Positions 1 to 63,539 of a DNA stretch of 63,539 nt are shown here, piece by piece. Location of the stretch: NCBI RefSeq assembly GCF_013376095.1, contig NZ_JAAMFN010000024.1, forward strand, positions 1 to 63,539, written 5' to 3'. The stretch's first letter is position 1. Every line of letters starts with the position of its first letter. This DNA is from Arthrobacter sp. SDTb3-6. Its GTDB lineage: Bacteria; Actinomycetota; Actinomycetes; Actinomycetales; Micrococcaceae. The notes beneath the pieces were generated by a model. That model did not search any database. It was not told the origin of the DNA and saw only the letters and a list, made by a program, of their open reading frames with translations. Made by a program: the position numbers and the translations under genes.

Positions 1-554
1 GTTTTCCAACGCCCGGTTGCAACCGGGGCTGTTTTGGTAGACGCTGCCGCACGTTCGAGGGCGTGCTCATCGAGGCTGGGTTGCAACCGTCGGGAGGACT
101 CGGCTGGGTGGCGGGGCCTGCATCACTGTGGTCACGCCGTGGGCCGCAGCCCCGGCAGCTGGGCGGAACGGGCGTGTCGATCCCCTGCCTGGTGGGGCCC
201 TATAGGGATGCAGAAACCGGCGTGTTCCCCCGGAGGCGGAGCCTTCAATCGAGTCCCGGACCCGGGCACGGGACAATTCGGATCCAAGGCCCACCAGGGG
301 CCGAGGGGGTGTTGAGTCACCGTCATTGAAGAACAACCAGTACTTACCCTGCCAGCTAGTCACAGACCAGCCACTACAAATACTTACAGGGGGGTGTTGT
401 CACCGGGACGCAATAGGCGCCAGGGATATCGCTAATGGGGACGGGACCAGCACAGGGAATCAGCGTGTAGGTCAGCCGTAACCAAAGATGCCGAGCCTTG
501 CCGCCTTAGGACAAGCCAACGCGGTTTCCTACGACAAATTCTGGGAGTTGTGCG
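1..554 (+). mobile_element. Noncoding region upstream of IS110 remnant; bridge-RNA candidate
   Basis: No convincing gene is present; the short frames here are compositionally poor and resemble no protein I know. The stretch is rich in possible stem-loops, for example a 6-bp stem of GTCCCG with CGGGAC near 254-275. It ends at the ribosome-binding site (GGAG, 8 bases) of the transposase remnant. Known of the family: IS110 elements carry a structured noncoding end flanking the recombinase gene that encodes a bridge RNA. Inference: part of this stretch is that end and the rest is flanking DNA. The element boundary cannot be placed from one copy. Confidence 0.35.
12..88. repeat. Two GGTTGCAACC palindromes, 64 bp apart
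   Basis: A perfect 16-bp palindrome, CCCGGTTGCAACCGGG, lies at 12-27, and its 10-bp core GGTTGCAACC recurs at 79-88. The centres are 64 bp apart. They could be operator sites, pairing arms of a structured RNA, or part of the IS left end. No regulator gene is adjacent, so the role is unknown. Confidence 0.5.
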
Positions 555-1375
555 TTGATCAAGAACCACGACGAAATCGATGTTTTCATAGGTGTTGATG
601 TTGGCAAGAGCAATCACCACGCGGTCGCCATCGACCGTGCCGGCAAGAAGCTCCTGGACCGGCGCTGCCCCAGGATGAAGCCAAACTCCGTGCCATCAGC
701 ACGGCCGTGGCCGGCAAAGGCACCGTATTGTTGGTCGTGGATCAGCCCTCGACCATTGGTGCCCTGCCAGTCGCTGTGGCCCAAGCTGAAGGCATCATGG
801 TCGGCTACATTCCGGGACTGGCCATGCGCCGCATCGCCGACCTGCACCCCGGCGAAGCCAAGACAGACGCCAGGGACGCTGCGATCATTGCTGAAGCTGC
901 CCGGTCCCTGCCGCACACGCTGCGTTCCATCGTCCTCGCCGACGAACAAGCCGCCGAACTCTCCATGCCCTGCGGGTTTGACGATGATCTGGCCAAGCAG
1001 GCCACGGCGACTTCCAACCGGATTCGGGGCCTGCCCACGCAGATACATCCGGCGCTGGAACGCGTCGTTGGTGAGCACCTGGATCACCCGGCCATGGCCG
1101 AGTTGCTGATCAAATACCCGACCCCGGAAAAGCTGCGCAAAGCCGGGCAGGCCCGCGTGGCGACACTGCTCTTGAAATATGCGCCACGGGCCGGGAAACG
1201 CTGGGCCGCCGATGTATTCACAGCCTTGAATGAGCAGAGTTTGGCGGTCTCAGGCACCGGCGCTGCAGGCGTTGTCCTCCCTCAGCTCGCCGCCATGCTC
1301 AGGCAACTCCGCACGGCCCGGGATGAGCTCCTCACCCAAGTCGAAGCACTCGTGGAGGCCCACCCCCCCCAGAAC
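555..1375 (+). pseudogene. IS110-family transposase, frameshifted and C-terminally truncated
   Basis: The reading begins at TTG 555 with the IS110 N-terminal motif IGVDVGK, first acid of the DEDD RuvC-like domain. Homology leaves this frame near 660-663, where one base appears lost, and resumes in the +1-related frame with VVDQP and KTDARDA, the latter carrying the paired Asp residues. Recognisable sequence runs to about EALVEAHP (1365), beside a run of eight C. After that the frame encodes low-complexity residues and enters the 3' end of the opposing MinD-like gene. The C-terminal Transposase_20 domain with the catalytic Ser is absent. Two lesions make it inactive. About 95 bp between it and the next stop codon hold nothing recognisable. 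Confidence 0.85.
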
Positions 1376-1469
1376 GAACCACCGACCGGACGAACCACCC
1401 GGCCACCGGCGGCTTCAGGTCCCGACCGCAGCGGCGCCGCTGGCACGACTACAGGCGCCCCCGCCACGA

Positions 1470-2750
1470 CTACCGCCGCTGCAGCTCCGTGACAACGAGT
1501 GACGCAAGTTCCTTGACAGCCAGGCGCGTGGCCGGGCGCAACTTGGCCAACTCGACGCGGGACCCTTCTGCCAGGTGCTTGTCATACGGAATGCGCAAGA
1601 CATTGCGCACCCGGGACCTGAAGTGTTCCTCGATCTGGGCAATGTCGACTTGGGTTTCCCCGCCCGACATGTTGACCACCACGATGGCGTTGGCGACCAG
1701 GTCGTGGCGTCCGTGGGCTTCCAACCAGGAGAGCGTCTCCGAGGCGAGTCTTGCCTCGTCCACGCTTCCGCCGGAAACCAACACCACGGCGTCGGCCTTT
1801 TCCAGGGTGCCCTTCATGACCGAGTGGACCATGCCGGTGCCGGAGTCCGTGAGGACAATGGAATAGTACTTGCTGAGGATGTCCGTGACGGCCCGGTAGT
1901 CGGAATCGTCAAAGGCCTGTGCCACCGTGGGATCGGTATCGCTTGCGAGCACGTCCAGGCGTGAACCGTCGCGGGCCACATAGTTGGACAACTGTGAGAA
2001 TGTGGTGACGTTGAAACGGTCCTTGACCAGGTTCCGGGCGGTAAAGTCCGCACTGCCGGGCGATCGGTCTGACAACGTGCCGCGGTCCGGGTTGGCGTCC
2101 ATTGCAATGACGCGGTCCTCACGGGTGTCCGCCAGGACCATCCCGAGCAGCGTGGTGACGGTGGTCTTGCCGACGCCACCCTTCCGGGACAACACCGGCA
2201 CAAAGCGGGTGCGCTCCCCCAGGCGCGAGGCAATCAGGTTGTCCTGCGCCCGTTCCAGGCGGACCTTGTCCGAGTCCCCCACATTGACCGAGCCGAAGCT
2301 GGCCTTGTACAGCCACAGCCGCCAGCCGCCTACGGGAGGCGCAGCGACCTTGTTCAGCAGGCGGTCGCTGGTGAGCGCCGCTGCGGGTTCGGGCCCGTCC
2401 TCACGCTGCCGGCGGGGGCTGGTGCCCTGCTGCACCGGTACTTCCAGGGGTTCCACCGTGGTCTGCGGCATGGAGGTGGCTGTAGCGCGAACGGCGCCTG
2501 AACCCGGTTCAGTCTGCGGCCGTTCCGGGAGGGTTCCCAGGGTCACCTGCGTAATGGTTTCCACCGCGCCCGTTGACGCCGGATCGGCCGCCGCGGGCGC
2601 GAGGGCAACCCCGCCCGCCAGGTTCTCGCACGCCGGTGTCACGTCGGTGTCCAGTTCGTCCAGTTCGTCCAGCTCAGCCAACCCGCCCGCCGGGGCCTCC
2701 CCTGCCACGGGCCTGCCGGCTTCTTTCGGCTTGGTGTTTTTATTCGCCAT
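1470..2750 (-). CDS. MinD/ParA-like ATPase with long disordered N-terminus
   Basis: Deviant Walker A P-loop ATPase of the MinD/ParA (SIMIBI) class, 426 aa. The Walker A motif KGGVGKTT is at about residues 190-197 and is followed by AMDANPDRGTLSDR. Residues 1-140 are Pro/Ala/acidic-rich with no predicted fold, including an ELDELDELD repeat. This layout recalls EspI-type ATPases linked to type VII secretion in mycobacteria, but no secretion genes are visible here, so that link is inference. The start at ATG 2750 was chosen because GGAG precedes it by 5 bases; the upstream open frame runs into the pyruvate carboxylase gene and is not coding. The gene is transcribed alone, behind the pyc terminator, and its 3' end abuts the IS110 remnant. 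Confidence 0.85.
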   Translation of the reverse strand: MANKNTKPKEAGRPVAGEAPAGGLAELDELDELDTDVTPACENLAGGVALAPAAADPASTGAVETITQVTLGTLPERPQTEPGSGAVRATATSMPQTTVEPLEVPVQQGTSPRRQREDGPEPAAALTSDRLLNKVAAPPVGGWRLWLYKASFGSVNVGDSDKVRLERAQDNLIASRLGERTRFVPVLSRKGGVGKTTVTTLLGMVLADTREDRVIAMDANPDRGTLSDRSPGSADFTARNLVKDRFNVTTFSQLSNYVARDGSRLDVLASDTDPTVAQAFDDSDYRAVTDILSKYYSIVLTDSGTGMVHSVMKGTLEKADAVVLVSGGSVDEARLASETLSWLEAHGRHDLVANAIVVVNMSGGETQVDIAQIEEHFRSRVRNVLRIPYDKHLAEGSRVELAKLRPATRLAVKELASLVVTELQRR

Positions 2751-2765
2751 GTCTCCGTTACCCAC

Positions 2766-2807
2766 TAAAAATGCCACCGCGGCCGGAAGGAATTTTCCGG
2801 CCGCGGT
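2766..2807 (-). terminator. Intrinsic terminator of pyc
   Basis: A perfect 13-bp inverted repeat, ACCGCGGCCGGAA (2776-2788) with TTCCGGCCGCGGT (2795-2807), is followed on the minus strand by a T tract (complement of 2767-2772). It lies between the pyc stop and the MinD-like gene start and separates the two transcripts. Confidence 0.85.
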
Positions 2808-2881
2808 TGCGGTGCCTGTTTGGTTTTTAGTGTAGCGCAGGGCGTTGGGGCGCCTTTCGGCACCCGACGCCGGCATCGGTC

Positions 2882-6277
<3,396 letters not shown>

Positions 6278-6410
6278 GTCACTCCTGTGTTTACGCTGGC
6301 GTGGCGGTCCGCCTCCCGCTGTGGCAGCCGGCGGACTGGTGCAAATGATGGTTCAGGAACTGTGGTTGTTGATGTCCAGGCCCGCGTTCCACGGTAGTGG
6401 GCCTGAATCG

Positions 6411-6434
6411 TCACTTTAGAAAAAACTAAAGTGA
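6411..6434. promoter_or_regulatory. Inverted repeat in the pyc leader, candidate operator
   Basis: A perfect 9-bp inverted repeat, TCACTTTAG and CTAAAGTGA, is separated by six A. It lies about 135 bp upstream of the pyc start in the 290-bp gap between the convergent-looking pyc leader and the gcvP terminator. It has no T tract on either side, so an operator fits better than a terminator. I do not recognise the cognate regulator. The rest of 6278-6524 holds nothing else I can name. Confidence 0.45.
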
Positions 6435-6524
6435 TGCAAGTTTGGCCCCACGGCCGCCGGCGCGCCAAATGATGTGTCGCATCTCACGGCCGGAAACCGT
6501 AATAAAGGTGTCCGGAGACACAAG

Positions 6525-6563
6525 GTGCCTGCCCATGTTCCCACAAGGAACAGGGACAGGCAC
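6525..6563 (-). terminator. Probable terminator of gcvP
   Basis: A 17-bp imperfect inverted repeat, GTGCCTGCCCATGTTCC and GGAACAGGGACAGGCAC, has a 5-base loop and starts 5 bp after the gcvP stop. The stem is strong but the following T tract is weak, so termination is likely but not certain. Confidence 0.6.
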
Positions 6564-6568
6564 ACCCG

Positions 6569-9523
<2,955 letters not shown>

Positions 9524-9637
9524 TGGGTTCTCCAAGTCGCGAACGTTCCAGAGCCATTGTATGTGTCTTGGAACATGCCCCGGCATCCACAGGCGGCCCC
9601 TGGTTTTTGAACGCGACGCAAAGGTAATGGTTCATCC

Positions 9638-10474
9638 GTGCAAGTAGTGAGCATCAGCAGCCTCAAGGGCGGCGTCGGCAAGACGTCGGTCACGCTCGGC
9701 TTGGCGTCGGCAGCCCTGGCCGCCGGCATCCCCACCCTGGTGATAGACCTTGACCCCCATGCGGACGCCACCACCGGGCTGGGCGTCCACCCCGCCGGGC
9801 AGCTGGACATCGGGCGCATGATCAAGGGCTCGCGCAAGGCCGACCTCGCCGCCAATGTGGTCCCGTCCGGCTGGCTGGCCGCCCACAAGCACGACGGCGT
9901 GCCGTTGCCGGTGCTTGACGTCGCCATGGGCTCGGCCTTCAGCGGCATTTACGACCGCCCCGACCTGGGCCGCCGCGACCTGCGCCGGCTCTCCACGGTC
10001 CTGGCCAACGCCGACCGGGACGGCAAGGCACCGTACCAGCTGGTCCTGATCGACTGCCCGCCGTCGCTGAACGGCCTGACCCGCATGGCCTGGACGGCCA
10101 GCAGCCGGGTGCTGCTGGTGGCCGAGCCCGGGCTGTTTTCCGTCGCCGGCACCCAGCGCACGATGCGGGCCATCGAGCTGTTCCGCAGCGAATTCGCCCC
10201 CGCCCTGGTTCCGGCCGGCATTGTGGCCAACCGCGTGCGCAGCGGCTCCAACGAGCACAGCTACCGGCTGGGGGAAATGAAGACCATGTTTGGCGAGCTG
10301 CTGCTCTCCCCCACGATTCCCGAGCAGGCAAACTGGCAGCAGATCCAGGGGGCCGCGCACCCCATCCACCAGTGGCCCGGCGATTCGGCCAAGAACTCCT
10401 CGGCCCTGTTCGACAAGCTGCTGGATGCCGTGCTGAACCAGGGCGCCACCCGCAGCCGCCTGTATCGCGGCTGA
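9638..10474 (+). CDS. Orphan ParA/MinD-like ATPase
   Basis: P-loop ATPase of the ParA family, 278 aa, with the deviant Walker A SSLKGGVGKTSV at about residues 6-17, an LVIDLDPHADATTGLG A' box and LIDCPPSL as Walker B. GTG 9638 is the only sensible start. No ParB-like or centromere-binding partner is adjacent. It is divergent from gcvP and convergent with the MerR gene, sharing a bidirectional terminator with the latter. Family members position chromosomes, plasmids or protein complexes on the nucleoid or membrane; the cargo here is unknown. It is distinct from the chromosomal ParA-type gene at 29.6-30.5 kb. Confidence 0.85.
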   Translation: MQVVSISSLKGGVGKTSVTLGLASAALAAGIPTLVIDLDPHADATTGLGVHPAGQLDIGRMIKGSRKADLAANVVPSGWLAAHKHDGVPLPVLDVAMGSAFSGIYDRPDLGRRDLRRLSTVLANADRDGKAPYQLVLIDCPPSLNGLTRMAWTASSRVLLVAEPGLFSVAGTQRTMRAIELFRSEFAPALVPAGIVANRVRSGSNEHSYRLGEMKTMFGELLLSPTIPEQANWQQIQGAAHPIHQWPGDSAKNSSALFDKLLDAVLNQGATRSRLYRG

Positions 10475-10501
10475 CGGCGGGGTCAACCGCACTTAAACGA
10501 C

Positions 10502-10551
10502 AAGGGTCCGCTGGGGCCCGGCCACCTTGGGCCGGGCCCCAGCGGACCCTT
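10502..10551. terminator. Bidirectional terminator between parA-like and merR
   Basis: A perfect 22-bp inverted repeat (10502-10523 and 10530-10551) with a 6-base loop ACCTTG, ending in A and T runs, sits between two convergent genes. It can end transcripts from both strands. It is preceded by the 11-mer ACTTAAACGAC, which also precedes the palindrome at 22427. Confidence 0.92.
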
Positions 10552-10580
10552 TTACATGCTGCCGGCTGGCGTGCGGCCGG

Positions 10581-11174
10581 CTAGGAAATCTTGCGCTCGG
10601 CGCGCCGGCGGCTGAGTTCGTCGTCGGGGAAGGACTGCACGGGGGCGTGTTCGCTCGGCAGGGCGGCCAGGCTGCCCTCAACTTCCCGCCAGACCCGGCC
10701 CACGGCAATGCCAAACACGCCCTGGCCGCCCTGGACCAGGTCGATGACCTCGTCGGCGGAGGTGCATTCGTAGACGGAGGCGCCGTCGCTCATGAGCGTG
10801 ATCTGGGCCAGGTCCTCCACGCCGCGCTCGCGCAGGTGGTCCACGGCGGAGCGGATTTGCTGGAGGGACACGCCGGTGTCAAGAAGACGCTTGACCACCT
10901 TGAGAACCAGGATGTCGCGGAAGCCGTAAAGACGCTGGGATCCGGAGCCCGCGGCGCCGCGCACGGCCGGCTCCACCAGGCCGGTACGGGCCCAGTAGTC
11001 CAGCTGGCGGTAGGTGATCCCGGCCGCCTTGCAGGCGATCGGGCCGCGGTAGCCCGCATCTTCGTCCAGGACTGGGAGATCCTCGGTGAAAAGCAGTCCC
11101 TGGGCACCTGCCGTCAGGGCGGGACCGGGGACGGCAACGGCGTTGAGCTCGCCGGCGTCACTTTTCGGACTCAC
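10581..11174 (-). CDS. MerR-family regulator (Rv1830/ResR-like)
   Basis: MerR-type DNA-binding protein of 197 aa. The winged helix-turn-helix is near residues 40-110: YRGPIACKAAGITYRQLDYWARTGLV, then SGSQRLYGFRDILVLKVVKRLLDTGVSLQQIR. GTG 11174 follows a perfect AGGAGG at 7 bases; longer frames lack this. Position downstream of garA, ftsR and the bifunctional nuclease gene matches M. tuberculosis Rv1830 (ResR/McdR), a regulator linked there to growth and division. The ligand and targets here are unknown. A 266-bp gap to the next gene suggests its own promoter. A terminator follows the stop. Confidence 0.88.
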   Translation of the reverse strand: MSPKSDAGELNAVAVPGPALTAGAQGLLFTEDLPVLDEDAGYRGPIACKAAGITYRQLDYWARTGLVEPAVRGAAGSGSQRLYGFRDILVLKVVKRLLDTGVSLQQIRSAVDHLRERGVEDLAQITLMSDGASVYECTSADEVIDLVQGGQGVFGIAVGRVWREVEGSLAALPSEHAPVQSFPDDELSRRRAERKIS

Positions 11175-11440
11175 GTGGATCCTCCTGTTCGCGGTCCCCC
11201 GAACGGATATTGCGGGGCGGCGGCCGTGCGGACCACCTGGGGCGTGGGCACGGGTCCCAACCTCCAGTGTGACTGCACCCGCCACAGCTTGCAATGGGGG
11301 ACTGATTACTTCGACGTTAGAACGGGGCGGCACCAAGGTCAAAGACGTCAAGATAACAATTTGGCCGTGTCGAAAGTTTCAGCCTCAGGTTTAACGTTAG
11401 GCATGGTCGGCGGGTGGCCGCCGGGACCCTTCGGCGGGGG

Positions 11441-11950
11441 TCATTTGTCGAAGTCCTCGGGCTCAACATCGTTGAGGAACTCACGGAACTGGCGCACCTC
11501 ACGTTCCTTGGCCTCGGCGTCGTCGTCCCCCGTCCCGGAGGAGTCGTGCTCGTCGTGGTCGGCAATGAGCACCCCGGCTTCCTCCACCAGGGCCTCCGAA
11601 GCCCAAATCGGGCAGGCGGACCGCTGGGCCACGGCAATCGCGTCCGAGGCGCGGGAGCCCACGGCGGTGCCGTCGTCGAACAGCAGCTCGGCGAAAAACA
11701 CGCCGTCCTCCACCTTGGTGAGGTTGACGCGGACCACCCGGTGTCCCAAGGCGGCCACGACGGCGCACAGCAGGTCGTGGGTGAGCGGGCGCGGCGGCAC
11801 CACCCCTTGTTCAGCCAGCGCGATGGCCGTGGCTTCGGAGGCGCCAATCCAAATCGGGATGTGGCGCTCCCCCAGCCGCTCCTTGAGGAGCACCAGCGGC
11901 TGGTTGGAGGGCATCTCAATGCGCACGCCCACAATCTCCACCTCGATCAC
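11441..11950 (-). CDS. Bifunctional nuclease family protein (BFN/DUF151)
   Basis: 169 aa, a DUF151 domain followed by an acidic tail (DHDEHDSSGTGDDDAEAKE) that ends EDFDK. Family signatures are PLVLLKE, RHIPIWIGASEATAIA and SRASDAIAVA. Plant and archaeal members have been reported to have DNase/RNase activity; the bacterial role is poorly known. GTG 11950 overlaps the ftsR stop by 4 bp (GTGA), indicating translational coupling. The equivalent mycobacterial gene, Rv1829, has the same neighbours. Confidence 0.88.
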   Translation of the reverse strand: MIEVEIVGVRIEMPSNQPLVLLKERLGERHIPIWIGASEATAIALAEQGVVPPRPLTHDLLCAVVAALGHRVVRVNLTKVEDGVFFAELLFDDGTAVGSRASDAIAVAQRSACPIWASEALVEEAGVLIADHDEHDSSGTGDDDAEAKEREVRQFREFLNDVEPEDFDK

Positions 11951-12714
11951 GGCGCCTCCATGGAGGAGATCCTTGACTGCACCAGGGCGCTGTGCAGGCC
12001 CAGGCACAGCTCGGCGATCTCGCGTGCCGCCTCCGCGGCCCGGGCGGCGGAGGCGCCGTCGCGGCGCGACGCCAGGGGTGCCACGGCGCGTTCCACCAGG
12101 CCGAATTCACGGTCGGCCGCCGCCTGGAAGGGACGCAGGTGGCGGGGTTCCAGGCCGTGGGCGGCCAGCTCCGTGCAGGCCTTGGCGACACGCAGGGCCT
12201 GGTCGTCAAAGCTGCCGTCGCGCATTTCCACCAGGCCGTAGCTGACCATGGCCTCCAGCAGCCCGGCGCTGGCCCCGCATTCGGCGCGCAGCTGCTCGGA
12301 GCTCAGGCGGCGTGAGCGGCGCTTCAGTTCCACGCCGAGCTCGTCGGAAACCATCCGGGGGGCGATGGACACGCCGGGCGGCAGGTTCGTCGGCGCCTCG
12401 CCCTGGTCGATCGCATCCAGGTATTCCCGGATCACCTTCAAGGGCAGGTAGTGGTCGCGCTGGAGCGCCAGCACGAACCGCAGCCGTTCGACATCAGACT
12501 CGCGGAACTGGCGGTAGCCCGCCGGCGTCCGTTGCGGGGTGATGAGGCCTTTTTCCTCGTAAAACCTGATCTTCGACGCCGTCACGGACGGAAAGTCGTC
12601 AGCAAGCTGGGCCAGAACCTCGCCGATGTTGAAAATGACGGCAGCGCCGGGCCGGCGGCCGGTGGATTGGACCTCCACCAGCCGCCTGCCGGCGCCTTGG
12701 TTCACACTTGCCAC
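11947..12714 (-). CDS. ftsR: MerR-family regulator FtsR
   Basis: 255 aa MerR regulator. The N-terminal winged helix (about residues 27-100) reads FNIGEVLAQLADDFPSVTASKIRFYEE, then TPAGYRQF, followed by a long C-terminal region rich in Ala and Arg. The family member in Corynebacterium glutamicum (FtsR) activates ftsZ, and the M. tuberculosis ortholog is Rv1828. GTG 12714 lies 7 bp after the garA stop, with GAGGG at 5 bases. It overlaps the downstream bifunctional nuclease gene. The assignment rests on sequence type and the conserved gcvH-garA-ftsR order. Confidence 0.88.
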   Translation of the reverse strand: MASVNQGAGRRLVEVQSTGRRPGAAVIFNIGEVLAQLADDFPSVTASKIRFYEEKGLITPQRTPAGYRQFRESDVERLRFVLALQRDHYLPLKVIREYLDAIDQGEAPTNLPPGVSIAPRMVSDELGVELKRRSRRLSSEQLRAECGASAGLLEAMVSYGLVEMRDGSFDDQALRVAKACTELAAHGLEPRHLRPFQAAADREFGLVERAVAPLASRRDGASAARAAEAAREIAELCLGLHSALVQSRISSMEAP

Positions 12715-12721
12715 CGGGCCC

Positions 12722-13204
12722 TCAGGAGTTCGTGGTGGCGTGTGCGGTGCTGAAGTAATACGTCAAGCGGAACTTGCCGATCTGCACCTCGTCCCCGGTG
12801 CGCAGCAGGATGGTGTCCACGCGGTCGCCGTTGACGTAGGTGCCGTTGAGGCTTCCGGAATCGGTGATTTCAAACCCGCCGGCCGCCTTGAAGAACTGCA
12901 CGTGCCGGCGCGAGACCGTCACGTCGTCAAGGAAAATATCGGCGTCCGGGTGCCGCCCCACCGTTGTCACGGCGCTGTCCAGCAGGAATCGCGCGCCGGC
13001 GTTGGGGCCCGCGTGGGCGATCAGCAGGGCCGAGCCGGCCGGCAGCGAGTTCACGGCCGCCTGCTCGTCCGGGGCCAGCGGCGGGGCCTGGATGCGGCGG
13101 CCGCCGACGGGAGGGAGCTGGATGGACGTGGTGTCTGAAGCACCCGGCTGATCCTGGGAATCCGCCTGACCATTCACTCCGGCGTCGTTACCCGTGTCAA
13201 CCAT
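12722..13204 (-). CDS. garA: FHA-domain glycogen accumulation regulator GarA/OdhI
   Basis: 160 aa. The C-terminal FHA domain (about residues 75-150) has the phosphopeptide-binding residues in GRHPD, SRRH and NGTYVN. The N-terminal tail has DTTS with T25/T26, matching the ETTS phosphorylation site of known GarA/OdhI with Asp for Glu. In relatives the unphosphorylated protein inhibits 2-oxoglutarate dehydrogenase and tunes glutamate enzymes, and Ser/Thr kinases of the PknB/PknG type switch it off. AGGAGG precedes the ATG. It is first in a garA-ftsR-bfn run, downstream of gcvH. No kinase gene is in this window. Confidence 0.95.
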   Translation of the reverse strand: MVDTGNDAGVNGQADSQDQPGASDTTSIQLPPVGGRRIQAPPLAPDEQAAVNSLPAGSALLIAHAGPNAGARFLLDSAVTTVGRHPDADIFLDDVTVSRRHVQFFKAAGGFEITDSGSLNGTYVNGDRVDTILLRTGDEVQIGKFRLTYYFSTAHATTNS

Positions 13205-13249
13205 TGGTACTCCTCCTAAGCTTGATAGCTAAATGTGTGGACGTATGGC

Positions 13250-13270
13250 CCATCTGCGGCCCGCAGATGG
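13250..13270 (-). other. Strong hairpin between gcvH and garA
   Basis: CCATCTGCG and CGCAGATGG pair around a 3-base loop, 10 bp after the gcvH stop. There is no T tract, so it may be an RNA-stabilising or weak termination stem that lowers read-through from gcvH into garA. Confidence 0.5.
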
Positions 13271-13279
13271 TCCGTTCTT

Positions 13280-13666
13280 CTAGCCTACCTTTTCCTGGTA
13301 CTCGGCGGCGCTGAGCAGGGAGGCGTGGGTGGACGCATCGGCCAGCGTGATTTCCACGAGCCAGCCGGCACCGTAGGGGTCCGAGTTGATCAGGGCGGGG
13401 TCGGCGTCGAGCGCTTCATTGCGCGCCGTCACGGTGCCGGTCAGCGGGGCGTAAATGTCGCTGACGCTCTTGGTGGACTCCACTTCGCCAACCACGGTGT
13501 CGGCAGTGACCTCCGTACCGGACTCGGGCACCTGGACGTAAACCACGTCGCCCAGGGCGTCCTGGGCGAAGTCTGTGATGCCAACCCGCACAACACCTTC
13601 GGCATTGGGCGCACCGACCCATTCGTGCTCGGCGGTGTAGGAGAGGTCTGCGGGGATGTTGCTCAT
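13280..13666 (-). CDS. gcvH: Glycine cleavage system H protein
   Basis: Lipoyl carrier of the glycine cleavage system, 128 aa, standard length. The lipoylated residue is K66 in EVESTKSVSD. It starts MSNIPADLSYTAEHEW at ATG 13666, with AAAGG upstream; the longer frame to 13759 adds residues unlike the family. It shuttles the aminomethyl and reduced lipoyl intermediates between P, T and L proteins. GcvP is 4 kb downstream on the same strand and gcvT is not in the window. The 198-bp gap to the divergent gene at 13865 holds its promoter; a TCGAA/TTCGA hairpin lies near 13794-13812. Confidence 0.97.
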   Translation of the reverse strand: MSNIPADLSYTAEHEWVGAPNAEGVVRVGITDFAQDALGDVVYVQVPESGTEVTADTVVGEVESTKSVSDIYAPLTGTVTARNEALDADPALINSDPYGAGWLVEITLADASTHASLLSAAEYQEKVG

Positions 13667-13864
13667 GTGGCGCACCTTTCGGGGTTCATCGCTGCGGCGA
13701 GGAATGTGCAATGGATAACTTGGGCCAGTCCGGCCAGGGGTGTTGTTCCCTTTGGCCACGTCCAGTCTTTAGTGTGAAAGCCTTCTTGACAAGTCGAAGG
13801 TTGCTTCGAGACTTTTCTTGCCCCAAACGGGTGTCTGCGCTGACGCAGTGTGCGCCAGGGTGGC

Positions 13865-14611
13865 ATGATGCCTTGTATGGGCGAATCGACTGCACCGCAT
13901 CCGGACAACGCTCCCCTCCCCGCAGGGGGGGCCGGCCGCTCCGCCGGCAGGAAAAAGGTGCCGGCGTGGCTGACGCGCACCATCGTTGGCGTGGTGGCAG
14001 CCGTGGTGCTGCTGGTCGCGTATTACATTGCCTCGGTCACGGTGCCGCTGGCGTGGGCCACCTCCATTCGCGACCAGACGGGCGGCAAGCTGGGCAACGC
14101 CATCCCGCTGGGGATGTTCTATGGCTTCGTGTTTGCCTTTGTGCCGGTGCTGGTGGCGTGGCAGGCGCACCACAGGAAGCTGAACAAGTGGGTCCGCGTA
14201 GGGCTCCTCGTGGCGGGGCTGGTGCTGACCCTGCCCAACCTGCTCACCTTGTCCGTGGTGTACGGCAACACCGCCTCGGCTGCCGACGCCCGTGCCATCT
14301 GGACCACCGGCGGCGCCAACTGGTTTGGCACCTGGAGCCAGATCTTCATGGTGGCCGGCGTGGTGTGCGCCGTGGCCGTGATCGTGCTGGGCCGCGCCTG
14401 GATCCGCCGCGGCCGCCGGATCCGCCAGATCAAGGCTGCGGAAAAGCTGGTCCGCAAAAACGAACAAGCCAAGGCACGCGCGGACCTCGCCGCCCAACGC
14501 GCCGCGGACAAGGCGGCCAGGACCGCAGCGCGTGCCCACGCCCGCAACCCGCGGCAGGGCCCCCCATCCACGCCCTCCGAGCCCGACGCTCCGGGCGCCC
14601 CGGAGGCCTGA
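13865..14611 (+). CDS. Integral membrane protein, four predicted helices
   Basis: About 248 aa of unknown family. After a Pro/Gly-rich N-terminus (about 35 aa) come hydrophobic segments near TIVGVVAAVVLLVAYYIA, FYGFVFAFVPVLVAW, VGLLVAGLVLTLPNLLTL and IFMVAGVVCAVAVIVLG. A highly charged Lys/Arg/Ala cytoplasmic tail follows, ending in a Pro-rich stretch. ATG 13865 has AGGG 5 bases upstream; ATG 13868 and 13877 are possible. It is immediately followed, with no gap, by the universal-stress gene, so it probably leads a four-gene operon ending in two crcB genes. Function is not recognised. Confidence 0.75.
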   Translation: MMPCMGESTAPHPDNAPLPAGGAGRSAGRKKVPAWLTRTIVGVVAAVVLLVAYYIASVTVPLAWATSIRDQTGGKLGNAIPLGMFYGFVFAFVPVLVAWQAHHRKLNKWVRVGLLVAGLVLTLPNLLTLSVVYGNTASAADARAIWTTGGANWFGTWSQIFMVAGVVCAVAVIVLGRAWIRRGRRIRQIKAAEKLVRKNEQAKARADLAAQRAADKAARTAARAHARNPRQGPPSTPSEPDAPGAPEA

Positions 14612-15124
14612 ATGGTGGCACAGCAGCCCCGGGCGGCCCTGGTGCTGGCAGGCGTGTTCCCGGGCCAGTCCCCCGACGTGGTGGGCGAAGCAGCCAGGCT
14701 GGCAGCGGCTTTGGGCGCCGAATTGGTCTGCGCCTATGTCAACCCGGGCCGCTATGTGGTCTCCGAGGCGGCGGACGGCTCCGTGGCCACCGCGTCCGTG
14801 GACCCCGACTATGACGACGAGTCCGACGCCGAGTTCCCGGCCGGCCTCGCCGCCGGCCTGGACCGGCAGCTGGCGCCGCTGGGACTGCCCTGGCGGCCGC
14901 TGCTGCTGGCCGGGGACGTTGCGGATGCGCTGGCGCACTGTGCCGACACCCTGGCGGCGGCGTTGCTCGTGGTGGGCACGCACGGCGACGCGCACACCAC
15001 GATGCACGACCTCTTCAAGCATTCGGTGGCCACCCGCCTGGCCCGCCGGCAGCACCGCCCCGTCCTGGTGGTCCCCACCCACCACGGCGCGCCCGACGGC
15101 GGCGCACCGGGAACTGCCCGCTGA
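14612..15124 (+). CDS. Universal stress protein family protein
   Basis: 170 aa, one UspA-like alpha/beta domain. It has a hydrophobic first strand (AALVLAGVFP), helix AARLAAALGAELVCAYV, then LLVVGTHG near the C-terminus followed by SVATRLARRQHRPVLVVP, the typical end of the fold. The classical ATP-binding G-2x-G-9x-G-S/T pattern is incomplete, so nucleotide binding is doubtful. It sits directly between the membrane protein and crcB, and its TGA overlaps the next ATG by one base. Its link to fluoride export is positional only. Confidence 0.8.
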   Translation: MVAQQPRAALVLAGVFPGQSPDVVGEAARLAAALGAELVCAYVNPGRYVVSEAADGSVATASVDPDYDDESDAEFPAGLAAGLDRQLAPLGLPWRPLLLAGDVADALAHCADTLAAALLVVGTHGDAHTTMHDLFKHSVATRLARRQHRPVLVVPTHHGAPDGGAPGTAR

Positions 15125-15609
15125 TGCCGGCCGCTGCAACCCGGCCGTTTCTGCGTGCGCAGTCCCTGGCCCTGGTGGCGCTGGGCGGGGCCCTTGGCAC
15201 GGCGGCGCGTGAGGGACTGGTCCTCGCCCTGCCCGGTGGCGGCCCCCTGCCGTGGCCGATCATCGCCGCGAACCTCGCCGGGGCCTTCCTGCTGGGCTTC
15301 CTTTATGAGGAATTGACGCGGCCGCGCTGGGCGGGCCGCCGCGCAGCCAGGCTGCGGCTGCTGCTCGGGACCGGCTTTTGCGGCGGCTTCACCACGTACA
15401 GCACGCTGGCTGTGGGCACCGTGGCGCTGGCTGGAGCGGCGGCTCCCGGGGCCGGGTGGGCCGCGGGCTACGCGCTCGGCACAGTCGTTTTCGGCGCGTT
15501 CGCCACCTGGACCGGAATCCTGGCCGGCTCACGTCGTCCGCGGCCGGCTGCACCAGAAGTGGCGCCTGCCGGTTCCGCCAGCGGCCATGACAACGGAGGC
15601 AGCCGGTGA
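15124..15609 (+). CDS. crcB: Fluoride ion transporter CrcB/FluC, subunit 1
   Basis: 161 aa, four membrane helices. Family signatures are GGALGTAARE near the N-terminus, the IIAANLAGAFLLGF helix and GFCGGFTTYSTL, whose Phe and Thr/Ser line the fluoride path in known FluC channels. It has an extra Pro/Ala-rich C-terminal tail of about 25 aa. Fluc proteins work as antiparallel dimers; here, as in many Gram-positive bacteria, two paralogs are adjacent and likely form the heterodimer. No fluoride riboswitch is recognisable upstream. Confidence 0.95.
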   Translation: MPAAATRPFLRAQSLALVALGGALGTAAREGLVLALPGGGPLPWPIIAANLAGAFLLGFLYEELTRPRWAGRRAARLRLLLGTGFCGGFTTYSTLAVGTVALAGAAAPGAGWAAGYALGTVVFGAFATWTGILAGSRRPRPAAPEVAPAGSASGHDNGGSR

Positions 15610-15989
15610 GCCCGCTGGTATTTGTGGCGCTGGCCGTGGCCGGCGGCGTGGGGGCGGTGGTCCGATTTGTGGTCGACGGCCTGATCCGCAGCCGCTTCAA
15701 GACGATTTTTCCCTGGGCAACGTTCGCCATCAATGTCACCGGCTCGCTGGCACTGGGCGTCCTGACGGCTCTTGCAGCCGGCTCCGTGCTCCCCGCCGGC
15801 GCCAGCCTCATCGCCGGCACGGGCTTTTTGGGTGGCTACACCACCTTCAGCACGGCCAGCTATGAAACCGTGCGGCTGATGGCCGAACGCCGCCATGTGG
15901 CATCACTGGCCAACGCCCTGGGCACGCTGCTGGTGTGTGTTGGCGCCGCCGCCGCCGGCTACTGGGCCGGTGCCGCCTGGGCCGGCTGA
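15606..15989 (+). CDS. crcB: Fluoride ion transporter CrcB/FluC, subunit 2
   Basis: 127 aa, four helices, with GGVGAVVRFVVDG, WATFAINVTGSLALG and GFLGGYTTFSTASYE motifs. The GTG start overlaps the first crcB stop by 4 bp (GTGA), so the two chains are made in coupled fashion and probably pair in the cytoplasmic membrane. It is last in the operon; 214 bp of sequence with no recognised feature follow. Confidence 0.95.
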   Translation: MSPLVFVALAVAGGVGAVVRFVVDGLIRSRFKTIFPWATFAINVTGSLALGVLTALAAGSVLPAGASLIAGTGFLGGYTTFSTASYETVRLMAERRHVASLANALGTLLVCVGAAAAGYWAGAAWAG

Positions 15990-16203
15990 GCTGTTGGGGA
16001 AGTTGGAACAAGGCGGCCCGCACAGAGACGGCGAATCGCTGCACGGGCCTGGCCGCAGCTGACTTTGAGATAAGCGCATTGGCTACCAAGAACACTACCT
16101 GCCCGGCGGCCGAAAGCCAGCATCGCCGAAGCTGCCAAGCCGCCGCACGTGGCGGATAATCGAGGGAAAGGCCGGCAGCGGCCATGGAGGCGGGGAGGAA
16201 GCC

Positions 16204-16812
16204 ATGCAGGCCGCACCGCGCATCACGGTGGAAGTGCCGGTCCTCGCCGTGGGCGCCGGCCCTGCCGACTACGAGGGCCTGGGCGTCCTGGTCGACGGTC
16301 TCCGGCGCCCACGCGGACTCCACATGACACTGCTGCACCTGGGGATCCTGGATGATTTCTCCCGGGAGGTTTCCCAGTGGACCCGGGGCATTTCCAGTCC
16401 CGGGGACGTCCAGGCGGCAACGGTCCGCTGGCTTGGGGCGCTGCCGGTCCTGGCCCCCTTTTCCGGACGCTCGGCAGCCCTGACAGTCCTCGGCGGAGGC
16501 AGCGTGTGCGGCCTTGAAGTCGGGGTGCCCCGGGAGGTCCGGGATTTCCAGGTGGAGCTGGTGCAGGCCCTGCACCGGCTGCTGGACGGGCTGCTCGTGG
16601 ACAACGTCGACGATTTCATCCTCAGCTCACGGGCACTGGGCTACCGCCACCCCCATTGGACGCCCCACGTATCCGTGGGCAGGCCGAAAACCAGGGACCG
16701 CCGGCCGCTGGAGATCGAGCCGCTTGCGCTCGATTTTGGCGCCTCCCGGATCCGGAACCGCCAGTTTCTCCCGGAACCCGGGCCGGCCGGCACCTCCCCT
16801 GCCGCAAGCTGA
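16204..16812 (+). CDS. 2H phosphoesterase superfamily protein (2'-5' RNA ligase-like)
   Basis: 202 aa with the two H-x-T/S motifs that define the 2H fold: HMT in GLHMTLLHLG near residue 40 and HVS in WTPHVSVGR near residue 155. Such proteins hydrolyse cyclic or 2'-5' phosphodiester bonds in RNA or small nucleotides. The exact substrate cannot be read from sequence. GGAGG precedes ATG 16204. It is convergent with, and 3 bp from, the FAD monooxygenase gene. Confidence 0.8.
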   Translation: MQAAPRITVEVPVLAVGAGPADYEGLGVLVDGLRRPRGLHMTLLHLGILDDFSREVSQWTRGISSPGDVQAATVRWLGALPVLAPFSGRSAALTVLGGGSVCGLEVGVPREVRDFQVELVQALHRLLDGLLVDNVDDFILSSRALGYRHPHWTPHVSVGRPKTRDRRPLEIEPLALDFGASRIRNRQFLPEPGPAGTSPAAS

Positions 16813-16815
16813 CCC

Positions 16816-17871
16816 TCACGGCTGGCGGCGGAACAGGCCCTGGCCCCGGCGAAGCACGCTGCCGGCAGCCCCGAGGACCGCATTCCGGGCCACAAATCCG
16901 CGGCGCATCATGGCCAGGCGGCCCATCCGGCGGGACATCGCGGCCATTCGCTGCGTCTTGCCCCGGCGCTGCCGGTCATAGGCCGCCAGCCCCTCCGCCA
17001 CGGTGGCTGCGTTCCCCAAACACTTCGCCAGCACGGCACCGTCCACGATCGCCTCGCAGGCGCCCCTGCCCAGGAACGGTGCCATGGCGTGCGCGGCATC
17101 CCCCACCAGGGCCGTATTTCCGCCCACAAAGGACGGCAGGGGCGGGACTTCAAACAGTTCGTGGTGCAGGATGGCTCCTTCCTCCAACCGGTCCAGCACC
17201 TCGGTGACACCTGACCGCCACGAGCCAAAGACGTCCTGCAGGTGCTGGCGGTGCGGCGGCTTGAACGTGCCTCCGGCGTCAAGGCACGCATACCAGTTGC
17301 TGGCGTCCGGCCCGGCGGGCGTAATGCCGAACATGGCCCCTGGCGCCCAGGTTTCCCCGTAGCTGGAAACCGTTCCAGGCACGGTGCCGCGCCAGGCCAC
17401 GGCCCCCAGGGTGCGTGCAGCATAGCGTTCCCCAAAGACGGTCCGCCGGGTGCCGCTGAAGGTGCCGTCGGCCCCCACCACCAGGTCGACGCCGGCCAGG
17501 CCCCGCTGGTCCGTGACCCCGTCGCTGAAGGTGATGCCGACGCCGTCGGCCAGGATCGCCAGCAGCGCCGACCGGGAGACCAGGTACAACCCGCCGCTCC
17601 CGCCCAACTCGACCAGCGCGCGGCCGGCCGGCGTGCGCAGGCCGGCGCTCCCGGCGTCGGACACCCGGACGGCAGCCTCGCGCACGCGCCGGCCCACCCC
17701 GATTTCGTCGAGCGCCTCGAGGGCTTCGGGCCACATGCCCAGCGACGTCCCCGTTGCCGGCAGGGCCGGGGAGCGCTCACGCACCGCAACGGCCCAGCCG
17801 TGCTGCGCCAGGGCCCTAGCCGCGGCCAGTCCGCCGATTCCCCCACCGATGACCACAGCGTTTCCCTTCAT
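16816..17871 (-). CDS. FAD-dependent monooxygenase (UbiH/PHBH-like)
   Basis: 351 aa flavoprotein of the p-hydroxybenzoate hydroxylase class. The N-terminal dinucleotide-binding motif is VVIGGGIGGLAAARALAQHG, there is a mid-chain DLVVGADGTFSGTR (DG motif), and the FAD phosphate motif is ALVGDAAHAMAPFLGRGACEAI. The substrate is unknown. The C-terminal 60 aa are unusually Arg- and Met-rich. The start at ATG 17871 is set by the family N-terminus; the Shine-Dalgarno is weak, so GTG 17877 is possible. It is divergent from the SRPBCC gene. Confidence 0.9.
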   Translation of the reverse strand: MKGNAVVIGGGIGGLAAARALAQHGWAVAVRERSPALPATGTSLGMWPEALEALDEIGVGRRVREAAVRVSDAGSAGLRTPAGRALVELGGSGGLYLVSRSALLAILADGVGITFSDGVTDQRGLAGVDLVVGADGTFSGTRRTVFGERYAARTLGAVAWRGTVPGTVSSYGETWAPGAMFGITPAGPDASNWYACLDAGGTFKPPHRQHLQDVFGSWRSGVTEVLDRLEEGAILHHELFEVPPLPSFVGGNTALVGDAAHAMAPFLGRGACEAIVDGAVLAKCLGNAATVAEGLAAYDRQRRGKTQRMAAMSRRMGRLAMMRRGFVARNAVLGAAGSVLRRGQGLFRRQP

Positions 17872-17951
17872 GGTCACGAGCCTACGCCCGGCGGGCCCCA
17901 GGTTCGACCCACGGGCGGCAGTGCCCGCGGCCATAACTTGCAATAAAACCA

Positions 17952-17980
17952 TTGCACTTCAATCAAACACGTGCAACACT
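17952..17980 (+). promoter_or_regulatory. Promoter with overlapping inverted repeat, SRPBCC-ArsR operon
   Basis: TTGCAC (17952-17957) and AACACT (17975-17980) are spaced by 17 bp and read as -35 and -10 elements. The inverted repeat TTGCAC-N13-GTGCAA (17952-17976) overlays the promoter and could be the site of the ArsR-type repressor encoded second in the operon. Confidence 0.5.
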
Positions 17981-18012
17981 TTATTTGCAGGTCAACAAGC
18001 GAGGGGAATGTC

Positions 18013-18444
18013 ATGGAAACCAGCACGGACCGGATAGAACGCGAGATCAGCATTGCCGCCAGCGCGGAGAAGGTTTGGGAGCTCATCCGGCGCCCCGGCT
18101 GGTGGATCAACGACGGCGAGGTGGTGGACCACGCCTTCGACCCGGACAGCGATGTCAATGTCATCATCCATCCGGTGCACGGCACCTTCCGCATCCGGAC
18201 CGTCGCCCTCGAGGCACCGCGGTACGCGGCGTTCCGGTGGCTGGGCGACGATGACGCCGCACCCACCACGCTGGTGGAGTTCTGGATCGATGGGGACGAC
18301 TCCGGCGTGACACTGCGGGTGGCGGAGAGCGGCTTCGACTCCTTGGGCGTCAGCGAAGAAGAGCGGCGCAGGAAGTTTGAAGGAAACGCCGAGGGCTGGC
18401 AGATCGAGCTGGACGCGGCCCTGAAGTGGGCGCAAAGGGCATGA
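18013..18444 (+). CDS. SRPBCC (AHSA1-like) domain protein
   Basis: 143 aa, START/Bet v1-like helix-grip fold as in the AHSA1 group: it begins REISIAASAEKVWELI, then a WW pair near residue 30, and ends EGWQIELDAALKWA. Such proteins bind small hydrophobic ligands; the partner is unknown. ATG 18013 has GAGGGG 6 bases upstream. Its stop overlaps the ATG of the downstream ArsR-type regulator (ATGA), a common pairing of AHSA1 proteins with an ArsR regulator. Confidence 0.88.
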   Translation: METSTDRIEREISIAASAEKVWELIRRPGWWINDGEVVDHAFDPDSDVNVIIHPVHGTFRIRTVALEAPRYAAFRWLGDDDAAPTTLVEFWIDGDDSGVTLRVAESGFDSLGVSEEERRRKFEGNAEGWQIELDAALKWAQRA

Positions 18445-18764
18445 CCACAACGTCGACGGCGCCCGTGTTCGCGGCACTGGGCGATCCCCACCGCCAGCAA
18501 CTGCTCACGCTGCTGGCGCGCGGGGGTGCCGCATCGGCGTCGTCGCTGGCACCGTCATTGCCGGTGTCGAGGCAGGCGGTGGACCGCCATCTGCGCATAC
18601 TGTCCAGCGCGGGCCTGGTGGAGCCGCGGCGCTCGGGGCGCGAGGTGCTGTACTCCGTCCGCCGGGCGGAGCTGGACCGTTCAGCGGCGTGGCTCCGGGA
18701 CCTTGCCGACGGCTGGGACCGGCGGCTTTCCGCCATCAAGGCTGCTGCCGAGGCGCCCGAATAG
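18441..18764 (+). CDS. ArsR-family winged-helix regulator
   Basis: 107 aa, typical length. The fold is seen in FAALGDPHRQQLLTLLARGGAASASSLA, recognition region PVSRQAVDRHLRILSSAGLVEPRRSGREVLY. No cysteine metal-binding pair is visible, so it is probably not a metal sensor. It is coupled to the SRPBCC gene and likely autoregulates the pair through the inverted repeat at 17952-17976 (inference). Confidence 0.92.
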   Translation: MTTTSTAPVFAALGDPHRQQLLTLLARGGAASASSLAPSLPVSRQAVDRHLRILSSAGLVEPRRSGREVLYSVRRAELDRSAAWLRDLADGWDRRLSAIKAAAEAPE

Positions 18765-18784
18765 GGCTGCCGCCGCAGGCAGGG

Positions 18785-19402
18785 TCAGTCCGCCGGCGCA
18801 ACGCTGAGCGACGGGACCACTCCGGCAACAACCTCCGCGGCAAACCCGTCCAGGCTCGCCGTGGAGGGTGCGGCCTCCCCGTCCCCGGCGTGAAAGCGCC
18901 ACAGGAATGCCCGGTGCATGGCGGCCCCCGTCAACGCCATCGCGGCACCCTCAAGCGGCGCGCCGCGGCGGATGCGCCCTGCCGCCTGTTCGCCGGCCAG
19001 ATACCCGCGTACCGCCGAGCTGATGATTTCCGGCCCCGTCCCGTGCGCCTGCACGGCGTCACGGTGCCGGGCCAGCAGCAGGCTGTCGGAAAAGATGGAC
19101 ATGCCGATCGGCAGGACCGTCAGGTAGAAGCCCGTCACCTCGGCCACCACCAGCCGCAGGTTGCCCTCCAGCGTCCCGCGGCCAATGAGGTCCGCGCCTC
19201 CCCGTCCCAGCACGCCGACCGGGGGCAGGCGTTCTGCCAGCACGGCCAAAAAGAGCCCGATCTTGTCCTCAAAGTGCCGGTACAGCAGGGGTTCGGAACA
19301 ACCGCTGGCCCGGGCAATCTCCTTGGTGGTGGTGCGCGCCAGCCCCTTCGACCGCATGACCCGCAGGGCCCCGTCCAAAATTGCTTCCCGCGTTGGTTTC
19401 AC
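18785..19402 (-). CDS. TetR-family repressor
   Basis: 205 aa. N-terminal helix-turn-helix ILDGALRVMRSKGLARTTTKEIARASGCSEPLLYRHFEDKIGLF, then a ligand domain of unknown specificity. The GTG start at 19402 has AGGGG 7 bases upstream. It is divergent from an NAD(P)-binding protein, with a palindrome in the 93-bp gap that it probably binds, repressing both genes. Confidence 0.93.
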   Translation of the reverse strand: MKPTREAILDGALRVMRSKGLARTTTKEIARASGCSEPLLYRHFEDKIGLFLAVLAERLPPVGVLGRGGADLIGRGTLEGNLRLVVAEVTGFYLTVLPIGMSIFSDSLLLARHRDAVQAHGTGPEIISSAVRGYLAGEQAAGRIRRGAPLEGAAMALTGAAMHRAFLWRFHAGDGEAAPSTASLDGFAAEVVAGVVPSLSVAPAD

Positions 19403-19418
19403 GTCCAGCCCCTTCCCT

Positions 19419-19434
19419 GTTAGTAAATACTAAC
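19419..19434. promoter_or_regulatory. TetR operator palindrome
   Basis: GTTAGTAAATACTAAC is a near-perfect palindrome (7-bp arms around AT) between the divergent tetR and NAD(P)-binding genes, close to the tetR start. A half-site ACTAAC follows at about 19450-19455. Confidence 0.75.
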
Positions 19435-19495
19435 CTAAGATTGGTGGACACTAACCGCGGTGCCCGCAGCAGGGCGGACGCAAGGAGGAAGTGCC

Positions 19496-20296
19496 ATGTC
19501 ATTGCCAATTTTGTCATTGCCAATTTTGGTCACCGGCGGCACGGGGCGGCTCGGCACGCAGGTGGTCGCCCGGCTGCTGGGAGCCGGCCCCACCGTCCGC
19601 GTGCTGACGCACCGGCGGGCCGCAAACGACGGCGTCGGGCAGGTGCAGGGCGACCTCACCACCGGTGCCGGGATCGACGCCGCGGTGTCCGGGGTGGGGA
19701 CGGTGGTCCACTGCGCCGGAAGCGCCAAGGGCGACGAGGCCATGACGCGCACGCTCGTTGCCGCGGCACACCGGGCCGGCGTCGGACACCTGGTCTACAT
19801 TTCCGTCGTGGGCGCGGATCGCGTCCCCGTGATCGGCCGGCTCGACCGCATGGCTTTTGGCTACTTCGCGGCCAAGCGTGCCGCCGAGCGGGTCCTGGAA
19901 AGTTCCGGCATCCCGTATTCGATCCTGCGTGCCACCCAGTTCCAGGAGTCGATGCTGGCCGTGGCCCGGCAGCTGGCCAAGTCACCCCTGGTCCCGGCCC
20001 CCACGGGCTCACGGTTCCAGCCGATCGCCGTCGATGAGGTGGCGGCGCGGCTGGTGGAGCTCGCCCTCGGCGAACCGGCCGGGCTGGTGGAGGAAATGGG
20101 CGGGCCCACGGCCTACCTCAGCAGCGAGCTGGTCCGCAGCTACCTCGCCGCCACCCACCGGCGCCGGCTCTTCATCCCGCTGCGCATGCCCGGCGGGGCG
20201 GCCGCTGCCATCCGGGCAGGGGCAAACCTCACCCCGGCCCACGCCGTCGGCGTGCAGACCTGGGAAGGGCTGCTGGCCTCCGCCGCGGGAAGCTGA
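19496..20296 (+). CDS. NAD(P)-binding NmrA/SDR-like protein
   Basis: 266 aa atypical short-chain dehydrogenase. The Rossmann motif VTGGTGRLGTQVVARLL starts near residue 12 and VYISVVGAD follows mid-chain. The YxxxK motif is FGYFAAKRAAERVLE. Similar proteins act as NADP sensors or reduce small quinones or enones; the substrate is unknown. AAGGAGG precedes ATG 19496. The first residues read SLPILSLPIL, a direct 15-bp duplication. The divergent TetR gene probably controls it. Confidence 0.88.
   Translation: MSLPILSLPILVTGGTGRLGTQVVARLLGAGPTVRVLTHRRAANDGVGQVQGDLTTGAGIDAAVSGVGTVVHCAGSAKGDEAMTRTLVAAAHRAGVGHLVYISVVGADRVPVIGRLDRMAFGYFAAKRAAERVLESSGIPYSILRATQFQESMLAVARQLAKSPLVPAPTGSRFQPIAVDEVAARLVELALGEPAGLVEEMGGPTAYLSSELVRSYLAATHRRRLFIPLRMPGGAAAAIRAGANLTPAHAVGVQTWEGLLASAAGS
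19499..19528 (+). repeat. 15-bp tandem duplication at the start of the NmrA-like gene
   Basis: TCATTGCCAATTTTG occurs twice head to tail directly after the ATG and encodes SLPIL twice. It keeps the frame. It looks like a recent slippage event. Confidence 0.9.
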
Positions 20297-20322
20297 AGCC
20301 GGGCAGCGCCGGGGCCGGGGCG

Positions 20323-20481
20323 CTATTTATTCAGGGCATTGCGCCGGACCCAGCCGATGACGCCCGTGGCCACGAACAGGATGACGGCGATCACGGCCAG
20401 CCAGAGCAGGCCCTTGATGACAAACCCCAGGATCGAGAGGACAACCCAGATGACAAGGAGGGTGATGAGTATTCCAACCAT
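20323..20481 (-). CDS. Small hydrophobic membrane protein, 52 aa
   Basis: A short frame from ATG 20481 to TAG. It begins MVGILITLLVIWVVLSILG, continues with two hydrophobic stretches and ends GWVRRNALNK. It predicts one long or two short membrane helices with a basic C-terminus inside. Base composition fits a coding gene: the third codon position is GC-rich. No clear Shine-Dalgarno is present. Similar tiny hydrophobic proteins are common in Arthrobacter-type genomes, but no function is known to me. Confidence 0.65.
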   Translation of the reverse strand: MVGILITLLVIWVVLSILGFVIKGLLWLAVIAVILFVATGVIGWVRRNALNK

Positions 20482-20556
20482 TGCGCCAAACTACACCCAT
20501 GGGCGGCTTTTTCCCATGACCTCGCGGGCGCGCCGCACGGTGTGATCCAGAAAACA

Positions 20557-20570
20557 TTACCGACCAGTAA
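20557..20570. promoter_or_regulatory. TTAC-N6-GTAA candidate operator before acyl-CoA dehydrogenase
   Basis: TTACCGACCAGTAA resembles the TTACCGACCGGTAA-like sites of TetR-type regulators of fatty-acid genes. It lies 45 bp upstream of the acyl-CoA dehydrogenase start. Only the outer arms are symmetric, so this is tentative. Confidence 0.35.
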
Positions 20571-20614
20571 CAAAAAGCTGTTGCAACGCCACCGCCCCGG
20601 GTACGCTGGCGAAC

Positions 20615-22411
20615 ATGAACGAATACCAGCCTCCCCTTGCCGACATCGCCTTCGCACTGGAGCACGTTGTCGGATACCCGGAGATCGCCAAAATGCCCGG
20701 GTTTGACCACGCGGACCTCACCACTGCCGTCGAACTTCTTGAGCAGTGCGGTGACTTCATGGCCGCGGCCGTGGCACCCACCAACCGTCGGGGCGACGTC
20801 CAGGGGTCCCGCCTCCAACCGGACGGCACGGTGGTGACACCCGACGGCTTCAAGGAGGTCTACCACCAGTATGTCGAGGCCGGGTGGGGCACCGTGCCGC
20901 TGCCGGAGGAGTATGGCGGCGGCGGATTCCCCCGCACGGTGGGCGTGGTGGTCCAGGAGCTCATGACCAGTGCCAACATGGCATTCTCGCTGTGCCCGCT
21001 GCTCACCCAGGGCGCCATCGAAGCGCTGCTGCACTACGGCGACGACGTGCTCAAGGACCGCTTTCTGCCCAAGATGGTGACCGGCGAGTGGACCGGCACG
21101 ATGAACCTGACCGAACCCCAGGCCGGTTCCGACGTCGGGGCGCTGACCACGCGGGCCGTCAAGCAGGAGGACGGCAGCTACTCCATTACCGGACAAAAGA
21201 TCTTCATCACCTACGGCGACCACGACATGGCCGAACAGATTGTCCACCTCGTGCTGGCCCGCACGCCCGGCGCCCCCGCCGGCACGCGCGGCATCTCCTG
21301 CTTCATGGTGCCCAAATACCTGGTCAATGACGACGGCTCGCTGGGCCGGCGCAACGCCGTCGAGACGGTCTCACTCGAACACAAGATGGGCATCCATGCC
21401 TCCCCCACCTGCGTACTCTCCTACGAAGGCGCCACCGGCCACCTCATTGGCGGGGAGAACCAGGGCATGCGCATCATGTTCGTCATGATGAACAGTGCCC
21501 GGCTGGGCGTCGGCGTGCAAGGGCTGGCCGTGGCCGAACGCGCCTACCAGCAGTCGCTGGCCTATGCGCAGGAACGCCGCCAGGGACTCGCCACCGGCGC
21601 CACGGGAACCAGCTCGGCGATCATTGAGTTCCCCGATGTGCGCCGGATGCTCATGACCCAGCGCGCCCAGATTGCCGCCCTGCGGTACCTGATCCTGCTT
21701 GACGCCACCTACGTTGACCGCAGCAGCAGCGATCCCGACCCCGCCGCGCGGGCGCGTGCCGAGGAGATCGTTGGCATCCTCACGCCCATCTGCAAGTCGT
21801 TCGGCACCGACCTGGGCAACGAGCTGACGTCCCTGGCGCTGCAGGTCCACGGCGGCATGGGCTTTATTGAAGAGACCGGCGCGGCCCAGCACGTGCGCGA
21901 CGTGCGCATCGCGGCCATTTACGAGGGCACCAACGGGATCCAGGCCGCGGACCTCGTCGGCCGGAAGCTGGGTGTGCGCGGCGGTGCGTCGATGCTGGAG
22001 TTCCTGGCTTCCATGCGCGGCATCGAAACCGGGCTGGCTGACGCCGGCGCAGACTTTGAGTCCATCCGCAAGGAACTGAGCCGGCAGTTCGACGCCCTCG
22101 AGGAAGCCACCCGGTGGATGCTGGCCAACGGCCCGGCCGGCCCGGACGCCGCACTCGCCGGCTCGACGCCCTACCTGCGCATGTGGGGGCTGTGCACCTC
22201 GGCGTGGATGCTGGCACGTGCCGCACTGGCGGCACCGGCCACGGGCGACCCGGCACTGGCGCAGGCCCAGCTGGTGCTGGCCCGCTTCCACGCCGAGCAG
22301 CTGCTGCCGCAATGCGCCAGCCTGCTCGGTGCCGCCACCGCCGGCACCCGGGACCTGTTCGCCCTGGACGCCGACCAGCTGGCCGGGGCAACTCGGCGGG
22401 CGCGCAGCTAG
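20615..22411 (+). CDS. Acyl-CoA dehydrogenase, long type with C-terminal extension
   Basis: FAD enzyme of 598 aa that introduces the alpha-beta double bond in an acyl-CoA. It belongs to the longer FadE5/DmdC-like group: the N-terminal extension (ADIAFALEHV), GWGTVPLPEEYGGGG, MNLTEPQAGSDVGALTTRAV (FAD/substrate signature), LQVHGGMGFIEE and IAAIYEGTNGIQAADLVGRK (C-terminal signature with the catalytic Glu region). A helical extension of about 130 aa follows. The physiological acyl chain is unknown. It is a single gene, ended by a 44-bp palindromic terminator. Confidence 0.95.
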   Translation: MNEYQPPLADIAFALEHVVGYPEIAKMPGFDHADLTTAVELLEQCGDFMAAAVAPTNRRGDVQGSRLQPDGTVVTPDGFKEVYHQYVEAGWGTVPLPEEYGGGGFPRTVGVVVQELMTSANMAFSLCPLLTQGAIEALLHYGDDVLKDRFLPKMVTGEWTGTMNLTEPQAGSDVGALTTRAVKQEDGSYSITGQKIFITYGDHDMAEQIVHLVLARTPGAPAGTRGISCFMVPKYLVNDDGSLGRRNAVETVSLEHKMGIHASPTCVLSYEGATGHLIGGENQGMRIMFVMMNSARLGVGVQGLAVAERAYQQSLAYAQERRQGLATGATGTSSAIIEFPDVRRMLMTQRAQIAALRYLILLDATYVDRSSSDPDPAARARAEEIVGILTPICKSFGTDLGNELTSLALQVHGGMGFIEETGAAQHVRDVRIAAIYEGTNGIQAADLVGRKLGVRGGASMLEFLASMRGIETGLADAGADFESIRKELSRQFDALEEATRWMLANGPAGPDAALAGSTPYLRMWGLCTSAWMLARAALAAPATGDPALAQAQLVLARFHAEQLLPQCASLLGAATAGTRDLFALDADQLAGATRRARS

Positions 22412-22426
22412 CGGCCCGTAGTACTT

Positions 22427-22470
22427 AAACGACCGGGGCGGTGTCCATATGGACACCGCCCCGGTCGTTT
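22427..22470. terminator. 44-bp perfect palindrome, bidirectional terminator
   Basis: A perfect palindrome with 22-bp arms beginning AAACGACCGGGGCGGTG and centred on CCATATGG lies between the convergent acyl-CoA dehydrogenase and tRNA-Pro genes. Each strand ends in a TTT run. It can stop both transcripts. Its last base (22470) is also the complement of the final A of the encoded tRNA CCA end. Confidence 0.93.
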
Positions 22471-22546
22471 GGTCGGGCTGACAGGATTTGAACCTGCGAC
22501 CCCCTGACCCCCAGTCAGGTGCGCTACCAAGCTGCGCTACAGCCCG
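22470..22546 (-). tRNA. tRNA-Pro (anticodon GGG)
   Basis: Read on the minus strand, this is a 77-nt cloverleaf with acceptor CGGGCTG/CAGCCCG, anticodon stem CCTGA/TCAGG around loop CTGGGGG (anticodon GGG, decoding CCC/CCU), T-loop GTTCAAAT, discriminator A and an encoded CCA. The terminator palindrome touches its 3' end. The gene stands alone; der lies upstream by 119 bp on the same strand and may share or precede its transcript. Confidence 0.98.
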
Positions 22547-22665
22547 AAAGTCCAGCGTTCGGGAGGCATCTCCCGTGGCCGAACCACCTGAAAAAGCTTA
22601 CCCCATAAAAACAGCCGGACCGACCATTCCTGCTGTGACAGGGGTCTCAAACTGCGCCTCGGGGG

Positions 22666-24222
22666 CTACTTTTTCCGGCTGCGCTTTTCCCGCACGCGCA
22701 TGCTGACCTCAAGGGGCGTCCCTTCAAAGCCAAACGTCTCGCGCAGGCGGCGGGTGATGAAGCGGCGGTAGCCGGGATCCAGGAAGCCGGTGGTGAACAG
22801 CACGAACTTCGGCGGGCGGCTGGAGGCCTGCGTGCCGAAGAGGATGCGCGGCTGCTTGCCGCCGCGCACGGGGTGCGGGTGTTCGGAGACCAGCTCGCCC
22901 AGGAAGGCATTGAGGCGCCCGGTGGGGATGCGGCGGTCCCAGTTCTCCAGGGCCAGGTCCAGTGCCGGCACCAGCTTGTCCTTGTGCCAGCCGGTCTTGG
23001 CGGAGATGTTCACCCGCGGCGCCCAGTCAACGTGTGCCAGGTCCTGCTCGATTTCCCGTTCCAGGTACCTGCGGCGCTCGTCGTCCAGCAGGTCCCACTT
23101 GTTGAACGCCAGCACGAGGGCCCGGCCGGACTCGATGGCCAGCTGGAGGATGCGCACGTCCTGTTCGCTGAGGACCTCGTCGACTGCCAGCAGCACCACC
23201 GCGACCTCGGCCTTTTCCAGCGCGGTCTGGGTGCGCAGCGACGCGTAGAAGTCAGCGCCCTGGGCCATGTGCTGGCGGCGGCGGATGCCGGCCGTGTCCA
23301 CAAAGCGCCAGGTGCGCCCGCCCAGCTCGATGAGTTCGTCCACAGGGTCGCGGGTCGTGCCGGCCACGTTGTCCACCACGACCCGGTCCGAGCCGGCCAG
23401 CTTGTTCAGCAGCGACGACTTGCCCACGTTGGGCCGGCCGATCAACGCAATGCGGCGCGGGCCGCCCGTGCGCTCCACCCCGGCCACTGCGGAGAACTCC
23501 GGCAGCACGTCCATGACCGCGTCCAGCATGTCGGCCACACCGCGGCCGTGGACTGCGGAGACCGGGTGCGGCTCGCCCAGGCCCAGGCCCCACAGCATGG
23601 CGGCGTCGGCCTCCTGGACGAGGTCGTCAATCTTGTTGCCCGCGAGGATCACGGGCTTCTTCGACTTGCGCAGCATGCGCACGATGGCCTCGTCGGAGGC
23701 GGTGATGCCCACAATCGCGTCCACCACGAGCAGCACGGCATCGGCCATTTCCACGGCGACCTCGGCCTGTTCGGCCACTCGCTGGTCAATGCCGCGGGCG
23801 GCGTGCTCCCAGCCGCCGGTGTCCACGATGGTGAAGTTGCGCCCGTTCCAGTTGGCCGAGTACTGGACCCGGTCGCGCGTCACCCCGGGGGTGTCCTCCA
23901 CGACGGCCTCGCGCCGGCCCAGGATGCGGTTGACGAGCGTGGACTTGCCCACGTTCGGCCGTCCCACGATGGCCAGGACGGGGTCCTGGCGCAAGGCATC
24001 CTCGGAGGTGCCGTCGTCGAACCCGCCGGCCAGCAGGGCGGCGTCGTCGTCGTCGAGTTCGTAGCTGGCCAGGCCGGCCAGCAGCCCGGCGGCACGCGCC
24101 TCGGCGTCTTCGTCGGAGATTTCCGCCAGCCGCTCGGCAACATGGTCGGCACCCGTGGGAACGTAGTCCGGGTGGCCAAGCTCACCCTGGCCGGGGTGCG
24201 TGGCAGACGTGGGGTCGCTCAT
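22666..24222 (-). CDS. der: Ribosome biogenesis GTPase Der (EngA)
   Basis: 518 aa with two tandem GTPase domains: [14 protein letters not shown] (G1) near residue 85, and [14 protein letters not shown] near 265, each with later NKxD motifs (AGNKIDD, FNKWD). The C-terminal KH-like domain ends in a basic RSRKK. An acidic N-terminal extension of about 75 aa, typical of actinobacteria, precedes the first domain. It acts in 50S subunit maturation. Its ATG overlaps the plsC stop by 4 bp; it is last in the parA-der operon. Confidence 0.97.
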
Positions 24223-24953
24223 GGTTGCTGTCCTTTGTGCTTGGAAGTTGAATGGCCGGCCGCAGGCAAACCCTGCCCCGTGGCGGCCAATGCGGCCTGT
24301 ATGTGCCCGGCCAGCCGCTGTTGGATTCTTTCGGTTGCCCTGTCCATTGAAACACGGCCGGAAAAACCCGGCTCCCGCTCAACCGTCAGCGGCTCCCCGA
24401 ACACCACGTGCAGATGGCGCCGCGGCCGGGGAATGAAGTTGCGTGGTTCGTGCCCGGCCCGGGTGCCAAGGATGGCGACGGGCACCACGGCGGCGCCCGA
24501 GTTCAGCGCCAGCCAGGCCACCCCGCCGTTGACGTGGGCGGCGTCCCCGGTCCCCCGCGTGCCTTCAGGCAGGATGCCGACGCAGTCGCCCCGGTCCAGC
24601 ACCTCCTTGGCAAGCTGCAGGGCCCGGCGGTCCCCCGCCCGGTCCACGGGAATCTGCCCGGAGGCGGCCAGGACCCAGCCCAGGAAGCCCTTGAACATCT
24701 CCTGGGCGACGATGACGTGCATGTACCGGCTGGCGGCGCCCACCATGACCGGCCCGTCCAAAAAGCTCAGGTGGTTGGCGGCAAAGATGACCGGGCCATC
24801 CGCGGGGATGTTTTCACGCCCGGCCACGGTGGTGCGGTACACCGCGTGGTCCAGCACCCTGCCCACGGGCCGGCTCCACCACGTTTTCCACCGCGGAGGG
24901 GCCGCGTCCAGAACAAGCGGCGGCCGCCCCCCGTCCGACTTCACTGCCTTCAT
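24219..24953 (-). CDS. 1-acyl-sn-glycerol-3-phosphate acyltransferase (PlsC-like)
   Basis: 244 aa membrane-associated acyltransferase that would add an acyl chain to a lysophospholipid. The catalytic NHLSFLD (NHx4D) motif is near residue 60 and the substrate-binding EGTRG motif is near 130. The C-terminal tail is Ala/Gly-rich. It overlaps cmk upstream and der downstream by 4 bp each. The cmk-plsC-der order is common in actinobacteria. Confidence 0.93.
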
Positions 24954-25687
24954 GCAGCAGGGCCCTCGTTAACCGAGCGCCGCACCACGTTGATCACGGC
25001 GTCCACGGTCTCGGCAAAGTCCAGCTCGGACGAGTCCACGGTGTAGACGCCGTCGGCCGCCCGCTGGAAGTCGACCACGGTGGCATCCTTGGCATCACGG
25101 CCCACCACCTGTTCGCGCAGCTGGGCCTGCGACTGCGTCCCGCCCAGCTGGATCCCGCGGCGCCGCAGCCGCGCCTCCTCGCTGGCGGTGAGGATGAGCC
25201 GGGCCTCGGCGTTGGGGGCCACCACGGTGGTGATGTCACGGCCTTCCACCACGATCCGGTGGCCGCATTGGGCAATGATTTCCTGCTGGCGGCGCACCAG
25301 TTCGCGGCGCGCCCCGAGGTTGGTGGCGACGGCGCTGACGGCCTTCGAGATGGCGGGTTCACGGATGGGTGCAGTGACGTCAATGCCGTTGACCCTGACA
25401 AACCCGCCATCCGGGGTGAGGCTTTGCTCGATCTTCAGCGTCCGCGCCGCCGCTTCCACGGCGGCCGCGTTTTCCAGGTTGATGCGGCCGTTGAGGCAGT
25501 GCCAGGTCACGGCCCGGTACATGGCGCCCGTGTCCAGGAACGCCAGTCCCAGGCGCCGCGCCACGGCCTTGCTGACGCTTGACTTCCCCGAGCCGGACGG
25601 CCCGTCGACGGCCACCACCAGCGGCTTGCCCAGGCGCAGCCGCTCCGGGGCCGCCGGCTGCGGAAATGTCACATACATGTCGGTCAC
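24950..25687 (-). CDS. cmk: Cytidylate kinase
   Basis: 245 aa, phosphorylates CMP and dCMP with ATP. The P-loop is AVDGPSGSGKSS near residue 30, then DTGAMYRAVTW and VEGRDITTVV. Length is normal. GTG 25687 is preferred: it overlaps the tyrA stop (GTGA) and has GGAAGG about 7 bases upstream; ATG 25678 is the alternative. It is mid-operon between tyrA and plsC. Confidence 0.95.
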   Translation of the reverse strand: MTDMYVTFPQPAAPERLRLGKPLVVAVDGPSGSGKSSVSKAVARRLGLAFLDTGAMYRAVTWHCLNGRINLENAAAVEAAARTLKIEQSLTPDGGFVRVNGIDVTAPIREPAISKAVSAVATNLGARRELVRRQQEIIAQCGHRIVVEGRDITTVVAPNAEARLILTASEEARLRRRGIQLGGTQSQAQLREQVVGRDAKDATVVDFQRAADGVYTVDSSELDFAETVDAVINVVRRSVNEGPAA

Positions 25688-26790
25688 AAAATTACCTTCC
25701 ATCCACGTTCCGTCAGGTCCTCCACCAGGCTTGCACGCTTGGATGGCAGCACCGAAATCTCCACCATGCCCACCTGCAGGCCGGCCGAGTGGTCCATGCG
25801 CAGGTCCTCGACGTTGACGCCGATGTGGCCGATCTCCGTCAGCAGCCGGGCAATCTGTCCCGGCTTGTCATCGACCAGCACCGTCAGCCAGGTGTACTGC
25901 TGGGCAGGCCCGCCGTGCTTGCCCGGAATGCGCCTCTGCCCCGCGTTGCCCTCGGCCATCAGCTGGGCCAGGTCCAGGCGTGCACCCGGTGCGGTGGGCG
26001 CGCTGAGCGTGTTGATCAGCCGGTCCAGGTCCGCGCGCACGCCCTGCATGATGTCCAGCAGCTTCGGCGCGTTGGCCCCGAGGATCTGCACCCACAGGGC
26101 CGGGTCGCTGGCGGCGATCCGGGTCACGTCGCGCAGGCCGTTGCCTGCCAGCGACAGCGCATGCTGCGGAATCTCCTGCAGCCGGCTGGCCACGAGTGAG
26201 CTCATGAGCTGCGGCAGGTGGCTGACCAGGGCCACGGCGGCGTCATGCTCGTCAGGAGTGAAGCGGAACACCACGGCGTTGAGGTCGATCGCCAGGGAAT
26301 GGGCCACCTTCACCGCATGCTTTGAACTGGCCTCGGACGCGCACAGCACCCACGGCATGGAGTTGAAAAGTTCCCCGAGCGCAGCCACCGGCCCGGACTT
26401 CTCCCGTCCGGCCATGGGGTGCGTGCCCACATAGCGGGCCAGCATGCCCTGGCCACCGGGGCCCAGGATCTCGGCCAGTTCCGTCGCCACGGCCACCTTG
26501 ACGCTGGCAATGTCCACCACGACGGCGGAGGCGTACCTTTGCAGGGCACCGGCCACCACGGCTGCGGTGACGTCCGGCGGCGCCGCCACGACCACCAATT
26601 GGGGGTCCAGGTCCTCAGCCGCGTCAAAGGCGCGGCCGGCACCGATGTCCACGGCGACGGCCTGGGCCGACGGCGAAGGATCGGAGAGGACCACGTCGAT
26701 GCCGTGGGCGCGCAGGCCCAGCCCAATGCTGGCGCCGAGCAGGCCGGTGCCCAGGACCAGGACGGGACCCGTCAAGTGCGTAGGATTCAT
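25684..26790 (-). CDS. tyrA: Prephenate dehydrogenase
   Basis: 368 aa. It oxidatively decarboxylates prephenate to 4-hydroxyphenylpyruvate for tyrosine synthesis. The Rossmann motif VLGTGLLGASIGLGLRAHG is near residue 11. The prephenate-binding region has GTHPMAGREKSGP, followed by SHLPQL. A C-terminal ACT domain (VLVDDKPGQIARLLTEIGHIGVNVEDLRM) suggests feedback control by tyrosine. ATG 26790 starts 7 bp after the rluB stop; the longer upstream frame lies inside rluB. Confidence 0.95.
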   Translation of the reverse strand: MNPTHLTGPVLVLGTGLLGASIGLGLRAHGIDVVLSDPSPSAQAVAVDIGAGRAFDAAEDLDPQLVVVAAPPDVTAAVVAGALQRYASAVVVDIASVKVAVATELAEILGPGGQGMLARYVGTHPMAGREKSGPVAALGELFNSMPWVLCASEASSKHAVKVAHSLAIDLNAVVFRFTPDEHDAAVALVSHLPQLMSSLVASRLQEIPQHALSLAGNGLRDVTRIAASDPALWVQILGANAPKLLDIMQGVRADLDRLINTLSAPTAPGARLDLAQLMAEGNAGQRRIPGKHGGPAQQYTWLTVLVDDKPGQIARLLTEIGHIGVNVEDLRMDHSAGLQVGMVEISVLPSKRASLVEDLTERGWKVIL

Positions 26791-26797
26791 CCGTCGC

Positions 26798-27853
26798 CTA
26801 CATCCCCACTTCTGCCAGCAGGTGGCCCACCTCGTGCCGGCCCAGGATGCGGATGCTGCCCTGGCGCTGGTCGCCCAGGGCGATGGGGCCGAACTTGACC
26901 CGGACCAGGCGTTCCACCGGGTAGCCCACGGCCTCAAACATGCGCCGCACGATCCGGTTCTTGCCGGAGTGCAGCACCACCTCGGCCAGCACGTGGCCCG
27001 GGGTGGAATCCACCAGGCGGAAGGAATCAACCTTGGCCCAGCCGTCCTCCAGCTCCACGCCATCCTTGAGCTGGGCGCCGACGCCGTGCGCCATGGGCCC
27101 GCGGACCTGGACGAGGTAGGTTTTCTGCACCCCGTACTTGGGGTGGCTGAGACGGTTGGCGAGCTCGCCGTCGTTGGTCAACAGCAGCAGGCCCTCGGTG
27201 TTGGTGTCCAGCCGCCCAACGTGGAAGAGCCGCTCGCGGGTCTGGCGCTTCTTCAGGAAGTCGCTGATGCAGGGGCGGCCCTCGGGGTCGTCCATGGTGG
27301 AGACAACGCCCTTGGGCTTGTTGAACACCATGTAAATGAGGGACTCATCCGTCTGGATGGTCATGCCGTCCACGGCAATTTCCACCGCCTCCGGGTCCAC
27401 GCGCAGGCCCAGCTGGGTGACCGTCACGCCGTCGACCTGGACGCGGCCTTCGAGGATCATGTCCTCGCAGAGGCGGCGCGAGGCCACCCCGGCCATGGCC
27501 ATGACCTTTTGCAGGCGCACGCCGTCGGCGTTGTGGATGTCCACGTCGTCCGTGGTGCGCTCCGGGCGGCGGTTCTGCTCGGTGGGACGGTTCTTGACCG
27601 GTCCCAGGTTGCGCCCGTACTGGTCATTCTTGAAGGGGCGGGCGCCCGGCTGAGACGGCTTGCGGGTGCCGGATCCGGAACGGGCCGCGGCCCGCGCGCC
27701 GAACTTGTTGGCGCCGGCGGTGGTTCCGCCCTTCGGGCCGCCGAACTTGCCCCCCGGCTTCGGGGCGCCGGAGCGCGGTCCGCCGGAACGGGGGTTGCCG
27801 CCTCGCGGCTGGTTCTGCCCGGACGAGCTCCCGGAACGGGGCGACGGTGTCAT
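26798..27853 (-). CDS. rluB: 23S rRNA pseudouridine synthase RluB-type, with disordered N-terminus
   Basis: 351 aa. The first 100 residues are Gly/Ser/Arg/Pro-rich and disordered. They are followed by an S4 RNA-binding domain (VRLQKVMAMAGVASRRLCEDMILEG) and the catalytic domain with GRLDTNTEGLLLLTNDG, holding the active Asp. RluB/RsuA-type enzymes isomerise uridine in rRNA. It lies in the conserved scpB-rluB-cmk order. The arginine/glycine-rich tail resembles in style the repeat protein at 60.6 kb, perhaps for RNA contact (inference). Confidence 0.94.
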   Translation of the reverse strand: MTPSPRSGSSSGQNQPRGGNPRSGGPRSGAPKPGGKFGGPKGGTTAGANKFGARAAARSGSGTRKPSQPGARPFKNDQYGRNLGPVKNRPTEQNRRPERTTDDVDIHNADGVRLQKVMAMAGVASRRLCEDMILEGRVQVDGVTVTQLGLRVDPEAVEIAVDGMTIQTDESLIYMVFNKPKGVVSTMDDPEGRPCISDFLKKRQTRERLFHVGRLDTNTEGLLLLTNDGELANRLSHPKYGVQKTYLVQVRGPMAHGVGAQLKDGVELEDGWAKVDSFRLVDSTPGHVLAEVVLHSGKNRIVRRMFEAVGYPVERLVRVKFGPIALGDQRQGSIRILGRHEVGHLLAEVGM

Positions 27854-27970
27854 TGGTGTGTCCTTAATGCTGCTGTGGTTGCGTAGCTGTACGGGGGTGT
27901 CCCTGGACGGACCAGGGTCGGTGCATGACGGGGCAGGTCCCTTGCGGGTCCTTGGGCGGAAGGGGCGGGG

Positions 27971-28654
27971 CTAAAGGCTGGCGTCATCAAAGTCATGAAG
28001 GTTTTCCAGGCCAGGCAGGTGTTGTGCAATGTGCGGCAAATCATCCACGCTCCCAATCCCCAACCGTTCCAAAAAGTACGCTGTGGTGCGGTACAGGAAT
28101 GCCCCTGACACCGGGTCGGTGCCCACTTCCTTAATCAGGCCGCGTTGCGCGAGCGTCCTCACCACGGAATCCACGTTCACGCCACGGATGGCCGAAACAC
28201 GGGCCCGCGAGACCGGCTGGCGGTAGGCAATCACCGCCAAGGTCTCCAAGGCCGCCTGCGTGAGCCGGGCCGTTTGGCCGTCCACAACAAACTGTGACAC
28301 GATCCCGGAATATGCGGCCCGTGAATAAACACGCCATCCCCCGGCAAGCTGCCGCAGTTCAAAGCCGCGCACCGGCAAGGTGCCACCGTCCCTAGTATAG
28401 CCGTCGTACTCGCGGGCCAGTTCGTGCAACAGCTCACGCACCCTGGCCGTCGGCAGGCCCACGACGGCGGCCAGCTGCTCCTCCGGGACGGGCTCGTCCA
28501 CCACCATCAGCACTGCCTCGAGCGCCGCCCGGACCCCGCCGGGGCTGTCCTCGACGCCCGCGTGGCCGGGGGCGCTCCCGGGGCCGCCGTCGGGGCCGCC
28601 GTCGGGGGCAGGATCCGGCGGCAGGTCTTCCAAGCTCATGGTGCGGCCTTTCAT
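27971..28654 (-). CDS. scpB: Segregation and condensation protein B
   Basis: 227 aa. Two winged helices form the body: RAALEAVLMVVDEPVPEEQLAAVV and LTQAALETLAVIAYRQPVSRARVSAIRGV, with the family's typical YRTTAYFLERLGI. It partners with ScpA and SMC in chromosome condensation. ATG 28654 overlaps the scpA stop (ATGA); ATG 28639 has a better AAAGG site and may be the true start. The N-terminal 40 aa are Gly/Pro-rich. Confidence 0.95.
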   Translation of the reverse strand: MKGRTMSLEDLPPDPAPDGGPDGGPGSAPGHAGVEDSPGGVRAALEAVLMVVDEPVPEEQLAAVVGLPTARVRELLHELAREYDGYTRDGGTLPVRGFELRQLAGGWRVYSRAAYSGIVSQFVVDGQTARLTQAALETLAVIAYRQPVSRARVSAIRGVNVDSVVRTLAQRGLIKEVGTDPVSGAFLYRTTAYFLERLGIGSVDDLPHIAQHLPGLENLHDFDDASL

Positions 28655-29622
28655 GCTGTCGGCTGGGCGTGGTCAAGGGGAAGGAAGGCGTCGGACCGGC
28701 CGGGTTCGCCGTCGTCGTCAAAGTCGCTGGCCGTGGGCCCGGCGTGGCGGGCGCCCGCGCTCCAGTGCACCAGCAGCTCCCCCAGCGGGCTGGCCTGGTC
28801 AAAGGAAATGACGGCGTCGCGGAAGAGTTCCAGCAGGGCCAGGAAGCGGGCAATCACCACCATGTTGTTCTCCGCGCCGGCGCTCAGGGCACGGAAGGAC
28901 AGCGGCCGCCCCGTCCACCCTTCGGCGGCGGGATCGGCAGGGTCCGGCATGCCGGCGGTCAGCAGGGAGGTGACGATCATGGCCTGTTCCCGGACGCTGA
29001 CGGGGGCAATGTGCAGGTGGGCCAGGCCCACTTCCGTGGGCGCTGCCTGCTTCGGCTCCATGGCCCGGGCCGCCAATTCGGCGAATTGTTTCGGGGTGTG
29101 GCGCCACACCAGTTCCGGCAGGAGCGCGGCAAAGTGCGGTTCCAGGCCCGCCATCCGCGGATACCGCCGCGCCTCGCGCTCCAGTTCGTCACCGAGCAGG
29201 AACGCCACTTCCTTGAACGCCTTGTATTGCAGGAGCCTGGCAAACAACAGGTCGCGTGCCTCCAAGAGGGCCAGGTCGTCGTCGTTTTCCACCTCGCCGG
29301 CGGGCAGCAGCCGGGCGGCCTTGAGGTCAAGCAAGGTGGCGGCAAGGACCAGGAACTCGCTGGCCTCATCCAGGGCCCATTCCCCGCCGGGTTCCTGCAG
29401 GGCCTTCAGGTAGGCGATGAACTCGTCCGTGACCGTGGCGATGGCCACGTCCGTGATGTCCAGTTCATGTTTGGAAATGAGGCCCAGGAGCAGGTCGAAG
29501 GGGCCGGTGAAGTTCTCCAACCGGACCTCAAAGCGCGCCTTGCCCGGAGCGGCTTCAGGAATCGGATCCTGCGCGGAAGGGCCGTGCGGCGGTGCGGCGT
29601 CCAGTTTAGGGTGCGCCGCCAC
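28651..29622 (-). CDS. scpA: Segregation and condensation protein A
   Basis: 323 aa kleisin subunit of the SMC-ScpAB condensin. The characteristic FEVRLENFTGPFDLLLGLISKHELDITDVAIA is near residues 30-62, and a C-terminal winged helix (VVIARFLALLELFRDAVISFDQ) binds the SMC head. GTG 29622 overlaps the parA end by 17 bp. ParA-ScpA-ScpB order is conserved in actinobacteria. Confidence 0.95.
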   Translation of the reverse strand: MAAHPKLDAAPPHGPSAQDPIPEAAPGKARFEVRLENFTGPFDLLLGLISKHELDITDVAIATVTDEFIAYLKALQEPGGEWALDEASEFLVLAATLLDLKAARLLPAGEVENDDDLALLEARDLLFARLLQYKAFKEVAFLLGDELEREARRYPRMAGLEPHFAALLPELVWRHTPKQFAELAARAMEPKQAAPTEVGLAHLHIAPVSVREQAMIVTSLLTAGMPDPADPAAEGWTGRPLSFRALSAGAENNMVVIARFLALLELFRDAVISFDQASPLGELLVHWSAGARHAGPTASDFDDDGEPGRSDAFLPLDHAQPTA

Positions 29623-30487
29623 GGGCGATCAGCTCTTTGGCCAGGCGGCGGTAGGAGTCGGCGCCCTGGTGGTTGCTCGCAAACGACGTGATGGGCTCGG
29701 CCGCCACGGACGCGTCGGCAAACTTGATGGTGCGCTTGATGACGGTCTCAAACACCTTGTCGCCAAATGCCTCCACCAGCCGTGCCAGCACCTCGCGGCC
29801 GTGGAGGGTCCGCGCGTCGTACATGGTGGCCAGCACGCCGTCCACCTGCAGGCGGGGGTTCAGGCGGTCGGTGACCTTGTCGATGGTTTCCACCAGCAGG
29901 GCCACGGCACGCAGGGCAAAAAATTCGCAGATGAGCGGGATGATGACGCCGTGCGCCGCGGTGAGGGCGTTGACGGTCAGCAGGCCCAGGGACGGCTGGC
30001 AATCGATCAGGACCACGTCGTAGTCGTCCTCGACCTTGCGCAGCGCACTGGCCAGGACCTGCTCGCGGGCCACCTCGTTGACGAGCTGGACTTCCGCCGC
30101 GGAAAGGTCGATGTTGGCCGGCAGGATGTCGATGTTCTCGATGTCGGTGTGCAGGATGGCCTCGCGGATGTCCACCTTGCGGTCCATCAGCACGTTGTAG
30201 ACGGTGATGTCCAGCTCGTGCGGGTTGGTGCCCAGCCCGGCGGACAGCGCGCCCTGCGGGTCGAAGTCCACCAGCAGCACCCTGCGCCCGGACTCGGCCA
30301 GCGCGGCGCCGAGGTTGATGGTCGACGTCGTCTTGCCCACCCCGCCCTTTTGGTTCACCATCGCGATGACGCGGGCAGGGCCGTGGGACGTGAGGACGGG
30401 GGGCTCCGGAAATTCGGTCAGGGGCCGTCCGGTCGGTCCCAAAACGTCTTCGCCCGCGAGTGCCGTTGCACCCTGCTCGTTGCTCAC
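29606..30487 (-). CDS. ParA-family ATPase of the scpAB operon
   Basis: 293 aa. Deviant Walker A NQKGGVGKTTSTINLG is near residue 46, LLVDFDPQGALSAGLG is the A' box and VVLIDCQPSLGLLTVNAL is Walker B. It is the ortholog type of M. tuberculosis Rv1708, which precedes scpA and is separate from the oriC parAB locus. No parB is adjacent. GTG 30487 starts the parA-scpA-scpB-rluB-tyrA-cmk-plsC-der operon. Its promoter must lie in the 175-bp gap before the divergent ABC gene. Confidence 0.93.
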   Translation of the reverse strand: MSNEQGATALAGEDVLGPTGRPLTEFPEPPVLTSHGPARVIAMVNQKGGVGKTTSTINLGAALAESGRRVLLVDFDPQGALSAGLGTNPHELDITVYNVLMDRKVDIREAILHTDIENIDILPANIDLSAAEVQLVNEVAREQVLASALRKVEDDYDVVLIDCQPSLGLLTVNALTAAHGVIIPLICEFFALRAVALLVETIDKVTDRLNPRLQVDGVLATMYDARTLHGREVLARLVEAFGDKVFETVIKRTIKFADASVAAEPITSFASNHQGADSYRRLAKELIARGGAP

Positions 30488-30648
30488 CTGTCAGTCCACA
30501 CTTTCGCCGCTGTGTTGATTTTTTACCGCTGCCATCCCCTACGTTACCGGGTGGGTGTGGCATGTTTTGGACATTTGCCCGCTTTCAACTTTGAGCCTTG
30601 ACTCTCAACTTGAGCCTGAATGTTGAGGGTGTGGTCGGGTGGCCAGCC

Positions 30649-30662
30649 TATACTTCGGATTG
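30649..30662 (+). promoter_or_regulatory. -10 element 8 bp before an ATG (leaderless start)
   Basis: TATACT at 30649-30654 is followed by only 8 bases before ATG 30663. Transcription from this element would begin at or next to the ATG, giving a leaderless mRNA, common in actinobacteria. No good -35 is seen at 17 bp. The region also has two near-identical CAACTT(T)GAGCC strings at about 30585-30616. Confidence 0.5.
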
Positions 30663-31397
30663 ATGAGCAACCCTAAGAAACCTTCCCCGAAAAGTTCCGA
30701 ACGCCGCAAGGACGTGGTCCGCGCCGAAAAGCTGCAGGCCGGCTACGGCACCAAGGCGGTGTGCGGCGTGGTCAGCTTCAGCCTCCACGCCGGGCAGGCC
30801 CTGGCCCTGGTGGGGCCCAACGGCGCCGGCAAGTCCACCGTGGTGAAAACCGTGGTGGGCCAGCTCGAGGCCGTCTCCGGCACCGCCTTGATCAACGGGG
30901 ACGAGGTGGACGACAGGACCCTGGACTTCCGGCGCGAGGTGGCCGTGGTGTTCGACGACGACGCCTTCTTCCCCGCCCTCACGGTTGAGGAACACCTGGC
31001 CATTGTCTCGGCCGGGCACGGCGTGCACGACGTCGAGGAAGTCATTGCCTCCGAACTGGACTTCTTCGGGCTGGGCCAGCTGGCCAAGTCCCGTCCCTAC
31101 AACCTCTCTTCCGGCCAGCGCCGCCGCATGCTTCTGGCATCCGCTTTCGTGCGGCCGCGTTCGCTGCTGGTGCTCGACGAGCCCGAACAGCGCCTGGACA
31201 CCGGCATGCGGCACCGGCTCGCCGAACGCCTCCGCGCCGAGGTCGACGCCGGGCTGGCCCTCCTGGTGGTGACCCACGACCCCGACTTCCTCTCCACCGT
31301 GGCCACCAAGGCGCTCTTCATCGCCGATTCCATCCACTCAATGACCCCGGCCCAGGCGGCCGTGGCCATCTCCTCCGAAAACCCGCACGTTGACTAG
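30663..31397 (+). CDS. ABC transporter ATP-binding protein
   Basis: 244 aa ATPase. Walker A is LVGPNGAGKSTVV near residue 50, the signature LSSGQRRRMLLASAF is near 148, Walker B is LLVLDEPEQRLD, and the switch His is in VVTHD. A GTG at 30639 is a longer option, but ATG 30663 fits the -10 element just upstream. It partners with the membrane protein encoded next. The pair is most likely an exporter; the substrate is not predictable. Confidence 0.92.
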   Translation: MSNPKKPSPKSSERRKDVVRAEKLQAGYGTKAVCGVVSFSLHAGQALALVGPNGAGKSTVVKTVVGQLEAVSGTALINGDEVDDRTLDFRREVAVVFDDDAFFPALTVEEHLAIVSAGHGVHDVEEVIASELDFFGLGQLAKSRPYNLSSGQRRRMLLASAFVRPRSLLVLDEPEQRLDTGMRHRLAERLRAEVDAGLALLVVTHDPDFLSTVATKALFIADSIHSMTPAQAAVAISSENPHVD

Positions 31398-31401
31398 CCA
31401 C

Positions 31402-33075
31402 ATGACCATGGAAACCAGCGACCGCTTCAATGCCAGGGAAATTCGGCAGTACACCTTCCGGGCGGGACTGAGCCGCACCGAGGGCGGCGTCATGGAGCTG
31501 GTCTCCGAGGCGTACACCTTCGTGCTGGGCGGGCTGACCCTGCTCACCATGGCCGGTGCCATCATCGTGGGCCTGCGCAACAGCCTGGGCGTGGGCCACG
31601 AGTCCGCCCTCGCCGCCACCGTGGTGGCCCCCGGCTTCCACTCGGTCACTCTCCTCCAGGCCAGCGCCACCGTGATGATCACCCTCGCCGCGGCGCTGCT
31701 TGCCGTGGAGATGACGGTCGGCCCCATCACCATGACCCTGCCTCAGACGGCGTGGTGGCTGGGGCTGCCGGTCAGGCGCCGGGGCTTCATCCAGCCCGGC
31801 TTCCTCAAGTCGCTGATCTGGCCCGCTGCGGCAGCCGTGGTGGTTGTCATCCCGGTGGCCCTCGGCATGGCGTCGGCTCCCACACCGGGCCGGATAGCCC
31901 TCGCCGTGCTGTGCGGCATCGGGCTGGGCTGGCTGCTTTACGGGCTGGCCGCGTGGTGCCAGATCACCAACACCGGCGGCTGGCTGAAGGTGCTGACCGG
32001 GGTGGTGACCCTGGTGGCACCGCTGACCCTCGTGGGCACGGCGCTGTACAACAACACGGCCGGAACGGGCGCCATTACCGGGGCGCAGACCGCGTGGTTG
32101 GAATACCTGCCCACCAGCTGGCCGCTGCTGGTTGCCAACGGCGCCCTTTGGCCGCTGGTCATGGTGTTGTTTGCCCTGCTGCTGCTGGCCGGCGTGTACT
32201 GGAACCTGGAGCGGATCACCACGGCGAAGCTAAAGGAGGGTGCGGCTGCGGGTGCCTATGTGGCCGGTTCCCTCATGTCCATGGACGCCTCCGAGCTCTC
32301 CCGCTCGCTGGGCGGCGGGCGGTCGTCAGGCAATGCCAAGATACGGCTGCCCCTGGTCTTCCACGGCGGCACGGTGTTTTCACGCAGCGTCAAGACCCTG
32401 CTCAGCACGCATGCCACCATGGCCCTGCGCTCCCCCTTGTCGCTATTGCGGGTATTGGTGCTCGCTGCCATTCCGGCCAGCCTGGCAGCGGTGCAGTACC
32501 TGGGCAATGCCGTGTTGATTGCCGTGGTGCTGTATTTCTGCGCCCACTTTGCCGCCACGTCACTGGGCGCCACGGCACGTTTCGCCAACGGCAACCCGGC
32601 CGTGGACATGCTCATGCCGCTGCCGGCCAAGATTGTCCGCAGGGTGCACTATGTCTGGCCGGCCGTCGGCATGACGGTGTGGGCCGCGATGTGCTTCGGC
32701 CTTCTGCTCGCCCTGGGTGTCGGTTCCCCGGCCCTGCTGGTGCTGGCCATCCTGGCCGGCCCCGGGCTGGGCGGGGCGACCTTGCGCGCAGCGTTCCGCC
32801 CCGCACCCGACTGGAACATGCCGGCCGTGGCCACAGCATCCGGCCCCATCCCGACCGGCGCCGTGCGGGCCTTCCTGGTGGGCCCGGACCTGACACTGAT
32901 TTCACTGCTGCCGGTGCTGATCTGCCTGATTTCCGGCGGCGTGCCCCCCATCGCCTTCCCCGCCCAGCTGGGGTTGACCCTGATCGCGTATGCGTGGGGC
33001 ACGCACGTGCGCAAGCCAAAGTCGGCAAAGTCCGGCGGCCTGTTCGGCATGCCGCCGGTGCCCGTCCAAAAGTAG
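31402..33075 (+). CDS. Polytopic membrane protein, ABC permease partner (DUF6297-like)
   Basis: About 557 aa with a dozen or so hydrophobic segments, e.g. FVLGGLTLLTMAGAIIVG, VMITLAAALLAVEM, SLIWPAAAAVVVVIPVALG and LLPVLICLISGGV. The N-terminal REIRQYTFRAG and the layout match the uncharacterised DUF6297 permeases found beside a lone ABC ATPase in Micrococcaceae. The start is uncertain: TTG 31390 overlaps the ATPase gene, while ATG 31402 and 31408 follow its stop. No ribosome site is obvious, which suggests translational coupling. A 494-bp repeat-filled gap follows. Confidence 0.8.
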   Translation: MTMETSDRFNAREIRQYTFRAGLSRTEGGVMELVSEAYTFVLGGLTLLTMAGAIIVGLRNSLGVGHESALAATVVAPGFHSVTLLQASATVMITLAAALLAVEMTVGPITMTLPQTAWWLGLPVRRRGFIQPGFLKSLIWPAAAAVVVVIPVALGMASAPTPGRIALAVLCGIGLGWLLYGLAAWCQITNTGGWLKVLTGVVTLVAPLTLVGTALYNNTAGTGAITGAQTAWLEYLPTSWPLLVANGALWPLVMVLFALLLLAGVYWNLERITTAKLKEGAAAGAYVAGSLMSMDASELSRSLGGGRSSGNAKIRLPLVFHGGTVFSRSVKTLLSTHATMALRSPLSLLRVLVLAAIPASLAAVQYLGNAVLIAVVLYFCAHFAATSLGATARFANGNPAVDMLMPLPAKIVRRVHYVWPAVGMTVWAAMCFGLLLALGVGSPALLVLAILAGPGLGGATLRAAFRPAPDWNMPAVATASGPIPTGAVRAFLVGPDLTLISLLPVLICLISGGVPPIAFPAQLGLTLIAYAWGTHVRKPKSAKSGGLFGMPPVPVQK

Positions 33076-33110
33076 CGCGGCCCGGACTGCGCGCATAAGC
33101 GTCCATGCCC

Positions 33111-33465
33111 GCTTCCCTTATGCGCCGGACCCGGGCCGGGTTTGGCGCAGCTCGTCCACCGGCGCCAAACCCGTGGCGGGTCCGGCGCACAAGAAAAGCG
33201 GCCCCAGCTTATGCGCCAAACCCGCCCGCCAGTCCGGCGCAGAATGTCCGGCGACGGTGGGAGCAGCCGGGATTTCACGCACCCGACTTTATGCGCCGAA
33301 TTCGGCAGGGAGTTTTGCGCAGAAGGTTCCTCGGCTTCCCTTATGCGCCGGACCCGGGCCGGGTTTGGCGCAGCTCGTCCACCGGCGCCAAACCCGTGGC
33401 GGGTCCGGCGCACAAGAAAAGCGGCCCCAGCTTATGCGCCAAGCCCGCCCGCCAGTCCGGCGCAG
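33111..33465. repeat. Array of REP-like palindromic elements with a 132-bp direct repeat
   Basis: The gap between the permease and dctA holds about seven short hairpin units. Each is bounded by CTTATGCGCC and GGCGCAG or their inverse: 33117-33150, 33159-33193 (inverted), 33208-33242 and 33288-33322, then three more in a second copy. A 132-bp block at 33111-33242 is repeated at 33334-33465 with a single mismatch. Inner arms such as GGACCCG and CGGGTTT pair with G-U wobble, so the stems form better as RNA than as DNA. This is the behaviour of REP/BIME-type intergenic repeats. No transposase of the RAYT type is in the window. Frames crossing it give repetitive Arg/Pro/Ala strings and are not genes. 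Confidence 0.85.
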
Positions 33466-33510
33466 GGTGGGAGGGGCGCGGGCCGGGGTCCCGGCGTCGT
33501 GCTTCCCCTG

Positions 33511-33560
33511 AAAACAAAGAGCGGGCGGCCGCCCTTCGAAAAGGGAGGCCGCCCGCTCTT
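33511..33560 (-). terminator. Intrinsic terminator of dctA
   Basis: AAGAGCGGGCGGCC pairs with GGCCGCCCGCTCTT in an 18-bp stem with one mismatch and an 8-base loop. On the minus strand it is followed by TTTGTTTT. It starts 10 bp after the dctA stop. Confidence 0.93.
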
Positions 33561-33569
33561 GTGCAGAAG

Positions 33570-34919
33570 CTACACTCCGGCAGGTACCCGCTCGTCCTCG
33601 AGGGGGGCGTCGGCTTCCACTGCGTGGCCGTCGGCTTCGAGGGACAGCTCGTCGAAGGGGCGGCGGCCTGACAGCACTGCCCGGGCCTGGTCGATGTCCA
33701 GCTCGCGGGTCCACTTGCCCACCAGCAGCGCGGCCACGGCATTGCCGGTGAAGTTGGTCAGCGCGCGGCACTCGGACATGAACTTGTCGATGCCCACGAT
33801 CACGCCCATGCCGTCGAGCAGGATCGGCTTGTGGGCCTGAAGCCCGGCGGCGAGGGTGGCCAGGCCGGCGCCGGTGACACCGGCGGCGCCCTTGGAGGCG
33901 ATCACCATGAAGACCAGCAGGCCGATCTGCTCGCCAAGGTTCATCGGCATGCCCATGGCGGTGGAGATGAAGATGGAGCTCATGGTCAGGTAGATGGCGG
34001 TGCCGTCAAGGTTGAAGGAGTAGCCGGTGGGGACGGTGATGCCCACCACGGGCTTGGAGACGCCCACGTGTTCCATCTTGGCAATGAGGCGCGGCAGCGC
34101 GGATTCTGAGGAGGAGGTGGCGAAGATCAGCAGGTATTCGCGGGCCAGGTAGCGCATCAGGGCGAAGATGTTCAGGCCCGTGACCACACGCAGGATGGAG
34201 CCGAGGATGACCACGATGAACAGGGCGCAGGTCAGGTAAAATGCGCCCATGAGGATGGCCATGGAACCGATGGCGGCCCAGCCGGTGGCACCGACGACGG
34301 CGGCGATGGCACCGAAGGCGCCTACCGGGGCGACCCACATGATCATCATCATCAGCTTGAAGACCACTTTTTGGATGTTCTTCACGGCGTTGAGCACAGG
34401 CTCGCCGGCCTTGCCCATGGACTGGAGCGCGAAACCGACCAGCAGGGCCAGCACCAGGGTGGGGAGCACGGGGATGTCGCCGGGGATCATGTCCAGCAGG
34501 AATTTCACGGTTTCGCTGTCACCGGAAGCGGCAGCCGACTTGTAGGGCTGCAGGTGCAGGCCGGCGCCGGGGTGGACGATGTTGCCCACCACCAGGCCGA
34601 TCGCGAGCGCCACGGTGGACATCACCATGAAGTAGACCAGCGCCAGGCCGCCCACCTTGCCGACCGTTGCGGCCTTGGCGATGGATCCCACGCCCAGCAC
34701 GATGGTGCAGAAGATGATGGGGGCGATGATCATCTTGATCAGGGCGATGAACATGGTGCCGAGCGGCTTGAGCGACTTGCCGACCTCGGGGGCCATCAGC
34801 CCTATCGCGGCACCCAGCACCACCGCTGCGATCACGGCAACGTAAAGCCAGTGGGTCTTGTCCATTTTGCGACGTGCGGGCTTGGCCATGGCGGCTGTCC
34901 CCCCTCGTTGAGAGCTCAT
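33570..34919 (-). CDS. dctA: C4-dicarboxylate:cation symporter DctA
   Basis: 449 aa, eight transmembrane helices plus two re-entrant loops as in the DAACS family. Family motifs SSSESALPRLIAKME and GYSFNLDGTAIYLTMSSIF are intact. It imports succinate, fumarate, malate and aspartate with protons or sodium. ATG 34919 is preferred over 34925 because AAGGA then lies 7 bases upstream. It is divergent from a DcuS/CitA-type sensor kinase and its regulator, the usual control arrangement for dctA. The 132-bp gap between them should hold both promoters. Confidence 0.96.
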   Translation of the reverse strand: MSSQRGGTAAMAKPARRKMDKTHWLYVAVIAAVVLGAAIGLMAPEVGKSLKPLGTMFIALIKMIIAPIIFCTIVLGVGSIAKAATVGKVGGLALVYFMVMSTVALAIGLVVGNIVHPGAGLHLQPYKSAAASGDSETVKFLLDMIPGDIPVLPTLVLALLVGFALQSMGKAGEPVLNAVKNIQKVVFKLMMMIMWVAPVGAFGAIAAVVGATGWAAIGSMAILMGAFYLTCALFIVVILGSILRVVTGLNIFALMRYLAREYLLIFATSSSESALPRLIAKMEHVGVSKPVVGITVPTGYSFNLDGTAIYLTMSSIFISTAMGMPMNLGEQIGLLVFMVIASKGAAGVTGAGLATLAAGLQAHKPILLDGMGVIVGIDKFMSECRALTNFTGNAVAALLVGKWTRELDIDQARAVLSGRRPFDELSLEADGHAVEADAPLEDERVPAGV

Positions 34920-35051
34920 TGTCATTCCTTGTGGTCTTCGGTGGTTAATATTGAAAAGGTGCGGCGTGCGATCCGTCTCACATAAGAGTGCCCGCAGGCG
35001 TGACTTATCTCACGGTTGCGTTCATATTGGTCGCATGAAAGGGTCATCCGG

Positions 35052-36731
35052 ATGTTTTTGCGGTTTTGGCGTGGCTGGAGCCTGGCCCGGCGGCTGTTCA
35101 CCGCCAACCTGCTCTTTGTGCTGGTGGTGACCGCGGGCGTGGCCACCGTCATGGTGGTCGACGCCGGCTCCCGCACCTACGACCAGACCCGCCAGCGCAT
35201 GCTGTCCGTGGCGACGGCGCTGGCCGATTCGCCCCTGGTCCTGCAGGCCGCGAAAACGCCCCATCCGACGGCCGTCCTGCAGCCCTACGCCTTGTCCGTG
35301 ATGCACGACGCAAACGTTGACTTTATTACCATCATGGACCCGGACGGCATCCGCTGGACCCACCCCAACCCGGCCGAGATCGGCAAGCCCTATGTGGGCT
35401 CCATCGCCCAGGCACAGGCAGGCCATACGTATTTTGAGACGACGGCGGGAACCCTTGGCCCCTCCGTGCGCGTGATTGTTCCCATCAAGGATTCCGCCGG
35501 CACGGTGCGGGGCATGGTGGCTGCAGGGGTGACCGTCAGCAACGTCCAGGTCCTCGTCGCGGCCAAGCTTCCTTCGGTGCTGGGGCTGGCTGCGGCGATG
35601 CTGCTGGCCGGCTCGCTGGCGGCGTGGCTGCTGGGCAGGTATCTCAAGCGCGTGACGCTGGGCTGGGGCCCGGAGGAGCTGGCACAGTTGTTTGCCTACT
35701 ATGAATCAGTGCTCCACTCCGTGCGCGAGGGACTGGTCCTGGTGGACACGCGCGGGGAAATTGTCCTCTACAACGACCACGCGGCACTGCTCCTGGGCAT
35801 GGACGCCCCGTCCGGCCGGCCCGCGCGGAGCCTTTCGGCCAATGCGGCGGCGGGCGCCCCTGCGCTGGACTCGCTGGCCCTCCCGGAGTCCCTCCGGGAG
35901 CTGTTGCGCAGCGGCCGCACCGCCACCGACGAGGTCCACCTCGCCGGTAACCGCCTGCTGGTGGTGAGCCAGCGCCCCGCCCTGGCCCCGGGCAGCAGCG
36001 CAGCCGGGGCCAGCGCCGGCACGGTGGCCACCCTCCGGGACCACACCGAACTGACCACCCTGGCCGGAAGCCTGAGCAGCACCCAGACACTGGTGGAGGC
36101 CCTGCGCTCCCAAACCCACGAACACGCCAACCGGCTCCATGCCATCACGTCCCTGATCGAGCTGGACCGCGCCCGCGAAGCCCTGGACTTTGCCACCGCC
36201 GACCTTGCCGACACGGTCCGGCTGGGCGGGGAGTTTGTGGGCACCCTCGACGAGCCGTTCCTGGCGGCACTGCTCGTGGGAAAAGGCGCGCAGGCGGATG
36301 AGCGCGGGGTGGAACTGGAACTGAGCGGCTCCGGCACCCTGCCGCCGGGCCTGCTGGACGCCAGGGAACTGGTGACCCTGCTGGGCAACCTGGTGGACAA
36401 TGCCATCGACGCGGCGGCCGGGCATTCGCCCAACCCCATGGTGTGGGCCGACTTGCTGGTGGCCGACGGCACGCTCACCATCACCGTCGCGGACAACGGC
36501 CCGGGGCTGCCCACCACCGACCTGGATGTCCTGGGCCGGATCGGCACCACCGGCAAGGCATCGGTGGCACCGGGAGGGCGCGGCTACGGGATTGCCCTGA
36601 TCCGCCGCGCCACCGCCGCCCTGGGAGGCACCATCACGGCCGAAAACGACGCCGGCGCGGTCATGACCGTCGTCGTGCCCCTCGCAGCCGCCCGTGCGGC
36701 ACCCACCACAGGAACAGAGGACAACACATGA
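35052..36731 (+). CDS. Sensor histidine kinase, DcuS/CitA type
   Basis: 559 aa. TM1 is at about residues 13-36 (TANLLFVLVVTAGVATVMVV), followed by an extracellular PAS/Cache domain ending FETTAGTLGPSVRVIVPIKD, TM2 near 165-190, and a cytoplasmic PAS with EGLVLVDTRGEIVLYND. The phosphoacceptor is H356 in THEHANRLHAI. ATP-binding boxes are GNLVDNAIDAA, DNGPGLP and GRGYGIALI. Such kinases sense C4-dicarboxylates or citrate outside the cell. The ATG has AAAGGG 8 bases upstream. It overlaps its response regulator and is divergent from dctA, its probable target. Confidence 0.94.
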   Translation: MFLRFWRGWSLARRLFTANLLFVLVVTAGVATVMVVDAGSRTYDQTRQRMLSVATALADSPLVLQAAKTPHPTAVLQPYALSVMHDANVDFITIMDPDGIRWTHPNPAEIGKPYVGSIAQAQAGHTYFETTAGTLGPSVRVIVPIKDSAGTVRGMVAAGVTVSNVQVLVAAKLPSVLGLAAAMLLAGSLAAWLLGRYLKRVTLGWGPEELAQLFAYYESVLHSVREGLVLVDTRGEIVLYNDHAALLLGMDAPSGRPARSLSANAAAGAPALDSLALPESLRELLRSGRTATDEVHLAGNRLLVVSQRPALAPGSSAAGASAGTVATLRDHTELTTLAGSLSSTQTLVEALRSQTHEHANRLHAITSLIELDRAREALDFATADLADTVRLGGEFVGTLDEPFLAALLVGKGAQADERGVELELSGSGTLPPGLLDARELVTLLGNLVDNAIDAAAGHSPNPMVWADLLVADGTLTITVADNGPGLPTTDLDVLGRIGTTGKASVAPGGRGYGIALIRRATAALGGTITAENDAGAVMTVVVPLAAARAAPTTGTEDNT

Positions 36732-37438
36732 GCGGACCCCTGCCCATCCGGGTGCTGGTGGTGGACGACGAGCCCATTGCCCTGGCAGCGCACGCCGACT
36801 ATGTGCGGCGCCTGGACGGTTTCGAGGTGGCCGCGACGGCCGGCGGGATGGGCGCGGCGCTGGCCGTGCTCAACGACCCGGCCACGCCCGCCATCCAGCT
36901 GGTGCTGCTGGACATGAACCTGACCGACGGGCACGGCCTGGACCTGCTGCGGCGCATCCACGGGCTGGGCCTGGTGCCCGACGTGGTGGCCATTACGGCC
37001 GTGCAGGAAATCCAGGTGGTACGCTCCGCCATCGCGCTGGGCATCACGGCGTACCTGATCAAGCCGTTCACCTTCGCCGCGTTCCGGGAAAAGCTGGAAA
37101 GCTACCGGGGCTACCATTACGCGCTGGCGGACCGCTCGCACACCAGCCAGGATGCCATCGACAGTGCGCTGTCCGCCTTGCGGCCCAGCGGGAAGCTGCT
37201 GCTGCCCAAGGGGATGCTGCCGGAGACGCTCCGGGCCGTGGCCGACTGGCTGCGGGAGCAGGATGTGGCGGCGTCCGCCACGGAGGCGGCCGCGGGACTG
37301 GCGATGTCCCGCGTCACGGCCCGGCGCTACCTTGACCACCTCGTGGAGACCGGCTCCGCCGCAAAGGCGCCGCGCCACGGCTCCCCCGGCAGGCCGGAAC
37401 TTGAATACCGCTGGCTCCACCCCCGCGCTTTGGGCTAA
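36728..37438 (+). CDS. Response regulator, DcuR/CitB type
   Basis: 236 aa. Receiver domain with acidic pair DDE at residues 13-15, phosphorylated D62 in LLDMNLTD, and K in LIKPF. A C-terminal helix-turn-helix (AAGLAMSRVTARRYLDHLVETG) is typical of the CitB/DcuR class. It would activate dctA. Its ATG overlaps the kinase stop, and its own stop overlaps the 3' end of the convergent MFS gene by 4 bp. Confidence 0.94.
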   Translation: MSGPLPIRVLVVDDEPIALAAHADYVRRLDGFEVAATAGGMGAALAVLNDPATPAIQLVLLDMNLTDGHGLDLLRRIHGLGLVPDVVAITAVQEIQVVRSAIALGITAYLIKPFTFAAFREKLESYRGYHYALADRSHTSQDAIDSALSALRPSGKLLLPKGMLPETLRAVADWLREQDVAASATEAAAGLAMSRVTARRYLDHLVETGSAAKAPRHGSPGRPELEYRWLHPRALG

Positions 37439-38703
37439 CGGCTCCGGGCCGCAGCCGTGCCGGCGCCCACCACGCCGCGATCCTGGATGCGGCGTGCAGA
37501 CGTTCGGGACCGCACAAGCAGGCAGAGGAGCACGAACAGGGCCAGGGCCATGACGGCGCCGGTGTAGCCGACCGCGGTCGGCGTCAGGCCGGCCCTGCCG
37601 GCCACGGCTCCGGCTGCGACGGCGGGCACGCTGTTGGCCAGGTAGCTGGCCACATAGATGGCCGACAGCAGCCCGGCCCGCTCATGCGCGGCAACCAAGG
37701 GCATGAGGATGCGCAGCACGCCGAGGAAGCCGGCGCCAAAGCCGGCACCGGCGACCACGATGGCGGCGAAGTACGCCCCGGCCGAATGCAGGATGAGCGC
37801 CGGTATGCTGGCGGCCAGGCCAACGAACAGGGCAGCCATGCCGAGGGCGAGCACTTGATGGGAGCGGGCATTACCCAGCAGCAGGCTGGCGAGGCAGCCG
37901 GTTCCGGTCAGCGCCGCGATGATGAGGCCGGTGAGCACCACGGCATCCGGTCCGGCCATCGACCGGACCAGGCTCGGACCGAGGGCAAGGATGAGCCCGC
38001 CCAGGGCCCAGGTGGCCACCGCGCCGGGCAGCACCCAGAGTGCCGTGCGCCGCGTGGCCCGGGGGAAGTGGACGCGGGGCCGGAGTGAGGCGAGGGCCCC
38101 GGGGATGCGGGTGACGGTTTCCGGGCCGAGCGCCGTCCCGGCCAGCTGCAGCACGAGCAGTGCCAGCAGGACCACGAAGATCAGGTGCACCGACCCGGGG
38201 GCCGAGGCGACAACCAGGCTGGCGGCCACGGCGCCGACGGCCAGGCCGAGCGTGGGGCCCGCACCGTTCAGCACCGTTCCCAGACCCGGGCGGACGGCCG
38301 TTTCGAGTTCAATGAGGTAGGCGCCGAGGGCACCCATCGCCGTGCCGGTGGCCAGGCCCTGCAACAGCCGGGCCGCAATCAGGTCCACCTGGCTGCCGGC
38401 AAGCATGAACACCAGCATCGAAATGATCTCCAGGCACAGGGCCGCGAGCAGGACCGGTCGACGTCCCAGATGGTCCGACAGTGCACCCACGGTGAGCAGC
38501 GCGCCGAGCAAGGCCAGCACATACGCGGCAAAAATGACTGTCAGCACCACCGGCGGAAACCCCCACTGCGCCTGGTAAACCGGGTACAGGGGGCTCGGTG
38601 CGCTGGATGCGGCCATCAACACCACCAGCACTGAAGCCTGCACCCAGAATGCGGCGCGGTGCGAAAGGACGGAGCGGCGCAATGCCGCGGGGACGGGAGT
38701 CAT
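37435..38703 (-). CDS. MFS transporter
   Basis: 422 aa with 12 predicted helices. It starts MTPVPAALRRSVLSHRAAFWVQASVLVVLMAASSAPSPLYP, and the MFS signature between TM2 and TM3 reads GALSDHLGRRPVLL. ATG 38703 has TAAGG 6 bases upstream; the longer frame to 39045 runs into the divergent regulator. The divergent TetR gene suggests drug or small-molecule efflux, but the substrate is unknown. Confidence 0.93.
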   Translation of the reverse strand: MTPVPAALRRSVLSHRAAFWVQASVLVVLMAASSAPSPLYPVYQAQWGFPPVVLTVIFAAYVLALLGALLTVGALSDHLGRRPVLLAALCLEIISMLVFMLAGSQVDLIAARLLQGLATGTAMGALGAYLIELETAVRPGLGTVLNGAGPTLGLAVGAVAASLVVASAPGSVHLIFVVLLALLVLQLAGTALGPETVTRIPGALASLRPRVHFPRATRRTALWVLPGAVATWALGGLILALGPSLVRSMAGPDAVVLTGLIIAALTGTGCLASLLLGNARSHQVLALGMAALFVGLAASIPALILHSAGAYFAAIVVAGAGFGAGFLGVLRILMPLVAAHERAGLLSAIYVASYLANSVPAVAAGAVAGRAGLTPTAVGYTGAVMALALFVLLCLLVRSRTSARRIQDRGVVGAGTAAARSR

Positions 38704-38726
38704 GTGAACCTTACGGGGAGGAAAAA

Positions 38727-38786
38727 CGCGAAATCTTTGCGAAACACAGGCTAGACCCGGTGCCGGAAAATCGCAAATAAATTGCG
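38727..38786. promoter_or_regulatory. Two related inverted repeats, TetR/MFS operators
   Basis: CGCGAAATCTTTGCG (38727-38741) and CGCAAATAAATTGCG (38772-38786) share CGC-AAA and TTGCG arms and sit between the divergent MFS and TetR genes. The second ends 1 bp before the TATGAT -10 of the regulator, so binding there would block its own promoter. Confidence 0.65.
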
Positions 38787-38787
38787 T

Positions 38788-38799
38788 TATGATAAAGCC
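38788..38799 (+). promoter_or_regulatory. -10 element 6 bp before GTG (leaderless tetR)
   Basis: TATGAT (38788-38793) is followed by AAAGCC and then GTG 38800. A transcript from this promoter would start at the GTG. No ribosome-binding site is present between them. Confidence 0.5.
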
Positions 38800-39390
38800 G
38801 TGCCCACTTCCGATCCCCGCCCGAATGGCCGTGCGGCCCGTGTCCAGCAGGCCGTGCACGATGCCGTCAGGTCCCTCCAGTCCCGAACGGACCGTCAAGA
38901 CATCAGCGTGCCCAGGGTGGCGGCATTGGCAGGCGTGGCACCCTCGACCGTCTACCGGCGGTGGGGGGACCTGAACCAGTTGCTCGCCGATGTCGCCGTG
39001 GCGCGGCTGCGGCCGGAGGGCCCCCCGGACACCGGTTCCGTCCACGGCGACCTCACTGCCTGGGCGGAGCAGTACATTGAGGAGTCGGCCACGCCCACGG
39101 GACGGGCCTTCCTGCGCGACATGGTTTCCGGCGGCCCCGAATGCACCAGTGCATGGCGCGGCGGAGAGTATGCACGCGAACGGATCGAGATGATGCTCCA
39201 GCGCGGCCGGCGCCGTGGCGAGACCGTGCCCGACATCGAGGACATCGTGGACCTGCTGCTCGCCCCGATCATTTACCGGATCCTGTTCGAGCCCGCGGTG
39301 CCCCCTGCCGGAGTGGCCCGGCGCCTGGCGGACCGGCTCTTTGCCCGGAACGCAGCCGGTTGGTCCGGGCAGGCAGCACGGGGCAACTGA
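38800..39390 (+). CDS. TetR-family regulator
   Basis: 196 aa. The DNA-binding helices are AVRSLQSRTDRQDISVPRVAALAGVAPSTVYRRWGD; the Cys-poor ligand domain includes LLLAPIIYRILFEP, typical of the TetR_C-11-like group. GTG 38800 is chosen from the -10 element directly upstream; TTG 38782 would be inside the operator. It probably represses itself and the divergent MFS gene. Confidence 0.9.
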   Translation: MPTSDPRPNGRAARVQQAVHDAVRSLQSRTDRQDISVPRVAALAGVAPSTVYRRWGDLNQLLADVAVARLRPEGPPDTGSVHGDLTAWAEQYIEESATPTGRAFLRDMVSGGPECTSAWRGGEYARERIEMMLQRGRRRGETVPDIEDIVDLLLAPIIYRILFEPAVPPAGVARRLADRLFARNAAGWSGQAARGN

Positions 39391-39400
39391 ACGCTGCCGG

Positions 39401-40642
39401 TCACACGGCGGAGAAGGCCACCACGCAGTTTTGCCCGCCGAAGCCGAATGCGTTGGTCACGGCGTGCCGCACGGCCATGCCGCGTGCCTCGTTGGGCACA
39501 TAGTCCAGGTCGCATTCCGGGTCCGGGTCGGTGTAGTTGATGGTGGGCGGCACGACCGACCCGGCGATGGCCCGCACGCACACCAGCGCGCCCAGGGCAC
39601 CGGCGGCCCCGATGAGGTGGCCGGTCATGGACTTGGGCGCCGTGACGGCGAGTGCCGCGGCATGGCTGCCAAAGGCCTGGTGGATGGCGGCGGTTTCGGT
39701 TTTGTCGTTGGCCTTCGTCGAGGTGCCGTGGGCGCAGACGAGTTCGACGTCGGACGGGTCCAGCCGCGCCTTCGCCAGCGCCTTCGCAATGGCCTTGGCC
39801 GCATAGGTGCCTGCCGGTTCGGGGGCAACGATGTGGAAGGCGTCGGCCGTCATGGCCCCGCCGGAGACCTCGGCGTAGGCGCGGGCACCGCGTGCCCGGG
39901 CGTCGGAGAGCCGTTCCAGCGTGAACACGACGGCGCCTTCGCCAAACACAAAGCCGTTGCGGCCGGCGTCGAACGGGCGGGAGGCCTCCTGCGGGTTGTC
40001 GTTGCTGGTGGAGAGCCCGCGCATGGCGGTGAGCCCGCCAAACATGACGGGCGTGATTGCGGCATCGGCGCCGCCGGCCACCACCACGTCCGCGTCGCCG
40101 TCCAGCAGCAGCCGCCGGGCCTCCAGCAGCGCGTGGGTGCCGCTGGCGCAGGCCAGGGCACTGGCGTTGACCCAGCCGTGCACGCCCAGGTCGATCGCCA
40201 CCTCGCAGGCGGCCATGTTGGTCAGCGAAGAGGCCACAAAGCTGGGGCTGACGTACCGGGCCCCGCGACCGTCCAGCACGTGCACGGCCTCCTCGATCTC
40301 CGGGAAGCCGGACACGGCGCTGTTGATGACGACGGCGGCCTCGACGCCTTCCAGCGTGGTCCCCAGCCCGGCATCGGACATCGCCTCGCGGGCTGCGGCG
40401 ATGGCCAGCTGCGTGCAGCGCGAGGACCGGTTGAGCCGCTTGACCGGCAGCAGGCCGGCCGGGTCGAAGCCCTTGACCTCCGCGGCGATGGTGGTGCTGA
40501 ACCCATTGGCGTCGAACGCGGTGATGGTGTCCACGCCGCTCTTGCCGGCCAGCAGTGCTTCCCAGGTCAGCGGCGCCGTGTTGCCGAGCGGGGTGATGGC
40601 GCCGATGCCGGTGATGACGACGCGCCCGCTTGCCTCCGTCAC
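39401..40642 (-). CDS. Beta-ketoacyl-ACP synthase II-like (FabF family)
   Basis: 413 aa condensing enzyme with an intact catalytic set: C165 (ALACASGTH), H305 (CAHGTSTKAND), K337 and H342 (PKSMTGHLIGAAGAL). It would join an acyl thioester to malonyl-ACP. Its GTG overlaps the stop of an acyl-CoA ligase gene (GTGA), so the two are coupled. No ACP, malonyl transferase or reductase is nearby, so it is not the housekeeping fab cluster. A dedicated lipid or polyketide step is possible, with the ligase supplying the starter (inference). Confidence 0.92.
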   Translation of the reverse strand: MTEASGRVVITGIGAITPLGNTAPLTWEALLAGKSGVDTITAFDANGFSTTIAAEVKGFDPAGLLPVKRLNRSSRCTQLAIAAAREAMSDAGLGTTLEGVEAAVVINSAVSGFPEIEEAVHVLDGRGARYVSPSFVASSLTNMAACEVAIDLGVHGWVNASALACASGTHALLEARRLLLDGDADVVVAGGADAAITPVMFGGLTAMRGLSTSNDNPQEASRPFDAGRNGFVFGEGAVVFTLERLSDARARGARAYAEVSGGAMTADAFHIVAPEPAGTYAAKAIAKALAKARLDPSDVELVCAHGTSTKANDKTETAAIHQAFGSHAAALAVTAPKSMTGHLIGAAGALGALVCVRAIAGSVVPPTINYTDPDPECDLDYVPNEARGMAVRHAVTNAFGFGGQNCVVAFSAV

Positions 40643-42330
40643 TGGCCTTCACCGCTTCCCGCACCCTGCCCGGCGGCTTTGGCGGGCTTCTGGAACAGCC
40701 CCGCCGCGGCGTCGGCCTCGGCCTGCCGTGCCAATTGGTAGTGGATCTTTTTGCCCGTCGCGGTCTGTGGCACTTCCGTGACGAACGCGTAGGCGCGGGG
40801 GCGCTTGAAGTTGGAGAGCTCCGGGCTGGCCAGGCAGTGGCGTTCGAGTTCGTCGGCGGTGAGGCCGGCGTCCTGGGGGATCACATAGGCCACCACCCGC
40901 TGGCCCCAGCGCCCGTCCGGCAGGCCCACCACGACGCTGTCGTGCACGCCCGGGTGGGAGTTGAGGACTTCCTCGACCTGGACGGGATGGATGTTTTCGC
41001 CGCCGGAGATGATCATGTCGTCCTTGCGCCCCACAATCGTGATGAACCCGTCCTCGTCCCAGGTGCCCAGGTCGCCGGAATACAGCCAGTTGTGCACGAA
41101 CTTTTCCTCGTTGACCTGGGGCAGGTTGGCGTAGCTGAACCCGGACTTGGGCGTGCGCATGATGATCTCGCCCTGCTCGGTGTTGTCCCGGGCGGCCAGT
41201 TCCTCCGGTTCCGCGCGCCGGTCGGGGAAGACCTTGACGATGGCGACGTCGTCGTCGGTGCATGCCCGCCCGGCCGTGCCGGCATGCTCCGGCAGGTCCT
41301 CGGGGCGCAGGAAGGTGTTCCAAAAGGCCTCGGTGGTGCCGTAGCCGTTGAAGATGCGGGGAGTGAGCAGTTTCTGGTACCGCAGCACGGCCGCCCGTTC
41401 CAGCGGGGCGCCCATCGTCACGATGCCACGCAGCCCGGACAGGTCACGCGGCCTGCGCTCCTGCTCATCGGCCAGCATGCCCGCCGTGACGGGGGCGCCG
41501 ACCAGGAAGGTGATCCCGTACTTCTCCACCCAGTCGAGGGCGGCCGCGGGGTCAAAGGTGCGCATCGGGACCACGGAGCCGCCCACGTAGAACAGCGGGT
41601 TCGGCCCCCCGGAGTACAGGCCGCCGCGGTGGAACCAGGGCGTCATGTTCAGCGTCCTGTCGTGCGGGGTGAGCGGGAAGTGCATGATGACGTCATGGGC
41701 GCTCATCACCTCAACAATGGAGGGCAGCGACACGCCCTTGGGCCGTCCGGTGGTCCCTGAGGTGTACAGCCGGGTGGTCTCCCCATAGCTCGAGGGCTGC
41801 CCCGTGCGCCGCTGCGGCCCGTCCGGCGCCGCAGCCATTGCCTCGGCCAGGGTGCGCACCCCGGAGGCGGCCCCGGCCCCGTTCCCCCCGCCCGCGACGG
41901 TGAGCAGGGCGGCGGCGGAGCCGGACGTCTTGACGGCCGCGAGCGCATCCACTGCCACGGCGTCGTCGAAGATGAACACGGCCGGCGTGCTGTCGGCCAG
42001 GATGATGGCGGTTTCCCCTGCTGCCAGGCGGAAATTCATGGGGACGCCGACGGCCCCGATGCGTTGGGTGGCCAGGTAAAGGAAGGCGAACTCGACACCG
42101 TTGTAGAGCTGGTAGGCCACGCGGTCCCCCGCCTTGACGCCGAGTTCCAACAGCACGGCGGACACCTTGTCAACGGCGGCGTCCAGCTCGGCGTACGTCC
42201 ACTCACGGCCGGCGGCGGGGTCCACGATGGCCACCTGCCGGCCGAAGCGGCCCACGTTGCGGCGGAAGCCGGCGTCGTAGGTGAACTCGTGCTCAAAGTA
42301 GTCCTTGAAACGGCTTGCGTCGTACGCCAT
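40639..42330 (-). CDS. Acyl-CoA synthetase / AMP-dependent ligase
   Basis: 563 aa adenylate-forming enzyme. Core motifs are LYTSGTTGRPKGVSLPS (A3), NGYGTTEAFWNTF (A5), YSGDLGTWDEDGFI (A7), GRKDDMIISGGENIHPVQVEE (A8) and the catalytic lysine in ATGKKIHY (A10). It activates a carboxylic acid to acyl-AMP and then acyl-CoA; the medium/long-chain class is likely. A low-complexity insert (VAGGGNGAGAASG) is at about 145-158. It is first of the two-gene unit with the ketosynthase. Confidence 0.94.
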   Translation of the reverse strand: MAYDASRFKDYFEHEFTYDAGFRRNVGRFGRQVAIVDPAAGREWTYAELDAAVDKVSAVLLELGVKAGDRVAYQLYNGVEFAFLYLATQRIGAVGVPMNFRLAAGETAIILADSTPAVFIFDDAVAVDALAAVKTSGSAAALLTVAGGGNGAGAASGVRTLAEAMAAAPDGPQRRTGQPSSYGETTRLYTSGTTGRPKGVSLPSIVEVMSAHDVIMHFPLTPHDRTLNMTPWFHRGGLYSGGPNPLFYVGGSVVPMRTFDPAAALDWVEKYGITFLVGAPVTAGMLADEQERRPRDLSGLRGIVTMGAPLERAAVLRYQKLLTPRIFNGYGTTEAFWNTFLRPEDLPEHAGTAGRACTDDDVAIVKVFPDRRAEPEELAARDNTEQGEIIMRTPKSGFSYANLPQVNEEKFVHNWLYSGDLGTWDEDGFITIVGRKDDMIISGGENIHPVQVEEVLNSHPGVHDSVVVGLPDGRWGQRVVAYVIPQDAGLTADELERHCLASPELSNFKRPRAYAFVTEVPQTATGKKIHYQLARQAEADAAAGLFQKPAKAAGQGAGSGEGQ

Positions 42331-42466
42331 GGAAGGTCCCCTTCGCCGGGCCCGTCGCGCGCGGCGGGCATTGCTATGGCGCCCGCCGATCCCACCGGCC
42401 GGGGCGCCCTTGATTGCACCCTACTCCCGCACCGGGCTACGTCAAACTTGCCACACGGGGCCCGTC

Positions 42467-44380
42467 TCAATGGACCGGATGGTCCGCGCCACGCAGGATC
42501 GGCACGAGGTTTTCGATCACCGACCTGTCCTCAATGGTGGACGGCACCGTGTAGTCGTCGCCGTCGGCGATCTGGCGCATGGTCTTGCGCAGGATCTTCC
42601 CGGAGCGGGTCTTGGGCAGTGCATCGACGATGGTGGCGTTCTTGAAGTCGGCCACCGGCCCGATCTCCTTGCGGACCAGGGCCACGAGTTCCTTCTGCAG
42701 CACGTCCGCTTCGATCGCCACCCCGCTCTTGAGCACCACATACCCCACGGCCTTCTGGCCCTTGAGTGTGTCCGCCACGCCGATCACGGCACATTCGGCC
42801 ACGGCCGGGTGCTTGCCCACCACCTGTTCGATGGCGCCGGTGGAGAGCCGGTGGCCGGCGACGTTGATGACGTCGTCGGTGCGGCCCATGACAAACACGT
42901 AGCCGTCTTCGTCGACGTAGCCGGAGTCGCCTGTGGCGTAGCAGCCGGCAAAGGCGCTGAGGTAGGAGTCAACGTAGCGCTGGTCGTCGCCCCACAGGGT
43001 GGTGAGGGTGCCCGGCGGCAGGGGCAGCGACAGCACAATGTTCCCTTCCTCCCCCGCGGCCACGGGCTCCCCCATGCCGTCCACGATGCGCAGGTCGTAG
43101 CCGGGCATCGGCAGCGTGGGCGATCCCGCCTTGATGGGCAGCGGCTCGAGTCCGCGCGGGTTGCCCACAATGCCCCAGCCGGTTTCGGTCTGCCACCAGT
43201 GGTCCACCACGGGCACCGCGAGCACCTTCGACGCCCAGTGGAAGGTGTCGGTGTCCAGGCGTTCCCCGGCGGTGAACAGCGTTTGGAGGCTGCCGAGGTC
43301 GTAGTTCTTCAGCAGTTCCGCCTCCGGGTCCATCTTGCGGATGGCGCGCAGCGCGGTGGGCGCGGTGAACAGCGCCTTCACCTTGTGCTGGTCGATGACG
43401 CGCCAAAACGCCCCGGCGTCGGGGGTGCCCACGGGCTTGCCCTCGTACATGAGGGTCGTGGCGCCGGCGAGCAGCGGCCCGTACACGATATAGGAGTGGC
43501 CGACCACCCAGCCGACGTCCGAGGCCGTCCACCACACGTCGCCGGCTTGGATGTCGTAGAGGTTCGCCATGGTCCACAACAGTGCGACGGCGTGCCCCCC
43601 GTTGTCCCGGACCACCCCCTTGGGCGTCCCCGTGGTCCCGGAGGTGTACAACACGTACAGCGGGTCCGTGGACTTGACCGCCACCGGTTCCGCCGGTTGG
43701 GCCCCGGCGAGCGCCGCGTCCCAGTCCACGTGGTTCCAGGCCAGGGCGGCCGGGTCCGTGGCAAAGCCGTCGCGGTGCTTGACGATGACCGGCAGCTCCG
43801 GTGCGCCGGCCGTGGCCAGGGCCTCGTGGACGGTGGGCAGGTATTCAACATGGCGGTTCGGTTCCAGCCCGCCCGAGGTGGTCACCACCACCTTCGGTGC
43901 GGCGTCCTTGATGCGCACGGCCAGCTCATTGGCTGCAAAGCCGCCAAACACCACCGAGTGCACGGCGCCGAGGCGGGCGGTGGCCAGCATGGCGATCGCG
44001 GCCTCGGGGATCATGGGCAGGTAGATGACCACCCGGTCCCCCTTGCCCACGCCCTGGCTGCGGAGCACGCCGGCGAACGCCGCCACGGCGGCCGTCAGTT
44101 CGCTGTACGTGTAGCTGGTGGTTTTCCCCTGCATGGCGGAATCGTGGATGAGCGCCGGCTGGTCCCCGCGTCCTGCGTCCACGTGGCGGTCCAGTGCGTT
44201 GTAGCAGGTGTTCAGCTCGCCGTCCGGGAACCAGCGGCTGATCGGGGCATCGGAGCCGCTGTAGGCCTGCGCCGGCGGCACCGACCAGTCCACGGCCTGC
44301 GCGGCGTCCAGCCAAAACCCTTCCGGGTCCACGAGGCTGCGGCGGTATTCCTCGGTGTATTTACGGCCATTCCGGGACAT
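42467..44380 (-). CDS. prpE: Propionyl-CoA synthetase
   Basis: 637 aa. It makes propionyl-CoA from propionate, ATP and CoA. It belongs to the acetyl-CoA synthetase group: YTSGTTGTPKGVVRDNGGH, WWTASDVGWVVGHSYIVYGPLL, HWWQTETGWGI and the regulatory/catalytic lysine near 595 in PKTRSGKILR. ATG 44380 begins MSRNGRKYTEEYRRSL. It is divergent from gntR-prpDBC across a 202-bp region with two TGTATACA sites, completing the propionate oxidation set. Acetate may also be used. Confidence 0.94.
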   Translation of the reverse strand: MSRNGRKYTEEYRRSLVDPEGFWLDAAQAVDWSVPPAQAYSGSDAPISRWFPDGELNTCYNALDRHVDAGRGDQPALIHDSAMQGKTTSYTYSELTAAVAAFAGVLRSQGVGKGDRVVIYLPMIPEAAIAMLATARLGAVHSVVFGGFAANELAVRIKDAAPKVVVTTSGGLEPNRHVEYLPTVHEALATAGAPELPVIVKHRDGFATDPAALAWNHVDWDAALAGAQPAEPVAVKSTDPLYVLYTSGTTGTPKGVVRDNGGHAVALLWTMANLYDIQAGDVWWTASDVGWVVGHSYIVYGPLLAGATTLMYEGKPVGTPDAGAFWRVIDQHKVKALFTAPTALRAIRKMDPEAELLKNYDLGSLQTLFTAGERLDTDTFHWASKVLAVPVVDHWWQTETGWGIVGNPRGLEPLPIKAGSPTLPMPGYDLRIVDGMGEPVAAGEEGNIVLSLPLPPGTLTTLWGDDQRYVDSYLSAFAGCYATGDSGYVDEDGYVFVMGRTDDVINVAGHRLSTGAIEQVVGKHPAVAECAVIGVADTLKGQKAVGYVVLKSGVAIEADVLQKELVALVRKEIGPVADFKNATIVDALPKTRSGKILRKTMRQIADGDDYTVPSTIEDRSVIENLVPILRGADHPVH

Positions 44381-44452
44381 GGGGGTCCTCCATCCAGACT
44401 GATGTGATGCTTGTCATGCTAACGGGTGCGGACGGACGGACGCAAGGGTTTT

Positions 44453-44523
44453 TGTATACACAGTTGAGGAATTTTTTAGAATATTCCGGCAATCACTACC
44501 CAATCCATGCCGCTATGTATACA
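44453..44523. promoter_or_regulatory. Twin TGTATACA operators between prpE and gntR
   Basis: TGTATACA occurs at 44453-44460 and 44516-44523, start to start 63 bp. Both match the palindromic GTATAC core of FadR/VanR-subfamily GntR sites (NTNGTATACNAN). The spacing, six helical turns, would suit looping by a dimer of dimers. The regulator encoded just downstream is the obvious ligand. Confidence 0.8.
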
Positions 44524-44582
44524 CTGATGAAAGCGACGGCAGGCAGCCGGCGGATCTGGACAACGGTGGGACGGAGCAGCTC

Positions 44583-45224
44583 ATGCGGGCAGGCGAGAAG
44601 GCATATGCCACCTTGCGCAGCGACATTGTGAGCTGGAAGCTGCCGCCCGGCACAGTGCTGGCCGAGGTGGAGCTGTCCGAACGCCTGGGCGTCTCCCGCA
44701 CCCCGGTCCGGGAGGCCCTGGCACGGCTGACCGCCGAGGGCCTGGCCGAGCCGCAAAGCGGCCGCGGCACGGTGGTCAGCGGCATCTCGCTGGACCGTGT
44801 GGAGGAACTGTTTGAACTGCGCTCCGCCCTGGAGTGCCGGGCCGCTGAACTGGCAGCGCGAAACCGGGACCCCGAGGTGTTCCTGGAGCTGCACCGCTTG
44901 CTCGGCGACGCCGGCCGGCTCATCACCGAGGCGGACCCGACGCGCCATGACTACTACCGGCTGGCCGGCGACCTCGACGCCGCCATCGACACGGCTGCCG
45001 GAAACCACTACCTGGCGCAGGCCCTGAAAAGCCTGCGCGTGCACCTGGTGCGTGTGCGCAGGCTGTCCAAGGACAACCCCGCACGCCTGCGCGACGCCGC
45101 CAGGGAACATGCCGACATCGCCCGGGCGATCGCCAACGGCAACGCCACCGTGGCCAGTGCGGCCACGACGGTCCACCTCGACAACAGCCTCCGCCACCTG
45201 TTGGAGGGCGGCGCAACCCCCTGA
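44583..45224 (+). CDS. GntR/FadR-family regulator of the prp locus
   Basis: 213 aa. Winged helix at the N-terminus ([49 protein letters not shown]). The C-terminal FCD helical domain has metal/ligand-type residues (D and H in [17 protein letters not shown] in REHADI). GGAG precedes ATG 44583. It lies directly upstream of prpD and divergent from prpE, so it probably represses both until propionyl-CoA or 2-methylcitrate appears (inference). Confidence 0.9.
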
Positions 45225-45270
45225 CCCCGTTACCTGCCCGTTCAGCCACCCCTCTTTGAAAAGGAATCCC

Positions 45271-46791
45271 ATGGTTACCCAGCACACCGTCCGCGTTTAC
45301 AAGAGCGAAGAAAACCTGCCCCGCGAGGACCAGCTCGCGTACAAGATCGCCAAGGTCGCCGCCGATCCCGTGGCCGTCACGCCCGAAGTGGCGGACATGA
45401 TCATCAACCGCATCATTGACAACGCCTCCGTCGCCATCGCTTCCCTGAACCGCGGGCCCATCGTCGCCGCCCGCGCCCAGGCACTCACCCACGCGCCGTC
45501 GACCGGCGGCTCGGGCGCCAACGTCTTCGGCATCACGGAGAAGGTCTCCCCGGAATGGGCGGCGTGGGCCAACGGCGTGGCCGTGCGCGAACTGGACTAC
45601 CACGACACCTTCCTGGCTGCCGAGTACTCCCACCCGGGCGACAACATCCCGCCGATCCTCGCCGTGGCCCAGCACACCGGCGCCTCCGGTGCCGACCTCA
45701 TCCGCGCCATCGCAACCGGCTACGAGATCCAGGTGGACCTGGTCAAGGCGATCTGCCTGCACAAGCACAAGATCGACCATGTGGCCCACCTGGGCCCGTC
45801 CGCCGCCGCCGGCATCGGCACCCTGCTGGGCCTTGAGGTGGAGACCATCTTCCAGGCCGTGGGCCAGGGGCTGCACACCACCACCGCCACCCGCCAGTCA
45901 CGCAAGGGCGAAATCTCCACCTGGAAGGCGCACGCGCCGGCCTTCGCCGGCAAGATGGCCGTTGAGGCTGCCGACCGCGCCATGCGCGGGCAGACCTCCC
46001 CCGTGCCGATCTACGAGGGCGAGGACGGCGTCATCGCCTGGCTGCTGGACGGCCCGGACGCGCAATACACCGTGCCGCTGCCCGCCGACGGCGAGGCGAA
46101 GCGTGCCATCCTGGACACCTACACGAAGGAACACTCCGCCGAGTACCAGGCGCAGGCGTGGATCGACCTGGCCCGCAAGCTGCACGGCGGGCACCCCGAG
46201 GCCACCGACCCGGCCAACGTCAAGTCCGTGCTGATCAAGACCAGCCACCACACCCACTATGTGATCGGCTCCGGCGCCAACGACCCCCAGAAGTACGACC
46301 CCACCGCCTCGCGCGAAACCCTGGACCACTCCATCCCGTACATCTTCACGGTGGCCCTGCAGGACGGCACGTGGCACCATGTGGACTCCTACTCCCCCGA
46401 GCGGGCCGGCCGGCCCGACACCGTGGCGCTGTGGCACAAGGTCACCACGGAGGAGGACGCCGAGTGGACGCGCCGCTACCACTCCCTGGACATCGCGGAG
46501 AAGGCCTTTGGCGGCTCCGTGGAGATCACGCTCAACGACGGCACCGTCATCACCGACTCCATCGCCGTGGCCGACGCCCACCCGCTGGGCGCCCGCCCGT
46601 TTGCCCGCGAACAGTACATCAACAAGTTCCGCACCCTGGCCGCCGGCCTGGTCGAGGAGGCCGAGATCGACCGCTTCATCGCCGCCGCCGAAAACCTTCC
46701 CAACCTGGCCGCCGGGGAACTGGGCCAGCTGAACATCACGGCGGCGCCAGGCGTCGTCGATCCCGCCGCCGCACCGAAGGGGCTGTTTTAA
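45271..46791 (+). CDS. prpD: 2-methylcitrate dehydratase
   Basis: 506 aa MmgE/PrpD family. It dehydrates 2-methylcitrate to cis-2-methylaconitate in the methylcitrate cycle. Family signatures are [25 protein letters not shown] and [14 protein letters not shown] in the N-terminal half, with [14 protein letters not shown] in the second domain. AAAAGGA lies before ATG 45271; the upstream frame overlaps gntR and is spurious. The prpD-prpB-prpC genes are tightly packed. Confidence 0.96.
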
Positions 46792-47721
46792 ATGCTGTAT
46801 TCAAAGAAGACCGCTGAAGAGAAGCGCCGGGACCTGCGGGACATGCTGGTCCCGGGGGCGGCACGCCAGTTCCCCGGCGCGTTCAACCCGCTCTCGGCCC
46901 GCCTGATCGAGGAAAAGAAGTTCGACGGCGTCTACATCTCCGGAGCGGTCCTCGCCAACGACCTGGGCCTGCCCGACATCGGCATGACCACCCTGACGGA
47001 GGTGGCGGCCCGCGGCGGGCAGATCGCCCGCATGACGGAGCTGCCCTGCCTGATCGACGCGGACACCGGCTTTGGCGAGCCGATGAACGTGGCCCGCACC
47101 ATCCAGGAGCTGGAAAACGCCGGCCTGGCCGGCTGCCACATCGAGGACCAGTTCAACCCGAAGCGTTGCGGCCACCTGGACGGGAAGAACATGGTGGACC
47201 TGGACACGGCCGTCAAGCGCATTGCGGCCGCGGCAGATGCCCGCCGGGACCCGAACTTCCTCATCATGGCCCGCACGGACCTGCGCGCCGTCGAAGGCCT
47301 GGACGCGGCCATCGACCGGGCCAAGGCCCTCGTGGACGCCGGTGCCGACGCCATCTTCCCGGAAGCCATGAAGGACGTGTCCGAGTTTGAGGCCGTGTGC
47401 AAGGCCGTCAACGTGCCCGTGCTGGCGAACATGACGGAATTTGGCAAGAGCGAGCTGTTCACCCGCGACGCGCTGGCCGGGGCGGGGGTGGCCATGGTCA
47501 TCTACCCGGTGACGCTGCTGCGCAGCGCCATGGGCGCCGCAGAACGGGTGCTGGACACCCTGGCCGCCGACGGCACGCAGGAGGCTGCGGTCCCGGACAT
47601 GCTGACTCGCGCCCGGCTCTATGAACTGGTTGACTACGAGGCGTATAACCAATTTGATACGGGCATTTTCAACTTCCAGGTCCCGGGCCTGGACATCACC
47701 ACCAACAACGCCAATCTCTGA
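46792..47721 (+). CDS. prpB: Methylisocitrate lyase
   Basis: 309 aa isocitrate lyase superfamily enzyme. It splits 2-methylisocitrate into pyruvate and succinate. The catalytic loop KRCGH contains C126; DADTGFGEP binds magnesium. Its ATG follows the prpD stop with no gap. It produces the two acids that pyc and the TCA cycle then handle. Confidence 0.97.
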   Translation: MLYSKKTAEEKRRDLRDMLVPGAARQFPGAFNPLSARLIEEKKFDGVYISGAVLANDLGLPDIGMTTLTEVAARGGQIARMTELPCLIDADTGFGEPMNVARTIQELENAGLAGCHIEDQFNPKRCGHLDGKNMVDLDTAVKRIAAAADARRDPNFLIMARTDLRAVEGLDAAIDRAKALVDAGADAIFPEAMKDVSEFEAVCKAVNVPVLANMTEFGKSELFTRDALAGAGVAMVIYPVTLLRSAMGAAERVLDTLAADGTQEAAVPDMLTRARLYELVDYEAYNQFDTGIFNFQVPGLDITTNNANL

Positions 47722-47737
47722 AGAAGGAGCATCCACT

Positions 47738-48877
47738 GTGAGCGACGAAGACGTACGCAAGGGCCTGGCCGGCGTCGTGGCCGACTACACGGCCATCTCC
47801 AAGGTGAACCCGGAGTCGAACTCCCTGCTCTACCGCGGCTACCCGGTGCAGGAGCTGGCTGCCGGCAAGTCCTTTGAGGAAGTGGCCCTGCTGCTGTGGA
47901 CCGGCGAGCTGCCCACCGAGGAGGAGCTGACGGTCTTCGAGGCCTTTGAACGGGCCAACCGTTCGCTGGACGCCAACGTGCGGGCCTCCATCGACCTGCT
48001 GCCGTTGGACTGCCACCCGATGGACGTGGGCCGCACGGCCGTGTCCGTCCTCGGGGCCAACCACGCGCTGGCCGAGGATTCCTCGCCGGCGGCTGAGCTG
48101 GAGAAGGCCAAGTCGCTGTTTGCGCAGTTCCCGGCCGTCGTCGCCTACGACCAGCGCCGCCGTCGCGGCCTGGGTGTCGTGGAGCCGCGCGAGGACCTGG
48201 ACTACGCCCACAACTTCCTGTGGATGGCCTTCGGCGCGGAAGCCGCCCCCGAGGTGGTCGACGCCTTCCGCGTCTCCATGATCCTGTACGCCGAGCATTC
48301 CTTCAACGCCTCCACGTTCACCGCCCGGGTCATCACCTCCACCCTGTCCGACCTGCACTCTGCCGTGACGGGCGCCATCGGCGCGTTGAAGGGCCCGCTG
48401 CACGGCGGCGCCAACGAGGCCGTCATGCACACCTTTGACGAGATCGGCATACGCAAGGACGAGTCCCGCGAAGAGGCCGCCGCCCGCGCCAAGGCCTGGA
48501 TGGAGGACGCCCTGGCACAGAAAAAGAAGGTCATGGGCTTCGGGCACCGCGTGTACAAGCACGGCGATTCGCGCGTTCCCACCATGAAGGCGGCACTGGA
48601 TGCGATGATCGCCCACTTTGACCGGCCGGAAATGCTGGGCCTCTACGACGGGCTGCAGCAGGCCATGGAGGAGGCCAAGGCAATCAAGCCGAACCTTGAC
48701 TACCCGGCCGGGCCCACCTACCACCTGATGGGCTTTGACACCGACATGTTCACGCCCATCTTCATCGCCTCCCGGATCACCGGCTGGACGGCGCACATCA
48801 TGGAACAGCGCGCCGCCAACGCCCTGATCCGCCCGCTGAGCGCCTACAACGGCGTGGACGAGCGGCACCTGGCCTGA
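47738..48877 (+). CDS. prpC: 2-methylcitrate synthase
   Basis: 379 aa citrate-synthase-family enzyme. It condenses propionyl-CoA with oxaloacetate. Active residues are in GPLHGGANEAVM, GFGHRVYKHGDSR and FTPIFIASRITGW (catalytic Asp in DTDMFTP). GTG 47738 follows AAGAAGGAG. Citrate synthase activity as a side reaction is usual. It ends the prpDBC operon. Confidence 0.96.
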   Translation: MSDEDVRKGLAGVVADYTAISKVNPESNSLLYRGYPVQELAAGKSFEEVALLLWTGELPTEEELTVFEAFERANRSLDANVRASIDLLPLDCHPMDVGRTAVSVLGANHALAEDSSPAAELEKAKSLFAQFPAVVAYDQRRRRGLGVVEPREDLDYAHNFLWMAFGAEAAPEVVDAFRVSMILYAEHSFNASTFTARVITSTLSDLHSAVTGAIGALKGPLHGGANEAVMHTFDEIGIRKDESREEAAARAKAWMEDALAQKKKVMGFGHRVYKHGDSRVPTMKAALDAMIAHFDRPEMLGLYDGLQQAMEEAKAIKPNLDYPAGPTYHLMGFDTDMFTPIFIASRITGWTAHIMEQRAANALIRPLSAYNGVDERHLA

Positions 48878-48936
48878 GCCGCGCGCAGCGGCCTGGGCGG
48901 TAGAGTGGGGAGCGTCACTACACCAGGAGGACCATC

Positions 48937-49266
48937 GTGGAAAAATCGTCGCTGACCGCACTGGCCAGGGAACTGCTGGGACAGGCCAGGTCCAGCACCA
49001 GCGGGCGCAGCGCCCGGACCGTCTATGGCGGGCATGAACGGGTCCTGCGCCAGACCGTGGTGGCCCTGACGGCCGGCTCCATGCTGGACGAACACGACAA
49101 CCCGGGCGAAGCCACCGTCCAGGTGCTCGGCGGCAGGCTGGTGCTGGCCACCGGGGATGTCTCCTGGGAAGGCTCCGCGGGGGACCACCTGGTGGTCCCC
49201 CGCGCCCGCCACTCCGTAAAGGCCCTGGAAGACTCCACGTTCCTGCTGACGGTCGCCAAGCCCTGA
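48937..49266 (+). CDS. Cupin-domain protein
   Basis: 109 aa single-cupin protein. The barrel has EHDNPGEATVQVLGGRL (first motif) and GDHLVVPRARHSVKALEDS (second motif with His). The usual HxH is reduced to EHD, so the metal set may be incomplete. AGGAGG precedes GTG 48937. No function is predictable. It follows prpC by 59 bp and may be co-transcribed. Confidence 0.85.
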   Translation: MEKSSLTALARELLGQARSSTSGRSARTVYGGHERVLRQTVVALTAGSMLDEHDNPGEATVQVLGGRLVLATGDVSWEGSAGDHLVVPRARHSVKALEDSTFLLTVAKP

Positions 49267-49283
49267 CCCGGCGCCGGCCCGCC

Positions 49284-49769
49284 TCAGGGCAGGAGGGTGC
49301 GGGTGCTGGCGGCCACGGTTTCGTTGTCCGGGTCCATCGTGATCTGCCAGTGGGCGCGCTCCCCTGAGAGGAACGCCGGGAGCCAGTGGATGGCATCCTC
49401 CCACATCCGCTCCCCCGGCAGCTGGTCCACCGGATACCAGCGCGGGGCAATCTCCTCGCTTTCCTGCGCCTCGCCGGCAAATCTCCGGCACAGGTAGATG
49501 GTGGCGGCCATGTCCCATTCGGGCCTGGCCGGAAACACGAAGTCCACCGTGCCGGCGGGGATGAGGTCCGACTCCAGCACCGTGATCCCGGATTCCTCCT
49601 CCACCTCCCGGCAGACGGCCCGGGCCGTGGTCTCCCCCGGTTCCACATGCCCGCCGATCCCCACCACCTTGCCGGAGCCAAAGCCGGTCTTTTTGAGTCC
49701 GAGCAGGACCTCCCCGCCGGCGGCGCCGTCACGGAGCAGGAAGCACAGGGTCACGGCAGCGGCAGTCAT
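49284..49769 (-). CDS. NUDIX hydrolase (MutT-like)
   Basis: 161 aa. A complete Nudix box GIGGHVEPGETTARAVCREVEEESGI is seen near residues 37-62, so pyrophosphatase activity on a nucleoside diphosphate derivative is expected; oxidised purine nucleotides are the usual guess for this MTH1/MutT-like type. It begins AAAVTLCFLLRDG. It is a single gene, convergent with the cupin gene (17 bp gap). Confidence 0.93.
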   Translation of the reverse strand: MTAAAVTLCFLLRDGAAGGEVLLGLKKTGFGSGKVVGIGGHVEPGETTARAVCREVEEESGITVLESDLIPAGTVDFVFPARPEWDMAATIYLCRRFAGEAQESEEIAPRWYPVDQLPGERMWEDAIHWLPAFLSGERAHWQITMDPDNETVAASTRTLLP

Positions 49770-49818
49770 GGCTCCAGCCTAGGCCGGGGCCCGGCGTCGT
49801 GCACCTCGGCGCGGCGCG

Positions 49819-50454
49819 CTAGCGCAGGGCGCCCGTGAAGGCGGAGGCACGCGCCGTGATGTCCGTCCAGTCCCCGGCAGCCACGACGTCGGGCGGAACC
49901 ACGGCGGTGCCGCAGCACACGGCCAGCGCGCCGGCGGCCAGGAACTCCCCGGCATTGCCGGCGCTGATGCCGCCGGACGGCAGCAGCTTCACGCCCGGAT
50001 AGGGGCCTTGCAGGTCCTTGAGGTACGCGGCACCGAGCGTGCGGGCCGGAAAGATCTTCACGACGGCGGAGCCCAGGTCCAGGGCCATGGCCACCTCCGT
50101 GGGGGTCATGGCGCCGAGGGCAAACGGCACCCCGGCCGCGGCGGCCACCGACGCCACCTCCGGGCGGATCCCGGGCGTCACCAGGAACGCTGCCCCGGCG
50201 TCGATGGCGGCCCGGGCCTGGTCGGCGGTCATGACCGTCCCCACACCCACCACGGCACCGTGGTCCGCTGCCGTGCCGGCGGCCCTGGCCACATGTTCCA
50301 GCAGCCCCGGCGTGGTGTAGGTCAGCTCGACGCCGGTGATCCCGCCGGCCACGAGGGCGCGGCACAGTTCGGCGGCGTCGGCGATTTCCGGGGCACGGAC
50401 CACGGCCAGGGTGCGGTCGGCCTCAAGCCGGGAAACCAGTTCTGCATTGTTCAT
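49819..50454 (-). CDS. eda: KDPG aldolase (2-dehydro-3-deoxy-phosphogluconate aldolase)
   Basis: 211 aa class I aldolase. It splits 2-keto-3-deoxy-6-phosphogluconate into pyruvate and glyceraldehyde-3-phosphate. The Schiff-base lysine is in VVKIFPA; the Glu in GVELTYTTP and the phosphate site LLPSGGI are conserved. ATG 50454 gives the usual family length; frames to 50541/50550 would extend through a palindromic site. It is divergent from kdgK, with which it forms the lower KDG route. Confidence 0.94.
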   Translation of the reverse strand: MNNAELVSRLEADRTLAVVRAPEIADAAELCRALVAGGITGVELTYTTPGLLEHVARAAGTAADHGAVVGVGTVMTADQARAAIDAGAAFLVTPGIRPEVASVAAAAGVPFALGAMTPTEVAMALDLGSAVVKIFPARTLGAAYLKDLQGPYPGVKLLPSGGISAGNAGEFLAAGALAVCCGTAVVPPDVVAAGDWTDITARASAFTGALR

Positions 50455-50498
50455 GGCGGGCGCCAGGTTCCTTTCCGGGACGGCCACGGTGACCGGCT

Positions 50499-50515
50499 GT
50501 TGCGTATTTTGCAAC
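50499..50515. promoter_or_regulatory. GTTGC-N7-GCAAC palindrome, candidate IclR/KdgR operator
   Basis: GTTGCGTATTTTGCAAC lies between the divergent eda and kdgK genes, followed by a further GTTGCAA half-site at 50520-50526. The kdgK-linked IclR regulator is the likely ligand. This placement favours the shorter eda start. Confidence 0.6.
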
Positions 50516-50610
50516 GCTGGTTGCAAGGATTGTCCGCTCATGTCTAACATGGTCAGGATTCACCCGTCAAGGCAGCCGCCGGGTCCCGCAAGCGAAAGAG
50601 CACCAGCACT

Positions 50611-51633
50611 ATGCAGCCAGTTGTATGCATCGGAGAGACCATGGCCGTGCTCTCGCCCCCGGGCAACGTGCCGCTGTCCGAGGCCGCCGACCTGCTTTAC
50701 GGTGTGGGCGGCGCCGAGTCGAACGTCGCCATGGGCCTGGCCGCCATGGGCGTTGACGCCCACTGGGTGGGCCGGGTGGGCCGCGACGGCTTCGGCACCC
50801 GCATCCTGGACGAGCTGCGCGCCCACCATGTGGGCGTTTCCGGCGTGGAGGTCGACGCCGGACGCCCCACGGGACTTTACGTCAAGGTTCCGGCCGAAGG
50901 ATCCGTCCTGTACTATCGCCGCGGCTCGGCCGCTTCCGCCATGGGCCCGGGGCTGCTCGCCGGCCCGGTGGTGGCACAACTGCTGGAGCAGGCGGGACTC
51001 ATCCACCTCAGCGGCATCACCGCGGCGCTGTCCCCGGAGTGCCGGGGCCTGCTTGAGGCGGTTCTTTCCTCCCCCCGCAACGGACGCCGCATTTCCTTTG
51101 ACGTCAACTGGCGGGAATCGCTGTGGGCGGGCCAGGACAAAACCGTGCTGGCGCACCTTGCCAACCTGGCCGACGTCGTGCTGGTGGGCGCCGATGAAGC
51201 CCTTGTGGCCCTGGGCACCAACGACGAAGGCGCATTGCGGGCCCTGCTTCCGGCCCCGGAAGCCATCGTCGTGAAGAACGCGGACATTTCCGCGATCGCC
51301 CTGCTGCGGGACGGGTCGCGGATCGAGGTGCCGGCCCTGTGCGTTGACGTGGTGGAACCGGTGGGCGCCGGTGACGCCTTTGCCGCCGGCTACCTCAGCG
51401 GCCTGCTCGCCGGCCTGGACGAGCGTTCCTCCCTGCGCCGCGGCCACCTGGCTGCCGCCTGCACGCTGACGGTGCCCGGTGACCGCGGGCCGCTGCCGGC
51501 CGCCGGGATGCTGGCGGCCATGCTGGGCTGCACCGACGCCGACTGGGCAGCGACCAGGGTCTCCCCCGGCCGCCTTGAATCTCCCGCACTGGCTGGGGGC
51601 GCCGGCGTGACGGCGGACGGCACCCTGCCATGA
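50611..51633 (+). CDS. kdgK: 2-keto-3-deoxygluconate kinase (PfkB family)
   Basis: 340 aa ribokinase-like enzyme. N-terminal CIGETMAVLSPPG, GVGGAESNVAMGLAAMG and C-terminal VEPVGAGDAFAAGYL (catalytic Asp, anion hole) define the fold. It makes KDPG from KDG, the step before Eda. The last 45 residues are a Pro/Gly-rich extension. Its stop overlaps the iclR start by 4 bp. Confidence 0.92.
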   Translation: MQPVVCIGETMAVLSPPGNVPLSEAADLLYGVGGAESNVAMGLAAMGVDAHWVGRVGRDGFGTRILDELRAHHVGVSGVEVDAGRPTGLYVKVPAEGSVLYYRRGSAASAMGPGLLAGPVVAQLLEQAGLIHLSGITAALSPECRGLLEAVLSSPRNGRRISFDVNWRESLWAGQDKTVLAHLANLADVVLVGADEALVALGTNDEGALRALLPAPEAIVVKNADISAIALLRDGSRIEVPALCVDVVEPVGAGDAFAAGYLSGLLAGLDERSSLRRGHLAAACTLTVPGDRGPLPAAGMLAAMLGCTDADWAATRVSPGRLESPALAGGAGVTADGTLP

Positions 51634-52436
51634 GCCAGAGCCTGGTGCGGGCCCTGGAGCTGTTGGGAAAGGTGGCCGGGCAGCCCGCCACGCTGGACGA
51701 ACTGGCCGCCACGTCCGACGTCCACAAGACCACCGTCATGCGCCTGCTGCATTCCCTGGAGGCCGAGCACTTCCTGGTCCGCAACGGCGCCGGGCAGTTC
51801 CAGCTGGGCCGCAGGCTTTTTGAGCTTTCCTCGCGCGCACTGGAGCAGCGGGACATCCGGCAGGTGGCGCACCCGCACCTGGCCCGCCTCAACGGGGCCA
51901 CCGGGCATACGGTCCACCTGGCCGAGATGGAAGGCGCCGAGGTGGTCTACATTGACAAGTTCGAATCCCGCCACCCCGTGCGCATGTATTCCCGCATCGG
52001 CTTGACGGCGGCCCTGCATTCCGCCGCGGTGGCCAAGGTGATCCTGGCGGACCTGCCCGTGGACCGGCGGGAGCAGATTGCAGCCGGCCTGGACTATGTC
52101 AGGACCACCGGCAATACGATCACCGGCGCTGCGGGGCTGCTGGCCGAACTGGGGGAGGTCGCCGAACAGGGCTGGGCGCATGACAGGGAGGAGCACGAAT
52201 CCTATGTGCACTGCATTGCCGCCCCTATCCGCGACGCCTCCGGACGTGTGGTGGCGGCCGCGTCGCTCTCGGTCCCGGTCATGCTGTTGGACTACGAAGG
52301 ACTGCTCAAGCTGCTGCCCGGGCTCAAGGACGCCACACGTGCCATCTCCACGGACCTGGGGTGGGCGCCGGCCCCGACTATCCCAGGGCCCGGGGGTGGG
52401 CCGCCGCGTACACTTCCCGCAGGGTCTCGGCCGTGA
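51630..52436 (+). CDS. IclR-family regulator
   Basis: 268 aa. N-terminal winged helix ([48 protein letters not shown]) and C-terminal effector domain ([22 protein letters not shown], then [11 protein letters not shown]). It is coupled to kdgK and probably controls kdgK and eda in response to KDG or KDPG. Its 3' end overlaps the 3' end of the convergent xerD by 59 bp, where it encodes a Pro/Gly-rich tail. Confidence 0.92.
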
Positions 52437-53331
52437 CGAGGGTGTAGACCTGTGTGGTGGTCACGGAGGCGTGGCCCAGCAGTTCCTGGACGACGCGCAC
52501 GTCCGCGCCGCCCTCGAGCAGGTGCGTGGCAAAGGAATGGCGCAGGGTGTGGGGTGAAACGTCCGCGGTGACGCCGGCCCGCTCCGCGGCGGCCTTCAGG
52601 ATGCTCCAGGCGCTTTGCCGGCTGATCCGCCCGCCGCGGGTGTTCAGGAACAGTGCCGGGGTGCCCTTTCCCTTGCCGGCCAGGGTGCCGCGCCCGCGGA
52701 CCAGGTATGCCTCGAGGGCCCGCAGCGCATAGGAGCCGATCGGCACCAGGCGCTCCTTGGAGCCCTTCCCGAACAGCCGCACCAGCGACGGGCCGTCGGA
52801 CTCCGGGCCGGAGAGGACCAGGTCGTCCACGTCCAGGCCCACGGCCTCGCTGATGCGCGCGCCCGTGGAGTACAGGAATTCCAGCATGGCGGTGTTGCGC
52901 AGTCCGGCGGCAGTGTCCGAGCCGGCGGCCTCGAGGATGGCGGTGACGTCGTCAACGCTGATGGCCTTGGGGAGGCGCCGGCCGGGCATGGGCGGGTGGA
53001 CGTCCGCTGCGGGGTCCGCGTCGGTGAGGCCTTCCAGCGCCCAGAACCGGTGCAGGCCGCGCACGGCCACAATGGTGCGCGCGGCGGAGCGCAGGCCCAG
53101 CGCGGCGCCGCCGTCGCCGCCGTCGGCCAGGGCCTGGGCAAACGCGGTCACGTGGTGCCGGGTGACGCCGCCGGGTTCCGTGACGGGGATGCCGGCCAGG
53201 AAGTGTTCGTAGCGCAGCAGGTCGCGCCGGTAGGCCTGCAGCGTGTTGGCTGCCAGGCCTCGCTCCACGCCCACGTGCTGGAGGTAGTCGCCGATGGCGC
53301 GGCCCAGCCCGTTGGCGGCGGCCACCGTCAT
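52378..53331 (-). CDS. xerD: Site-specific tyrosine recombinase XerD
   Basis: 317 aa. The N-terminal SAM-like core-binding domain ([26 protein letters not shown]) is followed by the catalytic domain with Arg in [40 protein letters not shown] and the nucleophile Tyr in QVYT. It resolves chromosome dimers at dif with XerC. Its ATG overlaps the nudix stop (ATGA). In M. tuberculosis its equivalent (Rv1701) lies close to Rv1708 parA; here about 22 kb separates them. Confidence 0.95.
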
Positions 53332-54020
53332 TGGCCGTGTTGGCTGGGGTGCGCCGGCCAGGGGGCGCGGGGGTCCCGCAGGGCGGCGAAGCCGTTCCGG
53401 GCCGCGGACTGTGCGGCCAGGATGCCCACCGCGGCGGAGGGGTTGTGGATGCGCCCGTCCAGGACCGCCGCGGCGGCCTCGTCCAGGTCCATCCAGCGGA
53501 ACTGGATCTCGGCCTCTTCCTCGGTGCGGACGTGGCGTTCGGCCTCGGGGATCCAGGAGATGGACCGGGCCAGGTAGATCCGGATGGCCTCGCTGGAGGA
53601 TCCGGGTGAGGTGAAGAAGTCGGCCAGCACGTGCCAGTCGGCTGCTGCCAGGTCCGCTTCCTCGGCCAGTTCGCGCGCGGCACCGGCCACAAAGTCCTCG
53701 CCCTCCACGTCCAGCAGGCCCGCGGGAATTTCCCACAGGTCCATCCGGACGGGGTGGCGGTACTGGCGCAGCAGCAGCACCTGGCCCTGGTCGTTGAGCA
53801 CCACGACGGCCACCGCGCCCGGGTGGGCAATGTAGTCCCGGGTGAGCGGTGCCGTCCCGGGCGCCAGGGTGAACGTGTCCGAGACAACGTCCCAGATCCG
53901 CCCCCGGTAGACCGTCTCGGATGACTGCAGGTCACGGGGGCTGGCTGCGTCGGCCACCGGCAGCTCCCCCGCGGCAGCGGGCTGGGTGTCCGCCGCCGGC
54001 GGGGTTCCGGGTGAGGTCAT
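53328..54020 (-). CDS. ADP-ribose pyrophosphatase-like NUDIX hydrolase
   Basis: 230 aa. The Nudix box is [28 protein letters not shown] near residues 96-123, following [10 protein letters not shown], characteristic of ADP-ribose pyrophosphatases. It splits ADP-ribose to AMP and ribose-5-phosphate. The N-terminal 35 aa are Ala/Pro-rich. It starts 7 bp after pyrG and overlaps xerD, matching Rv1700. Confidence 0.93.
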
Positions 54021-54027
54021 GGCGGGC

Positions 54028-55734
<1,707 letters not shown>

Positions 55735-55800
55735 CTAATGAGCCAATATGTATCCGCCGCCCCTGCCGCCATGGCGGCCCGCGGTGGCGACACCTTCGTC

Positions 55801-57531
55801 CTACGGCACTGCCGCCCGGGCGTCCGCCAGCAGTTCCTTGGCGTGGGCCTGCGCCGTGGCCGAATCCTCCTGTCCTGCCAGCATGCGGGCCAATTCACGC
55901 ACCCGCTCCGAATCGTCCAAAAGCCGCACATTGCTGGTGGTGATGCCGCCCCCGGGGGTGCTGCCGGCGGAGCTCTTGGTGACCAGGATGTGCTGGTCGG
56001 CGAACGCCGCCACCTGGGGCAGGTGGGTGACCACCAGGACCTGCACGTGCCGGGCCAGCATGGCCAGCCGGCGCCCGATTTCCACGGCCGCCTTGCCACC
56101 CACGCCGGAGTCCACCTCGTCAAAGACAAACGTGGGGACGGGGTCGACGGCGGCCAGCACCACCTCCAGCGCCAGCATCACCCGGGACAGTTCACCGCCG
56201 GAGGCGCCCTTCCCCAGCGGCCGTGGCGACGCGCCGGCGTGGGGCTGGAGCAGGAAGGTGATGTCGTCGGCGCCGTGGATGCCGCGTTCCGCCGGTGCCA
56301 TGTCGATGACCAGCCTGGCGTCGGGCATGGCCAGTGCCTTGAGTTCGGCGCTGACCCTCTTGGAGAGGGCATCGGCGGCGGCGCGGCGCAGCTTGGTGAC
56401 CTTGGCGGCCAGCGTTTCCAGTTCGGTGAGGGATGCGGCCACCCCGGCCTCCAGCGCCTCTATCCTGCCGGAGTCGTCCGTGAGCTCATCAAGGCGTGCC
56501 CGGGCGCGGTCCGCCCACTCGATGACCTCGTTGATGGTGGGCGCGTATTTGCGCACCAGCACGGCCAGTTCCCCGCGCCGGTCCTCCACCTCGGCCAGCC
56601 GGCCGGGCCCCTCGGAGTCCAGCGAGGTGGCGTAGCCGGCCAGGTCGCGGGCGATGTCCGCCAGCAGGTAGCCCACCTCGGATACGCGCTTGCCCAGTTC
56701 GGCGAGTTCGTCGTCGGACCCGGCCACGGTTTCCAGCAGCCGCCGGGCCGTGTCCACGAGGGTCACGGCGTCCGCGCCGTCGCCGTAGTCCTCGGCCAGC
56801 AGCGCCTCGTGGGCGCCCAGCGAGGCCCGGCGCAGCTCCTCCACGTTGCCCAGCTTCACCGCTTCCGCCTTCAAGAGCTCGTCCTCGGCCTCCTGGGGCG
56901 CCACGGCGTCGATCTCGGCCAGGGCCGTGGCCAGTGATTCCGCCTCGCGCAGCCGCTCCCGGCTGGAATTGCGCAACAGCTCCAGCTCGGCCTGCGATGC
57001 CTGCCAGCGCCGGAAAACCTCCCCATAGGCGGCCATGGCTGCCGGAAACTGCCTTTGGGCTTCCGCGGCAAACTTGTCCAGCGCCTCGCGCTGGGGCCCG
57101 GCGCCCTTGAGCCGGATCTGGTCCGACTGCCCGTGCACGGCCACCAGGGTCTCCCCCAGCTCCGCGAGCACGCCGATGGGGGCGCTGCGCCCGCCCACGT
57201 GCGCCCTGCTGCGCCCGTCGGCGCCCACTGTGCGGGCCAGGATCAGCCCGGCACCGCCGTCGAACTCGTCGATGTCCGCCCCGGCCTCCTGGGCGCGGGC
57301 CAGCGCAGCGTGGCCGGCGGGCAGCGTGAGCGTGGCTTCGGCGGAGGCGCTTTTGGCCCCGTTGCGCACGGCCCCGGCGTCCGCCCTGTTGCCCAGCAGA
57401 AGCCCGACGGCGGTCACCACCATGGTCTTTCCGGCGCCGGTTTCGCCGCTGACCACGCTCAGGCCCGGGCCCAGCGGCAGGGTGGACTCCGAAATCACCC
57501 CGAGGTCGCGGATCCGTATTTCCTCAATCAT
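55801..57531 (-). CDS. recN: DNA repair protein RecN
   Basis: 576 aa SMC-like ATPase for double-strand break repair. Walker A is SGETGAGKTMVV near residue 30, a coiled-coil middle with many Glu/Leu/Arg follows, and the C-terminal half has ASGGELSRVMLALEVVLA (signature) and FVFDEVDSGVGG (Walker B). ATG 57531 gives MIEEIRIRDLGVI, the family N-terminus. It overlaps the nadK stop by 8 bp. Confidence 0.96.
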   Translation of the reverse strand: MIEEIRIRDLGVISESTLPLGPGLSVVSGETGAGKTMVVTAVGLLLGNRADAGAVRNGAKSASAEATLTLPAGHAALARAQEAGADIDEFDGGAGLILARTVGADGRSRAHVGGRSAPIGVLAELGETLVAVHGQSDQIRLKGAGPQREALDKFAAEAQRQFPAAMAAYGEVFRRWQASQAELELLRNSSRERLREAESLATALAEIDAVAPQEAEDELLKAEAVKLGNVEELRRASLGAHEALLAEDYGDGADAVTLVDTARRLLETVAGSDDELAELGKRVSEVGYLLADIARDLAGYATSLDSEGPGRLAEVEDRRGELAVLVRKYAPTINEVIEWADRARARLDELTDDSGRIEALEAGVAASLTELETLAAKVTKLRRAAADALSKRVSAELKALAMPDARLVIDMAPAERGIHGADDITFLLQPHAGASPRPLGKGASGGELSRVMLALEVVLAAVDPVPTFVFDEVDSGVGGKAAVEIGRRLAMLARHVQVLVVTHLPQVAAFADQHILVTKSSAGSTPGGGITTSNVRLLDDSERVRELARMLAGQEDSATAQAHAKELLADARAAVP

Positions 57532-58609
57532 GGTGCGGCCTGGCCCCCTCAAGGTTGTGTGGCATGGTGTGGTCGGTTTCGGCAGCCCCGGTGACGGTCA
57601 GGTCCGGCACCAGCGGCAGCGGGCCGGTGTGGGGCCCTTCCGGCTGCGACTTGGCCATGGGCGGGTGGATGACCGGCAGCTGGGTGGTGGGTGGCGCCGC
57701 TTCCTCCCCGGACGGTCCGCGCCAGCCTTGGACGGGCAGCTCAAATTTGCGCACCAGGCGTTCGGAGAACGGCGACTGCTGGGTGCGGGCCAGCCGCACG
57801 GGCTTGTCGGAGCGTGTCACCTCGATGCGGGAGCCGGGCAGCAGGTCCACGGTGCGGCGGCCGTCGCACCAGATCACCCCGTAGGCACCGTTGCGGGTGA
57901 GGACCTCCACGGCCAGCGTGGACGTGGGGGCCACCACGAGGGGCTTGGCAAAGAGCGCGTGGGCGCTGATGGGCACCATGAGCAGCGCCTCCACCTCGGG
58001 CCACACCACGGGTCCGCCGGCGGAAAAGGCGTAGGCGGTGGAACCGGTGGGGGTGGCCATGACCACGCCGTCGCAGCCAAACGAACTTAACGGGCGGCCG
58101 TCGACTTCGGTGACGACTTCGATCATGCGTTCCCGGTTGCCTTTTTCCAGGGCCACCTCGTTCAGCGCCCAGGTGTGGGTGACCACCCGGCCGTTGACGC
58201 GGACCTTCACGTCCAGGGTCATGCGCTCCTCCACGGAGTATTCGCGCTGCACCACCCAGTCGACGGTTTGGAGGAGGTCGGCCCGTTCGCTTTCGGCCAG
58301 AAAGCCCACATGGCCCAGGTTCACGCCGAGCAGCGGGAGGTCGTGGTCGCGCACCAGTTCGGCGGCGCGCAGGATGGTGCCGTCGCCGCCGAGCACCATG
58401 ACCAGTTCAATGTCGGCCAGGGTGACGTCGCGGTCGAGGATTTCCATGCTGACATCGGAGACGCCCAGGTAGCCGGTCATGTCGGCCAGCTCGTCGGCGT
58501 ACATGACCGGCACAACGTCGTTGGCGTGCAGCTGCACGCAGGCCTCCAGGGCGGCAATCATCGATTCCTCGCGCCCGGTGTGGGCCAGGATCAAGACGCG
58601 GCGTGTCAT
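57524..58609 (-). CDS. nadK: NAD kinase
   Basis: 361 aa. It phosphorylates NAD to NADP. The GGDGTILRAA motif and the LNEVALEKG/ATPTGSTAYAFSAGG core are intact. The C-terminal 65 aa are Pro/Gly/His-rich and disordered, making it longer than the usual 300 aa. ATG 58609 starts MTRRVLILAHTGRE; frames further up have no family match. Confidence 0.95.
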   Translation of the reverse strand: MTRRVLILAHTGREESMIAALEACVQLHANDVVPVMYADELADMTGYLGVSDVSMEILDRDVTLADIELVMVLGGDGTILRAAELVRDHDLPLLGVNLGHVGFLAESERADLLQTVDWVVQREYSVEERMTLDVKVRVNGRVVTHTWALNEVALEKGNRERMIEVVTEVDGRPLSSFGCDGVVMATPTGSTAYAFSAGGPVVWPEVEALLMVPISAHALFAKPLVVAPTSTLAVEVLTRNGAYGVIWCDGRRTVDLLPGSRIEVTRSDKPVRLARTQQSPFSERLVRKFELPVQGWRGPSGEEAAPPTTQLPVIHPPMAKSQPEGPHTGPLPLVPDLTVTGAAETDHTMPHNLEGARPHHD

Positions 58610-58635
58610 GTGCTGGGCTTTCCTCCGGGTAGGCG

Positions 58636-59439
58636 TCAGGGCCACAGCTGTGCCAGCAGATCCTCCACGGCACTGCCCTGTTCTTCGATCTTAGGTGCCG
58701 GGACTGACAGTTCACGGCTTGCCCACAGAAAATACTCCACATTTCCGTCCTGGCCCGGGAGCGTGCTGGTCCCGAGCCCGCGCAGGGTGAGCCCGTTGTC
58801 CAGGGCGGCCCGGGCCACCAGTCCCACGGCGCGGCGGCGTTCGTTTTCGGAGCTGACGACGCCGGTCCGGGCCAGCCGCTCGCGGCCCACCTCGAACTGC
58901 GGCTTGACCATGAGCAGCAGGTCCCCGCCCGGGCGTGTCGCCAGGGCCAGGGGCGCCATGACCAGGGTCAGCGAAATGAAGGAGAGGTCGCAGACGGTCA
59001 GCTCGGCGGCGCCGCCGATTTCGGCCACGTCAAGGTAGCGGATGTTCATGCCCTCGTAGACGTCCACGCGCGGGTCGTCGCGGAGTGCGGGCACCAGTTG
59101 CCCGTGCCCCACATCGACGGCGGCCACCCTGGCCGCACCGTTGCGCAGCAGTACGTCGGTGAAGCCGCCGGTGGAGGCCCCTGCATCGAAGCAGCGCTTG
59201 CCGGCCACGGTGACCTGCGGGAAGCAGGCCAGCGCCCCGGCCAGCTTGTGGCCGGCACGGGAGACGTACTCGGGTCCGCCGCCCTGGAGTTCAATGCCTG
59301 TTTCAGCGGTGACGGCCAGGGCGGCCTTGGCTGCGGCCGTGCCGTCGACGGTTACCCGCCCGGACTTGATGAGGGCGGCGGCCACGGTGCGCGAACGGGC
59401 CAGCCTGCGGTTCACCAGTTCCTGGTCGAGCCGGGTCAC
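58636..59439 (-). CDS. tlyA: TlyA-family rRNA (cytidine-2'-O)-methyltransferase
   Basis: 267 aa. N-terminal S4 RNA-binding domain (TRLDQELVNRRLARSRTVAAALIKSGRVTVDG) and an FtsJ-like SAM domain with CFDAGASTGGFTDVLL. TlyA methylates 16S and/or 23S rRNA and its loss gives capreomycin resistance in mycobacteria. GTG 59439 overlaps the small upstream gene by 4 bp. Order matches Rv1694-Rv1695. Confidence 0.95.
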   Translation of the reverse strand: MTRLDQELVNRRLARSRTVAAALIKSGRVTVDGTAAAKAALAVTAETGIELQGGGPEYVSRAGHKLAGALACFPQVTVAGKRCFDAGASTGGFTDVLLRNGAARVAAVDVGHGQLVPALRDDPRVDVYEGMNIRYLDVAEIGGAAELTVCDLSFISLTLVMAPLALATRPGGDLLLMVKPQFEVGRERLARTGVVSSENERRRAVGLVARAALDNGLTLRGLGTSTLPGQDGNVEYFLWASRELSVPAPKIEEQGSAVEDLLAQLWP

Positions 59440-59630
59440 GGGGCTCCGCCGGGAGCCGCGGCGGCAATGTCCGCGGCCGGGTCGGTGTCCAGCTCGCGCT
59501 GCAGCGACTCCATGACCGAGGTGTACACCCCGTTATGCTCCGCGGTGGGCAGCGCGGCTGCCTGGCCGGCGAGGGCCACGATGGCGTCCACGGCGGGGTC
59601 ACCGCTTCCTTCGGAGTCCACGGGGCCCAC
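59436..59630 (-). CDS. Small conserved protein between HAD phosphatase and tlyA
   Basis: 64 aa from GTG 59630, which shares a base with the HAD-gene stop. It begins MGPVDSEGSGDPAVDAIVALAG and has one amphipathic helix and a Pro/Ala tail. It has the position and size of M. tuberculosis Rv1693, a conserved hypothetical of the same gene order. A longer frame to 59699 overlaps the HAD gene and is unlikely. Function is unknown. Confidence 0.75.
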   Translation of the reverse strand: MGPVDSEGSGDPAVDAIVALAGQAAALPTAEHNGVYTSVMESLQRELDTDPAADIAAAAPGGAP

Positions 59631-60631
59631 TATTCCGGCTTTTTCCACACGAGTTGCGGATCCGTCACGGTGTCCGATTCCGGCACGGCCGCCCACCACA
59701 CCGCGCAGGCGGCACGCCAGGCGTTGAGGTCGTCCCGGTCGCCGGCCACGGTCACCACGCCGTCCGCGACGGCCGCGGCAGCGGCACCACAGGTGACGCG
59801 TCCGTCGTCGCGCGCCACCTCAGGGTAGGGCTGGTAAAAGTCCTTGAGCGTGTCAATGATGAAGCGCGGGCGTTCCGCGGACTTGGCCTTGAGCGCGGAT
59901 TCCACGGAATCCACGCCGGTGAGGACCAAGGCCGTGGCCATGCCGGCGTTGTTGCCGCCGAGAATGTCGGTGTCCAGGCGGTCCCCGACCACCAGCGGCC
60001 GGTCCGCCCCGAGGCGCCTGGCGGCCGTGTGGAACAACGGCGCCTGCGGCTTGCCGGCCACCAGGGGGTCGCGGTCGACGGCGGCACGCACGGCCGCCAC
60101 AAGTGTCCCGTTCCCTGGGGCGATCCCCTGCTCCCGAGGGATGGTCAGGTCCGTGTTGGTGGCAATCCATGCCGCCCCGCCGTGGATGGCAAAGGCGGCC
60201 TCGGCGAGGTCCTCCCAGCCCAGCGAAGGTTCAAAACCCTGGATGACGACGTCGGGCGTGGCCTTGGCGCTGTCCACGCTCGTCATGCCGACCAGCTCAA
60301 TCTCGCGGACCAGGGCGGCACTGCCGACGACCAGGACCTTGCTGCCGGCGGGGAACCTTTCGGCCAGCAGCGCGGCCCCGGCCTGGGCCGAGCTGACCAC
60401 CTGGCCCTCTTCCGCGGGGGCGCCGAGTTCACGCAGGTGTGCGGCAACGTGGGCCGGGGTGCGGGAGGCATTGTTGGTCACGTACCCCAGCTTGACGTTG
60501 GCACCGGCCAGGCCCGTCAAGGCCTCAATGGCGCCGGGGATGGCGTTCGGCCCGGCATACACCACGCCGTCCAGGTCGGCGAGGACGGCGTCGAAGCCGG
60601 CCAGCAGGGTCTTTGTTGTCTCCGCGGACAA
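59630..60631 (-). CDS. HAD-IIA family sugar phosphatase-like protein
   Basis: 333 aa. The HAD motif I is DLDGVVY at residues 19-25 with both Asp, then YVTNNAS (motif II), and VVGDRLDTDILGGNNAG (motif IV), typical of NagD/4-nitrophenylphosphatase-like HAD-IIA enzymes. Substrates are small phosphoesters. TTG 60631 lies 4 bp after the TPR gene stop with AGGAGG in that region; long upstream frames are not coding. The 30-aa C-terminus is an extension. Confidence 0.9.
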   Translation of the reverse strand: MSAETTKTLLAGFDAVLADLDGVVYAGPNAIPGAIEALTGLAGANVKLGYVTNNASRTPAHVAAHLRELGAPAEEGQVVSSAQAGAALLAERFPAGSKVLVVGSAALVREIELVGMTSVDSAKATPDVVIQGFEPSLGWEDLAEAAFAIHGGAAWIATNTDLTIPREQGIAPGNGTLVAAVRAAVDRDPLVAGKPQAPLFHTAARRLGADRPLVVGDRLDTDILGGNNAGMATALVLTGVDSVESALKAKSAERPRFIIDTLKDFYQPYPEVARDDGRVTCGAAAAAVADGVVTVAGDRDDLNAWRAACAVWWAAVPESDTVTDPQLVWKKPE

Positions 60632-60635
60632 GGGG

Positions 60636-62870
60636 CTAGTCCTCCTGCCCGTCAAACGGGCCTGAATCCGAGGCGGCGTGGGCGGCCGCCCCGGTGTCGC
60701 CGGCCAGGACGTCTGCATCGTCGTCCGCGCTGTCCTGGTCGGATTCGGGGTCATCGGATTCAAAGTAGTCGGATTCGGCGTCGTCCACTTCGGTCTCGTC
60801 GTGTTCGTTGGCCGGGGCATCCTGGCCGGCGTGCTCGGGCTGGACAGCCGGTTCCATGACGTCGGAGACGCGGACGCGGGGCGCGTCCAGGGGGATATCG
60901 TCGTCGTCGCCAAGGTCCACGATGATCGAGTCGGTGCTGTCGTCCTGGCCCAGGGCCTCGTCAGCCACCACGGCCTGGCGTTCCCAGGTCTTCGCCTCGT
61001 CCTTGCGGCCGGCGGCACGGAGCACCATGGCGTAGGCGCGGAACAGGCGGGGGCTGAAGGAGAAGGCCCGGTTGATGTCCAGCTGCGGGATTTCCAGCAC
61101 GGACAGGGCTGCGTCGAGCTCGCCCAGGTCGCCGCGTGCACCGGACTCCACGATGGCCAGTTCCACCTTGCCGGCGGTGTCCAGGGTTTCAGCTTCCTCG
61201 GAATGGATCAGTTCGAGGGCCTTCTCCGGGCGTCCCAGCCCGCGTTCGCAGTCGGCCATGAGTGGCAGGTGGACATTGGAGCCGCTGATGCGCCGGTACG
61301 TGCGCAGTTCGCGCAGGGCTTCTGCATAGTTGCCCGCAGCGTAGGCGGTCATGGCGACTGCCTCACGGACGCAGGCCAGCCGGCCGCCGCGACGGCTGGC
61401 AGCCAGGGCGTGCTCAAAGGCCAGCTCCGGTTCAAAGTCGATCAGCCGGCCGGCCATCACCAGGTGCTTGGACACCCATTCGTTGTTGCGGGAGTCCAGG
61501 ATGCGCAGTTGCGCACGGGTGACCTTGTCCAGTTCCTCGCCGGTGACGTCATGGTCGATTTCCGGTGAGCGTGAGCGGTCGGCACGGTTCGAGCTGCGCA
61601 GGTCACCTGCGTTGCGCTGCGGCGCCGTGCGGGGGCCGCGGTCTTCCCGGTCGCCGTGGGGCCGGCTGTTGTAGGGCCGGTCCCCGCCCGAACGGGCAGG
61701 ACGGTCCGCATGGCCGCCACGGTTGTCACGGTCACCGTAGGGGCGGTCGCCACCAGAGCGCGCCGGACGATCACCATAAGGACGCTCGCCACCAGAACGG
61801 GCCGGACGATCACCATAGGGGCGCCCGCCCTGGCCGCCACGGTTGTCACGGTCACCGTAAGGACGGTCGCCACCGGATCGGGCGGGACGATCGCCATAGG
61901 GGCGCCCGCCCTGGCCCCCACGGTTGTCACGGTCACCGTAAGGGCGATCGCCACCGGAGCGCGCCGGACGATCATCATAGGGGCGCCCGCCCTGGCCGCC
62001 ACGGTTGTCACGGTCACCGTAAGGACGGTCGCCACCGGATCGGGCGGGACGATCGCCATAGGGGCGCCCGCCCTGGCCGCCACGGTTGTCACGGTCACCG
62101 TAAGGACGGTCGCCACCAGAGCGCGCCGGACGATCATCATAGGGGCGCCCGCCCTGGCCGCCACGGTTGTCACGGTCACCGTAAGGGCGATCGCCACCGG
62201 AGCGCGCCGGACGATCACCATAAGGACGGTCGCCACCAGAGCGCGCCGGACGATCACCATAAGGACGGTCGCCACCGGAACGGGCCGGACGGTCACCATA
62301 GGGGCGCCCGCCCTGGCCGCCACGGTTGTCACGGTCACCGTAGGGACGATCGCCACCAGAGCGCGCCGGACGATCATCATAGGGGCGCCCGCCCTGGCCG
62401 CCACGGTTGTCACGGTCACCGTAGGGACGATCGCCACCGGAGCGCGCCGGACGGTCACCATAGGGGCGCCCGCCCTGGCCGCCACGGTTGTCACGGTCAC
62501 CGTAGGGACGATCGCCACCGGAACGGGCCGGACGGTCACCATAGGGGCGCCCGCCCTGGCCGCCACGGTTGTCACGGTCACCGTAGGGACGCTCGCCACC
62601 GGAACGGGCCGGACGGTCACCATAGGGGCGCCCGCCCTGGCCGCCACGGTTGTCACGGTCACCGTAGGGGCGCCCGCCCTGGCCGCCACGGTTGTCACGG
62701 TCACCATAGGGGCGCCCGCCCTGGCCGCCACGGTTGTCACGCTCCGCATACGGCTTACGGTCCTTGCGGTCCCCCGCCGGCGGGCGGTCACCATAGGGCC
62801 GTCCGTTGAATCCTCCGCCGTCCCGGCCTTGTGAATTTCCTTCGCGGTTGCCACCGTGTTGCTCAGCCAT
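60636..62870 (-). CDS. TPR protein with about 25 tandem RPYGDR repeats and acidic tail
   Basis: 744 aa with three parts. Residues 1-52 are a Gly/Arg-rich lead-in. Residues 53-389 consist of two alternating repeat types, RPYGDRDNRGGQGG (14 aa, 12 copies) and RPYGDRPARSGGD (13 aa, 13 copies). About 450-650 is an alpha-helical TPR-like domain (AGNYAEALRELRTYRRISG, GRPEKALELIHSEE). The last 80 residues are strongly acidic (SDYFESDDPESDQDSADDD). ATG 62870 has AGGAG 5 bases upstream. The TPR part corresponds by position to M. tuberculosis Rv1691. The repeat domain looks intrinsically disordered; its Arg-Gly and Tyr pattern recalls RNA-binding, condensate-forming RGG proteins. That function is inference. 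It heads the operon that includes tlyA. Confidence 0.85.
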   Translation of the reverse strand: MAEQHGGNREGNSQGRDGGGFNGRPYGDRPPAGDRKDRKPYAERDNRGGQGGRPYGDRDNRGGQGGRPYGDRDNRGGQGGRPYGDRPARSGGERPYGDRDNRGGQGGRPYGDRPARSGGDRPYGDRDNRGGQGGRPYGDRPARSGGDRPYGDRDNRGGQGGRPYDDRPARSGGDRPYGDRDNRGGQGGRPYGDRPARSGGDRPYGDRPARSGGDRPYGDRPARSGGDRPYGDRDNRGGQGGRPYDDRPARSGGDRPYGDRDNRGGQGGRPYGDRPARSGGDRPYGDRDNRGGQGGRPYDDRPARSGGDRPYGDRDNRGGQGGRPYGDRPARSGGDRPYGDRDNRGGQGGRPYGDRPARSGGERPYGDRPARSGGDRPYGDRDNRGGHADRPARSGGDRPYNSRPHGDREDRGPRTAPQRNAGDLRSSNRADRSRSPEIDHDVTGEELDKVTRAQLRILDSRNNEWVSKHLVMAGRLIDFEPELAFEHALAASRRGGRLACVREAVAMTAYAAGNYAEALRELRTYRRISGSNVHLPLMADCERGLGRPEKALELIHSEEAETLDTAGKVELAIVESGARGDLGELDAALSVLEIPQLDINRAFSFSPRLFRAYAMVLRAAGRKDEAKTWERQAVVADEALGQDDSTDSIIVDLGDDDDIPLDAPRVRVSDVMEPAVQPEHAGQDAPANEHDETEVDDAESDYFESDDPESDQDSADDDADVLAGDTGAAAHAASDSGPFDGQED
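61704..62714 (-). repeat. Coding tandem repeats of 39 and 42 bp (about 1 kb)
   Basis: Twenty-five units encode RPYGDRPARSGGD/E (39 bp) or RPYGDRDNRGGQGG (42 bp), mostly alternating as an 81-bp pair. Exceptions are three 39-bp units in a row, two pairs of adjacent like units, and RPYDDR variants in three copies. Because unit lengths are multiples of three, frames stay open on both strands; the long opposite-strand frames here are shadows. The near-identity shows recent amplification and makes assembly error possible. Confidence 0.95.
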
Positions 62871-62975
62871 GCCGACTCCTAAACCTTTGAGCGCACCAAC
62901 TGGCACAGTAACAGCCGCTCTTCACTATTGATCTCATACTGCTAAAATCTCGGGCCCAACAGCCCACACTACAGT

Positions 62976-63470
62976 CTAGTCGAGCCCGGGAGCTGCACCC
63001 ATGAATCTGGCGTATCTGGCCAAGATGAGTGGCCAATCACAGTACTTTTCGTACTGCTGCCGGCCCGGCACCCCGGCCGCCCAACCGTCATGCACGAGCG
63101 TCACCCGGGTGCCGTCGTCGACGGCTTCAAAGGTCACGGCGACCACGGTCGGGGCAAGCGGATTCCCGGCCAGCTGCCAGGCCAGAACCAAGGACGACGG
63201 CGGCGTCCACCCGCGGACTTCCGCCCACAGCTGCTGCCGTCCATCTGGAGCCTCCTCAGACAGCCCGCGGTCATCGAAGCCGGGATGCGATTCCACGCCA
63301 AATCCGCTGTAGCGCTCCATGGGCCACCATAAGTGGATGCCATCCGTAAAACCGTCAAAGGCAAATTCAGGATGCACCGGAACCACGACTGTGGCAGTCC
63401 GGGCTTGGGGCACGTCCCCTGGCATATCGGCAGCCTGCGGTTCATGAGCATGGGAAAAGATACTGTCCAT
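62976..63470 (-). CDS. SRPBCC (AHSA1-like) domain protein
   Basis: 164 aa. After a 25-aa lead (MDSIFSHAHEPQAADMPGDV) the START-like fold begins ATVVVPVHPEFAFDGFTDGIHLWWP and continues with LAWQLAGNP, VTFEAVDDGTRVTLVHDGW and a C-terminal helix. It probably binds a small hydrophobic ligand. No partner regulator is adjacent. ATG 63470 is 69 bp from the window end. Confidence 0.85.
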   Translation of the reverse strand: MDSIFSHAHEPQAADMPGDVPQARTATVVVPVHPEFAFDGFTDGIHLWWPMERYSGFGVESHPGFDDRGLSEEAPDGRQQLWAEVRGWTPPSSLVLAWQLAGNPLAPTVVAVTFEAVDDGTRVTLVHDGWAAGVPGRQQYEKYCDWPLILARYARFMGAAPGLD

Positions 63471-63519
63471 CGACCAAGACTACAGAGACCCTGTGTGGTT
63501 TTGGTGTTGTGGTGGTTAA

Positions 63520-63539
63520 GTGTGGGGAGGCCCCAACAC
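63520..63539. other. Hairpin at the window edge
   Basis: GTGTGGGG and CCCCAACAC can pair around AGG with one bulge. The window ends inside or right after it, so it may be the start of a terminator or other structured element whose remainder is not visible. Confidence 0.3.

Follow-up and report, generated by a model that had tools for sequence, protein, structure and literature searches.

The locus studied here raises the question of what a bacterial protein does in which a long array of near-identical Arg-, Tyr- and Gly-containing units is joined to a TPR domain and an acidic tail. Its gene lies on a contig of 63,539 nucleotides from Arthrobacter sp. SDTb3-6 (NZ_JAAMFN010000024.1; this whole stretch is called the window), and a first-pass annotation had proposed the fusion, placed it in the slot of a conserved mycobacterial TPR gene and suggested a role in condensates or ribosome assembly. 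The coordinates given there were exact, with the ATG at 62870 and the stop codon at 60638-60636 of the minus strand according to the open reading frame and its translation, and composition, motif counts and predicted fold bear out the fusion of an Arg/Gly repeat region, a TPR and an acidic tail (Table 1). Our preferred reading, held tentatively and at a little less than an even chance, is that this conserved protein of the Actinomycetota is a multivalent RNA-linked scaffold or an assembly helper for rRNA.

Table 1. Features of the repeat-TPR gene and its neighbours in the window
Feature	Coordinates	Strand	Basis
Whole CDS, 744 aa	60636..62870	-	ORF and translation; orthologues in 56/58 relatives
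N-terminal Arg/Gly/Asp/Tyr-rich region, residues 1-436	61563..62870	-	Composition, structure prediction
[RK]PY..R tandem array, residues 24-381	61728..62801	-	Motif positions, TRF, pN/pS
Linker RNAGDLRSSNRADRSRSP, residues 419-436	61563..61616	-	Alike in same-genus and several family orthologues
TPR body, residues 437-636	60963..61562	-	
Acidic tail, residues 637-744, with DDAESDYFESDDPESD	60639..60962	-	38 D/E and 2 R/K of 108 residues
Leader including ATG	62868..62932	-	60/65 positions invariant in 12 same-genus sequences
AHSA1-like ORF	62976..63470	-	PF08327, 31.7 bits (cut-off 22.1)
HAD-IIA hydrolase (start codon provisional)	59630..60643	-	TIGR01460 over cut-off; PF13344
TlyA-family rRNA 2'-O-methyltransferase	58636..59439	-	TIGR00478, 189.2 bits (cut-off 185.8)
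NAD kinase (start codon provisional)	57524..58645	-	NF002892 over cut-off
RecN	55801..57552	-	TIGR00634 over cut-off

Downstream of the repeat-TPR gene, the HAD-IIA hydrolase, TlyA, NAD kinase and RecN follow on the same strand, and this order is kept in many loci. The mycobacterial slot proposed in the first-pass annotation agrees with the Rv1691 operon, given as lprJ-Rv1691-Rv1692-Rv1693-tlyA-ppnK-recN in the available part of the source (PMC3072309), with HAD, tlyA, NAD kinase and recN likewise downstream; judged by sequence and gene order, the window gene is the Rv1691-type gene of the tlyA-nadK-recN run. Rv1691 and its Mycobacterium smegmatis equivalent MSMEG_3754 are described in the available text of PMC7092591 and PMC10433963 only as TPR-repeat protein, and are compared here by that description. 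The single locus of family f22 with a short arm (L202) differs from the window in having an arm of 66 aa and a tail of 12 residues, against 436 and 108.

On its other side the gene usually follows an rRNA operon in the same orientation, a position that is new here and that gives new support to the proposed ribosome link. Among 133 non-redundant loci (136 of 166 had enough flanking sequence, minus 3 duplicates), 88 have rRNA genes upstream in the same orientation: the same-strand 5S gene is no more than 400 bp away in 65 loci, 400-2500 bp away in 21 and further off in 2, and the gap between 5S and start codon has a median of 145 bp over the 88 loci. Start codons were called with a Shine-Dalgarno rule, and a few calls are wrong (L211, L210, L168); for L211 the gap is 97 bp by an earlier start call versus 1096 bp by the rule. 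Cases with 5S within 400 bp occur in 18 of the 27 sampled families, including three outside the class (f32, f45 and f63). LSU and 5S rRNA are both found upstream on the same strand in six of seven same-genus loci, the seventh (L082) reaching the contig end, and the same arrangement is seen in 8 of 12 loci that belong to other genera and families. The link has exceptions: 11 of the 133 loci, including both sampled f4 genomes, have at least 2.5 kb of upstream sequence and no 5S; Rfam searches of these 11 loci found no 5S either, and a further 34 of the 133 are undecidable as the sequence ends. For mycobacterial species with a second operon, the available part of PMC10218544 places rrnB downstream of tyrS.

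The window itself has 669 bp left upstream of the gene, and according to alignment with relatives the contig stops some 40-140 bp short of where 5S is expected, so the rRNA operon most likely exists in this genome but lies outside the contig. In this genus 0.8-1.3 kb separate 5S and gene. The AHSA1-like ORF occupies that gap in the window and in at least one aligned relative (L084), and in the window it separates the gene from the contig end and from the rRNA operon expected there. Contig breaks within 6 kb are found upstream in 63 of 80 loci versus downstream in 5 of 80, which fits the expectation for collapsed or repeated rRNA copies; these named loci are the best-scoring 80 of at least 582 and are therefore biased to close relatives. 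The wider sample consists of 20 places taken from the 119 listed among 296 genomes with a match. One locus (L116, NZ_JADHDY010000001.1) is titled Sporosarcina beigongshangi and holds a 92% identical orthologue; it was placed in the window's genus (G012), and its name looks wrong.

Since most of the lineages examined have the gene immediately after an rRNA operon, some of its mRNA could arise by read-through from the rRNA genes, and its dose could be tied to rRNA synthesis. A strict scan found a terminator-like hairpin straight after 5S in 22 of 63 short gaps (0.95 expected from shuffles), further post-5S hairpins are visible by eye in other gaps, and such hairpins would limit read-through. We infer read-through because the shortest gaps leave little room for a separate promoter past the hairpin; a promoter inside the hairpin region is a possible alternative. 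The post-5S hairpin occurs in many families (for example at L176, L195 and L202), where the remaining gap is too short for an obvious promoter of the gene's own. In the window the 65-nt leader ending in ATG is invariant at 60 positions among 12 same-genus sequences, and the bases just upstream of it vary. A GAGC...GCUC hairpin (62889-62920) precedes the Shine-Dalgarno sequence and recurs in Micrococcaceae; it was considered as a regulatory RNA, for which a compensatory change in one of eight pairs is too little to make a claim.

The position just past rRNA operons also speaks for an alternative that we consider possible but unlikely, namely that the protein acts on the transcription side, as a partner of RNA polymerase at or on the rRNA operons (in elongation, termination or polymerase clustering) and not in ribosome assembly, with the Arg arm holding nascent RNA and the TPR holding the polymerase or a factor. 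MSMEG_3754 was indeed recovered in an RNA polymerase pull-down list under standard growth, as far as the available part of that study goes (PMC7092591). However, the same text reports that its DNA association was tested and not detected, its authors say that the protein may be RNA-associated, and the recovery could be indirect through RNA. Presence in the pull-down is moreover not specific, because MSMEG_3754 also stands in the available ClpC1 interactome table (PMC10433963).

The first-pass annotation had counted 25 near-identical RPYGDR units over 337 residues; the repeat exists, but the counts differ. The arm holds 23 exact copies of RPYGDR, 26 of RPY[GD]DR and 28 of [RK]PYxxR, and the 27 matches to [RK]PY[GDA][DE]R reach from residue 24 to residue 381, a span of 358 residues. 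A 14-aa unit (DRDNRGGQGGRPYG) alternates with a 13-aa unit (DRPARSGGDRPYG); TRF reports a period of 81 bp with 12 copies and a score of 1417, and higher-order repeats of 402 and 483 bp are also present. Residues 1-436 comprise 95 Arg, 2 Lys, 62 Asp, 6 Glu, 113 Gly and 28 Tyr, with RGG occurring 13 times, and the linker at their end includes, in part, invariant columns at N420-P436 when N-terminal sequences are compared. The repeat units are under purifying selection, with differences that are mostly synonymous: pN is 0.024 and pS 0.355 between the 13-residue inter-motif segments (n = 13; pN/pS 0.067), and pN is 0.024 and pS 0.166 between the 14-residue segments (n = 12; pN/pS 0.144). When units are picked by the exact motif, a choice that biases the ratio toward silent change, the ratios are 0.027 and 0.210.

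DNA coding for RPYGDR occurs 23 times in a pattern search of the whole genome, always at the window locus (the reversed control pattern has 0 occurrences), and a whole-protein search for other RPYGDR proteins in the same genome matched only the protein itself. The idea that the repeat is shared with the pseudouridine synthase of the window was rejected; the Gly/Arg/Ser N-terminus of that protein has no RPYGDR units. The share of CGT among Arg codons is 0.60 in the arm versus 0.07 in four other genes from the window or its neighbourhood and 0.12 in the translation genes rpsL, rpsG and fusA (the last in part), and TAT is also unusually common in the arm. The arm is thus unlike highly expressed genes too, and expression-driven codon bias is ruled out as the cause of its codons. 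The objection that the repeat is an assembly artefact is not upheld in kind: one-contig relatives (G002, G003 and G016) carry intact arrays in N-termini of 449, 411 and 460 aa. The exact copy number in the window is uncertain, because the genome is a draft of 144 contigs and the 402- and 483-bp higher-order repeats are hard to assemble. For residues 1-431 no secondary structure is predicted, and a full-length model, shallow with its 11 sequences and poor overall (mean pLDDT 39), gives the individual blocks a pLDDT of about 31-38; low arm pLDDT is a weak sign of disorder, because the TPR scored low in this model too.

A search with the TPR body had hits in 56 of 58 relatives, among them all 22 other genomes of the genus. 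Comparison of orthologues had been named as the first check, and it came out positive: in these 22 an Arg-rich N-terminus with varying unit and copy number is joined to a TPR that stays fixed (78-95% identity). The N-termini are 21-25% Arg in 21 of the 22, several of them cut by a contig end or flank limit; the remaining one (G022) has 13% Arg and a run of unknown bases (an assembly gap), then proper repeats. Exact RPYGDR is found in 15 of the 22, with 1 to 15 copies versus 23 in the window. Units differ within the genus (for example RPYGDRPARPAGDRDNRGGYNDRPARTGGD in L026 and DRPYGDRKPAGDRDNRGSYGDRPARPAS in L036) and are quite different outside it (DRPRQDRGERRDFS in L048, GGWDRDRNDRNER in L073 and RRDDRRDDRRDD in L197): tandem expansion is lineage-specific.

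Composition is conserved across the phylum. In a set of 114 usable N-termini, from which open, unfinished, X-containing and duplicate rows and four arms shorter than 20 aa had been removed, Arg and Gly together make up 30% or more in 108, and the arm is net positive in every one of the 114. Array, Arg/Lys and aromatic counts were made on 108 orthologues with arms of at least 60 aa. Arg is used over Lys with a median share of 0.95 in the arm versus 0.815 in the TPR of the same proteins, the arm being higher in 86 of 108 (relatedness ignored); Asp exceeds Glu in 104 of 108, and the median charged fraction is 0.43. Tyr, taken as a hallmark in the first-pass annotation, is not conserved: it exceeds Phe in 46 of 108 arms, Phe exceeds Tyr in 50, aromatic residues total less than 3% in 29, and the Tyr content of the window lies at the 98th percentile. 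It is thus the charge pattern, with Arg and Asp, that is conserved, and not Tyr.

These data bear on a rather unlikely explanation, by which the arm is a tolerated slippage by-product of GC-rich repetitive DNA and only the TPR body matters. Arm length does range from 1 to 687 aa by start calls, with the arm absent or shorter than 20 aa in four loci, the units are exchanged from species to species within a genus, and by TRF 26 of 108 N-termini have no array, against 82 that do. Speaking against a by-product are a pN/pS of 0.067-0.144 between units, a composition held phylum-wide and a preference for Arg over Lys that goes beyond that of the same protein's TPR; so does a period that is a multiple of 3 in every one of the 82 arrays, although the coding frame alone would favour this too.

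The TPR body has an AlphaFold pLDDT of 96, and its nearest solved folds are TPRs; it is predicted to be a TPR superhelix of helical hairpins. The assignment rests on the fold because the seven TPR families listed by Pfam all score below their gathering cut-offs (best E-value 0.0021); no NCBIfam model matched, and a profile search against the sequences of solved (PDB) structures gave nothing significant (best E-value 0.18). The tail, strongly acidic in the window, is net negative in 110 of 114 orthologues. A motif resembling DDAESxYFESDDAESD is kept in the tail within the genus. The protein is quite unlikely to be a chaperone for basic ribosomal proteins or other clients, whose acidic tail binds them and whose Arg arm masks the empty tail, for although arm and tail are of opposite charge and, over 114 loci and with relatedness ignored, correlate in length (Spearman 0.55) and in net charge (-0.44), long tails are found mainly in Micrococcales. 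Elsewhere tails are short or absent (median length 35 residues for the 11 loci of other orders within the class and 16 residues for the 7 loci outside it), and the Arg arm is usually kept there.

Several known systems resemble parts of the protein. Eukaryotic RNA-binding proteins of the RGG/FUS type have Arg- and Tyr-rich low-complexity disordered regions, and the window arm is Arg- and Tyr-rich and of low complexity as well (13 RGG, 28 Tyr and 95 Arg in 436 residues). It differs in its 62 Asp, and the orthologues differ in that Tyr is not conserved and aromatic residues fall below 3% in 29 of 108; the low pLDDT of the arm comes from a poor model, and Pfam found no RRM or zinc finger in the window protein. 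Arg-enriched mixed-charge domains of nuclear-speckle proteins combine Arg with Asp/Glu at high charge density and prefer Arg over Lys. Going by its charged fraction and Arg share, the arm is a mixed-charge domain of this Arg-rich kind, and RRDDRRDD-type runs occur in f21 loci; as a mixed-charge Arg/Asp polymer it appears less like FUS/RGG regions and more like these domains. It differs from them in being bacterial, Gly-rich and fused to a TPR. The RGG-type tails of bacterial DEAD-box helicases offer a further comparison: three such helicases of the same genome (L094-L096) have Arg/Gly-rich tails, one with RGGYRGDRDRG, which differ in being short, C-terminal, attached to an enzyme and free of regular tandem units. 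TTC0263 (2pl2), MamA and SRP72 are TPR proteins with a non-significant sequence link, and all are without such an arm. SCO1774, a candidate from the literature, proved to be the wrong gene. Known kinds, then, are the TPR protein, the Arg-rich disordered region and the mixed-charge domain; the open-access full text searched held no description of the arm, of this combination, of its repeated re-invention across a phylum or of the rRNA position.

According to the preferred scaffold reading, the protein would have three working parts: a long disordered Arg/Asp/Gly arm, the TPR body and, in Micrococcales above all, the acidic tail. The arm, which in many lineages includes aromatic residues, would make many weak contacts with rRNA or pre-ribosomal particles, for which its chemistry (Arg and not Lys, high charge, flexibility) appears suited. 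The TPR may recruit a partner, which could be a ribosomal protein, RNA polymerase or an enzyme of modification; the tail may compete with RNA for the arm and keep it soluble. In favour of this reading we count the composition of arms and tails, the preference for Arg over Lys and for Asp over Glu in the arm, the purifying selection on the units, the rRNA linkage with its upstream contig breaks and short 5S-to-start gaps, the presence of TlyA, an rRNA methyltransferase, in the same gene run, and the recovery of MSMEG_3754 in the RNA polymerase pull-down list. Against it we count the loci without 5S, the 0.8-1.3 kb between 5S and gene in the window's genus, the AHSA1-like ORF in the gap of the window, the terminator-like hairpins, the appearance of MSMEG_3754 in the available ClpC1 table, the four loci with an absent or very short arm together with the short arm of L202, and the arms poor in aromatic residues. 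A bolder and rather doubtful version would make the protein a nucleolus-like factor of bacteria. Such a TPR-anchored scaffold, rich in Arg and built from repeats, would bring together pre-rRNA, the enzymes that modify it and ribosomal proteins in a condensate next to the rRNA operons of Actinomycetota; its dose would be set by its gene position behind an rRNA operon, and its arm would have been re-invented lineage by lineage through tandem expansion, with selection acting on charge and Arg content and not on sequence.

The protein probably works with RNA or in ribosome assembly. In soil actinobacteria and their relatives a fast-changing but chemically conserved arm sits on a conserved TPR body, and these arms would form a natural series of disordered repeats from bacteria whose composition persists although their sequence keeps changing. 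As a phylum-wide gene that usually follows an rRNA operon, it would be a candidate for a missing factor of actinobacterial ribosome biogenesis, and it offers a directly testable case for the question of whether bacteria organise rRNA maturation with Arg-rich scaffolds.
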